A program made the position numbers and the translations under genes. 55,330 nucleotides of DNA from Candidatus Dormiibacterota bacterium. Lineage in GTDB: Bacteria; Chloroflexota; Dormibacteria; Aeolococcales; Aeolococcaceae. Below the pieces are notes generated by a model. That model was not told where the DNA came from and ran no database searches. It saw only the letters and a list, made by a program, of their open reading frames with translations. The DNA is taken from contig PNBE01000077.1 of the NCBI GenBank assembly GCA_003135895.1, positions 265 to 55,594 of the forward strand, given 5' to 3'. How positions within the stretch are numbered: the stretch's first letter is position 1; the number at the start of each line of letters is the position of its first letter. Positions 1 through 55,330 of the stretch are shown here, in pieces.

Positions 1-165
1 GAAGAGGACGAGATCAACGTCCGGCTCAAGAAGATCCTTCAAAGGGCGTTCACCCAGATGTGCGATCAGGCCGACCGCCACCACGTGTCGCTCCGACTCG
101 GCGCCTATCTCGTCGCGGTCAAGCGCGTCGCCGACGCCACGGCTGTGCGAGGCATCTACCCGTAG
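1..165 (+). CDS. gdhA: Glu/Leu/Phe/Val dehydrogenase, C-terminal end (partial)
   Basis: The frame is open from the first base and stops at TAG 163-165, giving 54 residues that end AVKRVADATAVRGIYP. A closing 'A-x-KRV-A-...-RG-I-YP' segment is characteristic of the C-terminus of NAD(P)-dependent glutamate/leucine dehydrogenases, which oxidatively deaminate an amino acid to a 2-oxoacid. The catalytic and nucleotide-binding domains lie outside the window, so substrate and cofactor cannot be judged. The next gene starts 25 nt downstream on the same strand and may be co-transcribed. The family assignment is fairly sure; the symbol is provisional. Confidence 0.72.
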   Translation, partial: EEDEINVRLKKILQRAFTQMCDQADRHHVSLRLGAYLVAVKRVADATAVRGIYP

Positions 166-190
166 CGGCGTTCCCGCCCCCAGCCTGGTC

Positions 191-1504
191 ATGAAGCTCG
201 TCGATCGGCTGCGCGCGCTGCCGTTGCCGGTGGGGACGATCCCGGTCGCGGTCGGGCTCGGACTGGCCGGGCTGATGCAGTACGGGTTCCTGGTCGTCGC
301 TGCGCGCGCTCTCGGCACGGCTCGCTTCGCGCCGCTCTCCGTGTTCTGGGCACTGCTCTTCGTGTGCGGTCCGGGCTTCTTCCTTCCCCTGGAGCAAGAG
401 ACGGGCCGGGCCATCGCGGCACGACGTGTGCGCGGCGAGGGTGGGCGTCCTGTCTTCGAGCGCGCGGCACTGCTCGGGAGTGTCCTGGCAGTGGTGCTGA
501 TCGTGGTCACGCTGATCGCCGCCAGTCCCATCGACCAGCACGTGTTCAAGGGCGATCCGGCGCTCCTCGCCGGGCTCGTCGGCGGGTTCGCCGCCTATCT
601 CTGCGAATTCCTCGCCCGCGGGGCGCTCGCCGGCAACGCCCGCTTCGGCGCCTACGGCATCCTGCTCGGGGGTGAGGGTGCGCTCCGGGTTGTCTTCGCC
701 GGCTTCCTGGCGGTGATCGGGGTCAAGACGGCCGGTCCGTATGGGATCTCGCTCATCGTCGCGTCGTTCGCGGCGATCGCGCTCGCAACCGTTGGACGGC
801 GCGGGCTGCTACGGCCGGGTCCCCCGGCTCCGTGGGGCGAGATCACCCACGCGCTTGGCTTCCTGCTCATCGCCTCGGTGTTCACGCAGCTGCTGCTCAG
901 CGTCGGAGCGGTGGCCGTTCAACTGCTCGCAACCCCGGCGGAGCAGACGGCTGCGGGACGGTTCCAGCTGAGCCGCATCGTCGCCTACGTTCCGATCTTC
1001 CTGTTCCAGGCGGTCCAGTCAGCGCTCCTGCCCAAGCTCTCGACGCTGGCAACGGGCGGACGCCATCAGGAGTTCCAGGCGCTCCTGACCCGGCTCCTGC
1101 TCCTCATGGCCGGCCTGGGAGCCATCGCCATCGCGGGCTTCACGCTGCTGGGGCCGACCGTGACCAGGATCCTGTTCGGTCACGGATTCGAACTCAGCAA
1201 CCTCGACTTCGCGCTGCTGTCGGCAAGCGCGATCGGCTTCATCTTCACGCAGATCTTCGGGTACGTCCTGATCTCGCTCTCCGGATACAGCCGTGTCGCG
1301 CTCGGGTGGACGTCAGGGGCCGTCGTGTTCTTCGTGGTGACCGCCATCGGCTCGTCGCTCTTCCTGCGGGTCGAACTCGGACTCCTCTGCGGCGCCATCG
1401 CCTCGACCGCGGTGATGGCGGCCCTGCTGCTCCCCCTGTTGCGGGAGCGCGGCACTCTCGAAACGGAGCTGCAAATTTCCGATCTGGGGGGCCCTCCCGG
1501 CTGA
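191..1504 (+). CDS. Polysaccharide flippase-like multispanning membrane protein
   Basis: This 437-residue protein consists almost entirely of hydrophobic segments, consistent with about 12-14 transmembrane helices. It starts MKLVDRLRALPLPVG and runs into a helix containing GLAGLMQYGFLVVAARALG, the usual first helix of oligosaccharide flippases (Wzx/MATE, MOP superfamily). Such proteins move lipid-linked sugars or lipid II-like intermediates across the inner membrane. The next three genes are a sugar oxidoreductase, a GT2 glycosyltransferase and a DegT aminotransferase with gaps of at most 10 nt, so export of a modified sugar polymer is a reasonable inference. No clear Shine-Dalgarno precedes the ATG. 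The exact substrate is unknown. Confidence 0.75.
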   Translation: MKLVDRLRALPLPVGTIPVAVGLGLAGLMQYGFLVVAARALGTARFAPLSVFWALLFVCGPGFFLPLEQETGRAIAARRVRGEGGRPVFERAALLGSVLAVVLIVVTLIAASPIDQHVFKGDPALLAGLVGGFAAYLCEFLARGALAGNARFGAYGILLGGEGALRVVFAGFLAVIGVKTAGPYGISLIVASFAAIALATVGRRGLLRPGPPAPWGEITHALGFLLIASVFTQLLLSVGAVAVQLLATPAEQTAAGRFQLSRIVAYVPIFLFQAVQSALLPKLSTLATGGRHQEFQALLTRLLLLMAGLGAIAIAGFTLLGPTVTRILFGHGFELSNLDFALLSASAIGFIFTQIFGYVLISLSGYSRVALGWTSGAVVFFVVTAIGSSLFLRVELGLLCGAIASTAVMAALLLPLLRERGTLETELQISDLGGPPG

Positions 1505-1514
1505 GACTGCGCCA

Positions 1515-2474
1515 ATGGGTGCACGTGCCCGCATCGCGCTGATCGGCGCTGGAGCGATGGGGGCCAACCACGCGCGTGTCATCGCGGAGTCCGAAGGCGC
1601 AGACCTCGCGGTCATCATCGACACCGATCCCGAGCGGGTGCGACCGCTCGCCGAACGGCTGGGCTGCGCCTTTGCCGAGGATCTCGATGCGGCCGCCGGG
1701 TGCGATGCGGTCGTGATCGCCACCCCGACGGCGTTTCATGCGGAGGCAGCACGGGGGTTGCTCGAGCTCGGTAAGCCGCTGCTGGTTGAAAAGCCGGTGA
1801 CACCCGACCTCGAGACCAGCCGCGCGCTGGTCGCCTGCGCCGAGCGGCGCGCTGTGCCTCTGATGTGCGGCTTCGTGGAGCGGTTCAACCCCGTCGTGGC
1901 CACGATGCGGAGCCTGCTCGACGAGGAGCCGGTCCACATCGTCGGCCTCCGCCACTCTCCGGAGACGCCCCGGAGCACCCTGAGCGTCGTCTTCGATCTG
2001 CTCATTCACGAGATCGACCTCGCCCTGTGCTACATGGGATCGGCACGGCCAACACGCGTGTGCGGCGCCACCAGCACGGCCGGCCACACCCCAGTCGTCG
2101 AGGTCGCGGACTGCCTGCTCCAGTTCCCCGGAGGCGCGATCGCGACACTCTCGGCCAGCCGGGCGAGCCAGCGAAAGGTCCGATCGCAGCTGGTCGCCAC
2201 CTCGACTGCGCTGTACGACGTCGACCTGCTCCGCCAGGACCTGACCGTCTACCGCCATCGCGCTCACGCGCAGGGGGTGGGAGCCGGTCAGGCTGCCGGG
2301 TATCGCGCCGAGACGGTGATTGACATCCCCTTCGTCCGCCACACCGGTGAGCCGCTGGCGCTGCAGTTCGCGCATTTCCTCGACCTCGTGTCCGGTCGTA
2401 CGGACGCCTGCACCGAACGCAACTCGATTCTCCCCGCTCACGAGGTCGCGGCCGCCATCGAGGCATGCGCATGA
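1515..2474 (+). CDS. Gfo/Idh/MocA family NAD(P)-dependent sugar oxidoreductase
   Basis: The 319-residue protein begins with a Rossmann nucleotide-binding motif (GAGAMGANHA, about residues 10-19). It then has the family's EKP motif (VEKPVTPD, about residue 95) with the conserved lysine, and the IHEIDLALCY segment bearing the catalytic-region histidine and aspartate. Members oxidise or reduce a hydroxyl/keto group on a sugar or nucleotide sugar. Beside a DegT/DnrJ/EryC1 aminotransferase (3220-4344) the arrangement resembles WlbA/WbpB plus WlbC/WbpE, where a C3 hydroxyl is oxidised and then transaminated to make an amino sugar. That specific role is inference. The stop codon overlaps the next gene's ATG (ATGA). 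Confidence 0.85.
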   Translation: MGARARIALIGAGAMGANHARVIAESEGADLAVIIDTDPERVRPLAERLGCAFAEDLDAAAGCDAVVIATPTAFHAEAARGLLELGKPLLVEKPVTPDLETSRALVACAERRAVPLMCGFVERFNPVVATMRSLLDEEPVHIVGLRHSPETPRSTLSVVFDLLIHEIDLALCYMGSARPTRVCGATSTAGHTPVVEVADCLLQFPGGAIATLSASRASQRKVRSQLVATSTALYDVDLLRQDLTVYRHRAHAQGVGAGQAAGYRAETVIDIPFVRHTGEPLALQFAHFLDLVSGRTDACTERNSILPAHEVAAAIEACA

Positions 2475-3223
2475 GCGAACCGAGCGTCAGCTACGTGATC
2501 CCGGTCCACAACCAGATCGCCGATCTTCGGAGGACGGTGCGACTGCTGGTTGCGCGTCTCGGCCATCTTCCCGGCTCGGAGATCATCCTCGTCGAGAACG
2601 GGTCGACCGACGGGTCAGGCCCCCTCTGCCTCTCGCTGGCTGCGGCCATGGGCAGTGAGGACGTTGCAGTTCGGGTGACCACCTCGGCGAAGGGCCTCGG
2701 GTTCGCCTGGCGCCGGGGCATGGCGCTGGCCCGGGGCGACTCGTTCGTCCTCACCGCGGCCGACCTGCCCTTCGGATTCACCGACCTCGACGGGTATCTG
2801 GGTCTCAGCCCGCGACCGCAACTGGTGATGGGCTCCAAGAGCCACCGCGAGTCGCAGATCGAGACGCCGATGGTCCGGCGCGCGATGTCGGCTGGATTCG
2901 GGATCCTCCGCGCCCGCCTCATCGGGTTGGACCTCGATACCCAGGGGTCTGTGCTCATCCAGCGATCGCTGGCCCAGCTCCTGCTGCCGCGCCTGCGCGC
3001 CGGCGACTACCTGATCGGAGCCGAGATCAACATGTGGGCGGTCCACGAGGGCGTGACACCTCTCGAGATCCCGGTCGTGTACACGGCATCGGGCAGGTCC
3101 ACCGTCTCCCCGCTTCGCGACTCCGTGTCGATGGCGGCGGGCCTGCTGGCGCTGCGCCGTCGCCTTGCCGACGAACAGCGGCCATCGGCGCGCACGAGTG
3201 CGAGCGAGGCGCCTCCGTCGTGA
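2471..3223 (+). CDS. Glycosyltransferase family 2 protein
   Basis: About 250 residues with a GT-A fold start: SYVIPVHNQIADLRRTV, then LVENGSTDGSG (nucleotide-binding Asp in the 'NGSTDGS' motif), then LTAADLPFGF where a DxD-like metal site is expected. It probably transfers a sugar from a nucleotide donor to a lipid or sugar acceptor on the cytoplasmic face. I chose ATG 2471 because it forms an ATGA overlap with the preceding stop; ATG 2465, two codons upstream, is equally open. The stop forms a GTGA overlap with the downstream aminotransferase. No transmembrane segment is evident, unlike dolichyl-phosphate mannose synthases with membrane anchors. Confidence 0.82.
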   Translation: MSEPSVSYVIPVHNQIADLRRTVRLLVARLGHLPGSEIILVENGSTDGSGPLCLSLAAAMGSEDVAVRVTTSAKGLGFAWRRGMALARGDSFVLTAADLPFGFTDLDGYLGLSPRPQLVMGSKSHRESQIETPMVRRAMSAGFGILRARLIGLDLDTQGSVLIQRSLAQLLLPRLRAGDYLIGAEINMWAVHEGVTPLEIPVVYTASGRSTVSPLRDSVSMAAGLLALRRRLADEQRPSARTSASEAPPS

Positions 3224-4344
3224 CCCTCAGCGACACTTCGACAGCTCCTCGCATCCGGATCTCCGCACCGCTGCTCGGCCGCGAGGTCGAGGCACTGGTG
3301 CTCTCGGTGCTGCGCAGCGGTCACCTTGCGCAGGGACCGATGGTCGAGCGCTTCGAAGCGTTGTGCACGGCGATGGCGGGCACCGCGCACGCGGTCGCGG
3401 TGGCCAACGGCACCGTTGCGCTCGACGCGGCGCTCGCCGTGCTCGAGATCGGCCCGGGTCAGGAGGTGATCACGTCCCCGTTCACCTTTGCGGCCACCAT
3501 CAATGCGATCCTGCGCAGTGGGGCGTCGGTCCGTTTCGCGGACATCCGCGACGACTTCACCATCGATCCCACGTCGGTCGCCGCACTCATCGGGCCGTCG
3601 ACAGCCGCGATCGTGCCAGTTCATCTCTACGGGCTCCCCTGTGACATGCGCCCGCTCATGTCCCTTGCCGCGACGCACGGGCTCTCTGTGGTCGAGGATG
3701 CCGCCCAGGCGCATGCCGCCGAGGTGGACGGCCGCCGCACGGGGAGCTTCGGGCTCGGCTGTTTCTCCTTCTACGCAACCAAGAACATCACCAGCGGTGA
3801 GGGCGGGTGCGTCACCACCGACGACTCGATGCTCGCCGAGCGGCTCCGCGTCATGCGCAACCAGGGGATGCGCACCCGCTACGATTATGCCATGATCGGC
3901 CAGAACTGGCGGATGACCGATGTGGCTGCGGCGATCGCCATTCCTCAGATGGAGCACCTCGACGAGATCGTCCGGACGCGGCGGCACAACGCCGAGGTGC
4001 TCACCTCACTGCTCGCGGGCAACCCGGCGATCACAACACCGCGCGTGCCCGCCGGTCGTGGTCACGTGTGGCACCAGTTCACGGTCCTGCTCGACCCCGG
4101 AGTCGACCGTGACCGTGTGGCCGCGTCGATGTCGTCAGCAGGCGTCGATACCGGCGTGTACTACCCCGGCCTCGTCTGGGACCACGATGCCTATCGAAAC
4201 CATCCCAACGTGCACCGTGACGACACGCCGCTCGCGCGCGAGTGCACATCACGTTGCCTCTCGCTGCCCGTCCATCCGGGGCTGACAGCGCGCAACCTCG
4301 AGCGCGTGGCCGAGAGCCTCGGCCGCGCCGTGCTCGGGTCCTGA
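3220..4344 (+). CDS. DegT/DnrJ/EryC1 family PLP-dependent sugar aminotransferase
   Basis: The protein is 374 residues from the GTG at 3220, which overlaps the GT2 stop (GTGA). Family hallmarks are GxxxxxPFTFAATINAI (SPFTFAATINA), VVEDAAQAHAAEV (PLP-contacting Asp) and FSFYATKNITSGEGGCV, whose Lys forms the PLP Schiff base. These enzymes aminate keto-sugars on nucleotide sugars using glutamate. With the Gfo/Idh enzyme two genes upstream this forms an oxidation-transamination pair, so the operon probably supplies an amino-sugar. The frame is open upstream to 3034, but the translational overlap and the start of homology near SAPLLGREVEALV favour 3220. It ends 13 nt from a convergent M16 peptidase gene. 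Confidence 0.88.
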   Translation: MTLSDTSTAPRIRISAPLLGREVEALVLSVLRSGHLAQGPMVERFEALCTAMAGTAHAVAVANGTVALDAALAVLEIGPGQEVITSPFTFAATINAILRSGASVRFADIRDDFTIDPTSVAALIGPSTAAIVPVHLYGLPCDMRPLMSLAATHGLSVVEDAAQAHAAEVDGRRTGSFGLGCFSFYATKNITSGEGGCVTTDDSMLAERLRVMRNQGMRTRYDYAMIGQNWRMTDVAAAIAIPQMEHLDEIVRTRRHNAEVLTSLLAGNPAITTPRVPAGRGHVWHQFTVLLDPGVDRDRVAASMSSAGVDTGVYYPGLVWDHDAYRNHPNVHRDDTPLARECTSRCLSLPVHPGLTARNLERVAESLGRAVLGS

Positions 4345-4357
4345 CCGCGGCCCCGCG

Positions 4358-5662
4358 TCAGCCGGCCGTCGACTCGATTGCGGACACCAGCTCGTCGCCC
4401 TGATCGGTCGGCCCCACCAGCGCCAGGCGCACGTCGGGGATACCCGCGGCGATCTCCTCGGCGATCGATTGCACTTCGGCGGCGGTCACGTTCATGATCG
4501 CATCGGCACGTTCGTCCGGGGTCTCGAGCGCGAGTCCGGCGCGCCAGCGACTCCCGTAAAAACGCGCGCTCGCGATGGCCGTCTCCGTCGAGCGCAGCAG
4601 CCTACCGATCATCGCCGATTTCGCGGCGGCAAGCTCGGCGGCGGCGACCCGTTTCGAGGCGATCTTGCGGAACTCCTTGAACGAGAGGCTCGTGGCCTTG
4701 CGCGCATCCTTGGGACGCGTCGCCGTCGCGATCGCGAAGAGCCCGGTGTCGTCGAACCCCGCGTGGTGCGCGTAGATGCTGTAGCAGAGGCCGTTGCGCT
4801 CCCGGACCGTCTGGAACAGGCGCGACGACATGCCACCACCGAGCACGTGAGTCATGACCGAAAGCTGGGTGCGCCGGGGGTCGGTCGACGGGATCCCGGG
4901 GACCGCGAACACCATGTGCACCTGCGGCTCTTCCTGGGCGGTCACCGGACGGACGTTGGCCGTGTAGCGATCGCCGAGCCCCCACTTGGCCTTCTTGCGC
5001 GGGCGCGGCTTCCCGTGGGGGATGTCCGCGAGCAGCTCGAGTGCCTGGTCATGGGTCATGGTCGCGCCGCCGGCGATGACCAGACACATCGATTTCGGTG
5101 CGTAGAACGCGCGGTGATACTCGGTGAGCTGCTCGCGCGTGGCCTTCTCGATGACCGCGGGAAACCCCGCCGCCGACCAGGACATCGGCTGATTCCCACC
5201 GAAGGCCACGGTGCCGAGCCGGTCCCAGATCCAGCCGTCGGGATCGGCGAGACGCATCGACAGCTCCTGGAGCACGACGTTGCGCTCCCGCTCGACCTCC
5301 TCCGCCGCGAAGAGTGGCCGGCTGAGCATGTCGCAGATGACGTCCGCGAGCTCGAGCATCGCAGTCGCGGGACCCTCCGCGAAGTACGCGACTTCCTCGG
5401 TGTCGGTGTAGGCGTTGGTGTTGGCGCCAAGCCGATCGATCTCGCGCGAGATGATCTTGGTGGTGGGACGGCGTTCGGTGCCCTTGAAGAACATGTGCTC
5501 GAGGTAATGCGCGAGCCCCGATGTCTCCGCCGACTCGTCACGTGAGCCGGCCCGGACGATGAGGAAGACACCGGAGTTGCGGCTGCTCGAAGGTGCATTG
5601 AGCAGGGTGACACCGTTGTCGAGAACCGTCAGCTCGGGTCGATACGGGATGTTCACGGCCAT
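4358..5662 (-). CDS. M16 family zinc peptidase (processing peptidase-like)
   Basis: This 434-residue protein has the inverted zinc motif HxxEH at residues 52-56 (HYLEH) and a third ligand Glu133 in VVLQEL, 77 residues later as expected for M16. The C-terminal M16 domain contains GGGMSSRLFQTVRERNGLCYSIYA, the R/Y-bearing substrate-binding segment. Length and composition match the bacterial YmxG/PqqF-like group related to mitochondrial processing peptidase beta. No signal peptide is visible, so it is probably cytosolic or peripherally associated. It is the last gene of apt-ahcY-M16, starting 2 nt after the ahcY stop. The physiological substrate of this group is not established. Confidence 0.88.
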   Translation of the reverse strand: MAVNIPYRPELTVLDNGVTLLNAPSSSRNSGVFLIVRAGSRDESAETSGLAHYLEHMFFKGTERRPTTKIISREIDRLGANTNAYTDTEEVAYFAEGPATAMLELADVICDMLSRPLFAAEEVERERNVVLQELSMRLADPDGWIWDRLGTVAFGGNQPMSWSAAGFPAVIEKATREQLTEYHRAFYAPKSMCLVIAGGATMTHDQALELLADIPHGKPRPRKKAKWGLGDRYTANVRPVTAQEEPQVHMVFAVPGIPSTDPRRTQLSVMTHVLGGGMSSRLFQTVRERNGLCYSIYAHHAGFDDTGLFAIATATRPKDARKATSLSFKEFRKIASKRVAAAELAAAKSAMIGRLLRSTETAIASARFYGSRWRAGLALETPDERADAIMNVTAAEVQSIAEEIAAGIPDVRLALVGPTDQGDELVSAIESTAG

Positions 5663-5664
5663 GG

Positions 5665-7502
<1,838 letters not shown>

Positions 7503-7509
7503 CGGAGCC

Positions 7510-7515
7510 AGTCTA
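7510..7515 (-). promoter_or_regulatory. Putative -10 element of apt-ahcY operon (leaderless)
   Basis: Read on the minus strand the hexamer is TAGACT, followed by exactly 7 nt and the apt GTG. The same arrangement recurs at several other operon starts in the window. No convincing -35 hexamer is visible. An imperfect inverted repeat AGTCT/AGACT spans 7510-7525, which could provide a second -10 for the divergent gene. Confidence 0.5.
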
Positions 7516-7560
7516 TCCGACAGACTCTGTGACCGTGCCCTCCCCAGCGAGCCCACCGAT

Positions 7561-8679
7561 ATGAGGGTGGTCATGGATGGGCGGCCGCTCCAGGGAGCGT
7601 CCTCGGTGCGGGGGATCGGGAGCTACGAGCGCGGCCTGCTGTCGGGCTTCGCCGAGCTCGCGGAACCGCCTCAGGTGAGCCTGCTGCTCTCAGCGCACCA
7701 GGAGCCCCCGGCCGAGGTCAGCCTTGCTCTCCGGCCGTCGACACGCCGCATCCGGGTCGTCCATCCCACGCTCCAGCCCATCGCCGACACGCTCCTCGTG
7801 GCGAACGCTCTTCGAAGCTCGAAAGCCGATCTGTACCACGCTATCGAGTTCGGCCAGCCGCTGCGAACGCGACTCCCGGTGCTGGTGACGGTCCACGATC
7901 TGATCCCATTCGTGATGCCTCGCGATTACCCGTGGGTGCGGCGGGCGCGCGTACTGGGGTTGCGCCTCCTTCGTCGCGCCGACGCGGTGATAGCCGTGTC
8001 CGACGCCACCCGCTTCGACGTGCTCCGCTTCACCACGACCGACCCCAGGCGTATCACGGTCATCCCGGAGGGAATCTCCCCCGCGTTCCGGCCCGTCTCG
8101 GCCGAGGCCGTGGATCGCCTTCGCGAGAAGTTGCGGCTGGACCGCCCGTTCCTGCTGGCTGTCGGCACCTTCGACCCTCGCAAGCGCATCGAGTTGCTCG
8201 CGGACGTTGTCCGTCGCGTTCGCCGCGACCACGACGTCGCCCTGGTCATCGCAGGCGATCAGGGCACATTCATCGGCGCCGTGACCGACGCACTCTCGCG
8301 CGCCGGCCTCGATCAGCACAGTCGCGTGATTGGACATGTCACCAACGACGACCTTGTCGCCCTGTACACGGCCGCCGAAGTGTTCGTGTTCACGTCCGCA
8401 TATGAGGGTTTTGGACTGCCGCCGCTCGAGGCGATGGCCTGCGGCACACCCGCGGTCGTCTTCGACAACTCATCACTTCCCGAAGTGAGCGGCCCGGCTG
8501 CGTTGATGGTTCCCGATGGTGATGCGGCTGCCATGGCGGCGGCGATCAATCGTGTGCTCGATGACCCCGATGAGCGCACGCGCCGGCGCGCCGACGGGCT
8601 CGCGTGGGCAGCGAGCTTCACCTGGCGTCGAGCCGCCGAGCTGACGTACGAGCTGTACCGGACGGTGCTCGGGCGCTGA
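7561..8679 (+). CDS. Glycosyltransferase family 1/4 (GT-B fold)
   Basis: A 372-residue GT4-type protein. The N-terminal domain opens MRVVMDGRPLQGASSVRGIGSYERGLL, typical of mannosyl/glucosyltransferases that bind the acceptor. The middle has TVHDLIPFVMP and AVSDATRFDV. The C-terminal donor domain has VGTFDPRKRIELLADV and the EX7E motif in SAYEGFGLPPLEAMACGTP. It retains a nucleotide-sugar-derived hexose on a lipid or polysaccharide acceptor, but donor and acceptor cannot be predicted. It is divergent from apt and ends 12 nt from a convergent membrane GT2. The ATG has no clear Shine-Dalgarno sequence. Confidence 0.88.
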   Translation: MRVVMDGRPLQGASSVRGIGSYERGLLSGFAELAEPPQVSLLLSAHQEPPAEVSLALRPSTRRIRVVHPTLQPIADTLLVANALRSSKADLYHAIEFGQPLRTRLPVLVTVHDLIPFVMPRDYPWVRRARVLGLRLLRRADAVIAVSDATRFDVLRFTTTDPRRITVIPEGISPAFRPVSAEAVDRLREKLRLDRPFLLAVGTFDPRKRIELLADVVRRVRRDHDVALVIAGDQGTFIGAVTDALSRAGLDQHSRVIGHVTNDDLVALYTAAEVFVFTSAYEGFGLPPLEAMACGTPAVVFDNSSLPEVSGPAALMVPDGDAAAMAAAINRVLDDPDERTRRRADGLAWAASFTWRRAAELTYELYRTVLGR

Positions 8680-8691
8680 CCGCGCCAGGAA

Positions 8692-10224
8692 TCACCCCTT
8701 TTCCGTGACGTGATATTCGAGGTACGCGCCGAACATGAGCCGGGTCTGGGCCTCGAGCGCGGGGATCACGCTGAGCGCCAGCCCCACGACCGGGTACGTG
8801 AGCAGTTGCAACTCTGCCCACCGTCGCCGCCACCAGGGCCACTCCTTGGGCTTGGGGGAGATCCGATAATCGACCTGCACGAGCAGGAGCGTGTTCAGCA
8901 GCGTGATGGTGAGGATGCTCGCGCTGAGGCTGCCGAGGAAGGCCGAGGTTGACGAGAGGCTGTAGTCCAGGTCGATCAACGCGGGGATCGCGCCGCCGAA
9001 GAACAGGAGCAACGGCAAGGTTGCCCAGGTGAGGTGGTTGAAGACGAGGTTCGCAACGCGGCGCGCGAGCAGACGCCGCGGGATCTCCGGATGACTCTGC
9101 ATTCGTGAGGTGACGTAAGGGATATCGGTTGCTCCCCAGGCCCATCGCTTGATCTGGTTGTACTGCGATGCGTGCGTGGCCGCGTACCCCCCTGCGCGTG
9201 GTGCGTCACCGTAGACCGGGAGGAACGCGGGTCTTGTATTCAGCTTTCCACCGGTGTGGAAGAACGCCTTCCAGAAGAACCGCGAGTCCTCGGGAATCAC
9301 GTCGGAATCCCAGTAGCCGACGCCGGCCAGCAGGTCGAGCGACATGGAGTACGAGGAGAACATGACCAGGCGGTGCGGGTTCTGGTGGAGGAACATCTGC
9401 CACTGTGTCGCGGCCGTCGCCATCACGCGCACAGCGGTGGGCACGCGCCAGATGTTGTTGAGGAATACCGGGACCGGTTGCCAGATCGACAGGAGGCGAT
9501 CGTCTGCGCTGCAGAACTGCAACGTGACATACGCGAAATACTGCGGATGCAGTCGGAAGTCCGAGTCGAGGTCGGTGACCATGGTCCGCGAGGGATCAAG
9601 ACACAGATCGTCGCACGCCGCCTTGAGTACCGGGCCGCCGTAGGCCATCGCCGCGGATTTGCCCACCACGATGCCGGGAAGCAACGGGTCCTTGATGTGC
9701 AGGAACAACCGAAACGATTCGGCGAACTCCTCGCGCAGCCGTGCCACGTTCTCGATGCCCCCGGTGTCGGTCTCGCGAGTGATGATCGCGCAGACTCGAA
9801 GGTGCGCCGGGTAGTTCTGTGCCGCAAGCGCGGCAACCGTCGCGTGCAGGATCTTAAACGACTCGGTATAGGTTGGAATCAGCACGCACTGCACCACCTC
9901 GGACGGCGCCGGCGCCCCCTCAGGAAGCGACGCCTCGAAGTCCTGACAACGCTGCCACCAGTCGACGACCTCGGTCGATTCGAGTTTCTTCAACGTCCGC
10001 CGGACACCCCGGACCGTCAGTGTTGTCCTCACCAGCCAGTACGCGTCAAGGAGGACAGCCCCCACACCGAGGATCCACAGCATGCTGGGGTCATTGAGCC
10101 TGATCGCGAACGCGGCAACCACCGGGACCAGCAAAGCGGACCATGTGAGTGCGCCCGGTAGGATTTCAAGGAGCCGCTGCTGGGTATGTTGCGACAGCGG
10201 GATCGCTCTGGATCGCGCGATCAT
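8692..10224 (-). CDS. Membrane glycosyltransferase family 2 (cellulose synthase-like)
   Basis: About 510 residues. Two hydrophobic helices near residues 25-65 precede a cytosolic GT2 domain with LIPTYTESFKILHATVAAL, a TDLDSDFRL motif (DxD) and QIKRWAWGATDIPYV, which matches the Q-x-x-R-W signature of processive or cellulose-synthase-like GT2 enzymes. Four or more C-terminal hydrophobic segments follow (LLLFFGGAIPALI, ASILTITLLNTLLLV, LLTYPVVGLALSVI). It is probably an inner-membrane beta-glycosyltransferase or lipid-linked glucosyltransferase. I prefer ATG 10224 because TAGACT lies 9 nt before it; GTG 10230, two codons upstream, is the alternative. It stands alone on its strand. Confidence 0.85.
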   Translation of the reverse strand: MIARSRAIPLSQHTQQRLLEILPGALTWSALLVPVVAAFAIRLNDPSMLWILGVGAVLLDAYWLVRTTLTVRGVRRTLKKLESTEVVDWWQRCQDFEASLPEGAPAPSEVVQCVLIPTYTESFKILHATVAALAAQNYPAHLRVCAIITRETDTGGIENVARLREEFAESFRLFLHIKDPLLPGIVVGKSAAMAYGGPVLKAACDDLCLDPSRTMVTDLDSDFRLHPQYFAYVTLQFCSADDRLLSIWQPVPVFLNNIWRVPTAVRVMATAATQWQMFLHQNPHRLVMFSSYSMSLDLLAGVGYWDSDVIPEDSRFFWKAFFHTGGKLNTRPAFLPVYGDAPRAGGYAATHASQYNQIKRWAWGATDIPYVTSRMQSHPEIPRRLLARRVANLVFNHLTWATLPLLLFFGGAIPALIDLDYSLSSTSAFLGSLSASILTITLLNTLLLVQVDYRISPKPKEWPWWRRRWAELQLLTYPVVGLALSVIPALEAQTRLMFGAYLEYHVTEKG

Positions 10225-10233
10225 CTGCACCCC

Positions 10234-10256
10234 AGTCTACCGATCCGTCACATACG
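10234..10256. promoter_or_regulatory. Divergent -10-like hexamers between GT2 and acidic/basic protein gene
   Basis: On the minus strand TAGACT (10239-10234) stands 9 nt before GT2 ATG 10224. On the plus strand CATACG (10251-10256) stands 7 nt before ATG 10264. Both would give transcripts with essentially no leader. These are inferred from spacing and similarity to other starts in the window; there is no clear -35. Confidence 0.35.
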
Positions 10257-10263
10257 AGCCTGA

Positions 10264-11469
10264 ATGCCCCAAAAACCAACCGACCCCCCCGTCGACGCCG
10301 ACCAGGGAGAAGCAGAGACTCCGGCAGCCGAGGTGATCGAGGTTGACGCGGTCGAACTCGATGACACCGAGGAGATCGAGATCGAGATCGGGGTCGTCGT
10401 CGAGACCGACGACGATGACGATGACGAGGACGAGGAGGAGGAGGTCGTCGCCGTCGTCGTTGCAGCCCCGGTGGTGGTCGCGCCCGCACCGCATCCTTCA
10501 CCGACGCCCGGCAGACCGCCCGGCGCTCGCGAAGAGCCCCCGCCACCCTTTGGGGTCGGCGAGCGCGTGATCCTCACGTCGAACACGCGACCGCGCACCG
10601 GAACCTCGATCGGGGACTACCCGGTCGGCTCGAGGGGAATCGTCGAGACGGTATTGAGCCAGACCGCCATCGTCCGCTTCGACAGGCATTCGGACACCAA
10701 GGAAGTGGTGGCCTTCACCTGCCTCGAGACCGCGGAGACCCCGGAGCGTCACGCCGAGCTCACCCTGCTCATGGTCGAGCCCGTTCGGGTGGGAGACCGA
10801 GGTCCACGGCCGCCCGCCAACGGCACGGTCCCGCCGCAGGCTGCTGAGCCGAAGCCGGTTGAAGCTGCCGTCGCGCCCGCCCCGCCCAAGGCCGTCGCGG
10901 TGCCCGCGAAGCGCGCGGAGCCCCGTCCCGCGGCTGCGGACTCCACGCCACCTCACCCGACCGTGGTCAAGCCGTCCGCGGCCACGGCCTCTCGCACCAC
11001 GAAGGCCGCCCCCTCGGCGCCGCCGATGAAGGCCACGCCCGCCGCCAAGGCAGCACCGGCTCCCAAGGCGAAGTCCGTGGCGACGACCGCGCCCGCCGCT
11101 AAAGCTGCGAAAGCCGCGCCGGCGGCCAAAGTCAGGCCCGCCGCCAAGCCGAAGCCCACCGTCAAGGCCAGGCCCGCCCCCAAAGCCAAGAACGCTGCCA
11201 AGGTGAAGCCTCCGGGCGCTGTCAAACCGAAGCCCGCAGCGAGGAGCGCAGCGGTAAGAACCGCTGCGCGATCTTCGGCACCGGCCTCGAAGTCCGGCGC
11301 CAAAGGCGTGGCAAAGCCGACCCCAAAGGCCAAGGCTGCGGCGCCGAAGAAGCCCGTCGCCAAGGCGGCACCAGCGAAGTCCGCGCGGTCAGCCGCCGCC
11401 AAGCGAGCCTCCGCCACCCCGGCGAAGTCCGCCCGCTCCAAGCCCGCCGCCGGGCGGCGAGGGCGCTGA
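10264..11469 (+). CDS. Acidic N-terminus / SH3-like core / histone H1-like basic tail protein
   Basis: I do not recognise a named family for this 401-residue protein. Residues 1-65 are strongly acidic and contain an Asp/Glu run around residues 49-60. Residues about 96-158 form a compact, non-repetitive region (FGVGERVILTS, PVGSRGIVETV, AIVRFDRHSD) that looks like a small beta-barrel of the KOW/SH3 kind. From about residue 190 to the end it is almost only Ala, Lys, Pro, Ser and Thr with AKAAPAAK- and KPKP-like repeats, like bacterial histone H1-type tails that bind nucleic acid. No signal peptide or membrane segment is present. A nucleoid- or RNA-binding role is inference from composition. It faces plsC convergently. 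Confidence 0.75.
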   Translation: MPQKPTDPPVDADQGEAETPAAEVIEVDAVELDDTEEIEIEIGVVVETDDDDDDEDEEEEVVAVVVAAPVVVAPAPHPSPTPGRPPGAREEPPPPFGVGERVILTSNTRPRTGTSIGDYPVGSRGIVETVLSQTAIVRFDRHSDTKEVVAFTCLETAETPERHAELTLLMVEPVRVGDRGPRPPANGTVPPQAAEPKPVEAAVAPAPPKAVAVPAKRAEPRPAAADSTPPHPTVVKPSAATASRTTKAAPSAPPMKATPAAKAAPAPKAKSVATTAPAAKAAKAAPAAKVRPAAKPKPTVKARPAPKAKNAAKVKPPGAVKPKPAARSAAVRTAARSSAPASKSGAKGVAKPTPKAKAAAPKKPVAKAAPAKSARSAAAKRASATPAKSARSKPAAGRRGR

Positions 11470-11480
11470 CCGGTTCCGGA

Positions 11481-12236
11481 TCACCCGACCCGGGGCGTTG
11501 CCTCGGGCTCTTCGAGTGAGGCGTAGACCCCACGGTAAGCAGGGGGGAGCAGCTCGGCGATTCGCACTCCGATGAGATCGGCGACCGCCTGGTCATCGCG
11601 CCGTTCTCCGGGCACCCGGTCCGGGAGCTTGAAGACCGGACCCAGTTGCAGCCGGATGGGCACGCGCTTGGGAAACTTGCGGCCACGGGGGAGCGCCGCC
11701 TCCGTGCCCCAGACCCCGACCGGCAGGATCGATGCGCCCGAACGGCGCGCGAGGAACCCGACGCCGGCTTCGGCGCGCCGCATTCCGGGAGTTGCTGAAC
11801 GGGTGCCCTCCAGGAAGATGAGCAGGCGACCACGGCGCGAGAGCACATCGAGCGACGTCCGAAGGGCCCGGCGATCGGCCGCGCCTCGATCGATCGGAAA
11901 GCAGTTACAGCCCGCGAGGATCCAGGCGATGATCGGGTTGTTGAAGAGTTCGCGCTTGGACAGGCAGTAGAGTACCCCAGGCCCGAAGCCTCCGAAGATC
12001 CACGGATCGATGTTGCTGAGGTGGTTGCAGACGACCAGCAGGGGCCCCTCAGAGGGCATCGACTTGATGGGATCGAGCTGGAGCCCGCGCCCGAAGAATC
12101 CCCGCAGCGAGGCCCTGCAGATGAGCGAGACCGCGCGGTAGCGCCAGCTTCTGACGCCGTCGTCGCGGACGGGAAACCGCCCGGGGAACCCGGGAATCTC
12201 TTCAGTCACGGGTGCCGATGGTAGGGCGTGGCGCAT
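11481..12236 (-). CDS. plsC: 1-acyl-sn-glycerol-3-phosphate acyltransferase (PlsC family)
   Basis: About 251 residues carrying the PlsC acyltransferase motifs: CNHLSNIDPW (H-X4-D catalytic motif), CFPIDRGAADRRAL (glycerolphosphate contact) and FLEGTRS (E-G-T-R substrate motif), then LPVGVWGTE. It transfers an acyl group to lysophosphatidate at the inner membrane in phospholipid synthesis. Starts are ambiguous: TTG 12245, ATG 12236 or GTG 12209 are all in frame before the conserved region. I chose the ATG because a TTGTAT hexamer lies 8 nt upstream. It shares a short divergent promoter region with tRNA-Lys and overlaps nothing downstream. Confidence 0.88.
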   Translation of the reverse strand: MRHALPSAPVTEEIPGFPGRFPVRDDGVRSWRYRAVSLICRASLRGFFGRGLQLDPIKSMPSEGPLLVVCNHLSNIDPWIFGGFGPGVLYCLSKRELFNNPIIAWILAGCNCFPIDRGAADRRALRTSLDVLSRRGRLLIFLEGTRSATPGMRRAEAGVGFLARRSGASILPVGVWGTEAALPRGRKFPKRVPIRLQLGPVFKLPDRVPGERRDDQAVADLIGVRIAELLPPAYRGVYASLEEPEATPRVG

Positions 12237-12245
12237 AGGCGGCAA

Positions 12246-12251
12246 TACAAT
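12246..12251 (+). promoter_or_regulatory. Putative -10 element of tRNA-Lys
   Basis: TACAAT matches the TATAAT consensus at five of six positions and lies 10 nt before the mature tRNA 5' end, placing the transcript start a few bases before the tRNA. The complementary strand of the same stretch offers a -10-like hexamer for plsC. Confidence 0.45.
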
Positions 12252-12261
12252 CCTGGCTCCG

Positions 12262-12332
12262 GCCCCCTTAGCTCATCGGTAGAGCAGCCGGCTTTTAACC
12301 GGTTGAGGGAGGTTCGATTCCTCCAGGGGGCA
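12262..12332 (+). tRNA. tRNA-Lys (anticodon TTT)
   Basis: The sequence folds as a full cloverleaf of 71 nt. The acceptor stem is GCCCCCT with AGGGGGC, the D stem GCTC/GAGC, the anticodon stem GCCGG/CCGGT closing the loop CTTTTAA with anticodon TTT, and the T stem GGAGG/CCTCC closing TTCGATT. The discriminator base is A at 12332. The 3' CCA is not encoded, because the next bases are GTC. The variable loop is the short 4-nt class I type. Confidence 0.96.
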
Positions 12333-12370
12333 GTCCTTGCAGGGGGCAGTTCTTGCGTGGGGCACTTCTG
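12324..12370. repeat. Degenerate tandem repeat of the tRNA-Lys 3' end
   Basis: A 16-nt unit beginning CAGGGGGCAGT occurs at 12324-12339 and 12340-12355 with one mismatch, and a decayed third unit follows at 12356-12370 (CGTGGGGCACTTCTG). The first copy comprises the last nine bases of the tRNA plus its immediate 3' flank. It looks like slippage or unequal duplication. The rest of the gap up to 12399 shows nothing else. Confidence 0.7.
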
Positions 12371-12399
12371 CGGAAGGGCATCGCCGCGCTCGACCGGGT

Positions 12400-13656
12400 T
12401 CAGGCAGCGCTGATCTCGATGTCGAGCAGTCCCTGCGCCCGACGCAGCGAGGCTTCGACTCCTCGAGGCGTCTCTCCGCGAGCGAAGATGAATCCGAGAT
12501 AGCGATCCCCCTCGGGCAGCGGCCTCACCCTCTCGCCGATGGGTATGGACATGGCCACGCCTGTGATCCCCGCGACCGACTCCGCCTCCTCGACACCGCG
12601 GACCCCGCGCAGGATCCCCGCGGCCGGCATGGGCAGCATGAACACACCGCACGCTTTGTCGACCATGTGCACCGCGCCCAGCGGCAGTCCGCACGCCTCA
12701 CGCAGGATGACGTTCTCGAGGGTCCGGACCTCGCTCGGCGCATCAGCGCACGAAAGACGGATCACCTGCGAGCACAGGCCACCGATCGAGCGCGCCGCCA
12801 CCTCGATGACCACGGGGACATCGCCGTCCATCCTGACCTCAGCGTGGACGGGTCCGTGGCGCAGACCGAGGGCCGACACGGCAGCGCGCACCGCATCGAG
12901 CACAGCGCCTTGCATCGCGGCGTCGAGGCGCGACGGCGTCACGTAGATGGTCTCCTCAAAAAACGGACCGACCAGTGGATCGGGCTTGTCGAAAAGGGCG
13001 ATGACCGCGAGAGACCCTTCCTGCACAAGGCCTTCGAGAGCAACCTCGGCACCCTCGACGTAGCTCTCGATGATCAGCGGTGGGAGCACGCCGTCGCCAC
13101 ATATCTCGCGCATCAACGCGCCCACTCGCCGCGCGGCGACACCCGATTCGGCGCGGTCGTCGGCGCGAATCACGCCTCGACTCGCGGCCAGATCGACGGG
13201 CTTGATGACACACGGGAGGCCGCTGATGCCGATGGCTGCATCGAGCGCTTCGTCGCCGGCGGTGATATCGAGCTCCGCGAAGCTGGGCTGACGCAAACCG
13301 GCTTTGGCAAGACGTGCGCGCAGTTGGCGTTTATCACGTGTCGCGCGGACGGCAGACACCGGATTCCGGTGCGGCGTGCCCAGCCGTTCGGCGACAGTGG
13401 CCGCGGTCACCACCGAGCCTTCGTCGACGCCGACAACCGCGTCGACCGGCCACCTCGCCGCGAACTCCATGGCACGATCCGCCGACTCCACAGGTTGGCG
13501 AAGATCGAGTGTCAGCACGCGTCCTTCCATGAGCGTCGCGAGGGTCGGCGCCTCGTTGGACGCGACGACGACCTGGAGGCCGAGGTCGTCCGCCGCCTTG
13601 AGAAATGCCGTTGCGCGATACGTCTCGGTTGGCAGGATCAGCATCACCCTTGGCAT
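12400..13656 (-). CDS. ATP-grasp domain carboxylate-amine/thiol ligase-like protein
   Basis: This 418-residue protein has an N-terminal pre-ATP-grasp domain (MLILPTETYRATAFLKAADDLGLQVVVAS, then VDAVVGVDEGSV). The ATP-grasp core contains PCVIKPVDLAASRGVIRADD (ATP-binding lysine region), IIESYVEGAEVALEGLV, and HAEVRMDGDVPVVIEVAARSIGG (metal-binding Glu and Asn/Arg region). A C-terminal domain of about 100 residues follows. The architecture resembles the carnosine-synthase/biotin-carboxylase-like ligases that join a carboxylate to an amine via an acyl phosphate. The substrate is not predictable and no biosynthetic partners adjoin. TAGGCT lies 6 nt before the ATG, suggesting a leaderless monocistronic transcript. 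Confidence 0.8.
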   Translation of the reverse strand: MPRVMLILPTETYRATAFLKAADDLGLQVVVASNEAPTLATLMEGRVLTLDLRQPVESADRAMEFAARWPVDAVVGVDEGSVVTAATVAERLGTPHRNPVSAVRATRDKRQLRARLAKAGLRQPSFAELDITAGDEALDAAIGISGLPCVIKPVDLAASRGVIRADDRAESGVAARRVGALMREICGDGVLPPLIIESYVEGAEVALEGLVQEGSLAVIALFDKPDPLVGPFFEETIYVTPSRLDAAMQGAVLDAVRAAVSALGLRHGPVHAEVRMDGDVPVVIEVAARSIGGLCSQVIRLSCADAPSEVRTLENVILREACGLPLGAVHMVDKACGVFMLPMPAAGILRGVRGVEEAESVAGITGVAMSIPIGERVRPLPEGDRYLGFIFARGETPRGVEASLRRAQGLLDIEISAA

Positions 13657-13662
13657 GTGTTC

Positions 13663-13668
13663 AGCCTA
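13663..13668 (-). promoter_or_regulatory. Putative leaderless -10 element of the ATP-grasp gene
   Basis: On the minus strand the hexamer is TAGGCT, 6 nt before ATG 13656. TAGGCT also precedes the genes starting at 53078 and 36529. Assigned from position and recurrence only. Confidence 0.45.
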
Positions 13669-13706
13669 CGCTCGCGATTCGCGCCGACGTACCATGATGC
13701 GAGACC

Positions 13707-14291
13707 GTGAAGGAACCGAGAATCTCAATCACCGACTTCGCTTTGAGCCGCGTCGAGCAGGTTCGGGCCAATCGCAAACAGCCGGACGCGGGCGTGCGAA
13801 TCGCCATCACGGGCAGGCACGATGGTGCATTCAACTACGACCTGTCACTGGTCAATCCGGGCGACGAACACGACGGCGATCTGGTCGTGAGCGGACCGGC
13901 TGGTGTGCGCTTCACGATGCCGCTCGCGTCGGCGCCATACCTCGACGGCATCACCGTCGATGCCGACCGGGCGCGGGGCGCATTGACCATCGACAATCCG
14001 AATCCGCTCTGGTTCGACGACCTCGCTCGCGACGTGCAGCGACTTCTGGACGAGGAGATCAACCCGTCGGTTGCCACCCACGGTGGGTTTATCGATCTGC
14101 TCGACGTCAGCGATGGAGTCGCGTTCATCCACATGGGAGGTGGCTGCCAGGGCTGTGGCATGGCCGAGGTGACCCTGGGGCAGGGAGTGCGCGTCGCGAT
14201 CCTCGAGCGTTTCCCACAGATCACCGAGGTCCGCGACACGACGGATCACGGGCAGGGCGCGAATCCCTACTACCAGGCTGCCAAGAAGTAG
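13707..14291 (+). CDS. nfuA: Fe-S cluster biogenesis protein NfuA (NifU C-terminal domain)
   Basis: The 194-residue length matches NfuA of other bacteria. Residues 1-100 resemble an A-type (HesB/IscA) scaffold but without its cysteines, ending in LTIDNPNPLWF. Residues 105-185 are a NifU-like domain with VATHGGFIDLLDV and the Cys147-x-x-Cys150 pair in GGGCQGCGMAE that binds a [4Fe-4S] cluster between two subunits. NfuA carries clusters to apo-targets, particularly under stress. The start is GTG 13707. It is divergent from the ATP-grasp gene across 50 nt and convergent with the GNAT gene. No isc/suf genes lie nearby. Confidence 0.92.
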   Translation: MKEPRISITDFALSRVEQVRANRKQPDAGVRIAITGRHDGAFNYDLSLVNPGDEHDGDLVVSGPAGVRFTMPLASAPYLDGITVDADRARGALTIDNPNPLWFDDLARDVQRLLDEEINPSVATHGGFIDLLDVSDGVAFIHMGGGCQGCGMAEVTLGQGVRVAILERFPQITEVRDTTDHGQGANPYYQAAKK

Positions 14292-14303
14292 CCTGAGCCG
14301 GGA

Positions 14304-14783
14304 TTATGGCTGGGCCACGCCGGTGTCAAGCCAGTAGTCAACCCAGCTTTCCCGTGTGGCACCGACATGGTCGTAGACCGCCTGCGCGGCCAGGTTGTCA
14401 ACCGCCGTCTGCCAGACCATTCGAATCGCGCCATGGTCGCGGCAGCGCTCGAGACAGGCGCTGATGAGCGCGGATCCCACTCCCCGGCCACGAAACGCCG
14501 GAGTCACAAACAGGTCGTTCATGACGCCGATGCGGCCGGCACTCGTCGTCTCCCAACTCCAGAACAGCGTGGCGAAGCCAAGATCCTCGGCGCCGTCGCG
14601 GGCGATCAATTGCACCCCCTCGCGGGCCGGATCCGCCATCAGCGCGCGAGCCATGGCCAGGAGTGAAGCGTCGGATGGCCGGACGCGGTAGAAGTCGCAA
14701 TAACCCCGCATCAGCGGCAGCAGCCGCTCGACCTCGGCATCGGTTGTGACAGGACCCACCTCCACCCGACCTCGCTCCGGCAT
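14304..14783 (-). CDS. GNAT family N-acetyltransferase
   Basis: From ATG 14783 the protein has 159 residues. Motif A of GNAT enzymes is visible as LFVTPAFRGRGVGSALISACLERC, where the R/Q-x-x-G-x-G/A loop (RGRGVG) binds the pyrophosphate of acetyl-CoA. It is preceded by GRIGVMNDLFV and followed by VWQTAVDNLAAQAVYDHVGAT, the usual last strand-helix. The length and 'N-AQAVYDHVGA' ending suggest a small-molecule or N-terminal acetyltransferase; the acceptor is unknown. AGGAG lies 7 nt upstream of the ATG and decides the start; the frame is open further upstream, but that part does not look like protein. Confidence 0.87.
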   Translation of the reverse strand: MPERGRVEVGPVTTDAEVERLLPLMRGYCDFYRVRPSDASLLAMARALMADPAREGVQLIARDGAEDLGFATLFWSWETTSAGRIGVMNDLFVTPAFRGRGVGSALISACLERCRDHGAIRMVWQTAVDNLAAQAVYDHVGATRESWVDYWLDTGVAQP

Positions 14784-14906
14784 GCCTGGTCTCCTCGTTG
14801 TGGGCTGATCCTGCTCACCAGCCTGTCCGTCTTTTTTGCGGCCTGAGGTCATTGTCGTTCCACAGTCGCAACCGGAATTCAACACGAGATCGGCAAAGCT
14901 GCTCGC

Positions 14907-17276
14907 GTGAGTTCCGCGGCCCCTCGCGAGAGGCGGGCACTCCCGACATTCCTCAGGGCGACGGGGCGAGCCCCGCATGCGCTCTGGGTTGTGTACGCGG
15001 TCATGTCCATATTGCTGGCCGCGTATGTCGTGTCACTCCTCGTGCGCTCCCCGGGTGATCGCTGGCCGTGGATCGACGGCTGGGGCGTCGCAGCCTACGA
15101 GGTCGTCGTTGCCGGCCTGCTCCTGGCCCGCGGGTTCACCAAGCTCCCGGGTCGGGTGATCCCAATTGTCCTGGGCAGTGGCGTTTCCGCGTGGGCACTG
15201 GGCGACGTGGTTCTCACCTGGCAATCCTGGGGCGGCGCAACCCTGCCCAACCCGTCGCTCGCCGATGCCTTTTACGTCTGCTTCTATCCGCTGGCCTACA
15301 CAGCGGTCGCGCTCATGCTCCGCAAGGAGATCAAGCGACTCCTCCCGGCGACCTGGCTGGATGGAGCGATCGCCGGCCTCGGCGCAGCCGCCGTCTGCGC
15401 AGCCTTCGCCTTCGACGCGGTCTTCAGGACCCTCGGTGGCGACGCCGCCCATCTCACCCCGTTCGGCGTGGCTGTGGATCTGATCTACCCGATCGGTGAC
15501 GTCCTCCTCCTCGCCCTGGTGGTGGGGGGCACTGCCGTCCTCCCGGGACGGCGCGTGCCCTGGCTGCTCTTCGCCGCGGCGTGCGCGTTGAACGGGGTCG
15601 GAGACACCTTCAACCTCTTCGGATCGACGTCACAGGTCGGGGTGGTCTTCAACGGGATCGCCTGGCCGATCGCGATCACCCTGATGTCGATCTCGGTGTG
15701 GATGCCCCCGGGTCGTCGCGATCTGGTCGAGGGCGGCAAGCTCCCCGGCTTCCTGTTGCCGGGAACCGGGGCCGTTGCCGGGGTGGTGATCCTGTTCCTG
15801 GGGGCGGTGCAGCACGAGGTGATCCAGATCGCCGTCGGGCTCGCCACGGCGACCATGGTCGTGGTCGGACTGCGTCTCTCGATGTCGGTTCAGGGCCTGC
15901 GTGCATTGACTGAGCAACGCCACCGCCAGGCGGTCACCGACGAGCTCACCGGGCTTGGCAACCGCCGCCAGCTCACCACCTTGCTCGACGCGTTCTTCGA
16001 AGACCTGGCCGACCCCACGACGCCGCCCCGCACCCTGGCGTTCCTCTTCGTCGACCTGGACCACTTCAAGGAGATCAACGACTCCTTCGGGCACTCCGCC
16101 GGCGATGAGCTGCTGAGACAGCTCGGACCGCGGCTCACCAGCTCACTGCGCGCGTCTGACGTTCTTGTCCGCATCGGCGGGGACGAGCTCGGCGCGGTGC
16201 TCATCGACAGTGACCCCTCGTACGCGGCCGGGCTCGCCCGGCGCCTCACGGCGCTGCTCGAGCAGCCCTTCATCCTCAACGGGGTCAGCGTGCACATCAG
16301 TGCGAGCATCGGGATTGCTGGCGCGCCCGCTGACGCCGGCGACAGCCTCGGACTGATGCGCTGCGCCGATGTCGCCATGTATCGAGCCAAGCTGACCCAT
16401 CAGTCATTTGAGGTGTACACGCCGTCGATCGACGACGGCGGCAACCGCCTCGTGCTCGTCGAGGAGTTGCGGGCCGCCGTCGACGGCGAACGTCTCGTGC
16501 TGCACTATCAGCCGCAGGTCGATCTGCGCAACGGCGAGACCGTCGCCGCCGAGGCGTTGGTGCGCTGGCCGCATCCTCGCCTCGGGCTGATCCCACCACT
16601 CGACTTCCTTCCGCTCGCGGAGGAGGCGGGCCTGATGGGACCGCTGACTCGCCTCGTGCTCGAGCAGGCGCTCGCCCAGTGCGCCGCATGGCGCGCCGCG
16701 GGCAGCCGTCTCGCCATGTCCGTGAATGTCTCGTCGTCGAACCTGCTCGATCCGGGATTCATCGAGGTCCTGAGGGGGGCGTTGCGACGCCACCGCGTGC
16801 CTGCTGCAGCCCTCATCCTCGAGATCACCGAGACCACGATCATCCGCGACTTCGCGGCGTGCCAGAGCGTGATCGAAGAAGTCCGCGCCATGGGCGTGGG
16901 CGTGTCGATCGACGACTTCGGGTCGGGATTCACGTCGCTCGCCTATCTCGGGAGCCTGCCGATCACCGAGCTGAAGCTCGACCGCACCTTCATCGGCGGC
17001 CTGAGCGCCACCGGTCGCGAGCAGGACATGAAGTTGGTGCGCGCGACGATCGAGCTCGGTCACGCGCTCGGGCTGCTCGTCGTCGCCGAGGGCATCGAGA
17101 CCCTGGCAACCCTTGAGTTGCTGTCCCTGCTCGGCTGCGACCGCGCGCAGGGCTATTTCACCGGACGACCGGTGCCCGCGCAGGACTTCGAGCTGACCTC
17201 GACGCTTCCGACCCTCCGGGTGGCAAGCGCCGAAGCCGACGAGTTCTTCCCGAAGTACCTGCGCACCGCCGTCTGA
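14907..17276 (+). CDS. Membrane GGDEF/EAL cyclic-di-GMP signalling protein
   Basis: This 789-residue protein has about eight hydrophobic helices in residues 25-325 that form a membrane sensor (MASE-like in layout). A GGDEF domain starts near residue 342 (TDELTGLGNRR) and its signature reads GGDEL at about residue 423. An EAL domain starts near residue 548 with AAEALVRW, LEITETTII, IDDFGSGFTSLAYL, LKLDRTF and VVAEGIETL, so the Mg-binding and catalytic residues of an active phosphodiesterase appear present. The GGDEF signature deviates only in its last residue. The net output (synthesis or breakdown of c-di-GMP) cannot be told from sequence. Start GTG 14907 lacks an obvious Shine-Dalgarno. Confidence 0.92.
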   Translation: MSSAAPRERRALPTFLRATGRAPHALWVVYAVMSILLAAYVVSLLVRSPGDRWPWIDGWGVAAYEVVVAGLLLARGFTKLPGRVIPIVLGSGVSAWALGDVVLTWQSWGGATLPNPSLADAFYVCFYPLAYTAVALMLRKEIKRLLPATWLDGAIAGLGAAAVCAAFAFDAVFRTLGGDAAHLTPFGVAVDLIYPIGDVLLLALVVGGTAVLPGRRVPWLLFAAACALNGVGDTFNLFGSTSQVGVVFNGIAWPIAITLMSISVWMPPGRRDLVEGGKLPGFLLPGTGAVAGVVILFLGAVQHEVIQIAVGLATATMVVVGLRLSMSVQGLRALTEQRHRQAVTDELTGLGNRRQLTTLLDAFFEDLADPTTPPRTLAFLFVDLDHFKEINDSFGHSAGDELLRQLGPRLTSSLRASDVLVRIGGDELGAVLIDSDPSYAAGLARRLTALLEQPFILNGVSVHISASIGIAGAPADAGDSLGLMRCADVAMYRAKLTHQSFEVYTPSIDDGGNRLVLVEELRAAVDGERLVLHYQPQVDLRNGETVAAEALVRWPHPRLGLIPPLDFLPLAEEAGLMGPLTRLVLEQALAQCAAWRAAGSRLAMSVNVSSSNLLDPGFIEVLRGALRRHRVPAAALILEITETTIIRDFAACQSVIEEVRAMGVGVSIDDFGSGFTSLAYLGSLPITELKLDRTFIGGLSATGREQDMKLVRATIELGHALGLLVVAEGIETLATLELLSLLGCDRAQGYFTGRPVPAQDFELTSTLPTLRVASAEADEFFPKYLRTAV

Positions 17277-17414
17277 CCAGAGGTCGCCACGCGGCGGCTC
17301 CTGTGCATCCTGACCACTGTGAGTCGTGCGCGGCGTACAGACCGGCGGCCACGGATCTGTGCGTCGCGGCCGAAGAACCACGCGCCCGCCTCTGACAGAG
17401 TTCCTGTGCAAGAC

Positions 17415-17432
17415 GCATGTCCCTGTACATGC
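17415..17432. promoter_or_regulatory. Inverted repeat upstream of the ammonium transporter
   Basis: GCATGT and ACATGC form a perfect 6-bp inverted repeat around a 6-nt spacer, ending about 31 nt before the amt ATG. It could be an operator or a small RNA hairpin in the leader. The rest of the 187-nt gap between the GGDEF/EAL gene and amt shows no ORF or terminator with a U-run. The amt start itself has AGGTGAGG upstream. Confidence 0.4.
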
Positions 17433-17463
17433 ATTGCAGCAGAGTTAGAGGTGAGGTATCGCA

Positions 17464-18867
17464 ATGTTGTCTGCCCTGACCCCGGATCCAAGCTGGCTGA
17501 ACTCCGGCGACACCGCGTGGCAACTCACGTCGGCGACGCTGGTCGGGATCATGAGCATCCCCGGCTTGGCGATCCTGTACGCAGGGTTGATGAAGCGGAA
17601 ATTCGCCGTCAACTCTGCGCTGATGGTCGTGTACGCGTTCGCGATGACGCTGGTCATCTGGATGTTCTTCGCCTACGACATGAGCTTCGGCCAGCCGCTG
17701 CACGTCGCTGGGGCCGCTACGACGTTCGTGGGAATACCGCATCCCGTCGCGGGAGCGACTGACCTCGAACAACAGGCAAGCATCCCGCTGCTCACCGGGC
17801 TGATCCCGGCGCTGCGCTTCCCGATGTCGTCGCTCGTCTACTTCCAGTTCGTGTTCGCGACAATCACGGTGATCATCCTCGGCGGCGCGCTGCTCGGACG
17901 CATCAGCTTCAAGGCGTGGGCGCTCTTCGTCCCGCTCTGGATCACACTGGTCTACTCGGTTGGAGCCTTCAGCCTCTGGGGCGGTGGATGGCTCGGTGCC
18001 CTCGGCGCCGTGGACTACAGCGGTGGCTACGTCATCCATGTCGCTGCTGCCGTGTCCGCGTTCGTCGCTGCTGCCGTGATCGGTCCACGGATGCTCAAGG
18101 ATCGGCAGAACAACGCGCCGAGCAACATCATGCTTGCAGTCGCGGGAGGAGGACTGCTCTGGCTCGGCTGGAGCGGGTTCAACGGTGGTGATCCGTACTT
18201 CGCGAACGCCGACGCGTCGGCCGCGGTGCTCAACACGCACCTCTGCACAGCCACGGCCCTGCTGACCTGGATGATCATGGACATCTTCTTCCTGAAGAAG
18301 CCGACCATCCTCGGGATGATCAGCGGCATGATCGCGGGCCTGGTCGCGATCACCCCCGGTGCCGGTTACGTCAACGCCTATGCGGCCTTCGCCATCGGTA
18401 TCGGCGCCGGAGTCCTGCCCTGGCTGTCGATGAACAAGCTCGGCAAGACGAGGCTCTTCACGGGGCGGGTCGACGACACCCTCGGCGTCTTCCACACTCA
18501 CGGCGTTGCGGGAGCGTTTGGTGGCCTCATGACCGGCGTGCTCGCGTCGCCGAACATGATCGTGTACGTGGGCACTGCGGGGACGGCGTCCGTCGCCGTG
18601 ACCGGCCTCGCCTACGGCAACGCGAAGCAGCTGGGCCTCCAGGCGCTCGCGCTGGGTTTCATCATCGTGTACGACGCGGTGGCCACCTTCGTGGTGATCA
18701 AGCTGGTTGGACTCATCGTGCCGCTGCGCATGACCGATCGCGAGCTCGAGGTCGGGGACCTCCTGCTTCATGGCGAGGTGGCGATCGACATGGAGCCTCC
18801 GGAGGAGGTCATGTCGCTCAACGGACATCTGAGCCCGACGCCGGTGGAGGCCGGCTCGCCGGCCTGA
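17464..18867 (+). CDS. amt: Ammonium transporter Amt
   Basis: A 467-residue, 11-helix Amt/MEP/Rh channel. It begins SGDTAWQLTSATLVGIMSIPGLAILYAGLMKRK, the canonical first helix. The twin pore histidines are seen as GGYVIHVAAAVSAFVAA and VFHTHGVAGAFGG. It conducts ammonium/ammonia across the inner membrane for nitrogen assimilation. The tail after the last helix is about 55 residues and acidic. No glnK/glnB gene adjoins, which is unusual because Amt and its PII regulator are commonly paired. A good Shine-Dalgarno (AGGTGAGG) precedes the ATG, in contrast with the leaderless starts elsewhere. It is convergent with pyrD. Confidence 0.95.
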   Translation: MLSALTPDPSWLNSGDTAWQLTSATLVGIMSIPGLAILYAGLMKRKFAVNSALMVVYAFAMTLVIWMFFAYDMSFGQPLHVAGAATTFVGIPHPVAGATDLEQQASIPLLTGLIPALRFPMSSLVYFQFVFATITVIILGGALLGRISFKAWALFVPLWITLVYSVGAFSLWGGGWLGALGAVDYSGGYVIHVAAAVSAFVAAAVIGPRMLKDRQNNAPSNIMLAVAGGGLLWLGWSGFNGGDPYFANADASAAVLNTHLCTATALLTWMIMDIFFLKKPTILGMISGMIAGLVAITPGAGYVNAYAAFAIGIGAGVLPWLSMNKLGKTRLFTGRVDDTLGVFHTHGVAGAFGGLMTGVLASPNMIVYVGTAGTASVAVTGLAYGNAKQLGLQALALGFIIVYDAVATFVVIKLVGLIVPLRMTDRELEVGDLLLHGEVAIDMEPPEEVMSLNGHLSPTPVEAGSPA

Positions 18868-18890
18868 GGGCCGCAGTCAGTCAGCGGTAG

Positions 18891-19754
18891 TCAGCCCCGG
18901 AGACCGTCCAGCACCTGCAGGGCGGTCTCCGGGTTGACGAATGTCGCGGTACCGACCTGGACCGCGCTCGCACCGACAATCAGAAAGTCGCGCGCCGACG
19001 CGGCGTCGACGATGCCGCCAACGCCGATGACAGGAATGTCCACCGCTTCGCAGACAGCGGCGACTGCCGCAAGCGCCAGCGGTTGTATTGCCGGGCCGCT
19101 CAGGCCGCCGTTCCCAAGAGGAAGCACGGATCGCCCGCTCGCGCGGTGGATCTTCCTGCCGATGTAGGTATTCACAGCGGACACGGCGTCGGCGCCAGCA
19201 TCCTCGACGGCCCGCGCCACCGCGGCGATATCGGTGACATTCGGGCTCAACTTCACGATCACACAGCGCTCGGTGACGGCACGCACCGCGGCCACGAGTC
19301 GAGCGGCCGCGACCGGGTCGCGCCCGAAGTCCAGCCCCCGGGCGATGTTCGGGCACGAGATGTTGAGCTCGATGCCGGCCACCTCGTCGATCGGTTCGAG
19401 CACCGTCGTGCAATGCACGTACTCCTCGACCGAGCCGCCAGCGATGTTGACGATGACCTGTATCGCCCAGCCTTTCCATCGTGGAGCGTACTCGGCAGCC
19501 ACGGCGTCGACGCCGGGGTTCTGGAGACCGATGCTGTTGAGCATGCCTCCACCCGTCTCGGCAACGCGCGGCGGCGGATTGCCCTCGCGCGCACGCACGG
19601 TGGTGCCCTTGGTGTACAGCGCGCCTACGCGATTGATATCGATCAGCTGGTCGAGTTCGAAACCGTACCCGGCGGTGCCGCTGGCCAGACCAACAGGGTT
19701 CGGCAGGATCAGGCCGCGGCCGAGATCGACTGCGCCGGATGCGTTCTCGCTCAT
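18891..19754 (-). CDS. pyrD: Dihydroorotate dehydrogenase, catalytic subunit (type 1B)
   Basis: The 287-residue FMN barrel oxidises dihydroorotate to orotate. Motifs are ILPNPVGLASGTAGYG, TKGTTVRAREGNPPPRVAET, GLQNPGVDAVA, GIELNISCPNI with the catalytic Cys region, and NGGLSGPAIQPLAL. Phosphate-binding FMN loops are at IPVIGVGGIVDAASARDFLIVGA. It is paired with PyrK just upstream (ATGA overlap), which defines the type 1B heterotetramer that passes electrons to NAD+ through FAD and a [2Fe-2S] cluster. It is the last gene of the pyr operon. pyrE and pyrF, needed for UMP, are not in the window. Confidence 0.95.
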   Translation of the reverse strand: MSENASGAVDLGRGLILPNPVGLASGTAGYGFELDQLIDINRVGALYTKGTTVRAREGNPPPRVAETGGGMLNSIGLQNPGVDAVAAEYAPRWKGWAIQVIVNIAGGSVEEYVHCTTVLEPIDEVAGIELNISCPNIARGLDFGRDPVAAARLVAAVRAVTERCVIVKLSPNVTDIAAVARAVEDAGADAVSAVNTYIGRKIHRASGRSVLPLGNGGLSGPAIQPLALAAVAAVCEAVDIPVIGVGGIVDAASARDFLIVGASAVQVGTATFVNPETALQVLDGLRG

Positions 19755-20599
19755 GCGACGTCAGCACCCGGAAGCGCGCCGATACCCTCCCAATCGACGT
19801 CGCGCATTGCCATCACCGGACCGTCCGTGCAGCAGAGCCGCCAGACCGACGATCCAGCCTCGTCCAGCGCCGGCAGCGCGCATCCCAGGCAGGTGCCGAA
19901 GCCACAGCCCATCGGGGCCTCGAGCGATGCCTCGAGCGTGGGCGGGAGCTCGGCTCCCGAGTCGACCAGGGTCCGCATCACGGCACCGAGCATTGCGTTG
20001 GGTCCGCACGCGTAGAGCGCGGAGGGGTGCGAGCTCAACGCCTGACCGAGCAGGTCGGTCACGAAGCCGTGGTGCCCGCGAGTGCCGTCATCGGTTGCCT
20101 CGGCCACGACGGGAACCGCCGGACGGGCGAACCGCGAGGCCGGATACAGACGGGTGGCCGTGCGCGCCCCGTTCAAGACAAAAATGTCCTCAACACCACG
20201 GCGGCGAAGTTCGTTGATGAGCAGCGGGAAGGGGGCGCACCCGAGACCACCGGACACGCAGACGACCGGCCCGGCGTCGACCACGCTGAATCCGTGTCCG
20301 AGTGGCCCGAGGGAGTCGAGCGGATCGCCCGGCTGCAACTCCGAGAGCAGCCGCGTTCCGGCGCCGACTGCTTCGAACACGAACCCGCAGGTGTCGTCCT
20401 GGGTCCAGGCGACGCTGAACGGACGTCGAAGCAGCGGCGTGGTGCCCTGGCCGCAGCGCAGCTGCGCAAAGGTCCCAGGCAACGCCGTAGCGGCAAGGTG
20501 CGGCAGCCGCGCCACCAATTCCAGGAGCCCGCCCCCGAGCCGCTCCACCACGAGGACCTCACCCGTCTCGCGAGCGGCCCTGCTCAGATCCGCGGTCAC
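19751..20599 (-). CDS. pyrK: Dihydroorotate dehydrogenase electron-transfer subunit
   Basis: From GTG 20599, which overlaps the carAB stop in a GTGA, the protein is 282 residues. It has an FAD-binding beta-barrel (LLRRPFSVAWTQDD), an NAD-binding region (VCVSGGLGCAPFPLLINELRRRG, YACGPNAMLGAVM) and a C-terminal [2Fe-2S] site with four cysteines in MGCGFGTCLGCALPALDEAG and WRLCCTDGPV. It takes electrons from PyrD and reduces NAD+. The frame is open much further upstream, but that part is antisense-like sequence inside carB. Its place directly before pyrD is the usual PyrK-PyrD order. Confidence 0.94.
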   Translation of the reverse strand: MTADLSRAARETGEVLVVERLGGGLLELVARLPHLAATALPGTFAQLRCGQGTTPLLRRPFSVAWTQDDTCGFVFEAVGAGTRLLSELQPGDPLDSLGPLGHGFSVVDAGPVVCVSGGLGCAPFPLLINELRRRGVEDIFVLNGARTATRLYPASRFARPAVPVVAEATDDGTRGHHGFVTDLLGQALSSHPSALYACGPNAMLGAVMRTLVDSGAELPPTLEASLEAPMGCGFGTCLGCALPALDEAGSSVWRLCCTDGPVMAMRDVDWEGIGALPGADVA

Positions 20600-23500
20600 G
20601 ACACCGCCTGCACCACGCCGTCTCGATAGGCACGCACCGTCGCGACCCGGACGCTCTTCCCTGAAGTGTGGCGGCCGATCGCGTCCACGAGCGCCGCCGC
20701 GGTGTCGAGCGAGGTGCAGCACGGAATCCGGCGTTGCTCGGCGGCCAGCCGAATGCGGTACCCGTCCTTGACGGTTCGCCCGACGGCCGCTGCACCGCCC
20801 CCGTCGGCCCGGAAATCGAGCTCGTCGGTGCCGAAGTTCGAGACGGTGTTGATCACGATGGACACACGTCCGTCCTCGATGACGTCGATGACGTTGGGAC
20901 GCCCGTGGCCGATCTTGCCCACGGACACGGCGGAGATGCCGGCGCTCGCAAGTGCCGCTGCCGTGCCTGAGGTAGCGTAGATCGTGAAGCCGAGCGAGCT
21001 GAGCTGGGCGATGATCGGCAGCGCCTCGCCCTTGTCGACGTCGGCCACGCTGCACAGCGCGCCGCCGCTGGTCGGCACATCGCCGAGTGCGGCGACGAAG
21101 GCCTTCTCGAGCGCGGCGCCAAGATCGGTGTCGATACCCATGACCTCACCGGTCGATTTCATCTCCGGGCCGAGCGCCGTGTCGACGTCGATCAGCTTGA
21201 CCGTCGAGAACACCGGTGCCTTCACGGCAACCAGCGGCCGCGATGGTACGAGACCGGTTGTCCATCCGAGCTCCGCAAGCGTCGCGCCGCGCATGACCCG
21301 GGTGGCGAGCTCGACCATGGGCACGCCGGTCACCTTGCTGAGGAAGGGCACGGTGCGCGAGGCACGCGGATTGACCTCGAGCACGTGGGGGATGCCGCGG
21401 TGGACGGCGAATTGAATGTTGCACAGGCCACGGACGTCCAGTGCGCGCGTGATGCGCACCGTGGCGTCGACGATCAGTGCCCGCACGTCGTCGCCGAGGA
21501 TGCGCGCGGGGTAGGCCGCCATCGAGTCCCCGCTGTGGACGCCGGCGCGCTCCACGTGCTCCATGAGCCCCGGGATGACCACCGTCTCGCCGTCACTGAT
21601 GGCGTCGACGTCGACCTCGGTGCCGAACAGGTAGCGGTCGATCAGCACGGCGCCTCGGCGGTGCGTGCCCTCGGCTGGGAGCGCCGCCATCGCGGCCTCG
21701 AGATATCGCTGCAACTGGCTGCGACTATGCACGATCTCCATCGCCCGTCCGCCCAGGACGTATGACGGTCGCACCAGGACCGGGAAGCCGATCCCGTCTG
21801 CGATGGCGAGCGCCTCGTCGAGATCCGTCGTCGCCGCGCCCTGCGGCTGCGCGATGGACAGCGAGCGCATCAAACCTTCGAACGCACGGCGGTCCTCGGC
21901 AAGATCGATGCTCGCGATGCTGCTCCCGAGGATAGCGAAGCCGGCGCGGTCGAGCGGCTCGGCGAGATTGATCGCGGTCTGACCGCCGAACTGCACCACA
22001 ACCCCGGAGGCCTGCTCCTCGTGCATGATCGCGCTGACCGCCTCCTCGTCGAGCGGCTCGAAATACAGGCGCGTGCTGCAATCGAAGTCGGTGCTCACCG
22101 TCTCCGGGTTGCTGTTGACCATCACAGCGTCCACGCCCTGCGCGCGCAGTGCCATGGCCGCGTGGACACTGCAGTAGTCGAATTCGATGCCCTGGCCGAT
22201 GCGAATCGGACCGCTGCCGAGCACGACCACCGTGTTGGGCGCGGGTGCCGCTGCGGCAGGTCCCTCGTCCTCGGTCTCGTAGGTCGAGTAGTAGTACGGA
22301 GTCACGGCTTCGAACTCGGCAGCGCACGTGTCGACGCACTTGAAGACCGGGTGGATTCCCGCGTCCTGTCTGCGGGCTCGAACGGCGTCCGGCGCGAAAC
22401 CGGTCAGCCCCGCGATGCGGGCGTCGGTCAGGCCGGCGCGCTTGGCGGCGAGGAGTGCGTCGTCATCCAGCGCGTTCCAGCGCAGCCGCTCCTCGCACGC
22501 AACGATGGTGCCGAGTCGGCGCAGGAACCACGCGGAGATGCCGCTGCGCCGTGTCAGATCCTCGGGCGTTGCCCCGCCGCGCAGCGCCTCGAGCAGCGCC
22601 GCCGCGCGCCGGTCATTGGCGACATCGATGAGCACCGGCTCGTGCAGTACCGCCGGGTCCGGTTGCGGTTGCTCGAGGGAGCGCAGCGCTTTGCTGAACG
22701 CTGCCTCGAAGGACCGCTCGATCGCCATCACCTCACCGGTCGACTTCATCTGAGTCCCCAGCCGTCTGTCGGCCTCGGGGAATTTGTCGAACGGCCAGCG
22801 CGGGATCTTGACGACGCAGTAATCGAGTGCCGGCTCGAAGGCTGCGCAGGTCTTGCCCGTCACCGCGTTGGGAATCTGGTCGAGCCGCCGCCCGGCTGCG
22901 ATCTTCGCCGCAACCCTCGCGATCGGGTAACCGGTCGCCTTGGACGCGAGTGCCGACGAGCGTGAGACGCGTGGGTTCACCTCGATGACGTGATACTCGT
23001 GCGATTCCGGCGCGAGCGCGAACTGGACGTTGCAACCGCCCTGGATGTCGAGTGCGTTGATGATGCGCAGCGCCGCGCTGCGGAGTTGCTGGTGCTCCCG
23101 GTCCGTGAGCGTCTGCGCAGGTGCGACCACCATCGAGTCTCCGGTGTGCACGCCCATGGGATCGAGGTTCTCCATGTTGCATACCGTGATGCACGTGCCC
23201 GACGCGTCTCGGATGACCTCGTACTCGATCTCACGCCACCCGGCAACCGAGCGCTCGACCAGCACCTGGCTGATCGGCGACGCCGCGAGACCCGCGAGCA
23301 CGGTTTCCGCATAGCGCTCCTCGGTTTCGCAGAGTCCACCGCCCGTGCCGCCGAGTGTGAACGCAGGACGCACCACCAGCGGAAGCCCCATGCGCTCTCG
23401 CAGCGCTCGCGCTTCCGCGAGTGATGCCACGGTCGCGGACTCCGGTGCCGGCTCGCCGATCGCCGTGAGCAGCTCCTTGAACCGCTCGCGGTCCTCCGCC

Positions 23501-25068
23501 GTCCTGATCGCGCGCAACCCCGTGCCGAGCACACGCACGCCGTGCCGCTCAAGAACACCCGCATCGTCGAGCGCGACCGCCAGGTTCAACCCAGTCTGCC
23601 CACCGAGCGTTGCAAGGAGCCCATCCGGCCGCTCCGCGATGATGATGCGCTCGATGACCTCCACCGTCAGCGGTTCTACATACACCGCGTCCGCCGACGA
23701 GTCGTCAGTCATGATCGTCGCCGGGTTGCTGTTCACGAGCACGACACGGATGCCCTCCTCACGCAACGCCCTGCACGCCTGCGTCCCCGCATAGTCAAAC
23801 TCCGCCGCCTGCCCGATGATCACCGGTCCCGAACCGATCACCAGCACACACTTCGGTTTTTCCGCCGAAAGATCCCGCGTCCCGTCGCTGCCGGCTGAGG
23901 TGGGCCCTGCTCGCCCCGAGCTGCACATCCGCAGGAACTCGTCGAAAACACCAGCACGATCCTGGGGGCCCGGTGCGCCCTCAGGGTGGTACTGCACCGA
24001 AAACGCGGGCAGCTCTCGATGTCGCAGCCCTTCCACACTGTCGTCGTTGAGATTGCGCTCGCTGACGTACCAGCCTGAGCCCGCGGGCAACGATGCGCCG
24101 TCGACCTGGAACTCGTGGTTCTGGGACGTCACGTATACGGTCCCGTGCTCCAGGTCGCGCACCGGGTGGTTGCCACCATGGTGCCCAAACCCGAGACGCG
24201 ACGTGGACGCCCCCGCCGCCTGTCCGAGGATCTGATGGCCGAGGCAGATGCCGAGCATCGGCACGCGCCGTTCGAGGAGGTCCTGACACAGCTGGACCGC
24301 GTGCGGCAGGCGTGACGGATCACCCGGTCCGTTGGAGAGGACGACCCCGTGCGGATCGTGGCGGAGCACATCCTCGATGCGCGCATCCTGGCGAACCAGA
24401 ATCACCTCGGCGCCGCGGCTGCACAGCGCGCGCATCTGGTTCAATTTGACACCGTAGTCGAGGACCACCACACGGAGACCGCTCCACGCGTTCTCGCCGC
24501 CCGAGAGCACAACGCCACGATGCAGCGTCGGGTCGAGCGGCTCCGTGTACGGGCGCCACGGCTCGTCGATCGAGACCATGCCGACCAGGTCCTCGTCGCT
24601 GACGAACGGCGCTGATCGCGCGGCATCCACCTGCTCGGCGGCCGACATCTCCGAGCACGCGACGATCACGCCGCGGAGCGTCCCGTGATTGCGGAGGTGG
24701 CGTGTCAGGGCCCGCGTGTCGACGCCGCGGAGTCCCGGAATCCCATTGCGCTGCAACTCTTCCTCGAGGGTGCGCTGGCCACGCGCGTGTCCGATGTCCG
24801 CCGAGAGCTCGCGCACCACCAGCGCGCGGCACTGGACCCGAGCGGATTCAGCAGTGTCGTCGCGGCAGCCGTAGTTGCCGATCAGCGGATAGGTCATCAC
24901 CACCACCTGACCCGCGTAGGACGGGTCGGTGATCACCTCCTGGTAGCCGGTCATGCAGGTGTTGAAGACCACTTCGCCGTTCTGCGCCTGTGCGAGGGGC
25001 GCGCCAAAGAGAATCCCTTCGTACGTCGCGCCGGATTCGAGGGCGAGGCGCCCGCGCATTTCAGGCAT
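20596..25068 (-). CDS. carAB: Carbamoyl-phosphate synthase, fused small (glutaminase) and large subunits
   Basis: One continuous 1490-residue frame contains both subunits. Residues 1-382 are CarA: an N-terminal domain (FNTCMTGYQEVITDPSYAGQ) and a class I glutaminase with nucleophile Cys275 (GICLGHQ) and His361/Glu363 (QYHPEG). Residues about 383-404 are a Gly/Ser/Thr-rich linker. From about 405 comes a full CarB: first ATP-grasp half (GSGPVIIGQAAEFDY), an oligomerisation part, second half (GSGPIRIGQGIEFDY) and an MGS-like allosteric domain (LAAEQRRIPCCTSLD). No stop and no ribosome-binding site lies at the junction. It makes carbamoyl phosphate from glutamine, bicarbonate and 2 ATP. ATG 25068 overlaps the pyrC stop by 8 nt. 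Separate carA and carB genes are the bacterial norm; fusion is typical of eukaryotic CPS. Confidence 0.95.
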   Translation of the reverse strand: MPEMRGRLALESGATYEGILFGAPLAQAQNGEVVFNTCMTGYQEVITDPSYAGQVVVMTYPLIGNYGCRDDTAESARVQCRALVVRELSADIGHARGQRTLEEELQRNGIPGLRGVDTRALTRHLRNHGTLRGVIVACSEMSAAEQVDAARSAPFVSDEDLVGMVSIDEPWRPYTEPLDPTLHRGVVLSGGENAWSGLRVVVLDYGVKLNQMRALCSRGAEVILVRQDARIEDVLRHDPHGVVLSNGPGDPSRLPHAVQLCQDLLERRVPMLGICLGHQILGQAAGASTSRLGFGHHGGNHPVRDLEHGTVYVTSQNHEFQVDGASLPAGSGWYVSERNLNDDSVEGLRHRELPAFSVQYHPEGAPGPQDRAGVFDEFLRMCSSGRAGPTSAGSDGTRDLSAEKPKCVLVIGSGPVIIGQAAEFDYAGTQACRALREEGIRVVLVNSNPATIMTDDSSADAVYVEPLTVEVIERIIIAERPDGLLATLGGQTGLNLAVALDDAGVLERHGVRVLGTGLRAIRTAEDRERFKELLTAIGEPAPESATVASLAEARALRERMGLPLVVRPAFTLGGTGGGLCETEERYAETVLAGLAASPISQVLVERSVAGWREIEYEVIRDASGTCITVCNMENLDPMGVHTGDSMVVAPAQTLTDREHQQLRSAALRIINALDIQGGCNVQFALAPESHEYHVIEVNPRVSRSSALASKATGYPIARVAAKIAAGRRLDQIPNAVTGKTCAAFEPALDYCVVKIPRWPFDKFPEADRRLGTQMKSTGEVMAIERSFEAAFSKALRSLEQPQPDPAVLHEPVLIDVANDRRAAALLEALRGGATPEDLTRRSGISAWFLRRLGTIVACEERLRWNALDDDALLAAKRAGLTDARIAGLTGFAPDAVRARRQDAGIHPVFKCVDTCAAEFEAVTPYYYSTYETEDEGPAAAAPAPNTVVVLGSGPIRIGQGIEFDYCSVHAAMALRAQGVDAVMVNSNPETVSTDFDCSTRLYFEPLDEEAVSAIMHEEQASGVVVQFGGQTAINLAEPLDRAGFAILGSSIASIDLAEDRRAFEGLMRSLSIAQPQGAATTDLDEALAIADGIGFPVLVRPSYVLGGRAMEIVHSRSQLQRYLEAAMAALPAEGTHRRGAVLIDRYLFGTEVDVDAISDGETVVIPGLMEHVERAGVHSGDSMAAYPARILGDDVRALIVDATVRITRALDVRGLCNIQFAVHRGIPHVLEVNPRASRTVPFLSKVTGVPMVELATRVMRGATLAELGWTTGLVPSRPLVAVKAPVFSTVKLIDVDTALGPEMKSTGEVMGIDTDLGAALEKAFVAALGDVPTSGGALCSVADVDKGEALPIIAQLSSLGFTIYATSGTAAALASAGISAVSVGKIGHGRPNVIDVIEDGRVSIVINTVSNFGTDELDFRADGGGAAAVGRTVKDGYRIRLAAEQRRIPCCTSLDTAAALVDAIGRHTSGKSVRVATVRAYRDGVVQAVS

Positions 25069-26404
25069 TGGTGACCCGTTCCGATGTGACCGGCACGCGT
25101 GCCGGGTCCTGATGGATGACGCGTCCGCCGGCCAGGGTGAGCAGCACCGTTCCGCGAAGCTTCGCGCCCAGGAGCGGTGTGTTGCGTGAGCGCGACTGTA
25201 GCGGGGTCTCTCCGACGGTCCACTCGGTGTTCGGATCGAACAGCGTGCAGGTGGCCGACTCGCCGATCCGCAGACGAGGCTCCGGGATACCCGATCCCGG
25301 CCCGAGAATCCGGTGCGGTCCAACTGTCATGCGCTCGACGAGCGTCGCCAGCCACTCCCCTCCCATGCCACCGATGGTGATGCAGGTTGCGAGTGCTGTC
25401 TCGAGACCGATCATGCCCGGCGCCGCGTCGTCATAGGCGAGTGATTTCTCGGCGGCAGGGTGTGGTGCATGATCGGTCGCCACCGCCTCGATGAGGCCTT
25501 CGCGGAGCGCGCGCACGAGCGCGTTCCGGTCGCGTTCGGCGCGCAACGGCGGGTTCACCTTGCGCAGCGACTGTGGGTCCGGTTCCTCGGCAACCGGCAG
25601 CCACATCGACAGGTGATGGGGCGTGACCTCGGCACTGACACCCAGCCCCTGGTGACGTGCGCGTCGCAGCGACGCGACCGATCCTTCGGACGACAGATGC
25701 TGGAGATGCAGGTGTCCTGAGCGCGCGTGCGACAGCGCCCGAATCGCGAGATTCACAGCGCGGGTCTCGGTTTCCGCGGGACGGATCGGACTGCGCGTCA
25801 CCGAGCCCTGGGTCGCGTTGGCCTGCGCGATCATCTCCTCGTCCTCGGGGTGCACGAAGACCGCACGGGAGAGGTGCGCCGTCTCAGCGAGCGCTATCGC
25901 CAGCTGACGTGGAGACACACCGTTGCGTCCGTCGTCGCCGACCGCAACCGCTCCCGCCTCGATGCACTTGCGGATGTCGACGAGCTCGGCGCCCTCGAGC
26001 CCGCGGGTCAGCGCGGCAACCTGGAGGATCGATACGGGCAGATTGCTTGCGGCGAGTCGCGCCTCGGCAACCCGCTCCGGTGTGTCGATCGGCGGCGTGG
26101 TGTTGGCCATGGCGACGATGTGCGTATATCCGCCTGCAGCGGCTGCCCGCGTGCCGCTCTCCAGCGTCTCCGAGTGGTCATCACCGGGCTGACGCAGGTG
26201 GGCGTGCAGGTCGATGAACCCCGGGCAGAGCACGCAGGGCTCCGCGCCCGCAGCAGGCGTCAGGTCGACAACCGGCACGCCCGCCGCGTCGATGTGGTGG
26301 TAGATGGCCAGGATCTTCCCGCCGTCCAGCCAGACATCCTGACCGGCCGAGTCCAGGCGGCCGAGGGGGTCGATGACGCGTACGCCGCGCAGGATTGCGT
26401 TCAC
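25061..26404 (-). CDS. pyrC: Dihydroorotase
   Basis: A 447-residue amidohydrolase that cyclises N-carbamoyl-aspartate to dihydroorotate. It has CPGFIDLHAHLRQPGDDHSETLESG with the HxH zinc ligands and the Arg/Asn-type substrate contacts, AVGDDGRNGVSP, VFVHPEDE, HLHLQHLSSEGSV, EVTPHHL and AVATDHAPHPAAEK, whose Asp is the catalytic base. This is the type I (long, PyrC/hydantoinase-like) class. GTG 26404 forms a GTGA overlap with the pyrR stop. The final codons overlap the carAB start (ATGCCTGA), so the whole pyr operon is tightly coupled. Confidence 0.95.
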   Translation of the reverse strand: MNAILRGVRVIDPLGRLDSAGQDVWLDGGKILAIYHHIDAAGVPVVDLTPAAGAEPCVLCPGFIDLHAHLRQPGDDHSETLESGTRAAAAGGYTHIVAMANTTPPIDTPERVAEARLAASNLPVSILQVAALTRGLEGAELVDIRKCIEAGAVAVGDDGRNGVSPRQLAIALAETAHLSRAVFVHPEDEEMIAQANATQGSVTRSPIRPAETETRAVNLAIRALSHARSGHLHLQHLSSEGSVASLRRARHQGLGVSAEVTPHHLSMWLPVAEEPDPQSLRKVNPPLRAERDRNALVRALREGLIEAVATDHAPHPAAEKSLAYDDAAPGMIGLETALATCITIGGMGGEWLATLVERMTVGPHRILGPGSGIPEPRLRIGESATCTLFDPNTEWTVGETPLQSRSRNTPLLGAKLRGTVLLTLAGGRVIHQDPARVPVTSERVTNA

Positions 26405-26976
26405 GGCTGGACGCCCCGGCGCAGCCAGGCGCCGTCGACACCGTCGACCTCGCGAAGGCGGACGAAGACGCGATCACCGGGAGCGGTCGGCACGTTCTTG
26501 CCGACGTAGGTGGCCCGCAGCGGCAGCTCGCGATGGCCCCGGTCGATGAGCGTCAGAACCTCGACTGCCGCTGGACGGCCGCAGTCGACCAGGGCGTCGA
26601 GCGCCGCTCGAAGGGTGCGGCCGGTGTACAGCACGTCGTCCACGACGATCACAACGGAGGCGTCGATCCGCGGTGCCGGACCGCCGTCGACGTCGTACAG
26701 GGCCGGGTGCGGCGCCGCCGGGCGCGGGCGGTCATCGCGATGCGCGCTCGGGTCGAGCGCGGCAACCGGTGGTGGTGTGTGACCCAGGCGCGCTAGCTGG
26801 TGCGCCACGGCGCGAGCCAGCGGGACGCCCCGGGTCGGGATGCCGACCAGCACCACGCAGTCGAGCACCGGATGACGCTCGGCAATCTCATGCGCGAGAC
26901 GCATGGTGATGCGCTGCATGGCCCCGGCATCGAGGAGCTGGGGGCCGTCATCGAGCGATTCCGCGAGGCCGGTCAC
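26401..26976 (-). CDS. pyrR: Bifunctional pyr operon regulator / uracil phosphoribosyltransferase
   Basis: From GTG 26976 the protein is 191 residues, normal for PyrR. It shows LDAGAMQRITMRLAHEIAERH, VLVGIPTRGVPLARAVAHQL and the PRPP loop VVIVVDDVLYTGRTLRAALDALVD, ending with LTLIDRGHRELPLRATYVGKNVPT, all typical. PyrR binds a conserved loop in pyr mRNA leaders when UMP is abundant and lowers expression; many members also make UMP from uracil. A matching loop lies in the pyrB leader at 27987-28001. It starts 10 nt after the pyrB stop. Residues around 75-95 include an Arg/Pro/His-rich insertion slightly longer than in Bacillus PyrR. Confidence 0.93.
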   Translation of the reverse strand: MTGLAESLDDGPQLLDAGAMQRITMRLAHEIAERHPVLDCVVLVGIPTRGVPLARAVAHQLARLGHTPPPVAALDPSAHRDDRPRPAAPHPALYDVDGGPAPRIDASVVIVVDDVLYTGRTLRAALDALVDCGRPAAVEVLTLIDRGHRELPLRATYVGKNVPTAPGDRVFVRLREVDGVDGAWLRRGVQP

Positions 26977-26986
26977 GACATCACCG

Positions 26987-27916
26987 TCATGCCAGGAGCA
27001 TCTCGAGCAGCGCCATCCTGATGGCGACGCCATTCGCCGCCTGGCGGAAATACGCCGCCCGCGGATCCGCGTCCACCTCCGGCGCGATCTCATCGACCCG
27101 CGGCAACGGATGCATCACGATCGCGGTCGCAGGAAGCTGGCGCATGATCGCGCCGTCGATGCGGATCGCGGTCCTGGCCTGCTCGTACTCGACGGGATCG
27201 GTGAAGCGCTCCTTCTGCACACGGGTCTGGTAGACGACGTCGACGTCGTCCAAAACGTCCGTGAGTTGATCCGCGAGCCGGCACTCGACTCCGCGAGCCT
27301 CGAGGCGGGCGAGGATGTCGCCTCCCACCTGGATCACCGCGGGTGCGACAAAGGCCAGGCGCACTCCGGGGTAAAGCGCCAGGAGCAGTGCGAGGGAACG
27401 CGCCGTTCTGCCGAAACGGAGGTCACCGCAGAACGCGACGCGCACGCCCTCGACGCTGCCGAGCTCGCGCTCGATGGTGTAGAGGTCGAGCAACGCCTGG
27501 GTTGGATGCTCGCCCGGCCCGTCCCCTGCGTTGACCACCGGCACCGACGCGACACTCGCTGCTCGAGCAGCAGCTCCCGCCTCGTCGTGGCGCAGGACGA
27601 TGATGTCGGCGTACGACGACACCATGCGCACCGTGTCCTCGAGCGTCTCGCCCTTGATCGCGCTGGAGAAAGTGTGCGCCGCCTCGGTCCCGATCACGGA
27701 GCCGCCGAGGCGGAGCATCGCTGATTCGAAGCTCAAGCGCGTACGAGTGCTCGGCTCGTAGAACAGGGTCGCCATCACAAGGTGCGCCAGCCGGTCGTCG
27801 CGAATGCCGGCAAGGGCGGTGGCGCGGACGAAGAGGAGGTCGAGCAACTCGCGATCGAACTGCTCGGCGGAGATCACATGGCCGAGTGTCCGGTTTCGCG
27901 CAGTTGTTGCCGTCAT
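26987..27916 (-). CDS. pyrB: Aspartate carbamoyltransferase catalytic subunit
   Basis: From ATG 27916 the protein has 309 residues. It joins carbamoyl phosphate and aspartate, the first committed step to UMP. Motifs are LFYEPSTRTRLSFESAMLRLGG (carbamoyl-phosphate loop), SAIKGETLEDTVRMVSSYAD, VPVVNAGDGPGEHPTQALLDLYTI, VAFCGDLRFGRTARSL and HPLPRVDEI. No pyrI is present. The TTG at 27952 is in frame but lies inside the structured leader and is not needed for homology. It is the first gene of the operon and is preceded by a PyrR-responsive leader. Carbamoyl phosphate would come from the fused CarAB encoded three genes downstream. Confidence 0.95.
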   Translation of the reverse strand: MTATTARNRTLGHVISAEQFDRELLDLLFVRATALAGIRDDRLAHLVMATLFYEPSTRTRLSFESAMLRLGGSVIGTEAAHTFSSAIKGETLEDTVRMVSSYADIIVLRHDEAGAAARAASVASVPVVNAGDGPGEHPTQALLDLYTIERELGSVEGVRVAFCGDLRFGRTARSLALLLALYPGVRLAFVAPAVIQVGGDILARLEARGVECRLADQLTDVLDDVDVVYQTRVQKERFTDPVEYEQARTAIRIDGAIMRQLPATAIVMHPLPRVDEIAPEVDADPRAAYFRQAANGVAIRMALLEMLLA

Positions 27917-27947
27917 GTCGCCTTCGCCCTCCAGCCCGGCGAGTTCG

Positions 27948-27986
27948 GGCAAGGGCGGCCGCGCAGCAGCGCCGCGATCCCTTGCC
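27948..27986 (-). promoter_or_regulatory. GC-rich hairpin in the pyrB leader (candidate attenuator)
   Basis: GGCAAGGG and CCCTTGCC pair perfectly (8 bp) around an inner GCGC-TGCT-GCGC hairpin. It begins directly after the PyrR-binding loop and ends 31 nt before the pyrB ATG. There is no U-run, so classic intrinsic termination is unlikely; it may act at translation, or with Rho. A weaker CCCG/CGGG hairpin follows. Confidence 0.6.
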
Positions 27987-28001
27987 GGCCTCTCCGGACC
28001 T
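27987..28001 (-). promoter_or_regulatory. PyrR-binding loop in pyr operon leader
   Basis: In the transcript the sequence is GGUC-CGGAGA-GGCC. The hexaloop fits the CNGNGA consensus of PyrR anti-antiterminator loops, and the flanking GGUC/GGCC close it with the expected U-G pair, giving UCCNGNGAGG exactly. It lies about 71-85 nt upstream of the pyrB ATG and the same operon encodes PyrR, so autoregulation by UMP/PyrR is well supported. Confidence 0.85.
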
Positions 28002-28025
28002 GCTTGAAGTGGATGCGTTTCGCGG

Positions 28026-28040
28026 ACTCTACCTTAGAGT
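28026..28040. promoter_or_regulatory. Palindrome forming back-to-back -10 elements (pyr operon and DUF2905 gene)
   Basis: ACTCTA-CCT-TAGAGT is a perfect inverted repeat. On the plus strand TAGAGT (28035-28040) lies 6 nt before ATG 28047. On the minus strand TAGAGT (28031-28026) would start a pyr leader of about 100 nt that includes the whole PyrR loop. Both readings are inferred from spacing. An operator function for the palindrome is the alternative. Confidence 0.5.
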
Positions 28041-28046
28041 GTTGTC

Positions 28047-28271
28047 ATGGCACTCGGTGACGTGGGCAGGCTGCTCCTCATCGCCGGCGCGGTGATCCTC
28101 GTGATCGGCGGCGTGCTCGTGCTGCTTCCCCGCCTGGGCGTGACCCAGGTGCCGGGGAGCATCTCGGTCAGCAATGGGAGCTTCACGTTCTTCTTCCCGG
28201 TGCTTTTCTGCGTGGTGGTCAGCGTGGTCCTGACCGTGGTCATCAACCTGATCGTCCGTCTGCGCCACTAG
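28047..28271 (+). CDS. DUF2905 family small membrane protein
   Basis: A 74-residue protein with two hydrophobic helices (LLLIAGAVILVIGGVLVLLPRLG and FFFPVLFCVVVSVVLTVVINLIV) joined by VTQVPGSISVSNGSFTFFFP. The 'LPGDI...NFTFYFP' core between two helices is the hallmark of DUF2905, an uncharacterised family widespread in bacteria. Function is unknown. It starts 6 nt after a TAGAGT hexamer and probably forms a short operon with the DNA-glycosylase-like gene 11 nt downstream. Confidence 0.88.
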   Translation: MALGDVGRLLLIAGAVILVIGGVLVLLPRLGVTQVPGSISVSNGSFTFFFPVLFCVVVSVVLTVVINLIVRLRH

Positions 28272-28282
28272 CGGATCGGCCC

Positions 28283-29206
28283 GTGACCGAGGCATCGACG
28301 AGAGACCTGACCATCACGCCCGACGGCGCGTTCTCGCTGGCAGCGGCCGCGAGCTTCGGATTTGGACCCAACACCGGGCGCCCCAAACCGGATGGCAATT
28401 CGATGTCGCTGGCATTCGTCGCCGACGATCTCGAGCATCAGGCCGCCGCATTTCTCACCCAGGACTCACACGGGTTGCTTCACTGCCGGCTCTTTGGCGA
28501 CGCGGATCCCGATCCGGTCGCGGCCCAGGTTCGCCGCGTGCTCTCGTTGGACCAGTCCGGGTCGGCCTGGGCCGACATCGGTGGCCGCGATCCTGTGATC
28601 GGCCGGCTCCAGTCGGAGTTCCCCGGGCTCCGTCCTGTGCTGTTCCACTCGCCGTACGAGGCGGCCGCCTGGTCCATCCTCAGCCAGCGCCGGCATCGGA
28701 CCCAGGCCACCGCGGTTCGGAAGCGCTTGTCGGCGGCGCACGGCCGGGTTTTCGCGACGCCGGGCGGCGATCTCGAAGCGTTTCCGACCCCCGCGGAGCT
28801 GCTCCGCGTCGAGTCATTCCCCAGCCTGGAGCCACAACGCATCGAGCGCCTGCACGCGGTCGCGCGAGCCGCGCTTGACGGACAGCTCGACCCGGCACGG
28901 CTCCTGGCCGTGGCGCCGGACGCGGCCATGGCAGCCCTCCAGGAGCTGCCGGGCATCGGTCCGACGTATGCGGGGTTGATCCTGCTGCGCTCGACCGGCG
29001 CGACCGACATCCTCACGCTCGGCGAGCCGCGCATCCCGTCATACGTTCGCCACTTCTACGGGCTGGCTCATCCCGCGACCTCGGACGAGATCTCGAGCCT
29101 CGCAGATGCCTGGCGCCCCTTCAGGACCTGGGCCTGCGTGCTGATCCGGGTCGCCGGAGACCGCGACGGTATCGCCTGGGGCTCTCAGGCGGGAGGCGGC
29201 AGGTAG
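28283..29206 (+). CDS. AlkA/3-methyladenine DNA glycosylase-like HhH-GPD protein
   Basis: A 307-residue protein with an AlkA-like N-terminal domain (residues 1-100) and a helical HhH-GPD domain. FHSPYEAAAWSILSQRRHRTQATAVRKRL matches the 'P.E...wsIlsQqis...A' segment, and LQELPGIGPTYAGLILLRSTGATDIL is the helix-hairpin-helix that grips DNA. AlkA enzymes remove alkylated bases. The stretch that normally contains the catalytic Asp, a few residues after 'GATD', reads ILTLGEPRIP, so a Glu sits where the Asp is expected by hand alignment. Activity is therefore uncertain. GTG 28283 is the start. Its last 22 nt overlap the convergent sixA gene. Confidence 0.8.
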   Translation: MTEASTRDLTITPDGAFSLAAAASFGFGPNTGRPKPDGNSMSLAFVADDLEHQAAAFLTQDSHGLLHCRLFGDADPDPVAAQVRRVLSLDQSGSAWADIGGRDPVIGRLQSEFPGLRPVLFHSPYEAAAWSILSQRRHRTQATAVRKRLSAAHGRVFATPGGDLEAFPTPAELLRVESFPSLEPQRIERLHAVARAALDGQLDPARLLAVAPDAAMAALQELPGIGPTYAGLILLRSTGATDILTLGEPRIPSYVRHFYGLAHPATSDEISSLADAWRPFRTWACVLIRVAGDRDGIAWGSQAGGGR

Positions 29207-29652
29207 CGGCCTCCGACGATCTGTCCGTGGGAGATGGAGAAGGCCCACGTTCCGGCCTTGGCCCACTGCATCCCCCCGAGCATGGGCAGGTGGGCGGCGG
29301 CCAGGGTGGTCACGATCGACAGCATGACGTCCCCGTGGGTGCACAGCACCGATCCCGGCCCGGATGCGAGCTGGGCCATGGCCCACGCCGGGTCAGCGCC
29401 CTCAGCGAGCCGCTCATCCTCCTCGACGCGGAGCCCGAGCGTCTCCGCCAGGGGAGCGACGGTCTCGACGCAGCGGCGATATGGGCTCGACATGACCCGG
29501 CGCGCCGTTGGCGCGAGCAGGGTGGCCAGGGCGGCAACCTGGCTCCGTCCCGGGGCGCTCAGGGGCCGATCGCGGTCCGGGGCGGTCCACCGCTCCCGTG
29601 ACCCTGCCTTGGCGTGGCGGACCAGGTAGCTCGTCGCCTCATCGCCAGGCAC
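29185..29652 (-). CDS. Histidine phosphatase superfamily protein (SixA-like)
   Basis: From GTG 29652 the protein is 155 residues. The RHG-type motif is YLVRHAKAGSR near residue 10, with Arg/His catalytic residues. VMSSPYRRCVETVAPLAETLG and VLCTHGDVMLSIVTTLA supply the second Arg and second His of the phosphate pocket. SixA proteins dephosphorylate phosphohistidine or small phosphorylated molecules. GAGGAGG lies about 9 nt upstream and fixes the start. It overlaps the CYTH/CHAD stop by 14 nt and is the last gene of phoU-ppk1-CHAD-sixA, an arrangement suggesting a job in phosphate/polyphosphate turnover. Its 3' end overlaps the AlkA-like gene on the other strand by 22 nt. Confidence 0.87.
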   Translation of the reverse strand: MPGDEATSYLVRHAKAGSRERWTAPDRDRPLSAPGRSQVAALATLLAPTARRVMSSPYRRCVETVAPLAETLGLRVEEDERLAEGADPAWAMAQLASGPGSVLCTHGDVMLSIVTTLAAAHLPMLGGMQWAKAGTWAFSISHGQIVGGRYLPPPA

Positions 29653-31144
29653 CGGACCATCCCTCCTCGACGCGCTTCCAGACGGCGGGCCACCCGGTTC
29701 GAGCGCCCTCGGCGGCATCGCGCTGCAGCGCGACCAGCTCGCCGGCGGCGAACAGTGCGGTCTCGTGCACGCGAGGCGCCGCCGATCTTTCGCGCAGCCA
29801 CGCTTCAGCGACCACGGCGTCGTGGAGCTCGCCGAGAATCTCCTGGAGCGCCGCGACCTCGCGGGCAAACTTCGCAGCATGCTTGCCCGTCGCCGCGGCC
29901 GCGGCTTCCGCAGCGTAACGGCAGCGCTTGGCCCGGATACGCAGGTCATGGAGTTGCTCGTCCGGCACCTCACCTCGGGCGGCAGTAGCCCCCGCCTTGA
30001 GCGATCGCCACGGCTTGCGAACCAGGCCCGGGAGCACCTCGCGCGCCGGCGATGCCGCCAGCTCGGTCAGGACCGGCTTCCGCGCGGCCGCGACCAGGTG
30101 GTCGATCACCTCGAGGTAGCGGTCGGTGTCCATCCCGATGAGGAGATGGCGGCGCGCGGAGCGGACCTGCGCGCCCAGCGGGGCGACGATGGCGAGGGCG
30201 GAGCGTCGGTCAGCCGCGGGGAGCGTGGTCGCCGCCGCGCGCAGGCGATCACGAAGGACCTCGGCATCTCGGACCCTCCCCAGCTCGCCGCCGAGCCAGC
30301 GGAGGTCGTCGCGCAGGGATTCGGCCCAGGTCTCCTCGAGAAGGGGCCGGAAGGTCCGCAGGTCACTGCGCAGGCGGCGGGTGGCGACCCGCGCCTGGTG
30401 CACATCCTCGGCGTCGATGCCGAGCCGGACACCCGGATCGTGGCGGATCAGGCGGGTGACCGAGAGGCTCAGCGCCCGTCTGACGACATCGCCCGCGGTC
30501 GCCGCACTCCCTACTGTGACCGAGCCGATCTCGGGTGGCGGCGTGCCCACCAGTCCGAGAGCTCTCGCCACCAGCGCCCGCGGACGCGCCGGCTGGGCGC
30601 CGGCGGCCTGGTATCGGGTGGCAATCATGTCGAGCAGCGGACCGCTGTTGCTGAAGAGGTCGATCTCGCGAAACCGCTGGGTGATGCGCGGCCCCGAGTA
30701 GACCGAGACGGTGTCGTCGACGAGGCGTGCGAGGACTTCTCCCTGCGCGTCGAGCAGCACGGTCTCTCCGGTCACGGTGACCAGGCGTGCGACCAGTTCG
30801 ATCGGTGCCCGCCTCGCGTAGGCGCGCACCAGTTGCAGACTTTGCTCGGGTGGGCGCTCCGGGCCGCCATCGAAATGCAGCTCGGCGCCGTCCGGCGCGG
30901 CCATTCCCTCGCTTGTCGCCGGAAGGCGCAGCACCCAGCCCTGGTCCGCTGAGTGCTCGAGGGCGACGCCCCAGCGCGCCAGACGGAGGTCGGCCGTGTC
31001 CCAGTGCGTGGTGCGGAGCCTCCGCACTGGCTCGGCGATCACCGATGCGGACGCGTCGATGGCGTCGAGGGGCTCCGGCATGAACGTGATCGGCACCTCG
31101 AGACGAAGTCCGCGCCCGGGCTCGCTCCCCGCGGGGGCGGTCAC
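29639..31144 (-). CDS. CYTH and CHAD domain polyphosphate-associated protein
   Basis: 501 residues. Residues 1-200 resemble a CYTH tunnel domain (TTHWDTADLRLARWGVALEHS, then LLDAQGEVLARLVDDTVSVY and FREIDLF). Residues about 215-500 are CHAD: DVHQARVATRRLRSDLRTFRPLLEETW and LHDLRIRAKRCRYAAEA, rich in conserved His/Arg/Lys that bind polyphosphate. The usual ExExK start motif of CYTH is degenerate here (RLEVPITF), so triphosphatase activity is doubtful. CHAD proteins associate with polyphosphate granules. GTG 31144 overlaps the ppk1 stop (GTGA), a strong operon link with the enzyme that makes polyphosphate. Confidence 0.88.
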   Translation of the reverse strand: MTAPAGSEPGRGLRLEVPITFMPEPLDAIDASASVIAEPVRRLRTTHWDTADLRLARWGVALEHSADQGWVLRLPATSEGMAAPDGAELHFDGGPERPPEQSLQLVRAYARRAPIELVARLVTVTGETVLLDAQGEVLARLVDDTVSVYSGPRITQRFREIDLFSNSGPLLDMIATRYQAAGAQPARPRALVARALGLVGTPPPEIGSVTVGSAATAGDVVRRALSLSVTRLIRHDPGVRLGIDAEDVHQARVATRRLRSDLRTFRPLLEETWAESLRDDLRWLGGELGRVRDAEVLRDRLRAAATTLPAADRRSALAIVAPLGAQVRSARRHLLIGMDTDRYLEVIDHLVAAARKPVLTELAASPAREVLPGLVRKPWRSLKAGATAARGEVPDEQLHDLRIRAKRCRYAAEAAAAATGKHAAKFAREVAALQEILGELHDAVVAEAWLRERSAAPRVHETALFAAGELVALQRDAAEGARTGWPAVWKRVEEGWSGAWR

Positions 31145-33255
31145 TGCGCGGTGCGCTCGACCGCGAGCCTGTGCAGCTCTTCCTGGGCGTCGAGACCGCG
31201 AATGGTCGGCACCTTGTGCCAGCTGCCGTCGGCCTTGAGCTCGGAGGCAAGCACGTCGTCGGCGAGGAGCACTTCGACGACCTCGGCGAGCCGGGCCTGC
31301 AGCCGGGGATCGATCACCGGTGTCACGGTCTCGATCCGTCCGTCGAGGTTGCGTCCCATCAGATCCGCGGATCCGATGTACCAGCGGTCGTCACCGAAGT
31401 GATAGATGCGCGAGTGCTCGAGATAGCGACCGACCAGGGAGCGCACCCAGATGTTCTCGGACATGCCCGCAACGCCCGGACGCACCCCGCACGAGCTGCG
31501 CACGATGAGGTCGATACGCGCCCCGGCGCAGGACGCCGCGTAGAGCGCCTCGATGACCTCTGGATCGATCAGGTGGTTGCACTTGATGATGATCCGGCCC
31601 TTGCTGTGGGTCTGGGTGCGGATGAGCTCGACGATCCCGCTGCGGAGCGTCACCGGGGCAACCAGGAGGCGCCGGTACTGACGCTGGCGGCTGTAGCCGG
31701 TCAGGTAGTTGAACAGGTCGGTCAAATCCTCACCGAGCTCCGCGTCGGCTGAGAGCAGGCCGATGTCCTCGTAGAGCCGGGCCGTCTTCGAGTTGTAGTT
31801 GCCGGTGCCCATGTGACAGTAGCGACGGATCCCGCTGCCGGTGCGCCGGACGACCAGCGTCGCCTTGGCGTGTGTCTTGAGGCCGACCACGCCGTAGACG
31901 ACGTGCACGCCGGCCTTCTCGAGCTCGGCGGCCCAGGTGATGTTCGCCTCCTCGTCGAAGCGGGCGGTCAGCTCGACGAGCGCGACCACCTGCTTGCCGG
32001 ATTCGGCAGCGCGGATCAGGGAACGGACGATCGGGCTGTCCGGGCCGGAGGTTCTGTACAGGGTCTGCTTGATGGCGAGCACGTCCGGATCGCTCACCGC
32101 CTGGTCGATGAATGCCTCGACGCTGCTCTCGAAGGACTCGTAGGGGTGGTGGACCAGGATGTCCCCCTCGTCGATCACCCGGAAGATGTCGACCTCACCG
32201 TCGTCGCTCGGTGGCTTGGCCAGGGCCGGCGGGATCACCGGGGCGGGGAGGCGCTCTTTCAGATCCGGCCGGTTCAGCTCGTACAGCCCCCACAGGCCGC
32301 TGAGATCGAGGGGGCCCGCGACGGTGTAGACGTCCTCGCCCGAGAGTTCGAGCTCCCGCATGAGCAGTTCCTTGACCTCCTCGGTCATGGTGTCGTCGAT
32401 CTCGAGGCGCACGACCTGCGGCGAGCGGCGGCGGCGGCGAAGGTATTCCTGGACCGCCGTCCGCAGGTCCTCCGCCTCCTCCTCCTCGAGCGCCGGGTCG
32501 GCGTTGCGGGTCACCCGGAACGGGTACTGCCCGATCACCCGCATGCCCGGGAAGAGCCGGTCGAGGTGCGCGGCGATCACCTGTTCCACGGGGACGAAGC
32601 GCTCGCCGTCGGGCATGACCACGAAGCGAGGAAGCAGCGGGGGGACCTTGACACGCGCGATCCGCTGCTCGCTGCCTCGAGGTGCGCCGACTACCACCGC
32701 CAGGTTCAGGGAGAGGTCGCTGATGTATGGGAACGGGTGCGCAGGGTCGACAGCAAGCGGGGTGAGGACTGGGAAGATCCGCTCCTCGAAGACGGCATCG
32801 ACGTGGCTCCGGTCGCCGTGATCGAGCGAGCCGTAATTCGAGAATCGCAGCCCGACCTCGCCGAGGCGTTCCACGATGGCCCTGAATGCTCGCATCTGCC
32901 GCGCCATCAGGTCGATGGCGCGGCGCTGGATCTCGGAAAGCTGCTCCTCGACGGTCATCCCATCTGGGCTCAGCGCCGCCACCCCGGCACGACGCTGTTC
33001 GATCAGACCGCCGACGCGAACCTGGAAGAATTCGTCGAGGTTGCTGCTCGAGATCGCGAGAAATTTCGCCCGCTCGAGAAGAACGCGCGACGTGTCCTCC
33101 GCGAGCTCGAGGACCCGGGTATCGAAATCGAGCCAGCTGAGGTGGCGGTTGATGTAGCGATGGCGGTTGCCCAGCTCGACGGCGTGATCCCGTCCCCGGC
33201 CGGGGACCGTGGACGCCGCGTCATCCGGCGCCTCCGCAGGCTCGGAAACGGCCAT
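31141..33255 (-). CDS. ppk1: Polyphosphate kinase 1
   Basis: A 704-residue PPK1, which reversibly polymerises the gamma-phosphate of ATP into inorganic polyphosphate. The order is an N-terminal helical domain (YINRHLSWLDFDTRVLELAED), a head domain (DGERFVPVEQVI), and C-terminal PLD-like domains with YESFESSVEAFIDQAVSDPDVLAIKQTLYRTSG and RRYCHMGTGNYNSKTARLYEDIGL, where the His is the autophosphorylated residue. NHLIDPEVIEALY and SADLMGRNLDGRIE complete the family pattern. ATG 33255 overlaps the phoU stop by one base (TGATG). An upstream PHO-like array suggests induction on phosphate starvation. Confidence 0.96.
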   Translation of the reverse strand: MAVSEPAEAPDDAASTVPGRGRDHAVELGNRHRYINRHLSWLDFDTRVLELAEDTSRVLLERAKFLAISSSNLDEFFQVRVGGLIEQRRAGVAALSPDGMTVEEQLSEIQRRAIDLMARQMRAFRAIVERLGEVGLRFSNYGSLDHGDRSHVDAVFEERIFPVLTPLAVDPAHPFPYISDLSLNLAVVVGAPRGSEQRIARVKVPPLLPRFVVMPDGERFVPVEQVIAAHLDRLFPGMRVIGQYPFRVTRNADPALEEEEAEDLRTAVQEYLRRRRRSPQVVRLEIDDTMTEEVKELLMRELELSGEDVYTVAGPLDLSGLWGLYELNRPDLKERLPAPVIPPALAKPPSDDGEVDIFRVIDEGDILVHHPYESFESSVEAFIDQAVSDPDVLAIKQTLYRTSGPDSPIVRSLIRAAESGKQVVALVELTARFDEEANITWAAELEKAGVHVVYGVVGLKTHAKATLVVRRTGSGIRRYCHMGTGNYNSKTARLYEDIGLLSADAELGEDLTDLFNYLTGYSRQRQYRRLLVAPVTLRSGIVELIRTQTHSKGRIIIKCNHLIDPEVIEALYAASCAGARIDLIVRSSCGVRPGVAGMSENIWVRSLVGRYLEHSRIYHFGDDRWYIGSADLMGRNLDGRIETVTPVIDPRLQARLAEVVEVLLADDVLASELKADGSWHKVPTIRGLDAQEELHRLAVERTAQ

Positions 33256-33929
33256 CAGCCAAGCTCCTCGATCGCGCCCGAATCAAGGAAGACGAGGTCC
33301 TCGGCGATGTTAGTGACCCGATCGGCGATGCGCTCGAGGTGATGGGCGATGAACACGAGATTGGTTGCCCGGAACACCGTGGTGTTGTCCTCGGTCATCA
33401 GCTGGATCAGGTCGTCGAAGAGCCGGTGGTAGATGCGATCGACCCGGTCGTCGCCGGCGGCGATGCGACGCGCCTGGAGGACGTCACGCGAGACCACGGC
33501 GGCGAGAATGCCGCGAACCTGGTCACTGCAGTAGGCGGCCATCTTGGGGACATCGACGTACGTCTCCAGCGGCGGCAGATCGGCCAGGTTGCGGGCGAGC
33601 TTGGCGATGCTCACGCAGTGGTCGCCCATGCGCTCCAGCTCCGAGGACATGTTGAGCAGGCCGATGATCTCTCGCAGCTCGCGCGCCTCCGGGCTCCGGC
33701 CGGCGATGAGTGAGAACGACAGTTCACGCAGCTCACGCTGGCGGTCGTTGACCAGGGCGTCGTCGGCGATCACCCAGGCGCACAGGCTCACGTCACGCTC
33801 GGCGAGGCCGGTTGTCGCCTGCGTGATCGCGGTGTCGACGAGCTCGCCCATGTCCGCGACGATGCGTCGCAGGTGGGTCAGCTCCTCCCCGAGCATCTGG
33901 TGATGCGGGTGCAGCAATGGTTCGCTCAT
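33255..33929 (-). CDS. phoU: PhoU family phosphate regulatory protein
   Basis: From ATG 33929 the protein is 224 residues made of two three-helix PhoU repeats. The metal-cluster motifs are seen as SSELERMGDHCVSIAKLARNL and IAHHLERIADRVTNIAEDLVFLDSG (E/D-x-x-x-D repeats). PhoU links the Pst phosphate transporter to the PhoR kinase and restrains the Pho response. Here it heads phoU-ppk1-CHAD-sixA instead of following pst genes. An in-frame GTG at 33950 is ruled less likely because TAGAGT, 8 nt before the ATG, would be its promoter, and the GTG lies inside the PHO-like repeat array. Confidence 0.93.
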   Translation of the reverse strand: MSEPLLHPHHQMLGEELTHLRRIVADMGELVDTAITQATTGLAERDVSLCAWVIADDALVNDRQRELRELSFSLIAGRSPEARELREIIGLLNMSSELERMGDHCVSIAKLARNLADLPPLETYVDVPKMAAYCSDQVRGILAAVVSRDVLQARRIAAGDDRVDRIYHRLFDDLIQLMTEDNTTVFRATNLVFIAHHLERIADRVTNIAEDLVFLDSGAIEELG

Positions 33930-33937
33930 CTCCAACG

Positions 33938-33943
33938 ACTCTA
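33938..33943 (-). promoter_or_regulatory. Putative leaderless -10 element of phoU operon
   Basis: The minus strand reads TAGAGT, 8 nt before ATG 33929. The 11-bp repeat array lies immediately upstream, where an activator of the PhoB type would contact polymerase. Confidence 0.45.
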
Positions 33944-33944
33944 G

Positions 33945-33999
33945 TGTCACCCGGCGGCCACCATCACTTCACCCCTGCTCCATAGCCATTTCACAATCG
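33945..33999. promoter_or_regulatory. PHO-box-like array of 11-bp direct repeats
   Basis: Five units start every 11 bp: TGTCACC (33945), GGCCACC (33956), CTTCACC (33967), CTCCATA (33978) and TTTCACA (33989). Consensus nnYCACC with 11-bp spacing resembles the GTTCACC direct-repeat units bound by PhoP in Streptomyces. It lies between phoU (minus) and a small ORF (plus), in a locus with a PhoB-like regulator, so PhoB/PhoP-type control is a supported inference. Confidence 0.65.
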
Positions 34000-34020
34000 C
34001 TTTGCGCCCGAGGCTCACCC

Positions 34021-34026
34021 CATACT
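34021..34026 (+). promoter_or_regulatory. Putative -10 element of small Pho-linked ORF
   Basis: CATACT lies 7 nt before GTG 34034 and about 22 bp beyond the last 11-bp repeat unit, the geometry expected when activator sites replace a -35 element. Confidence 0.4.
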
Positions 34027-34033
34027 CGAAGCC

Positions 34034-34243
34034 GTGCAGCAAGTCGAATCGGCGCCCTGGGACGGGGGAGACGCGGCCGATGTGCTGCGCCGCAAGGTCG
34101 CGACCATCGAGGCCCTGATGTTCGCCTGCGACGCCCCGCCGATCCTGATCACGCTCGTCGAGGACCTCTACCAGTCGATCGACCGTTTGGAGTCTCCGCC
34201 CCCTTTGTACGGTCGCCCACCGTCTCTGTTGGACGCAGGCTGA
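34034..34243 (+). CDS. Small hypothetical protein downstream of PHO-like array
   Basis: A 69-residue ORF from GTG 34034. I do not recognise it. It reads as a mostly helical, acidic polypeptide (ADVLRRKVATIEALMF, then ILITLVEDLYQSIDRLE) followed by a Pro-rich tail. Third codon positions are mostly G or C, as in real genes here. A CATACT-N7-GTG leaderless promoter and the 11-bp repeat array lie directly upstream. Against it, the last 95 nt overlap the 3' end of the convergent ppx/gppA gene and I know no homologue. It may be a small Pho-regulated protein or a chance frame. Confidence 0.45.
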   Translation: MQQVESAPWDGGDAADVLRRKVATIEALMFACDAPPILITLVEDLYQSIDRLESPPPLYGRPPSLLDAG

Positions 34244-35723
34244 GCGTCCGCCCGAGCCGGGTGCGGAACCGCCGGGTCAGGTCTTCGGGCTGCCAGGTGT
34301 AGGGAAGACCGGTCGTGACCACCACGCGGTTGCGGCGCTCGTCGTAGCGGAAGGTCGGGGGTCCGCCACCGTTGACGCGGCGGTCGAGCTCGTCAGCAAG
34401 CTCGAGAATCACCGCAAGCCTGTCGATGCGTTTGATGTCGTCGCGGGTGCAGAGCCGCGCGTAGCGCGGCAGGTTGCTCCGGGCCTTGCCGAGTCGCGCC
34501 AGGGTCGTGGCGATGAGGGCCACCTCGCGGTGCGCGAAGCCCTGGAGGTCGGCGGAGGCCGTCACACCGGCGGCATGCGTCCATCGATCGTAGTAGTTGA
34601 TGCTCTGACCGACATCCAGCAGCGTGGCGGCGTGGTCGAGCACCTCGCGCATGTCGGCGGGCATGGTCGGGTCGGCGACGCCGAGGATGGCCCGGCTCAT
34701 CTCGACGCGCCGGGCAGCCCGGCGCTCGTCCCAGGTCGAGAAGCGAGAGGCGAGCGCTGCCACCGACCCGCGGCGTACCTGCCAGACCTCTGGAAGCGGC
34801 AGGTTCAATTCGGCGAGGGCGATGCCCTCCCGAAGCCCGTGCCCAGAAACCATGAGATTCCGAGCCCCGAGAGCTTCCATGGCGGCGATGACCACGAGCG
34901 CGCCGCCCGCGATCGAATCCGCCCGGTCTGTCGAGAGCCCCGGCACAGTCCGCAATGAGGTGCCGCTCCGGCTGGTCAACCGTGAGGTCAGATCGCGTAC
35001 CTCGCGGCGCTGCAGGACGTACCCGTCGACCCGGGCGATCGGATGAGCGACGGATCGCATGTGGATCTTGGCGAGGTTCCGGACGGTGCCACCGGTGCCG
35101 ACCATGCCGCCGTCCTCGGGAAGGACCGGGACCCCAGCGTCGCTGAGGGTCTGGGTCACATGGTCGCGCAGCGCTGCGATCTCCGAGGCTCGCGGCGGGT
35201 CGCTGGCCAGGAACTGGTCGGTCACGACCAGCGCTCCGAGCTCGAACGTCCACCAGCGGAGCGCCCGGCGGCGTTCGAAGTACGCCAGCTCGAAGCTTCC
35301 ACCGCCGACGTCGATCAGGTAGCCGGTGTCGATCGGCAGACCATGCACGGCGCCGAGAAACGCATATCGCGCCTCCTCCTCGCCGTCGATGACCTTGATC
35401 TCGAGCCCGGTGTCGGCTTCCAACTTGGCGAGCACGCTGTCCCGATTGGTTGCCGTGCGGATCGCCGCGGTCGCGACAGCGACGATTCGCTGGGCGCCGG
35501 CAGCGGCCGCGACTGCCCGAAAGTCGCGCACCGCGGCCACGGCGTCGGTGATCGCGCTCGCCTCGATGCGGCCGCGGGCGTCGATGTGACGTGCGAGCTG
35601 GAGCGACGTCCGCGCATCGGCAATGATGTCGAGCTGCCCGGACGAGTCGAGCCGCAGCACTGCGATTCGGGCCGAGTTCGACCCGATGTCGATGACGGCG
35701 AGCGGCGATTCCAAGGCGAGCAT
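34149..35723 (-). CDS. Ppx/GppA exopolyphosphatase / pppGpp phosphohydrolase family protein
   Basis: 524 residues from ATG 35723. The N-terminal actin-like ATPase fold starts LAVIDIGSNSARIAVLRL, with ATAAIRTATNRD, IKVIDGEEEARYAFLGAV and LIDVGGGSFELAYFE (phosphate loops), then GTGGTVRNLAKI. The C-terminal third is an HD-type helical domain (VLDHAATLLDVGQSINYYDRWTH), as in long Ppx enzymes. It removes phosphate from polyphosphate ends or from pppGpp; sequence does not decide. It lies downstream of the PhoB-like regulator, with its own TATACT about 30 nt before the start. Position beside ppk1 and phoU supports the polyphosphate role. The last 25 residues are low-complexity and overlap the small ORF. 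Confidence 0.9.
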   Translation of the reverse strand: MLALESPLAVIDIGSNSARIAVLRLDSSGQLDIIADARTSLQLARHIDARGRIEASAITDAVAAVRDFRAVAAAAGAQRIVAVATAAIRTATNRDSVLAKLEADTGLEIKVIDGEEEARYAFLGAVHGLPIDTGYLIDVGGGSFELAYFERRRALRWWTFELGALVVTDQFLASDPPRASEIAALRDHVTQTLSDAGVPVLPEDGGMVGTGGTVRNLAKIHMRSVAHPIARVDGYVLQRREVRDLTSRLTSRSGTSLRTVPGLSTDRADSIAGGALVVIAAMEALGARNLMVSGHGLREGIALAELNLPLPEVWQVRRGSVAALASRFSTWDERRAARRVEMSRAILGVADPTMPADMREVLDHAATLLDVGQSINYYDRWTHAAGVTASADLQGFAHREVALIATTLARLGKARSNLPRYARLCTRDDIKRIDRLAVILELADELDRRVNGGGPPTFRYDERRNRVVVTTGLPYTWQPEDLTRRFRTRLGRTLSLRPTETVGDRTKGAETPNGRSTGRGPRRA

Positions 35724-35754
35724 CTCCCTGGTCCGTACTCGGGCGGGAGCGGCA

Positions 35755-35760
35755 AGTATA
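35755..35760 (-). promoter_or_regulatory. Putative -10 element of ppx/gppA
   Basis: The minus strand reads TATACT, about 31 nt before ATG 35723. A TTGACG lies 20 nt further upstream, longer than the ideal 17-nt spacing and overlapping the regulator's stop. The gene may also be read through from the upstream regulator gene. Confidence 0.35.
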
Positions 35761-35782
35761 GGCAGGGCCAACTCCGAGGCCG

Positions 35783-36529
35783 TCAACCTTGTCCGATCAC
35801 AGCGACGTCGGGCTGGGCCGGTTCGCGCTGCTCGAGGACGCGATCGAGGCGGTAGCCGACGCCATAGACCGTCGTGATCCTGAAGGGCAGTGCCTCGAAG
35901 GGCTCGAATTTCTCGCGAAGCCAGCGCACGTGGACGTCGACCGTCTTGCGCTCGCCAAAGAACTTTGGTCCCCAGACGCGCCGGATCAGCTGCTCGCGCG
36001 AGTGCACCCGACCGGGGTTGGCGAGCAGGAAGGAGAGGAGATCGAACTCCTTCGGCGAGAGGCGCAGCGCTTCCTGGCCCACCCGCACCGAGCGCGCGCC
36101 GCGATCGAACCGGAACTCTCCGAACTCCTCGACCTCGACGACGCCGCGTTCCTCGGTGGATGGCTGCGCACGGCGGAGCAGCGCCATCACCCGAGCGGTG
36201 AGCTCGGCAAGCGAGAAGGGCTTGGTCATGTAGTCGTCGGCCCCGACGCGAAGGCCCACGATCTTGTCCAGCTCGCTGTCTCGTGCACTCAGCACCAGCA
36301 CGGGCGTCGTGGTCTCCTGGCGAAGGATGCGACACACCTCGAGGCCGCCGAGCTCGGGGAGCATCAGATCGAGCACGATCAGGTCGGGCCGCAGTTCGCG
36401 AGCCTTCTCGAGCGCCTCGATGCCGTTGGCGGCCTGGCTCACCTGGTATCCCTCGCGCGCGAGATTGAAGCGGAGGGTCTCTCGGATGGCCTCCTCGTCC
36501 TCGACAACCAGGATGTGCTTGGCTCCCAC
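35783..36529 (-). CDS. OmpR/PhoB-family response regulator
   Basis: 248 residues. The receiver domain (1-120) has the acidic pocket Glu10/Asp11, phospho-acceptor Asp54 (IVLDLMLPE), Ser81 and Lys103 (MTKPFS). The winged-helix DNA-binding domain follows: LRLSPKEFDLLSFLLANPGRVHSREQLIRRVWG and RTVDVHVRWLREKFE-like (KTVDVHVRWLREKFE), then ITTVYGVGYRLD. It best resembles PhoB, PhoP or RegX3. The context (ppx/gppA downstream, phoU-ppk1 and a PHO-like array nearby) supports a phosphate-response role. No sensor kinase adjoins. The start is GTG 36529; stops lie just upstream in frame. Confidence 0.9.
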   Translation of the reverse strand: MGAKHILVVEDEEAIRETLRFNLAREGYQVSQAANGIEALEKARELRPDLIVLDLMLPELGGLEVCRILRQETTTPVLVLSARDSELDKIVGLRVGADDYMTKPFSLAELTARVMALLRRAQPSTEERGVVEVEEFGEFRFDRGARSVRVGQEALRLSPKEFDLLSFLLANPGRVHSREQLIRRVWGPKFFGERKTVDVHVRWLREKFEPFEALPFRITTVYGVGYRLDRVLEQREPAQPDVAVIGQG

Positions 36530-36540
36530 GATATCGCCTG

Positions 36541-36584
36541 AGCCTAGCCACCTCCCTCTTATGGAGGGGTTAAGGAAAGGTCAA
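36541..36584 (-). promoter_or_regulatory. Promoter region of the response-regulator gene
   Basis: On the minus strand TTGACC (36584-36579) is followed after 17 nt by TAAGAG (36561-36556), then a GGAGG and a TAGGCT (36546-36541) that lies 11 nt before GTG 36529. Either hexamer pair or TAGGCT alone may be the promoter. The GGAGG is too far from the GTG to serve it. Confidence 0.35.
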
Positions 36585-38236
36585 AAAACGGGCGTCTCCC
36601 GGTAGGTGCCGAAAACCGAGCGCAGAGCTTCGACGATCTCGCCCTCGGTGGAGCGGACGCGCACGCAGTCGATGATCGCGGGCATCAGGTTGTCGCTGCC
36701 GCGTGCGACCTCCTGGAGCGCGTCGAGCCGGGTGGCAACACTGGTGTTGTCGCGACCCTCGCGCAGCTGCTTGAGCCGAGCCGCCTGTTCCACCTCGACA
36801 TCCGGGTCGATCACCAGTGTCGGCGGCGGCACCATGTCGACGCTGTGCTGGAACGCGTTGACGCCAACAATGACTCTTTCTCCGATCTCGAGCTGGCTCT
36901 GATACCGAAACGCGGCGTCGGCGATCTCGCGCTGCGGGAAGCCCTCGGCAACGGCGTCGAGCATCCCGCCCCGCTCGGCGATCGCCGCGAAGTAACCCTC
37001 AGCGGCCTGCTCCATCCGGTTGGTGAGGTCCTCGATGAACCACGAGCCGGCCAGGGGATCGACGACCGACGGGACACCTGTCTCGTAGGCGAGGATCTGC
37101 TGGGTGCGCAGCGCGATCTGCGCCGCTTTCTCGGTGGGGAGGGCGAGTACCTCGTCCATCGAGTTGGTATGCAGCGAGTTGGTGCCGCCAAGCACCGCCG
37201 CAAGCGCCTCGAACGCCGTCCTGGCGACGTTGTTCTCGATCTGCTGGGCGGTGAGTGAGCATCCGGCGGTCTGGGTATGGAAGCGCAGCTTGAGCGAACG
37301 CTCGTCCTTGGCGCCGTAGCGCTCGCGCATGTGCCGTGCCCAGATGCGCCGGGCAGCGCGATATTTGGCGATCTCCTCGAAGAAGTCGATGTGCGCGTTG
37401 AAGAAGAACGAGAGCCGGGGCGCGAACTCGTCCACGTCGAGCCCGCGTTCAATGCCGGCTTCGACGTAGGCGAAACCGTCGGCGAGCGTGAACGCCAGCT
37501 CCTGTGCGGCGGTGCTTCCAGCCTCGCGGATGTGATAGCCGCTGATGGAGATGGGATTCCAGCTCGGCACGTTGCGTGTGCAGAACTCGACGACGTCGGT
37601 CACGAGTCGCATCGACGGCCGGATCGGAAAGATGAACTCCTTCTGGGCGATGTACTCCTTGAGGATGTCGTTCTGAAGCGTGCCTCCGAGCTTCGTGTAG
37701 GGGATTCCCTGCTCGTCCGCCGCCGCGAGGTACATCGCGAAGAGAATCGGCGCCGGCGAGTTGATGGTCATCGACGTCGTGACCGCGCCGACATCGATCC
37801 CCTTGAAGAGGGTCAGCATGTCCTCCACCGAGTCGACCGCCACGCCGCACCGACCGACCTCGCCGAGCGCCTGAGGCGAATCCGAGTCGTGGCCCATCAG
37901 CGTCGGCATGTCGAATGCCACCGAAAGGCCCATCTGGCCCTGATCGAGCAGGAAGCGATACCGCTCGTTGGTGTCGTGCGCGCTCCCGAATCCGGCGAAC
38001 TGTCGCATCGTCCAGACCTTGTCGCGGTACATGGTCCGGTGCACGCCCCGCGTGTAGGGAAAGGACCCGGGTTCGCCGAGGTCGCGCTGGACGTCGATGG
38101 GAGAATCCTCGGGCCCGTACGAGGTTGCGAGCGGCAACCCTCCGAGGGTGTCCGGGGGGATGGGCGGCGATGCGCGGCGCCGCGCCGTGTCGTTCGGACC
38201 AGGAGGCACTTCCGCCCTGTCGATCGTCTGGGTCAT
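36581..38236 (-). CDS. icmA: B12-dependent acyl-CoA mutase large subunit, isobutyryl-CoA mutase type
   Basis: 551 residues forming only the TIM-barrel substrate domain; the B12-binding domain must be a separate small subunit, absent from the window. The start resembles methylmalonyl-CoA mutase ([28 protein letters not shown]). The two specificity residues read Phe80 (RQFAGF) and Gln198 (EYIAQKEF). Methylmalonyl-CoA mutases have Tyr and Arg there, while Phe and Gln at these positions mark isobutyryl-CoA mutase, which interconverts isobutyryl- and n-butyryl-CoA. The ATG overlaps the meaB stop (ATGA), so the chaperone GTPase is co-expressed. Acyl-CoA dehydrogenases and thiolase further along are consistent with branched-acid metabolism. 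Many automated names would be methylmalonyl-CoA mutase. Confidence 0.85.
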
Positions 38237-39189
38237 TGCTCCGTGAGTTCCCTGCTGTTCCCGTTAAGGATTCGCTCTGCCAAGGCGTACGGGTCCACCC
38301 GGCTCAGATCGCCTTCGAGCTCTCGACTCATTCTGCCCTCATGCAGCGCACTTCGCGCACGCTCGGCAGCTCGCTCGACGACGATGGCCTCGACCTCGGC
38401 CCGGAGACGCGCGATCCGGCGTCGCTCCAGCTCCCCTGAGGCGGCGATGGCGTCGCCGTGACGTTCGATCGCCGCGACGAGGTCGTCGACGCCCTCCCCC
38501 GTCTCCGCCACGGTGGTGAGCACGGGCGGTGACCACTCGGTGCGGAGCTTTCCGTGGCGGACCAGCTCCTTCAGGTCACGGACGACCTTGGAGGCGCCGG
38601 GGAGGTCGGCTTTGTTGACCACGAAGATGTCGGCGATCTCGAGGATGCCCGCCTTGATGATCTGGACCGCATCCCCGGTGACCGGTGTGGTGACCACGAC
38701 AGTGGTGTCGGCGGTCTCCATCACCTCCAGCTCGGACTGGCCGACCCCGACGGTCTCGAGCAGGCATCGGTCCCGCCCGGAGGCGTCGATGAGGCGGATC
38801 GCCTCCCGTGCCGCGGCGGCGAGCCCTCCGAGATGACCACGAGCGGCCATGCTCCGGATGAAGACGCCGGGATCCAGGGTGTGCCGGACCATCCGGACCC
38901 GATCGCCCAGGATCGCCCCACCGGTGAACGGGCTCGATGGATCCACGGCGATCACGCCGACCAGGTGTCCCTCTGCTCTCCAGCGTTCGATGACCTGGTC
39001 GCAGAGGGTGCTCTTGCCGCTCCCCGGAGGGCCCGTGACCCCGACCACGCGAGCCCGGCCCGCTCGCTCTCGAACCAGGCGGAGGAGGTCAGCGATGGCG
39101 GGATCCCGATCCTCCACCATGCGGATCGCGCGTGCCAGGGCGCGCGTCTCGCCCGCCATCAGACGTTCGGCGAGCTGGGCTTCTGGCAT
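38233..39189 (-). CDS. meaB: MeaB/ArgK-type G-protein chaperone of B12-dependent mutase
   Basis: A 318-residue G3E-family GTPase. The P-loop is GPPGSGKS at residues 53-60, followed by [22 protein letters not shown] (switch region), [27 protein letters not shown] and VNKADLPGA (NKxD base-recognition). MeaB gates cofactor loading and protects the mutase from inactivation during turnover. It is immediately upstream of the icmA-type gene with a 4-nt overlap, which ties it to that mutase. TAGACT sits exactly 7 nt before ATG 39189, so the two-gene transcript is probably leaderless. Older annotations call such proteins LAO/AO transport ATPases. Confidence 0.93.
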
Positions 39190-39196
39190 CGCTGGA

Positions 39197-39202
39197 AGTC
39201 TA
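39197..39202 (-). promoter_or_regulatory. Putative leaderless -10 element of meaB-icmA
   Basis: The minus strand reads TAGACT, 7 nt before ATG 39189. It is identical in sequence and spacing to the element before apt. Confidence 0.5.
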
Positions 39203-39235
39203 CCGGCGCCCCGAGCTCATCCCGCTCAGCGTAAC

Positions 39236-39262
39236 CCTGACGTCAGGCGAGTTCGTTATAAA
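39236..39262 (+). promoter_or_regulatory. 12-bp palindrome and -10 element of the LCP/propeller genes
   Basis: CCTGACGTCAGG (39236-39247) is a perfect palindrome, and TATAAA (39257-39262) stands 7 nt before GTG 39270. The palindrome occupies the -35 region, so it could be an operator. No -35 hexamer is visible. Confidence 0.45.
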
Positions 39263-39269
39263 GCCTCAG

Positions 39270-40313
39270 GTGAGACGACAACGTGCCTCGGTGCGCCGCC
39301 ATCACGTCAGGCGCAGCCGGATCTTTCTCGGATTCCTCATAGCGCTCGGATTCGTGCTGTCCGGAGCCATCGGCGCCGTTGCCTACTTCATGCCGGCGAT
39401 CGTGACCGCGTTCCAGGACACCGGTCACTCGATCACCCGGAACCTCCCAACGCCGAAATCGTCGACGAGCGCATCCGCAGCCGCGACGGCATCGGCCAAG
39501 GCGTCGGCGCCGCCGGTCGTGGCACCTCCGGGGCAGCCGTTCACGGTGCTCTTGCTCGGGTCTGACAACGACATCAAGTTCGGCGGCACGTTGCTCACCC
39601 AGTCGATGATCCTGGCGCGGGTCAACCCGATCACCAAGCAGGTGGTCATGGAGTCGATCCCTCGGGACATGTGGGTACGGCTCTCGAGTGGCGGCAGCGC
39701 GAAGATCGACGCTGCGTACCTGCATGGCGGCGCCAGTGCGGCGGTCACGACGGTCGAGCAGGACTTCCACATTCACATTGACCACTACGCCTGGATTGGA
39801 TTGCTCGGCCTCGTGAACCTGATCAATGAGGTGGGGGGTGTCGACGTTGTGGCGACCAACCCGGTCATGGACGATTTCTATCCTGCCGACCTGAGCGGAA
39901 AGAATCCATACGCCTTCGAGCGCGTCGCGGTCCTGCCCGGTCCGCAGCACATGAACGGCATGCAGGCGCTCATGTACGTGCGCTCACGCCATGGCGACCT
40001 GCGCAGCGACTTCGGCCGATCCCAGCGTCAGCAGCAGGTGCTCCTCGCCCTACGAGCCAAGGCAAAGCTGCTCGGGATTGCGGACCTCCCGGACATCGCG
40101 ACGGCCATGGCCAACGACTTCTCGACCGACATGAGCATCAGCGAGATCGCGTCGCTGCTGCCGATCGCGAGCAGCGTGCAGCTGCAGAACGTTCGGCAGG
40201 TGATCCTCGCGTCCCCGTACACCTCGACAGGTCATCAGAACAACGAGGACGTGCTGCTGCCCAACTGGAATCTCATCCTCCCCGAGACGCATCAGTACTT
40301 CCCCGCGGTGTGA
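39270..40313 (+). CDS. LytR-CpsA-Psr (LCP) family protein
   Basis: From GTG 39270 the protein has 347 residues. A basic N-terminus precedes one transmembrane helix (IFLGFLIALGFVLSGAIGAVAYF), so the catalytic domain is extracytoplasmic, after a Ser/Ala-rich linker. LCP motifs are VLLLGSDND, VVMESIPRDMWV, KIDAAYLHGG, VGGVDVVA and ALMYVRSRHGDLRSDFGRSQRQQQ. LCP enzymes transfer undecaprenyl-linked glycopolymers to peptidoglycan or similar acceptors. The segment that usually reads (R)SDT reads LTQSM, so one acidic residue is missing. A propeller protein follows 10 nt downstream. Upstream frame extension to 39132 is open but antisense to meaB. Confidence 0.88.
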   Translation: MRRQRASVRRHHVRRSRIFLGFLIALGFVLSGAIGAVAYFMPAIVTAFQDTGHSITRNLPTPKSSTSASAAATASAKASAPPVVAPPGQPFTVLLLGSDNDIKFGGTLLTQSMILARVNPITKQVVMESIPRDMWVRLSSGGSAKIDAAYLHGGASAAVTTVEQDFHIHIDHYAWIGLLGLVNLINEVGGVDVVATNPVMDDFYPADLSGKNPYAFERVAVLPGPQHMNGMQALMYVRSRHGDLRSDFGRSQRQQQVLLALRAKAKLLGIADLPDIATAMANDFSTDMSISEIASLLPIASSVQLQNVRQVILASPYTSTGHQNNEDVLLPNWNLILPETHQYFPAV

Positions 40314-40323
40314 GGGTGACAGG

Positions 40324-41391
40324 ATGAGGCGCGCGTTGTCGGTCATTGTGCTGCTCGCGCTCATGGCCGGATTCGGCTTCGGTGTCAACCGGCTGATCGC
40401 CTCGAGAAAACACAAGATCCCGACCGAGGGGACGGTGTTCATCCCCACCGCGACGCGCCCCAAGATCGTGCTCCCGGGCACCCTCTACCTCGCCCAGAAC
40501 GGGGACATCTACCGTCTCAGCGATGGGTATTTCACCGATCTGCACCTGCCGGCGGCGGGCGGATCATGGATGCAACCGGCGTATGTGCCCAATTCGCAGG
40601 ACATCATCGCGGTGCTTCGTGCTGCTGAGTACTCGAACCTGTATCTGCTCAACAGTCAGGGCCACGTCATCCGCAGGCTCAGCAACAACGCAAACGTGCA
40701 TCTCGACACGGTGTATCTCAACCACTGGATGTTCTACCCGCACATGGGCGCGGACGGCAACACCATCTATTTCAGCTACGACCAGCCTAAGAATTCCTCG
40801 AGCTATGCCGTCGACTTCTCACTGTGGTCCGGGACGCTCAACGGAAGGCTCGCCGCCAAGCAGCTCAGCAACTCCAACCCCTTCACGGGTGGTGACGTGG
40901 ATCCCACCCAGCTGGCCGGTGGTGGGGTCCTGTACTCGAAGTTCGCGATCGGAAGTGGCAATGCATACTCGGTGATCGCGATACAGGCGAGGCCGCTTGG
41001 GAATCCGATCACCCTGACCACGCCGGCGCAGGACTGCGGTCAGCCGGCACTGTCACCCGACGGAACCAGGCTCGCGATGGTGTGCATCGGCGGGACCGGT
41101 TTGCAGAGCACGCGGCTCGAGGTCGCGGCCTTGAGCGGCGGGAAGCTGGGAACGCCGAAGACCCTGGTCAACAACTGCCTGTGCTCCGCGCCCGTATGGG
41201 CCCCGGATGGGAGCGGGCTCGTCTACTACAACACCGCCGATGCCACCGGGCACTTCGAGCTCTGGTGGATCAAGGGAGCGCTGGGCGCCTCGCCGTCGGC
41301 GCCGCTGCAGGTCACCACGAACCTCGACTTCGACGCGCTCTCGCCGCCGAGCTGGTCGCCGCTCAGCAGCGTGCCGGTGATGGCCCGCTAG
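40324..41391 (+). CDS. Membrane-anchored TolB/WD40-like beta-propeller protein
   Basis: 355 residues with an N-terminal signal anchor (RALSVIVLLALMAGFGFGVNRLI) followed by an extracytoplasmic domain. Repeated blade-like segments are visible: LYLAQNGDIYRLSDG, DIIAVLRAAEYSNLYLLNSQGHVIRRL, QPALSPDGTRLAMVC and APVWAPDGSGLVYY, where 'SPDG/APDG' is characteristic of TolB/WD40-like propellers. It is probably a cell-surface binding or scaffold protein working with the LCP protein encoded 10 nt upstream; the ligand is unknown. There is no sortase motif. Its last 4 nt overlap the convergent phosphofructokinase gene. Confidence 0.8.
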   Translation: MRRALSVIVLLALMAGFGFGVNRLIASRKHKIPTEGTVFIPTATRPKIVLPGTLYLAQNGDIYRLSDGYFTDLHLPAAGGSWMQPAYVPNSQDIIAVLRAAEYSNLYLLNSQGHVIRRLSNNANVHLDTVYLNHWMFYPHMGADGNTIYFSYDQPKNSSSYAVDFSLWSGTLNGRLAAKQLSNSNPFTGGDVDPTQLAGGGVLYSKFAIGSGNAYSVIAIQARPLGNPITLTTPAQDCGQPALSPDGTRLAMVCIGGTGLQSTRLEVAALSGGKLGTPKTLVNNCLCSAPVWAPDGSGLVYYNTADATGHFELWWIKGALGASPSAPLQVTTNLDFDALSPPSWSPLSSVPVMAR

Positions 41392-42428
41392 TAGAAGACC
41401 TGGGCGAGCTCGTACAGCTCGCGAGGCACGCGCCGCTGCTCGGCGACAACGTCGGCGATGCTGGCGACGTCGACCGTCCCGTTGGTAACCACCGGCATCT
41501 CGCCGAACAGTCCCTCAACGACGAGGTCGTATGCCTTGGCTCCGACCCGCGTTGCCCAGATGCGGTCGTATGCGGTGGGCGAACCCCCGCGCTGCACGTG
41601 CCCGAGCACGGTGGCACGCGTCTCGTGTCCGGTCCGCTCCTCGATGATGCGCGCGAGACTCTCGCCGACGCCACGACGCGAGAGTTGCACGTGCCCAAAG
41701 GCGTCCCGTGCGCCGTCCGCCGTGTCCTTGGACTGCAGGCCTTCCATCTCGACGCCCTCGGCGACCACGATGATGCTGAAGTCGCTCCCGGCTTGGCGGC
41801 GCACCTCGAGATGGGCGACGACCTCGTCCACGGTGACGCCGAACTCGGGAATGATGATCATGTCGGCGCCGCCGGCGAGACCGCCCATCAGCGCGACCCA
41901 TCCGGTGTCGCGCCCCATCACCTCGCACACCATCACGCGGTGATGCGAGGTGGCCGTGGTGTGCAGCCTGTCGAGTGCTTCGGTGACCACGCTCACGGCG
42001 CTGTCGAACCCGATGCAGTAGTCGGTGATGCTGAGGTCATTGTCCATGGTCTTGGGCACACCGACCACGCGCGCCTGCTGTTCCGCCAATCGCGCCGCGA
42101 CGCTGAGCGTGTCGTCTCCGCCGATGGCCACGAGAGCGTCCACACGCAGACGCTCCAGGTTGCGCAACACCTCGTCCACGCCATGCTCGAGCTTCATCGG
42201 ATTCACGCGCGAACTCCCGAGCATGGTGCCGCCGAGTTGCAGGATGCCGGAGAGCCTCGAGCGGTCCAGGGGGATCGCGTCGCCATCGCCGATGAGGCCG
42301 GCCCACCCATTGCGAATCCCGAACAACGAGTCACCCGCTGTGATCGCGCGCCTGCCGATCGCGCGGATCGCCGCGTTGAGGCCTGGTGCATCACCGCCGC
42401 CGGTGAGGACGGCAATTCTCTGTCCCAC
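41388..42428 (-). CDS. pfkA: 6-phosphofructokinase, pyrophosphate-dependent type predicted
   Basis: 346 residues. The phosphate-donor loop starts VLTGGGDAPGLNAAIR. The donor-specificity motif is GGDDT (residues 103-107) rather than GGDGT, and the catalytic segment is PKTMDND (125-131) rather than PGTIDND. Asp106 and Lys126 align with Gly104 and Gly124 of ATP-using E. coli PfkA; Asp plus Lys is the known signature of enzymes that use pyrophosphate. The fructose-6-phosphate site is seen in VMGRDTGWVAL and HVQRGGSPTAYDR. A PPi-linked enzyme works reversibly in glycolysis. The start is GTG 42428 with AGAGG upstream. Confidence 0.9.
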   Translation of the reverse strand: MGQRIAVLTGGGDAPGLNAAIRAIGRRAITAGDSLFGIRNGWAGLIGDGDAIPLDRSRLSGILQLGGTMLGSSRVNPMKLEHGVDEVLRNLERLRVDALVAIGGDDTLSVAARLAEQQARVVGVPKTMDNDLSITDYCIGFDSAVSVVTEALDRLHTTATSHHRVMVCEVMGRDTGWVALMGGLAGGADMIIIPEFGVTVDEVVAHLEVRRQAGSDFSIIVVAEGVEMEGLQSKDTADGARDAFGHVQLSRRGVGESLARIIEERTGHETRATVLGHVQRGGSPTAYDRIWATRVGAKAYDLVVEGLFGEMPVVTNGTVDVASIADVVAEQRRVPRELYELAQVFY

Positions 42429-42449
42429 TCTTCGCCTCTTTCTACGAAG

Positions 42450-43931
42450 CTATTGACCAACCCCGGGATCGCTGAGGAACGCCTGCTCCTCGGCGCTGCC
42501 GAGTATGACGGTCACACCCCCTGGTGGGGCGGCCGCGGGCGTTGCCGGCGGTGTTGTCGCCGCCGCGGTCGGCGCGGGCTCGGTGGTGACGCTGACACCG
42601 AAGTACGTCGCCAGCCATTGCGCGGCGGCGGTGTCCTTCCCGCCACTGTTGTCGATCACCTGCGTGACCGCTTGCGTGGGCGCTCTGCCGCCCGCTTTCG
42701 TGGAGAAACCGACCATGTTCATCAGCGACGCCCAGCGGGTGGTTGCGTTGTCGTTGCGCCCGCTCGCATTGACGAACGTGACCTGGGCGCCGGCGTCAAG
42801 GGCCGCCGGCGTCGGGAAGATGTCCTGGACGAAATGGGACAGGGACTTGAAGCTCTGGTCGTTCGCAAACAGGTAATAGCTGCCGCACCGCGTCGGATAC
42901 CCGCAGTCGTACAGGAAGTTGGTGTCGTCGATGCTGATGTGCTCGACGGTCGCCGGGTTGACGCCGCTCACCAATGCGTAGAGGGATTCGGCGTCACCGA
43001 TGGTCAGGTCGGTGAGCACGTTGTCGCCGAGTGCGTTGAGAACATCCGGTAGCTTGCCGATGCCGCCGATGCTCTCGATCTGTGACTTGAGCGCGACGAT
43101 GATCTGCTGCTGGCGGCGGCTGCGCGAGAAGTCAGATCCCTGCCCGTTGTTGCCGTGGCGCGAGCGCGCATAGATGAGCGCTACGGCACCGCTCATGTGG
43201 TGCATGCCCGCACTGAAGTGGATCCGCTGATATCCGCAGTTGCCGAGGGAGCATTCGCCCGCGGGGTACTGATAGTCCGTGAACCCGACCGGGACATTGA
43301 TATTGACGCCGCCGACCGCGTCGACGGTCTGCTTGAACGCACTGAAGTCGACGCCCACGAAATAGTTGATGCCCACTCCGAGAAGATGCGCGATCAGCGG
43401 ATCCGCGACCGCGGCGCCGGCGTTGACGGCGCTCGCCGGCACCGGGCCCTCACCGAGCATTCCCGCCGCGTATGCGAAGTTGATCCGCTGCTGGGTCGAC
43501 TTGCCGTTGCGAAGCGGGATGGTCACGTACCAGTCGCGCGGGATCGAGATCTCGGCGATCTGCGGCGGGTGACCCTGCACGGGCTGGATCGAGATGACCA
43601 TGATCGAATCGGTGAGGAAGGCACCGGAATGCTGAACGCCGCCATATCCGTAGAGCACGAGGTTGATGCGCTGATATCGCTGACGCTGCTGGTCGATCGC
43701 CGAGCCACCGCCCCCCTGCAATGCGCCGATCACCGCACTGATCGGGTTGGTATGGAACGTCTTTGCCAGCGCGAGCGAGAGGCGAACCCCGTAGATGCCG
43801 CCGGCGACGAGCACCAGGGAGAACATGACGATCACCGAGACCACGGCACGCTTTCGCGTGACCCAACTCGGGACGACGTTGTATCGCGACCGGCGGCGCC
43901 GGCGGACGGATGACCTGCTGATTGTTGCCAT
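42450..43931 (-). CDS. LCP family protein with C-terminal LytR_C domain
   Basis: About 493 residues from ATG 43931. An Arg-rich cytosolic N-terminus (SSVRRRRRSRY) precedes one transmembrane helix (AVVSVIVMFSLVLVAGGIYGV). The LCP domain follows: NLVLYGYGGVQHSG, FLTDSIMVISI, EISIPRDWYVTI, VGGVNINV and LIYARSRHGNNGQGSDFSRSRRQQQ. Residues about 395-460 form a LytR_C domain (VTFVNASGRNDNATTRWASLMNMVGF), and a Pro/Ala/Thr-rich tail ends the protein. It belongs to the GYGG-type LCP group, where the first loop lacks the usual Asp. TTG/ATG codons at 43985-43982 are in frame upstream but add an unconvincing extension. The 212 nt before qor show no other gene. Confidence 0.88.
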   Translation of the reverse strand: MATISRSSVRRRRRSRYNVVPSWVTRKRAVVSVIVMFSLVLVAGGIYGVRLSLALAKTFHTNPISAVIGALQGGGGSAIDQQRQRYQRINLVLYGYGGVQHSGAFLTDSIMVISIQPVQGHPPQIAEISIPRDWYVTIPLRNGKSTQQRINFAYAAGMLGEGPVPASAVNAGAAVADPLIAHLLGVGINYFVGVDFSAFKQTVDAVGGVNINVPVGFTDYQYPAGECSLGNCGYQRIHFSAGMHHMSGAVALIYARSRHGNNGQGSDFSRSRRQQQIIVALKSQIESIGGIGKLPDVLNALGDNVLTDLTIGDAESLYALVSGVNPATVEHISIDDTNFLYDCGYPTRCGSYYLFANDQSFKSLSHFVQDIFPTPAALDAGAQVTFVNASGRNDNATTRWASLMNMVGFSTKAGGRAPTQAVTQVIDNSGGKDTAAAQWLATYFGVSVTTEPAPTAAATTPPATPAAAPPGGVTVILGSAEEQAFLSDPGVGQ

Positions 43932-44143
43932 GCTTGAGGTGTTGCTCTCGACTTCCGAACGGGTGTACTGACCGCACCGCATCAACGATGCTGGGCCGGC
44001 GCGCCACGGGGGGCTTTCTCCAGGGAGAACGCTGAAAGCAGCTTCCGGTTACCCGCCGCGAAGCACAAGGGTACCCCACGGTTCGCTTGTCCGGAGCCGA
44101 GAGTGGCATCATCTGCGGCCAGAATCGGGACGGAGGAACGAGG

Positions 44144-45109
44144 GTGCGCGCACAGCAGGTTCAGGGCCTCGAGGGTCCATCCGGCCTCCGTCTGGTCGAA
44201 GTCGACGAACCGGAGGACGCGGCTCGCGTCGTGATCGAGGTCGCGGCCGCGGGCGTGAGCTTCCCCGATCTTCTGCTCACACGCGGCGAGTATCAGATGA
44301 AGCCGCCACTGCCGTTCGTGCCTGGTGTCGAGGTGGCCGGCCGCGTCCGCTCCGCTCCCGAGGGATCGGGGTTCAGCCCGGGTGATCACGTGATGGCCTT
44401 CACCATGCTGGGTGGCTTCGCTGACGTGGCGCTGGCCGAACCGGCGCTCACCCTCGCGATTCCCAGCGGGCTGACCCTCGAAGCCGCCTCAGGATTCGTC
44501 ATGAACTACCACACCGCGTACTTCGCGCTCGCACGCCGGGGACGGATCCGGCCCGGGGATCGCGTGGCGATCCACGGCGCGGCTGGTGGGGTTGGCACCG
44601 CTGCGGTGCAGGTGGCTCGCGGGCTTGGCGCCGAGGTGATCGCGATCGCCGCCGGCCCCGACAAGATGCACATCGCCGAACGCGCCGGTGCGCATCGCGT
44701 CCTCGACGCCGAAGGTGACTGGATGGCCGCGTTGCGGGCTCAGAACGACGGACTCGGCGTCAATGCCATCCTGGACCCGGTCGGCGGGGAGCGCTTCGAT
44801 CAGAGCGTCCGGTGCCTCGCACCCGAGGGCCGCCTGATCGTCGTCGGGTTCGCCGACGGCCGGATTCCCAGCCTCCAGGTGAATCGCGTCCTGCTGCGCA
44901 ACATCGACGTGGTCGGTGCTGCCTGGGGAGCCTTTCTCGGCGTCGAGCCCTCACTTTTCGCCGAGACGCAGGCCGCGCTCAACACGATGATCGAAGCTGG
45001 CACCGTCGCCCCGATCGTCGGTGCGACCTATCCACTCGAAGAGGCGCCGGCCGCGCTCAATCTCCTCGGTCAGCGCCAGGCACGAGGCAAGGTCGTCCTC
45101 ACGATGTAG
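44144..45109 (+). CDS. NADPH:quinone oxidoreductase family (zinc-free MDR) protein
   Basis: From GTG 44144 the protein has 321 residues. It is a medium-chain dehydrogenase/reductase without the catalytic zinc cysteines: VSFPDLLLTRGEYQMKPPLPFVPGVEVAGRV, then YHTAYFALARRGRIRPGDRVAIHGAAGGVGTAAVQVARGLG (NADP Rossmann motif AAGGVG) and LAPEGRLIVVGFADGRI. Members reduce quinones or alpha,beta-unsaturated carbonyls. GGAGG lies 7-8 nt upstream of the GTG and decides the start, although the frame is open to 44087. It is convergent with an acyl-CoA dehydrogenase gene 22 nt away, so participation in acyl-CoA metabolism is possible but unproven. Confidence 0.88.
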   Translation: MRAQQVQGLEGPSGLRLVEVDEPEDAARVVIEVAAAGVSFPDLLLTRGEYQMKPPLPFVPGVEVAGRVRSAPEGSGFSPGDHVMAFTMLGGFADVALAEPALTLAIPSGLTLEAASGFVMNYHTAYFALARRGRIRPGDRVAIHGAAGGVGTAAVQVARGLGAEVIAIAAGPDKMHIAERAGAHRVLDAEGDWMAALRAQNDGLGVNAILDPVGGERFDQSVRCLAPEGRLIVVGFADGRIPSLQVNRVLLRNIDVVGAAWGAFLGVEPSLFAETQAALNTMIEAGTVAPIVGATYPLEEAPAALNLLGQRQARGKVVLTM

Positions 45110-45131
45110 CCCGTGGCAGCGCGCGGCGACG

Positions 45132-46280
45132 TCAGGCGCCCAGCAGGTCTCGGGCGATCACGACGCGCTGGATCTGACTGGTGCCCTCGTAGATCTGCGT
45201 GATCTTCGCGTCCCGCATCATGCGTTCGACCGGGTACTCATTCACGTACCCGTAGCCGCCGAGAATCTGGACAGCGTCGGTGGTGACCTTCATCGCCGTG
45301 TCCGCCGCCAGCAACTTTGCGATTGCGGCGAAGTGGCCCACATCCGGGCTTTTGTCGTCGATGAGCTGCGATGCCCAGTAGACCATCGCGCGAGCGGCGG
45401 CAGTCTGAGCCTCCATGTCCGCCACCATGAACTGGATTCCCTGGAATTCCGCGATCGCCTTGCCGAACTGCTTGCGCTCCTTGGCGTACCCGACGGCGTA
45501 GTCGAGCGCCCCCTGGGCGATCCCCAGCGCCTGCGCGGCCACGCCCGGCCTGGAACGATCGAGCACCTTCATCGCGATCCGGAAGCCGTCGCCCTCTTCG
45601 CCGAGGCGGTTCGCCGCAGAGATCACGACTTCGTCGAAGTGCAGTTCAGCGGTGTTGCTGCCGCGGATTCCGAGCTTGCCGTGGATCGTGTTCGCGGCAA
45701 AGCCCTTGAGATGCTGGGCGTCTTCGAGCACGAACGCGCTGACCCCTTTTGCCCGCTCATCGGGATCGGTCTTGGCGAACACGGTGATCGTGTCGGCGAT
45801 GCCGCCGGCGGTGATCCAGATCTTGCTGCCGGTGATGACGTACTCGTCGCCGTGGCGCTCGGCACGCGTCTGCATTCCCGCCGGGTCACTGCCGGCGCCG
45901 GGCTCGCTGAGTGCGTAGGCACTGAGCTTGGCACCGCTCGCCAGGTCAGGCAGCAGCCGCGCCTTCTGCTCCTCGGTCCCGGCGATCATCAACGGGTACC
46001 CGCCGAGCGCCTGGACAGCGAGGATCAGCGCGCTGGTCGCGCAGACCTTGGCGACCTCCTCGATGGCGACGTTGAGCGTCAGTGCACTGCCGGAGAGGCC
46101 GCCGTATTCGGGCGGAAAGGGCAGCGCGAACAGATCGTGCTTGCGGAAGAGATCGACCACGTCCCACGGGAATTCGCCGCTGCGGTCGATGTCCGCGGCA
46201 CGCGGCGCAATGCGGTCACGGGCGATATCGCGCACCGTGTCGCGGATCATGGTCTGCTCTTCGTTGAGTCGGATGTCCAT
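45132..46280 (-). CDS. Acyl-CoA dehydrogenase (short/branched-chain type)
   Basis: 382 residues, full length for the FAD enzymes that make an alpha,beta double bond in acyl-CoA. It begins DIRLNEEQTMIRDTVRDIARDRIAPRAADIDRS. FAD and substrate motifs are YALSEPGAGSDPAGMQT, WITAGGIAD and VTTDAVQILGGYGYVNEYPVERMMRDAKITQIYEGTSQIQ, where the catalytic Glu is in IYEGT. It resembles butyryl-/isobutyryl-CoA dehydrogenases. TAGCAT lies 7 nt before ATG 46280, suggesting that it is transcribed separately from the ACAD gene 38 nt upstream. Electrons would go to ETF, which is not encoded here. Confidence 0.94.
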   Translation of the reverse strand: MDIRLNEEQTMIRDTVRDIARDRIAPRAADIDRSGEFPWDVVDLFRKHDLFALPFPPEYGGLSGSALTLNVAIEEVAKVCATSALILAVQALGGYPLMIAGTEEQKARLLPDLASGAKLSAYALSEPGAGSDPAGMQTRAERHGDEYVITGSKIWITAGGIADTITVFAKTDPDERAKGVSAFVLEDAQHLKGFAANTIHGKLGIRGSNTAELHFDEVVISAANRLGEEGDGFRIAMKVLDRSRPGVAAQALGIAQGALDYAVGYAKERKQFGKAIAEFQGIQFMVADMEAQTAAARAMVYWASQLIDDKSPDVGHFAAIAKLLAADTAMKVTTDAVQILGGYGYVNEYPVERMMRDAKITQIYEGTSQIQRVVIARDLLGA

Positions 46281-46287
46281 GCGGCTG

Positions 46288-46293
46288 ATGCTA
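46288..46293 (-). promoter_or_regulatory. Putative leaderless -10 element of acyl-CoA dehydrogenase gene
   Basis: The minus strand reads TAGCAT, 7 nt before ATG 46280, the same geometry as at apt and meaB. Confidence 0.45.
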
Positions 46294-46318
46294 CCAAGCT
46301 ACCGGAGGCGAGTCGTGG

Positions 46319-47437
46319 TCAGTCGCGGAGCAGATGGCGGGCGATGACCACGCGCTGGATCTGGTTGGTCCCTTCGTAGATCTGGCACGCCTTTGCGTCG
46401 CGGAAGCGGACCGCGGCCGGATGGTCTTCGGCGCCCGACTCGGGGGCGCACAGGTCGACGGCGGACTGTGCCACCGCGACGCAGGTATCCGTGGAATACA
46501 GCTTCGCGATCGCCGCATCATGGGTGACGCGCCGGCCTGCATCCACCAGCGCGGCGGCATACCGCGTCAGCTGGCGAGCGGCGGCGGTGCGAGCCTCCAT
46601 GTCCGCTATCGCGTCGGCGTCCACCTCCGACCCGGCGTCGCGGCGCCGGCGCGACGGCTCGACCGCAGCGTCGAGCGCTCCCTGCGCGATGCCGACCGCC
46701 TGCGCCGAGATGCCGACCCGGCCGCTGTCCAGCGCCGACATCGCGACGGTGAAACCGAAGCCCTCGTCTCCGAGCCGGTTCGCCGCGGGAACGCGCACGC
46801 CGTCAAGAACGAGCTCACCGGTCCACGAGCCGTGAAGCCCCATCTTGGCAAGCGGCGGACCGGTGCTGACGCCGGGCCATGCAGCCTCGACCAGAAAGGC
46901 GCTCACGCCGTGGGCACCGTCGCCGGTGCGTGCCATCACAATGTAGAGATCGGCGTCGCCGGCACCCGTGATGAACGCCTTGGCGCCGTCGAGCACGTAC
47001 GTCTCGCCCTCACGCGCGGCTCGCGTTCGCAACGCGACCGCGTCGCTGCCGCCGGCCGCCTCGGTCAATGCAAAGGCCGCGAGCCACTCGCCACTCGCGA
47101 GCCTGCGCAAGTACCTCGACTTCTGGTCATCATTGCCAAAAACAAGCAGGGGCTCGGTGCCGACCGAGAGATGCACATCGAGGATGACCGCCGAGCTCGC
47201 ATCGGCGCGCGCGACCGTCTCGATGAACTGTATGAAGTCTCCGTGGTTCCCACCGGCGCCACCGAAAGCCTCGGGAGTGAGAAGACCGGCGAGACCAGCC
47301 TCGCCAGCGGACTCGACGATCCGCTTGGGAGATGGACCATGACCCCGAGCCATCGCCGCAGCGATCGGAGTGATCGCGTCCGCGACGAAGCCCGCGACGC
47401 GGTGGGTGAGCTCCCGATGAGGGATATCAGTCGACAC
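46319..47437 (-). CDS. Acyl-CoA dehydrogenase
   Basis: From GTG 47437 the protein has 372 residues. Family features are GLAGLLTPEAFGGAGGNHGDFIQFIETVARADAS, FALTEAAGGSDAVALRT, YVLDGAKAFITGAGDADLYIV and KACQIYEGTNQIQRVVIARHLL, with the catalytic Glu in YEGT. VDLCAPESGAEDHPAAVRFRDAKAC replaces the usual GGYGY stretch, so this copy is the most divergent of the three dehydrogenases here. The GTG lies inside the thiolase 3' end (11-nt overlap), so the two are co-translated. The frame is open upstream of the GTG, but the extra residues are Arg/Ser-rich and not ACAD-like. Confidence 0.9.
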   Translation of the reverse strand: MSTDIPHRELTHRVAGFVADAITPIAAAMARGHGPSPKRIVESAGEAGLAGLLTPEAFGGAGGNHGDFIQFIETVARADASSAVILDVHLSVGTEPLLVFGNDDQKSRYLRRLASGEWLAAFALTEAAGGSDAVALRTRAAREGETYVLDGAKAFITGAGDADLYIVMARTGDGAHGVSAFLVEAAWPGVSTGPPLAKMGLHGSWTGELVLDGVRVPAANRLGDEGFGFTVAMSALDSGRVGISAQAVGIAQGALDAAVEPSRRRRDAGSEVDADAIADMEARTAAARQLTRYAAALVDAGRRVTHDAAIAKLYSTDTCVAVAQSAVDLCAPESGAEDHPAAVRFRDAKACQIYEGTNQIQRVVIARHLLRD

Positions 47438-48602
47438 GGACGAGCGTGGCCTCGCCCTGCGCGATGCCGCTGCAGATCGCGGCGGCCCCGTAGCCGCCAC
47501 CCCGGCGGCGCAACTCATAGAGCAGGGTCATGAGAATCCTGGCTCCACTGGCGCCGATCGGGTGACCGACGGCTATGGCGCCGCCGTTGACGTTGACGCG
47601 ATCCGCATCCACCTCGAGCATGCGCGTGCTGGTGATCGCCACCGCCGCAAATGCCTCGTTGATCTCCACCAGTTCGAGCTTGCCGGCATCCACCTCACCG
47701 TGAGTCCTGGCGAGCGCGGCCTCGATCGCAAGCGCGGGCACGGTGGCCAGGTACGGGTGCTCCGCGGCCGATTCACCGTAGGTGAGCCAGGTTCCGAGCG
47801 GCGTGAGCCCTTCGGCGCGCGCCCGCTCCGAGCTCATGAGCAGCACCGCAGTCGCCCCGTCGTTCATCCCGGGCGCGTTGCCGGCGGTGATGGTGGTGCC
47901 GTCGCCGAACGAGCCCCGGAGCGCGGCGAGCTTCTCGATGGTCGTGTCCGCGCGCGGTTGCTCGTCGCGACCGACCGTCGACCCGTTGACGCTGACCGGC
48001 ACGATCTCGTCAGCGAACCGTCCCGCCGCGAGCGCCTCCTGGTAGCGCATCTGTGAGCGAAGCGCCCATGCGTCCTGCTCCTCGCGGGTCACCCCGAGCT
48101 CGGATGCGACATCACTGCCGTGCACACCCATCAGCACACCGTCGACGGGACAGCAGAGGCCGTCGCGCATCATGCTGTCGACGGCGACACGATCACCGAA
48201 GCGGCTGCCAAAGCGCTGATCCTCGAGCAGGTACGGGGACCGCGACATCGATTCCATGCCGCCCGCCACGACCACGTCCGCCTCTCCGGACCGGATGAGC
48301 AGCGCGCCCAGATTCACAGCCTTGAGCGCGCTCGCGCAGACCTTGTTGACGGTGAATGACGACACGGACGCCGGAAGCCCGGCCCGCAATCCCGCCTGAC
48401 GCGACGGCACCTGTCCCTGTCCCGCGGCGAGCACCATCCCCATGATCAGTTGATCGACCGCGGCTGGATCGGTGCCGGTGCGCTCGAGAACTTCCCGGAT
48501 GACTCGCGCGCCGAGATCGACAGCGGGCACCGAGGCAAGCCCACCGCCGAGCGTGCCGAAGGGTGTCCTCGCCGCGGCGACGATGACTGCTTCAGTGCCC
48601 AC
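47427..48602 (-). CDS. Acetyl-CoA C-acetyltransferase (thiolase)
   Basis: 391 residues, a typical thiolase II length. The nucleophile is Cys89 in [15 protein letters not shown]. The C-terminal motifs are [19 protein letters not shown] (His of GHP) and [11 protein letters not shown], with the second catalytic Cys. It condenses two acetyl-CoA to acetoacetyl-CoA or cleaves 3-ketoacyl-CoA in beta-oxidation; the surrounding dehydrogenases favour degradation. Enoyl-CoA hydratase and 3-hydroxyacyl-CoA dehydrogenase, which complete the cycle, are not in the window. It overlaps the next upstream ACAD gene by 11 nt and the downstream ACAD by 11 nt. Confidence 0.94.
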
Positions 48603-49770
48603 GGTCGGCCTCCAGGACCTCGAACGGGCGCAGCAGGTGGCGGGCGATCAGGATGCGCTGCACCTCGCTCGTCCCCTCACCGATCTCGTTGATCTTCACG
48701 TCGCGATAGAGGCGCGCCACCAGCGACTCCTCCATGAATCCCATGCCGCCATGGATCTGGACGGCCTGGTTGGCACACGCGGTGGCAACCTCAGACGCGT
48801 GCAGCTTCGCCATCGAGGCGTAGGGGGCGGCGCTCTTCCCCGCATCGATCGCCGCGGCCGCCCGCCACGTCATCAGTCGCGCCAGTTCGATCTGCGTGCC
48901 CATGTCGGCGAGCTTGAACTGCGTGGCCTGGAAGGTCGCGATCGGCACGCCGAACTGGTGTCGCGCCGCCGAGTACGCCAGCGATGCGTCGAGGCACGCC
49001 TGGGCCACGCCGACCGAGAGCGCCGCGATGGCGACGCGCCCGCCCTCGAGGATCTCCAGGAACTGGGTCAAACCCTCACCGACCTGGCCGATCAGGTTGC
49101 CGGTCGGAACCCGGCAGTCCTCGAAGATCAACTCGCGGGTGTCGGACGCGTGCCAGCCCAGCTTGCGGTACTTGGGAGCCTGCGAGTACCCGGGCGTTCC
49201 GTGCTCGACGGCGATGGTGCTGATCTCCTTGTGGCCGTTCTGCGCGCCGGTGACCGCGGTGATGGTCACCCCGGCGCTGATGTCGGTGCCGGCGTTGGTG
49301 ATGAACACCTTGCGGCCATTGATGACCCAGTGATCGCCGTCTTGGACCGCCCTGGTCTGGGTGCCGGCGGCGTCCGATCCGGCGTCGGGCTCGGTCAGCC
49401 CGAACGCCCACAGCCGCTCGCCTGCCATCAGCGGCGCGAGCCAGCGCTGCTGCTGTTCGCGCGAGCCGAATTTCACGATCGGCGAGATGCCCAGCGAGAC
49501 CGCCGCCTCGAGGGTGATGGCGCAGCTCGCATCGGCTCGAGCGACCTCCTCCATGGCGAGGCAGTACGACATGAAATCGCCCCCGGCACCTCCGATCTCC
49601 TCGGGAAAGGGCAGTGCGAACAACCCGAGCCTGGCCATGCCGGCGACGAGGTCGTAGGGAAACTCCCCGGTCTCGTCGTAGTGCGCGGCGGCAGGTGCAA
49701 TCTCCGACTGGGCGAAGTCGCGAACCACCTGGCGAATGTGACGCTGCTCGTCGCTGAGATCGAAGTTCAC
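48592..49770 (-). CDS. Acyl-CoA dehydrogenase
   Basis: 392 residues beginning [41 protein letters not shown]. Motifs are [83 protein letters not shown] and [23 protein letters not shown] with the catalytic Glu in GEGT. It is similar to glutaryl/isovaleryl or medium-chain-type bacterial dehydrogenases. The start is GTG 49770 with TGAGG 5-6 nt upstream. It heads the ACAD-thiolase-ACAD set and lies 35 nt after the sucD stop, so it could continue the sucCD transcript. Confidence 0.94.
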
Positions 49771-49805
49771 TCGAACCTCACGGTAGCGCGGCGGGATGGG
49801 CTGGG

Positions 49806-50690
49806 TCAGCCCGAGTGCTTGCCCAGGCTCACCGCGGTGAGCCGGACCACATCCTCGATGGTGTCAGCAATCTCCGCGCCGGCAGCCAGCAGCGCATCGA
49901 TCTTGCTCTGGGCACTCCCGGTGTTGCCGCTGATGATCGCGCCGGCGTGGCCCATGCGCTTGCCCGGCGGCGCTGTCCGCCCGGAGATGAACGCCACCAC
50001 CGGCTTGTCAAAACCGGTATCACGGATCCAGGTCGCGGCATTCTCCTCGTCGGAACCACCGATCTCGCCGATGAGCACCACCGCGCGCGTCTCCGGGTCG
50101 TCGGCGAACCGGCGGAGCACATCGGGAAAGCTGAGGCCCATCACCGGGTCGCCGCCGATGCCGACCGACGTGGTCTGGCCCATTCCCGCCTGACCGAGAC
50201 CCTGGATGACCTCGTAGGTGAGCGTTCCGCTGCGTCCGACGATCCCCACGGGGCCGGGTGTATTGATGTGGTTGGGGATGATTCCCACCTTGCACTGATC
50301 GGGAGTCACGATCCCCGGGCAGTTGGCTCCGAGCAACTGGTGGCCCGAGCGAATCACGAATTCGCGCGCGCGGATCATGTCGTGCACCGGGATCAACTCC
50401 GTGATGCAGACCGTCAACTCGATGCCCGCGGCCGCGGACTCCATGATCGCGTCGGCGGCGAACGCGGGCGGGACGAAGATCCCCGAGACGTCGGCGCCGG
50501 TCGCGGCCACAGCATCGGCGACCGTGTCGTAGATCGGCACGCCGTCCTGATCGGTACCGCCCTTACCCGGTGAGACCCCGGCGACGATATTGGTCCCGAA
50601 GGCACGCATCTGCCCGGTGTGAAAGCTGCCCTCGCGCCCCGTGATGCCCTGGATGAGCACCCGGCTGTTGCTATCGATGAGGACGCTCAC
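49806..50690 (-). CDS. sucD: Succinyl-CoA synthetase (succinate-CoA ligase), alpha subunit
   Basis: 294 residues. The CoA-binding Rossmann domain starts [26 protein letters not shown] and includes [15 protein letters not shown]-like ([20 protein letters not shown]). [19 protein letters not shown] and [14 protein letters not shown] are conserved, and the phospho-accepting His is in [14 protein letters not shown]. With SucC it interconverts succinyl-CoA and succinate with nucleotide phosphorylation. GTG 50690 has GAGGGA about 6 nt upstream, and that site directly abuts the 3' arm of the 19-bp stem at 50701-50828. This gives the gene an unusual 154-nt structured spacer from sucC; these two genes usually overlap or almost touch. 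Confidence 0.95.
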
Positions 50691-50700
50691 AACGTTCCCT

Positions 50701-50828
50701 CAGTGGGGAGGGCATGAACGGAGGAGGGCCGTCTCGCAGCCCGGGCTACCCCCCCGGGCGAGAGCGAGGGGCGGAACGGCGAAGGCGTTCCGACCCCGTG
50801 CCCACCGCAGTTCATGCCCTCCCCACTG
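50701..50828 (-). ncRNA. Structured intergenic RNA-like element between sucC and sucD
   Basis: CAGTGGGGAGGGCATGAAC (50701-50719) and its exact reverse complement (50810-50828) form a perfect 19-bp closing stem. Inside are two further hairpins: GCCCGGG/CCCGGGC with TCTC/GAGA below it (50732-50763), and GGGG-c-GGAACG/CGTTCC-ga-CCCC (50768-50797). The predicted fold is a three-way junction of 128 nt. It fills almost the whole sucC-sucD spacer and ends 1-2 nt before the sucD Shine-Dalgarno, so it could affect translation or mRNA processing. No ORF, U-run or target-site duplication is seen. I know no matching family. Confidence 0.7.
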
Positions 50829-50844
50829 CCGCGCCAGACGCTGT

Positions 50845-52032
50845 TCATGAGCTCCCCTCTCTGGTGAGCGCGACGATGGTCGCGGCCGCTTCGGTCGCGG
50901 TCTTCGCCGGCACGATGCCTGCCGCCTCGAGCAACCGCCGGCCCTCCTCTTCCATGGTGCCGGTCATGCGCACCACCAGTGGCTTGGTGATGTGCAACTG
51001 GTCGCGTGCGGCGATGATCCCGCGCGCGACCTCGTCGCCTCGGGTGATGCCGCCGAAGATGTTGATGAACACACCGCGCACCTTGGGGTCGAGGAGCACC
51101 ATCTCGAGCGCGTCGCGCACGCGCTCGGCGTTCGCGCCACCGCCGATGTCGAGGAAGTTGGCGGGCTCACCCCCGTGCTGCTTGACGAGGTCGAGCGTGT
51201 TCATGGTCAGGCCCGCGCCGTTGCCGATACACCCGATATCTCCATCCAGGTGCACGTAGGTGAGACCACGCTTGCGTGCCTCGACCTCGAACGGATCTTC
51301 GCCGCTTCGTCCGTCCTCGCCAGTCTCATCGCGAGCGAGCTCTTCGGCGATGTCCCTGTGCCGGTACTCGGCGTTCTCGTCGATCTCCAGCTTTCCGTCC
51401 GCTGCGACGAGCATCCCATCGGGTGTGAGCACCAGCGGATTGATCTCGCACGTCAGAGCATCGAGCGAGGTCGCGACCGCATACAGGCGAGTGGTCAGCC
51501 CGACCAGGGTGCTCACCAGCTTCGGCCCCCGGTCGCGAAGCTCGGATGCGTGCGCGAGCCCCGCAAACGCCAGCTGGCGGATCTCGTACGGCTGCGGGCC
51601 GGCGAATGGATCCGGCCACAACTTGGCGATCCGCTCCGGCGCCTCGACGGCGACCTGCTCGATCTCCATCCCGCCTGCGGCCGAAAAGATGATCACGAGG
51701 CGACGGCGATCGCGGTCGAGCGTGATCCCGAGGTAGAGCTCGGCATCGATGGAGAGGCCCGTCTCGCACCAGACGCTGCGCACCGGGTAGCCGCGGATGT
51801 CCATGGCCAGGATGCGCGCGGCCTCGCGCTGCGCTTCCTCCGGGGTATCGACCACGGCGATGCCGCCCGCCTTGCCTCTTCCGCCGATCGGCACCTGCGC
51901 CTTGACAGCGACACGGCCGAGCTCGCGAGCGGCGGCGGCCGCCTCTTCAGGGGTCCGTGCCAGCCGGCCAGGAGGGACGGAGATGCCGGCTGCGGCGAAT
52001 CGGTGTTTCGCCTGATACTCGAGCAGCTTCAT
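50845..52032 (-). CDS. sucC: Succinyl-CoA synthetase (ADP/GDP-forming), beta subunit
   Basis: From ATG 52032 the protein has 395 residues, normal for SucC. It begins MKLLEYQAKHRFAAAGISVPPG, the standard N-terminus of the ATP-grasp domain, with AVKAQVPIGGRGKAGGI (nucleotide lysine region), CEINPLVLTPDG, ALDGKLEIDENAEYRH-like (ADGKLEIDENAEYRHRD) metal-binding residues, GCIGNGAGLTMNTLD and FLDIGGGANAERV, then NIFGGITRGDEVARGI. It binds the nucleotide and succinate. The open frame upstream overlaps the aldo/keto reductase end and is not needed. It starts 31 nt after that gene's stop and may share its transcript. Confidence 0.95.
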   Translation of the reverse strand: MKLLEYQAKHRFAAAGISVPPGRLARTPEEAAAAARELGRVAVKAQVPIGGRGKAGGIAVVDTPEEAQREAARILAMDIRGYPVRSVWCETGLSIDAELYLGITLDRDRRRLVIIFSAAGGMEIEQVAVEAPERIAKLWPDPFAGPQPYEIRQLAFAGLAHASELRDRGPKLVSTLVGLTTRLYAVATSLDALTCEINPLVLTPDGMLVAADGKLEIDENAEYRHRDIAEELARDETGEDGRSGEDPFEVEARKRGLTYVHLDGDIGCIGNGAGLTMNTLDLVKQHGGEPANFLDIGGGANAERVRDALEMVLLDPKVRGVFINIFGGITRGDEVARGIIAARDQLHITKPLVVRMTGTMEEEGRRLLEAAGIVPAKTATEAAATIVALTREGSS

Positions 52033-52063
52033 CGGCGGGCCAGTCCAGGCACGGGTCGACGGT

Positions 52064-53014
52064 TCATCGACGAGGAGCGATCCGGTCGAGCTCCTCCAGA
52101 TCGGTAGCGCTGGGGCGCCACCGGCCGGCGCGAGCATTGGCCCTGACCTGCTCCGGACTCATCGCACCGGCGATCACCGAGACAACCTGCGGCTGTGCGG
52201 CGAGGCCCCCGACGGCGATGTCGAGCAGCGAAACCCCGCGTTCGCGCGCGAACGCTTCCAGGGCTTCAACAATGTCGAAGTTGCTGTCGGTCAGCCATCG
52301 CTGCGCGTTGGCCCCGGCAGCAGTGGCGAGGCGGGTGCCGGGAACGGGCCCCTGACCTCGGCGATGCTTGCCCGTGAGCAGGCCGTTGGCGAGCGGGCTG
52401 TACGGGATCATCCCGACATCGAAATGGGCGCAGGCAGGAATCACCTCCTCCTCGGCGGATCGATCCAGGAGGCTGTAGGCGTTCTGCGCGGTGACAAACC
52501 TGGTGAGGCCGCGGGTGCGAGCGATCCAGTCCGCGTCGGCTATCTGCCAGCCGGCAAGATTTGACGAGCCCGCGCAGCGGATCTTGCCTTCGCTGACGAG
52601 GTCCGTCAGCGTCTCGAGCGTCTCCTCGACGGGTGTCTTCGGATCCGGCGTGTGCAGCTGGTACAGGTCGATCCAGTCGGTGCCGAGCCGCCGCAGGCTG
52701 TCCTCGACGGCGACGCGGATCCAGCCGCGTGATCCACCACTGTGACCCTCACCACCCGAGAAGTGGCCGAATTTGGTGGCGATGACCGCCTCCGTGCGCC
52801 GTCCCTTCAGGGCCGCGCCAAGGATCTCCTCGCTCTGTCCGTTCCCGTAGATGTCGGCGGTGTCGAAGAGGGTGATCCCCTCCTCGAGCGCTGCGTGCAC
52901 CACCAGTGTCGAGCCCTGCGCATCCAGCCGACGGCCGAAGTTGTTACACCCGAGTCCCACCACCGTCGCCTGGAGAACGCCTCCGCCGACAGGACGAGTC
53001 TCGAGGGCGGTCAC
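52064..53014 (-). CDS. Aldo/keto reductase
   Basis: From GTG 53014 the protein is 316 residues, a normal (beta/alpha)8 NADPH-dependent reductase. VGLGCNNFGRRLDA, FDTADIYGNGQSEEILGAAL (catalytic Asp and Tyr), VIATKFGHF (Lys), WIDLYQLHTPDPKTPVEETLETL (His) and GSSNLAGWQI are conserved. YSPLANGLLTGKHRRGQGPVPGTR matches the NADPH-binding end of the AKR11/AKR13-like group. The physiological carbonyl substrate is unknown. TACCCT lies 8 nt before the GTG, suggesting a leaderless transcript, and a much longer open frame upstream lacks AKR similarity. Confidence 0.92.
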   Translation of the reverse strand: MTALETRPVGGGVLQATVVGLGCNNFGRRLDAQGSTLVVHAALEEGITLFDTADIYGNGQSEEILGAALKGRRTEAVIATKFGHFSGGEGHSGGSRGWIRVAVEDSLRRLGTDWIDLYQLHTPDPKTPVEETLETLTDLVSEGKIRCAGSSNLAGWQIADADWIARTRGLTRFVTAQNAYSLLDRSAEEEVIPACAHFDVGMIPYSPLANGLLTGKHRRGQGPVPGTRLATAAGANAQRWLTDSNFDIVEALEAFARERGVSLLDIAVGGLAAQPQVVSVIAGAMSPEQVRANARAGRWRPSATDLEELDRIAPRR

Positions 53015-53022
53015 GACGTGAC

Positions 53023-53028
53023 AGGGTA
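53023..53028 (-). promoter_or_regulatory. Putative leaderless -10 element of aldo/keto reductase gene
   Basis: The minus strand reads TACCCT (TANNNT), 8 nt before GTG 53014. Confidence 0.35.
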
Positions 53029-53064
53029 CGCAAAGCTCGTCTCTCCACGGCAGCCGGAGGCTGC

Positions 53065-53070
53065 TAGGCT
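53065..53070 (+). promoter_or_regulatory. Putative leaderless -10 element of AI-2E transporter gene
   Basis: TAGGCT lies exactly 7 nt before an in-frame TTG at 53078, which is why I prefer that start over the GTG at 53210. Confidence 0.4.
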
Positions 53071-53077
53071 GACCCGG

Positions 53078-54316
53078 TTGGCAAGACGCGTCGTCGGGAC
53101 TCCAGAAGACCAAGGTCCGGCGCCGGAGCCGGCTGAACCTCGAGCCGGGGCAGCTTCCGACCGCGTCCCGACCGAGCCGCAGCAGACCTCGCGGCACGAG
53201 GGCGTCAACGTGATCACGGTGCGCACGCTCGTCACCGCGGCACTCATCGTGCTCGGCATCGTGGCGCTGGTTGCGTTTCTCGCCAGCATCATCAGCATCG
53301 TCCTGGTCGTGCTGGTGGCGATCGTGTTCGCCGAGGGAATCCGGCCGCTGGTCGCGGACCTGCAGCATCGAGGCGTTCCGAGACCGGTCGGCATTCTGGT
53401 GGTCTACGTCGCCGTCCTCGCCTTCATCGCGGTCATGGCGCTGCTGCTGGTGCAACCGATCGTCAGTGAGGCGTCCTCACTGGCCACCAATTTTCCGGCG
53501 TACGAGAAGGATTTCCTCAACTGGTTCACCGGTGTCGAGCAGCAGTTCCACTTCAACGTGAACGTCGCCTCGCAGGTGAGCTCGGTCATCGACGCGACCC
53601 GCAACATCCTGTTCGCGATCGGCGGGACGATCTTCAGCATCATCGTCGACTTCGTCCTCGTGCTGGTGGTCGGCTTTCTCTGGCTGGTGAGCAGCGACCG
53701 GCTCAAGGCTTTCACAGTCGACCTGTTCCCCGAAGCCCACCACGACCTGGTCGTCGACATCTTTCGCGAGATTGGATTTCGCATGGGGGGTTTCCTCCGC
53801 GCCGTTGCGATCAACAGCCTCGCGCTCGGACTGGTGGTCGGTGTGGTGTGCTGGCTGCTCCGCCTCCCGGGCCCGGTGATTCTCGGCATCTTTGCCGGTC
53901 TCACCGCGGCGATTCCAATGGTCGGCGGCATCATCGGGGTGATCCCGGCGGTGCTGCTCGGCTTCACCATCAGCCCGGAATATCCGATCCTGGTGCTCGC
54001 GGTTCTGCTGGTCATCCAGCTCGTCGACGCCAACACCGTGGTGCCGATGGTCATGAACCGCGTGGTGTCACTGCCGGCGCTGGGGGTCGTGCTCGCGCTC
54101 CTTGTTGGTGGCGCGATCCAGGGGTTGCTCGGAGCGATCCTCGCGGTGCCGGTTGCGGCGGCGCTCCAGGTGCTCCTCGTCCGGGCTGCGGTTCCCGCGA
54201 TCCACCATGCGCAGGGGCGCACCGACCAGGCCTACGCGAAGGCGTACGTGCCGCTCGCCGCCAGCCTCAAGGACTCCGCACCGCGAACGGGCGGACGGCG
54301 TGTCAACCCGCGCTGA
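53078..54316 (+). CDS. AI-2E family transporter (PerM/TqsA-like)
   Basis: 412 residues from TTG 53078, or 368 from GTG 53210. After a polar, Pro/Glu-rich N-terminus there are about eight hydrophobic helices. The first pair (LVTAALIVLGIVALVAFLASIISIVLVVLVAIVFAEGI-like, split here) and RPLVADLQHRGVPR are typical. An extracytoplasmic loop with FPAYEKDFLNWFTGVEQQF follows, then ILGIFAGLTAAIPMVGGIIGVIPAVLLG and LVIQLVDANTVVPMVMNRVVSLPALGVVLALLVGG, the family's most conserved block. Members export AI-2 or act in ion/solute efflux; substrate is not predictable. It is divergent from the aldo/keto reductase gene and stops 3 nt from the convergent carboxylase gene. Confidence 0.88.
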   Translation: MARRVVGTPEDQGPAPEPAEPRAGAASDRVPTEPQQTSRHEGVNVITVRTLVTAALIVLGIVALVAFLASIISIVLVVLVAIVFAEGIRPLVADLQHRGVPRPVGILVVYVAVLAFIAVMALLLVQPIVSEASSLATNFPAYEKDFLNWFTGVEQQFHFNVNVASQVSSVIDATRNILFAIGGTIFSIIVDFVLVLVVGFLWLVSSDRLKAFTVDLFPEAHHDLVVDIFREIGFRMGGFLRAVAINSLALGLVVGVVCWLLRLPGPVILGIFAGLTAAIPMVGGIIGVIPAVLLGFTISPEYPILVLAVLLVIQLVDANTVVPMVMNRVVSLPALGVVLALLVGGAIQGLLGAILAVPVAAALQVLLVRAAVPAIHHAQGRTDQAYAKAYVPLAASLKDSAPRTGGRRVNPR

Positions 54317-54319
54317 CCA

Positions 54320-55330
54320 TCAGAGCGGAATGTTGCCATGCTTTCGTTCCGGGGTTCGAACCCGCTTGTCGCGCGCCATGCGCAGCGCGCCAATCAGCGC
54401 CGCACGCGTCTGACGAGGCTCGATCACGTCGTCCACGTAGCCTCGTTCCGCCGCGTAGTACGGATTGGCGAACTGCTCACGGTATTCCTCGATCAACTGC
54501 TCTGAGCGCTGCTTCGGGTTGTCCGCCTGAGATATCTCGCGCTTGAAGATGACGCTGACGGCACCCTGCGGTCCCATCACCGCAATCTCGGCCGTTGGCC
54601 ACGCAACGTTGTAGTCAGCGCGGATGTGCTTCGAGCACATCACGTCGTAAGCGCCGCCATAAGCCTTGCGCGTGATCACCGTGAGCTTGGGAACCGTCGC
54701 CTCGCAGTACGCGTACAGCAGCTTGGCACCGTGGCGGATGATGCCGCCGTACTCCTGGTCGGTCCCGGGCAGGAACCCGGGCACGTCCACGAACGTCACC
54801 AGCGGAACGTTGAACGAGTCGCAGAAGCGCACGAATCGCGCCGCCTTGATCGACGCGGAGATGTCGAGCGCGCCCGCGAGCACGCGTGGTTGATTGCCGA
54901 CCACACCGACGGGGTGCCCGTCGAGCCTGGCGAACCCGCAGACGATGTTCTCCGCGTGGTACTGCATCACCTCGAGGAAGCGCCCGTCGTCGACGATGCG
55001 CGCCACCACGCTGCGCATGTCGTAGGGCTGATTCGGGTTGTCGGGAATGATCGTCTGCAGCTCGGGATCCTCGCGATGGGGATCGTCGAGGGTCGGCCGG
55101 TAGGGCGGCTTCTCTCGGTTGTTCGGTGGGAGATACGAGAGCAGCTCGCGCATCTGACCGAAGGCCTCGTCCTCCGTATCGGCGATGAAATGCGCCACCC
55201 CACTGCGCTGGTTGTGCACGTCTGAGCCACCGAGCTCTTCGAACGTCACCTCCTCGCCGGTGGTGACCTTGATGACATCGGGACCGGTGATGAACATGTA
55301 CCCGACCTTGCGCACCATGAAGATGAAGTC
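54320..55330 (-). CDS. Acyl-CoA carboxylase carboxyltransferase (beta) subunit, partial
   Basis: The gene runs off the right edge; 336 C-terminal residues are visible. [27 protein letters not shown]-type sequence, [57 protein letters not shown] and [39 protein letters not shown] are hallmarks of propionyl/acetyl-CoA carboxylase beta chains. The ending [22 protein letters not shown], with '[10 protein letters not shown]', is the usual C-terminus. It transfers CO2 from carboxy-biotin to acyl-CoA, most likely propionyl-CoA to give methylmalonyl-CoA. The biotin carboxylase/BCCP partner is outside the window. The internal ATG at 55318 is not the start because the frame stays open to the edge. Confidence 0.93.

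Follow-up and report, generated by a model that had tools for sequence, protein, structure and literature searches.

The structured element in the spacer between sucC and sucD is, judged from sequence comparison, a copy of a small mobile repeat that had not been listed before and is restricted to a single bacterial family. The repeat is probably a palindromic, non-autonomous miniature mobile element of this lineage alone, for which we propose an enzymatic mover, template switching during replication at its strong hairpin, and a survival in operons that would depend on a very short reading frame bridging the two flanking genes.

The element occupies positions 50701-50828 of the window (the whole 55,330-nucleotide stretch of DNA analysed) and is read on the minus strand in the direction from sucC to sucD. 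These two genes, identified by Pfam as encoding the beta subunit (sucC, 50845-52032) and the alpha subunit (sucD, 49806-50690) of succinate-CoA ligase, also reside on the minus strand. The 5ʹ outer arm (50810-50828) and the 3ʹ outer arm (50701-50719) are exact reverse complements over 19 bp, as the first-pass annotation had reported. Its view that such a stem exceeds chance is borne out by 300 shuffles of the spacer, in which the longest perfect arm measured 12, and by the rank of this inverted repeat as the top one in the 55-kb window. The three-way-junction shape likewise recurs in the predicted fold, wherein the outer stem encloses core hairpin 1 (GGGGTCGGAACG..CGTTCCGCCCC, 50768-50797) and a bulged core hairpin 2 (GCTCTCGCCCGGG..CCCGGGCTGCGAGAC, 50731-50765) with a free energy of -94.4 kcal/mol (z = -6.7; 0 of 200 shuffles equally stable). 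The 3ʹ arm ends where it was said to end, at the Shine-Dalgarno-like sequence GAGGGAAC that precedes the GTG start codon of sucD, and the sequence after this arm is AGGGAACGTT. No U-run follows the hairpin, again in agreement with the earlier description, and an intrinsic terminator was thereby ruled out at this site.

A second copy, which is 91% identical, is located between purS and purQ in the same genome. Copies are present in all seven genomes of the window's genus, six of which keep the copy between sucC and sucD. In the seventh, G005, the site is empty and the two genes overlap directly by GTGA, consistent with the earlier statement that they normally abut. Diverged copies in other genera were found with one covariance model (R1), whereas family-wide and class-wide counts were made with another (R2). 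Among draft genomes that are 58-98% complete, R2 matches occur in 21 of the 32 genomes of the family, at 1-28 copies each (the maximum being the 28 matches in G014), and in nine of its 14 genera. There are no R2 matches in the 78 genomes of the class outside the family, including the 18 of the sister family. None of 80 suc loci from other organisms that were scanned with a covariance model carries the element, and no match was found in plasmid or phage collections. Likewise, no Rfam family matches it; the sole Rfam match in the window is a tRNA, the others being chance-level and far below the cut-off. The nearest named relatives of sucD, from MAG MAS3.bin112 and from a soil Chloroflexi MAG, are both 71% identical, which makes a Chloroflexota-like lineage likely.

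The genomic locations of these copies bear on the explanations that the first-pass annotation had offered, namely a sucD regulator, a processing site that sets the SucC:SucD ratio, or a miniature mobile repeat. The element resides in suc, pur, atp, trp, mur and other spacers, as well as between convergent gene pairs, and a role specific to sucD is therefore unsupported. The third option is favoured by the many unrelated loci, by copies in both orientations and by empty orthologous sites, which within the genus are found at sites D, E, F and C in addition to sucC|sucD. We infer mobility from these empty sites. The atpA|atpG site is occupied in several genera. Gene contexts were 29 co-directional, 14 convergent and 3 divergent with a first ORF calling (n = 46) and 36, 11 and 5, respectively, with a second (n = 52), compared with a baseline of 171, 48 and 48 gene pairs on contig 36 of G014. 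Because these counts vary with the ORF caller, we go no further than to claim a slight deficit of divergent spacers.

Several copies have unusual surroundings. Site D appears to be occupied in two genera (L038 and L040 in the window's genus g1 and L182 in G015, with flanks 72% identical on one side), which might reflect either an old insertion or reuse of the site. Four copies in G013 (L266, L267, L268 and L082) share 90-195 nucleotides of similar sequence past the right arm, which points to a mobile unit of larger size or to duplication of the surroundings. At the end of contig 65 of G006, two element fragments (L200 / L040) lie in tandem, perhaps because the repeat interrupted the assembly there.

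At coupled gene pairs, the element carries a reading frame that links its neighbours. A 53-amino-acid mini-ORF (50687-50848, minus strand) runs through the whole sucC|sucD element, starting on the stop codon of sucC (ATGA) and ending on the start codon of sucD (GTGA); its predicted peptide includes NCGGHGVGTPSPFR. Such a bridge is intact in 23 of 23 readable alleles at five coupled gene pairs, a count that does not amount to 23 independent trials. All six occupied sucC|sucD alleles are bridged across spacers of 117-196 nucleotides, two of them by two short frames joined by ATGA. The same is true of the five readable alleles at purS|purQ (the sixth, in G006, is interrupted by assembly Ns), of four alleles from four genera at atpA|atpG, where the mini-ORF exits 6-19 nucleotides ahead of the start codon without overlap, of five alleles at trpG|trpC (four by script, with L259 read by hand), and of three alleles at murB|ddl, two of which are identical over the element and where entry is by TGATG rather than NTGA. 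When suc and pur spacers were shuffled and placed in a random frame, bridges arose at a rate of 0.19-0.26 per allele; because alleles at one site share ancestry, we claim no product of these probabilities.

The bridge has been retained through repeated changes in spacer length. Moreover, an inversion of the core yields a wholly different peptide yet leaves the bridge in place, and thus it is the bridge, not the peptide, that appears to be kept. With a relaxed test applied to all co-directional copies, 11 of 25 are bridged versus 6.7 expected, and because this excess is modest we limit the claim to coupled gene pairs. Bridging characterises coupled sites and does not extend to the element wherever it occurs.

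The conserved two-hairpin core is enclosed by an inner stem, which has an internal loop, and this stem in turn by the outer arms. Within the window's genus, the arms are similar across sites, and the inner ~20 bp of the arm is common to different sites, so the arms there travel with the element. In other genera, arms are copy-specific. Across 33 copies, the left arm scores a mean of 21.7 against its own right arm and 4.9 +/- 3.3 against the right arms of other copies. For example, the G015 copies L181 and L185 have cores that are 100% identical, whereas the identities of their arms, 0.67 and 0.50, are at about the chance level of 0.56 +/- 0.06 obtained with random 24-mers. Compensatory changes in related genomes, for which a search had been proposed by the first-pass annotation, do exceed both types of control: within the genus, 66 paired changes affect both sides of the stem, while shuffles give 19.4 and slid controls no more than 9. 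The annotation had posed covariation and the presence of many copies as alternatives. Both were found, and rewriting of the arms, probably by template switching, explains the covariation at least in part.

Evidence for such rewriting comes from individual copies. The left arm of L049 contains CTCACCGCGTAG, which repeats in inverted form the end of the right-hand gene together with its stop codon. This sequence is absent from empty relatives and from L046, an orthologous copy with flanks ~94% identical to those of L049. Similarly, the left arm of L042 contains CGCGCTGAG, the end of its right-hand gene in inverted form. In addition, the core is inverted in place, with flanks in the same order, in some alleles at six sites: sucC|sucD, purS|purQ, trpG|trpC, murB|ddl, mutM and, across genera, atpA|atpG. 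Homogenisation of the arms and inversion of the spacer between them are known outcomes of template switching at inverted repeats (PMC8604942), a process that also creates and maintains hairpin stems (PMC8794818). This process is the likeliest cause of both arm change and core flipping, and for that reason covariation alone is no evidence of RNA function here. A more specific possibility, which we raise only tentatively, is that the element represents a new class of mobile repeats with an invariant core that gains fresh, perfectly complementary arms by inverted copying of host flank at or soon after insertion, with the frame open either way. If so, the element would rebuild its own stem at every site.

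Each of these features can be set against other readings. A functional structured RNA selected for its fold, such as a processing site, stabiliser or attenuator (e.g. an RNase III cut that sets the SucC:SucD ratio), would account for the strong predicted fold and the covariation, for the retention of the sucC|sucD copy in most genomes of the genus, and for occupancy of atpA|atpG across several genera. We nevertheless regard this as unlikely, given that the core occurs in both orientations at the same site, that convergent and other contexts contain copies too, that G005 manages sucC|sucD without the element, that translation of the mini-ORF would melt the fold, and that mutation alone can yield covariation between arms (PMC8794818). 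The arms might instead be target DNA, acquired by insertion into long host palindromes that already existed, such as terminators. Copies with identical cores and different arms fit this idea, as does the inclusion in some arms of the end of the adjoining coding sequence. However, no short-loop palindrome with arms of at least 14 bp is present in 346 kb of G014, a genome rich in copies, the palindrome is missing at empty sites, and different sites in the window's genus share the inner part of the arm; insertion of this kind is thus quite improbable.

The small size, intergenic location, palindromy, copy number and lineage restriction of the repeat also recall REPIN-like elements moved by a RAYT (Y1) transposase. 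This origin is the most doubtful of those considered, because 20 of the 21 element-carrying genomes lack a Y1_Tnp domain (a Y1 transposase was found only in G043, with a domain search that gave matches in E. coli and other controls) and because the core consists of two conserved hairpins rather than two inverted REPs. The other mover looked for, reverse transcriptase, has a distribution that does not track the element. At the suc site, NTGA is present on both sides of the element, though no clean target-site duplication emerged.

For the mobile repeat that we favour, the following series of events could be envisaged. The element would be moved, now or formerly, by an enzyme, and its strong hairpin would then provoke template switching during replication. 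This switching would keep the arms complementary, flip the core, and sometimes copy host flank into the opposite arm. In tightly coupled operons, survival would be confined to copies that retain a stop-to-start mini-ORF, because translation of this frame would deliver the ribosome to the downstream start: a ribosome leaving the upstream gene would restart on the mini-ORF, unwind the element and reach the next start codon. By passing ribosomes on to sucD in this manner, the mini-ORF would allow the element to be tolerated within sucCD rather than to regulate it.

The same build, in which a long self-complementary stem surrounds a two-hairpin core, is also seen in a second family of repeats, whose core is different. 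Examples are L225 5398-5508 and L235 2145-2277 (25398-25508 and 222145-222277 of G014 contig 36), and there are nine matches in G014 and further ones in G015 and G009. The majority of these span mainly the core (about positions 32-115 of the query), and so the arms of this family also look copy-specific; in two copies that were folded, the arms differ. This second family suggests that arm-renewing behaviour is not bound to one sequence. More elaborate arrangements were also encountered on contig 36 of G014. An apparent main-family copy (L237 18828-19008; contig positions 278828-279008) has an extra hairpin within core hairpin 1, which is possibly a nested insertion, and larger nested inverted repeats at 193056-193270 (L233) and 213371-213543 (L234) have perfect outer arms of 16-17 bp plus inner arms.

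These repeats provide a data set, both natural and replicated, where perfect RNA-like covariation can come from a mutational process rather than from selection on RNA, and they call for caution in covariation-based RNA discovery. They also appear to be an independent example of a mobile element made harmless in operons through a coupled mini-ORF, and one that is tolerated at genes as essential as those for ATP synthase and succinate-CoA ligase.

The closest parallel to the bridge is found in the MIRUs (mycobacterial interspersed repetitive units), which were reportedly first described by Supply and colleagues in 1997. These short, apparently mobile repeats insert at start codons and carry an internal ORF that is coupled, at a spacing of -4 nucleotides, to the following gene, an arrangement that likely limits the cost of insertion (PMC12548453). 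The present element similarly sits at start/stop overlaps with a coupled ORF, in this case at five gene pairs. Unlike the mycobacterial MIRUs, it forms a three-way junction with a long perfect stem, is flipped at the same site, occurs in convergent spacers as well, has copy-specific arms and belongs to an unrelated host lineage. Because this palindromic, flipping and arm-variable anatomy differs from the description of MIRUs, which rather than their sequence was the basis for comparison, we do not file the element among them.

As in MITEs, the element is small, multi-copy and bounded by terminal inverted repeats, and it does not code for a transposase. The bacterial MITE-like repeats ERIC / RU-1 are ~127 bp long, intergenic, strongly folded and lineage-restricted, with ORFs in more than one frame (PMC10969869, PMC2759123). 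The element resembles them in size, palindromy, strength of fold, intergenic location, lineage restriction and open frames. It differs from ERIC, as described in enterobacteria and vibrios, by its copy-specific arms and core inversion. A parent transposon was not found among Y1 transposases and reverse transcriptases, nor was a clean target-site duplication identified. To our knowledge, neither copy-specific outer arms around a conserved core nor in-place inversion of the core has been described for ERIC.

Rickettsia palindromic elements are also mobile, measure ~150 bp and keep a reading frame open on insertion (PMC10969869). They share with our element the combination of a palindromic mobile repeat and a retained open frame, but often lie inside genes and encode a conserved peptide, whereas the element lies between genes and its peptide changes when the core flips. 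Finally, quasi-palindromes corrected by template switching exhibit the same homogenisation of arms, creation of stems and inversion of spacers. Those are general mutational events, whereas here the changes are seen repeatedly on a single family of repeats, in which the conserved core of ~65-95 nucleotides is the spacer. The element belongs to none of the known families tested, and its unusual traits are copy-specific arms combined with core flipping, together with a bridge that is kept between coupled genes.
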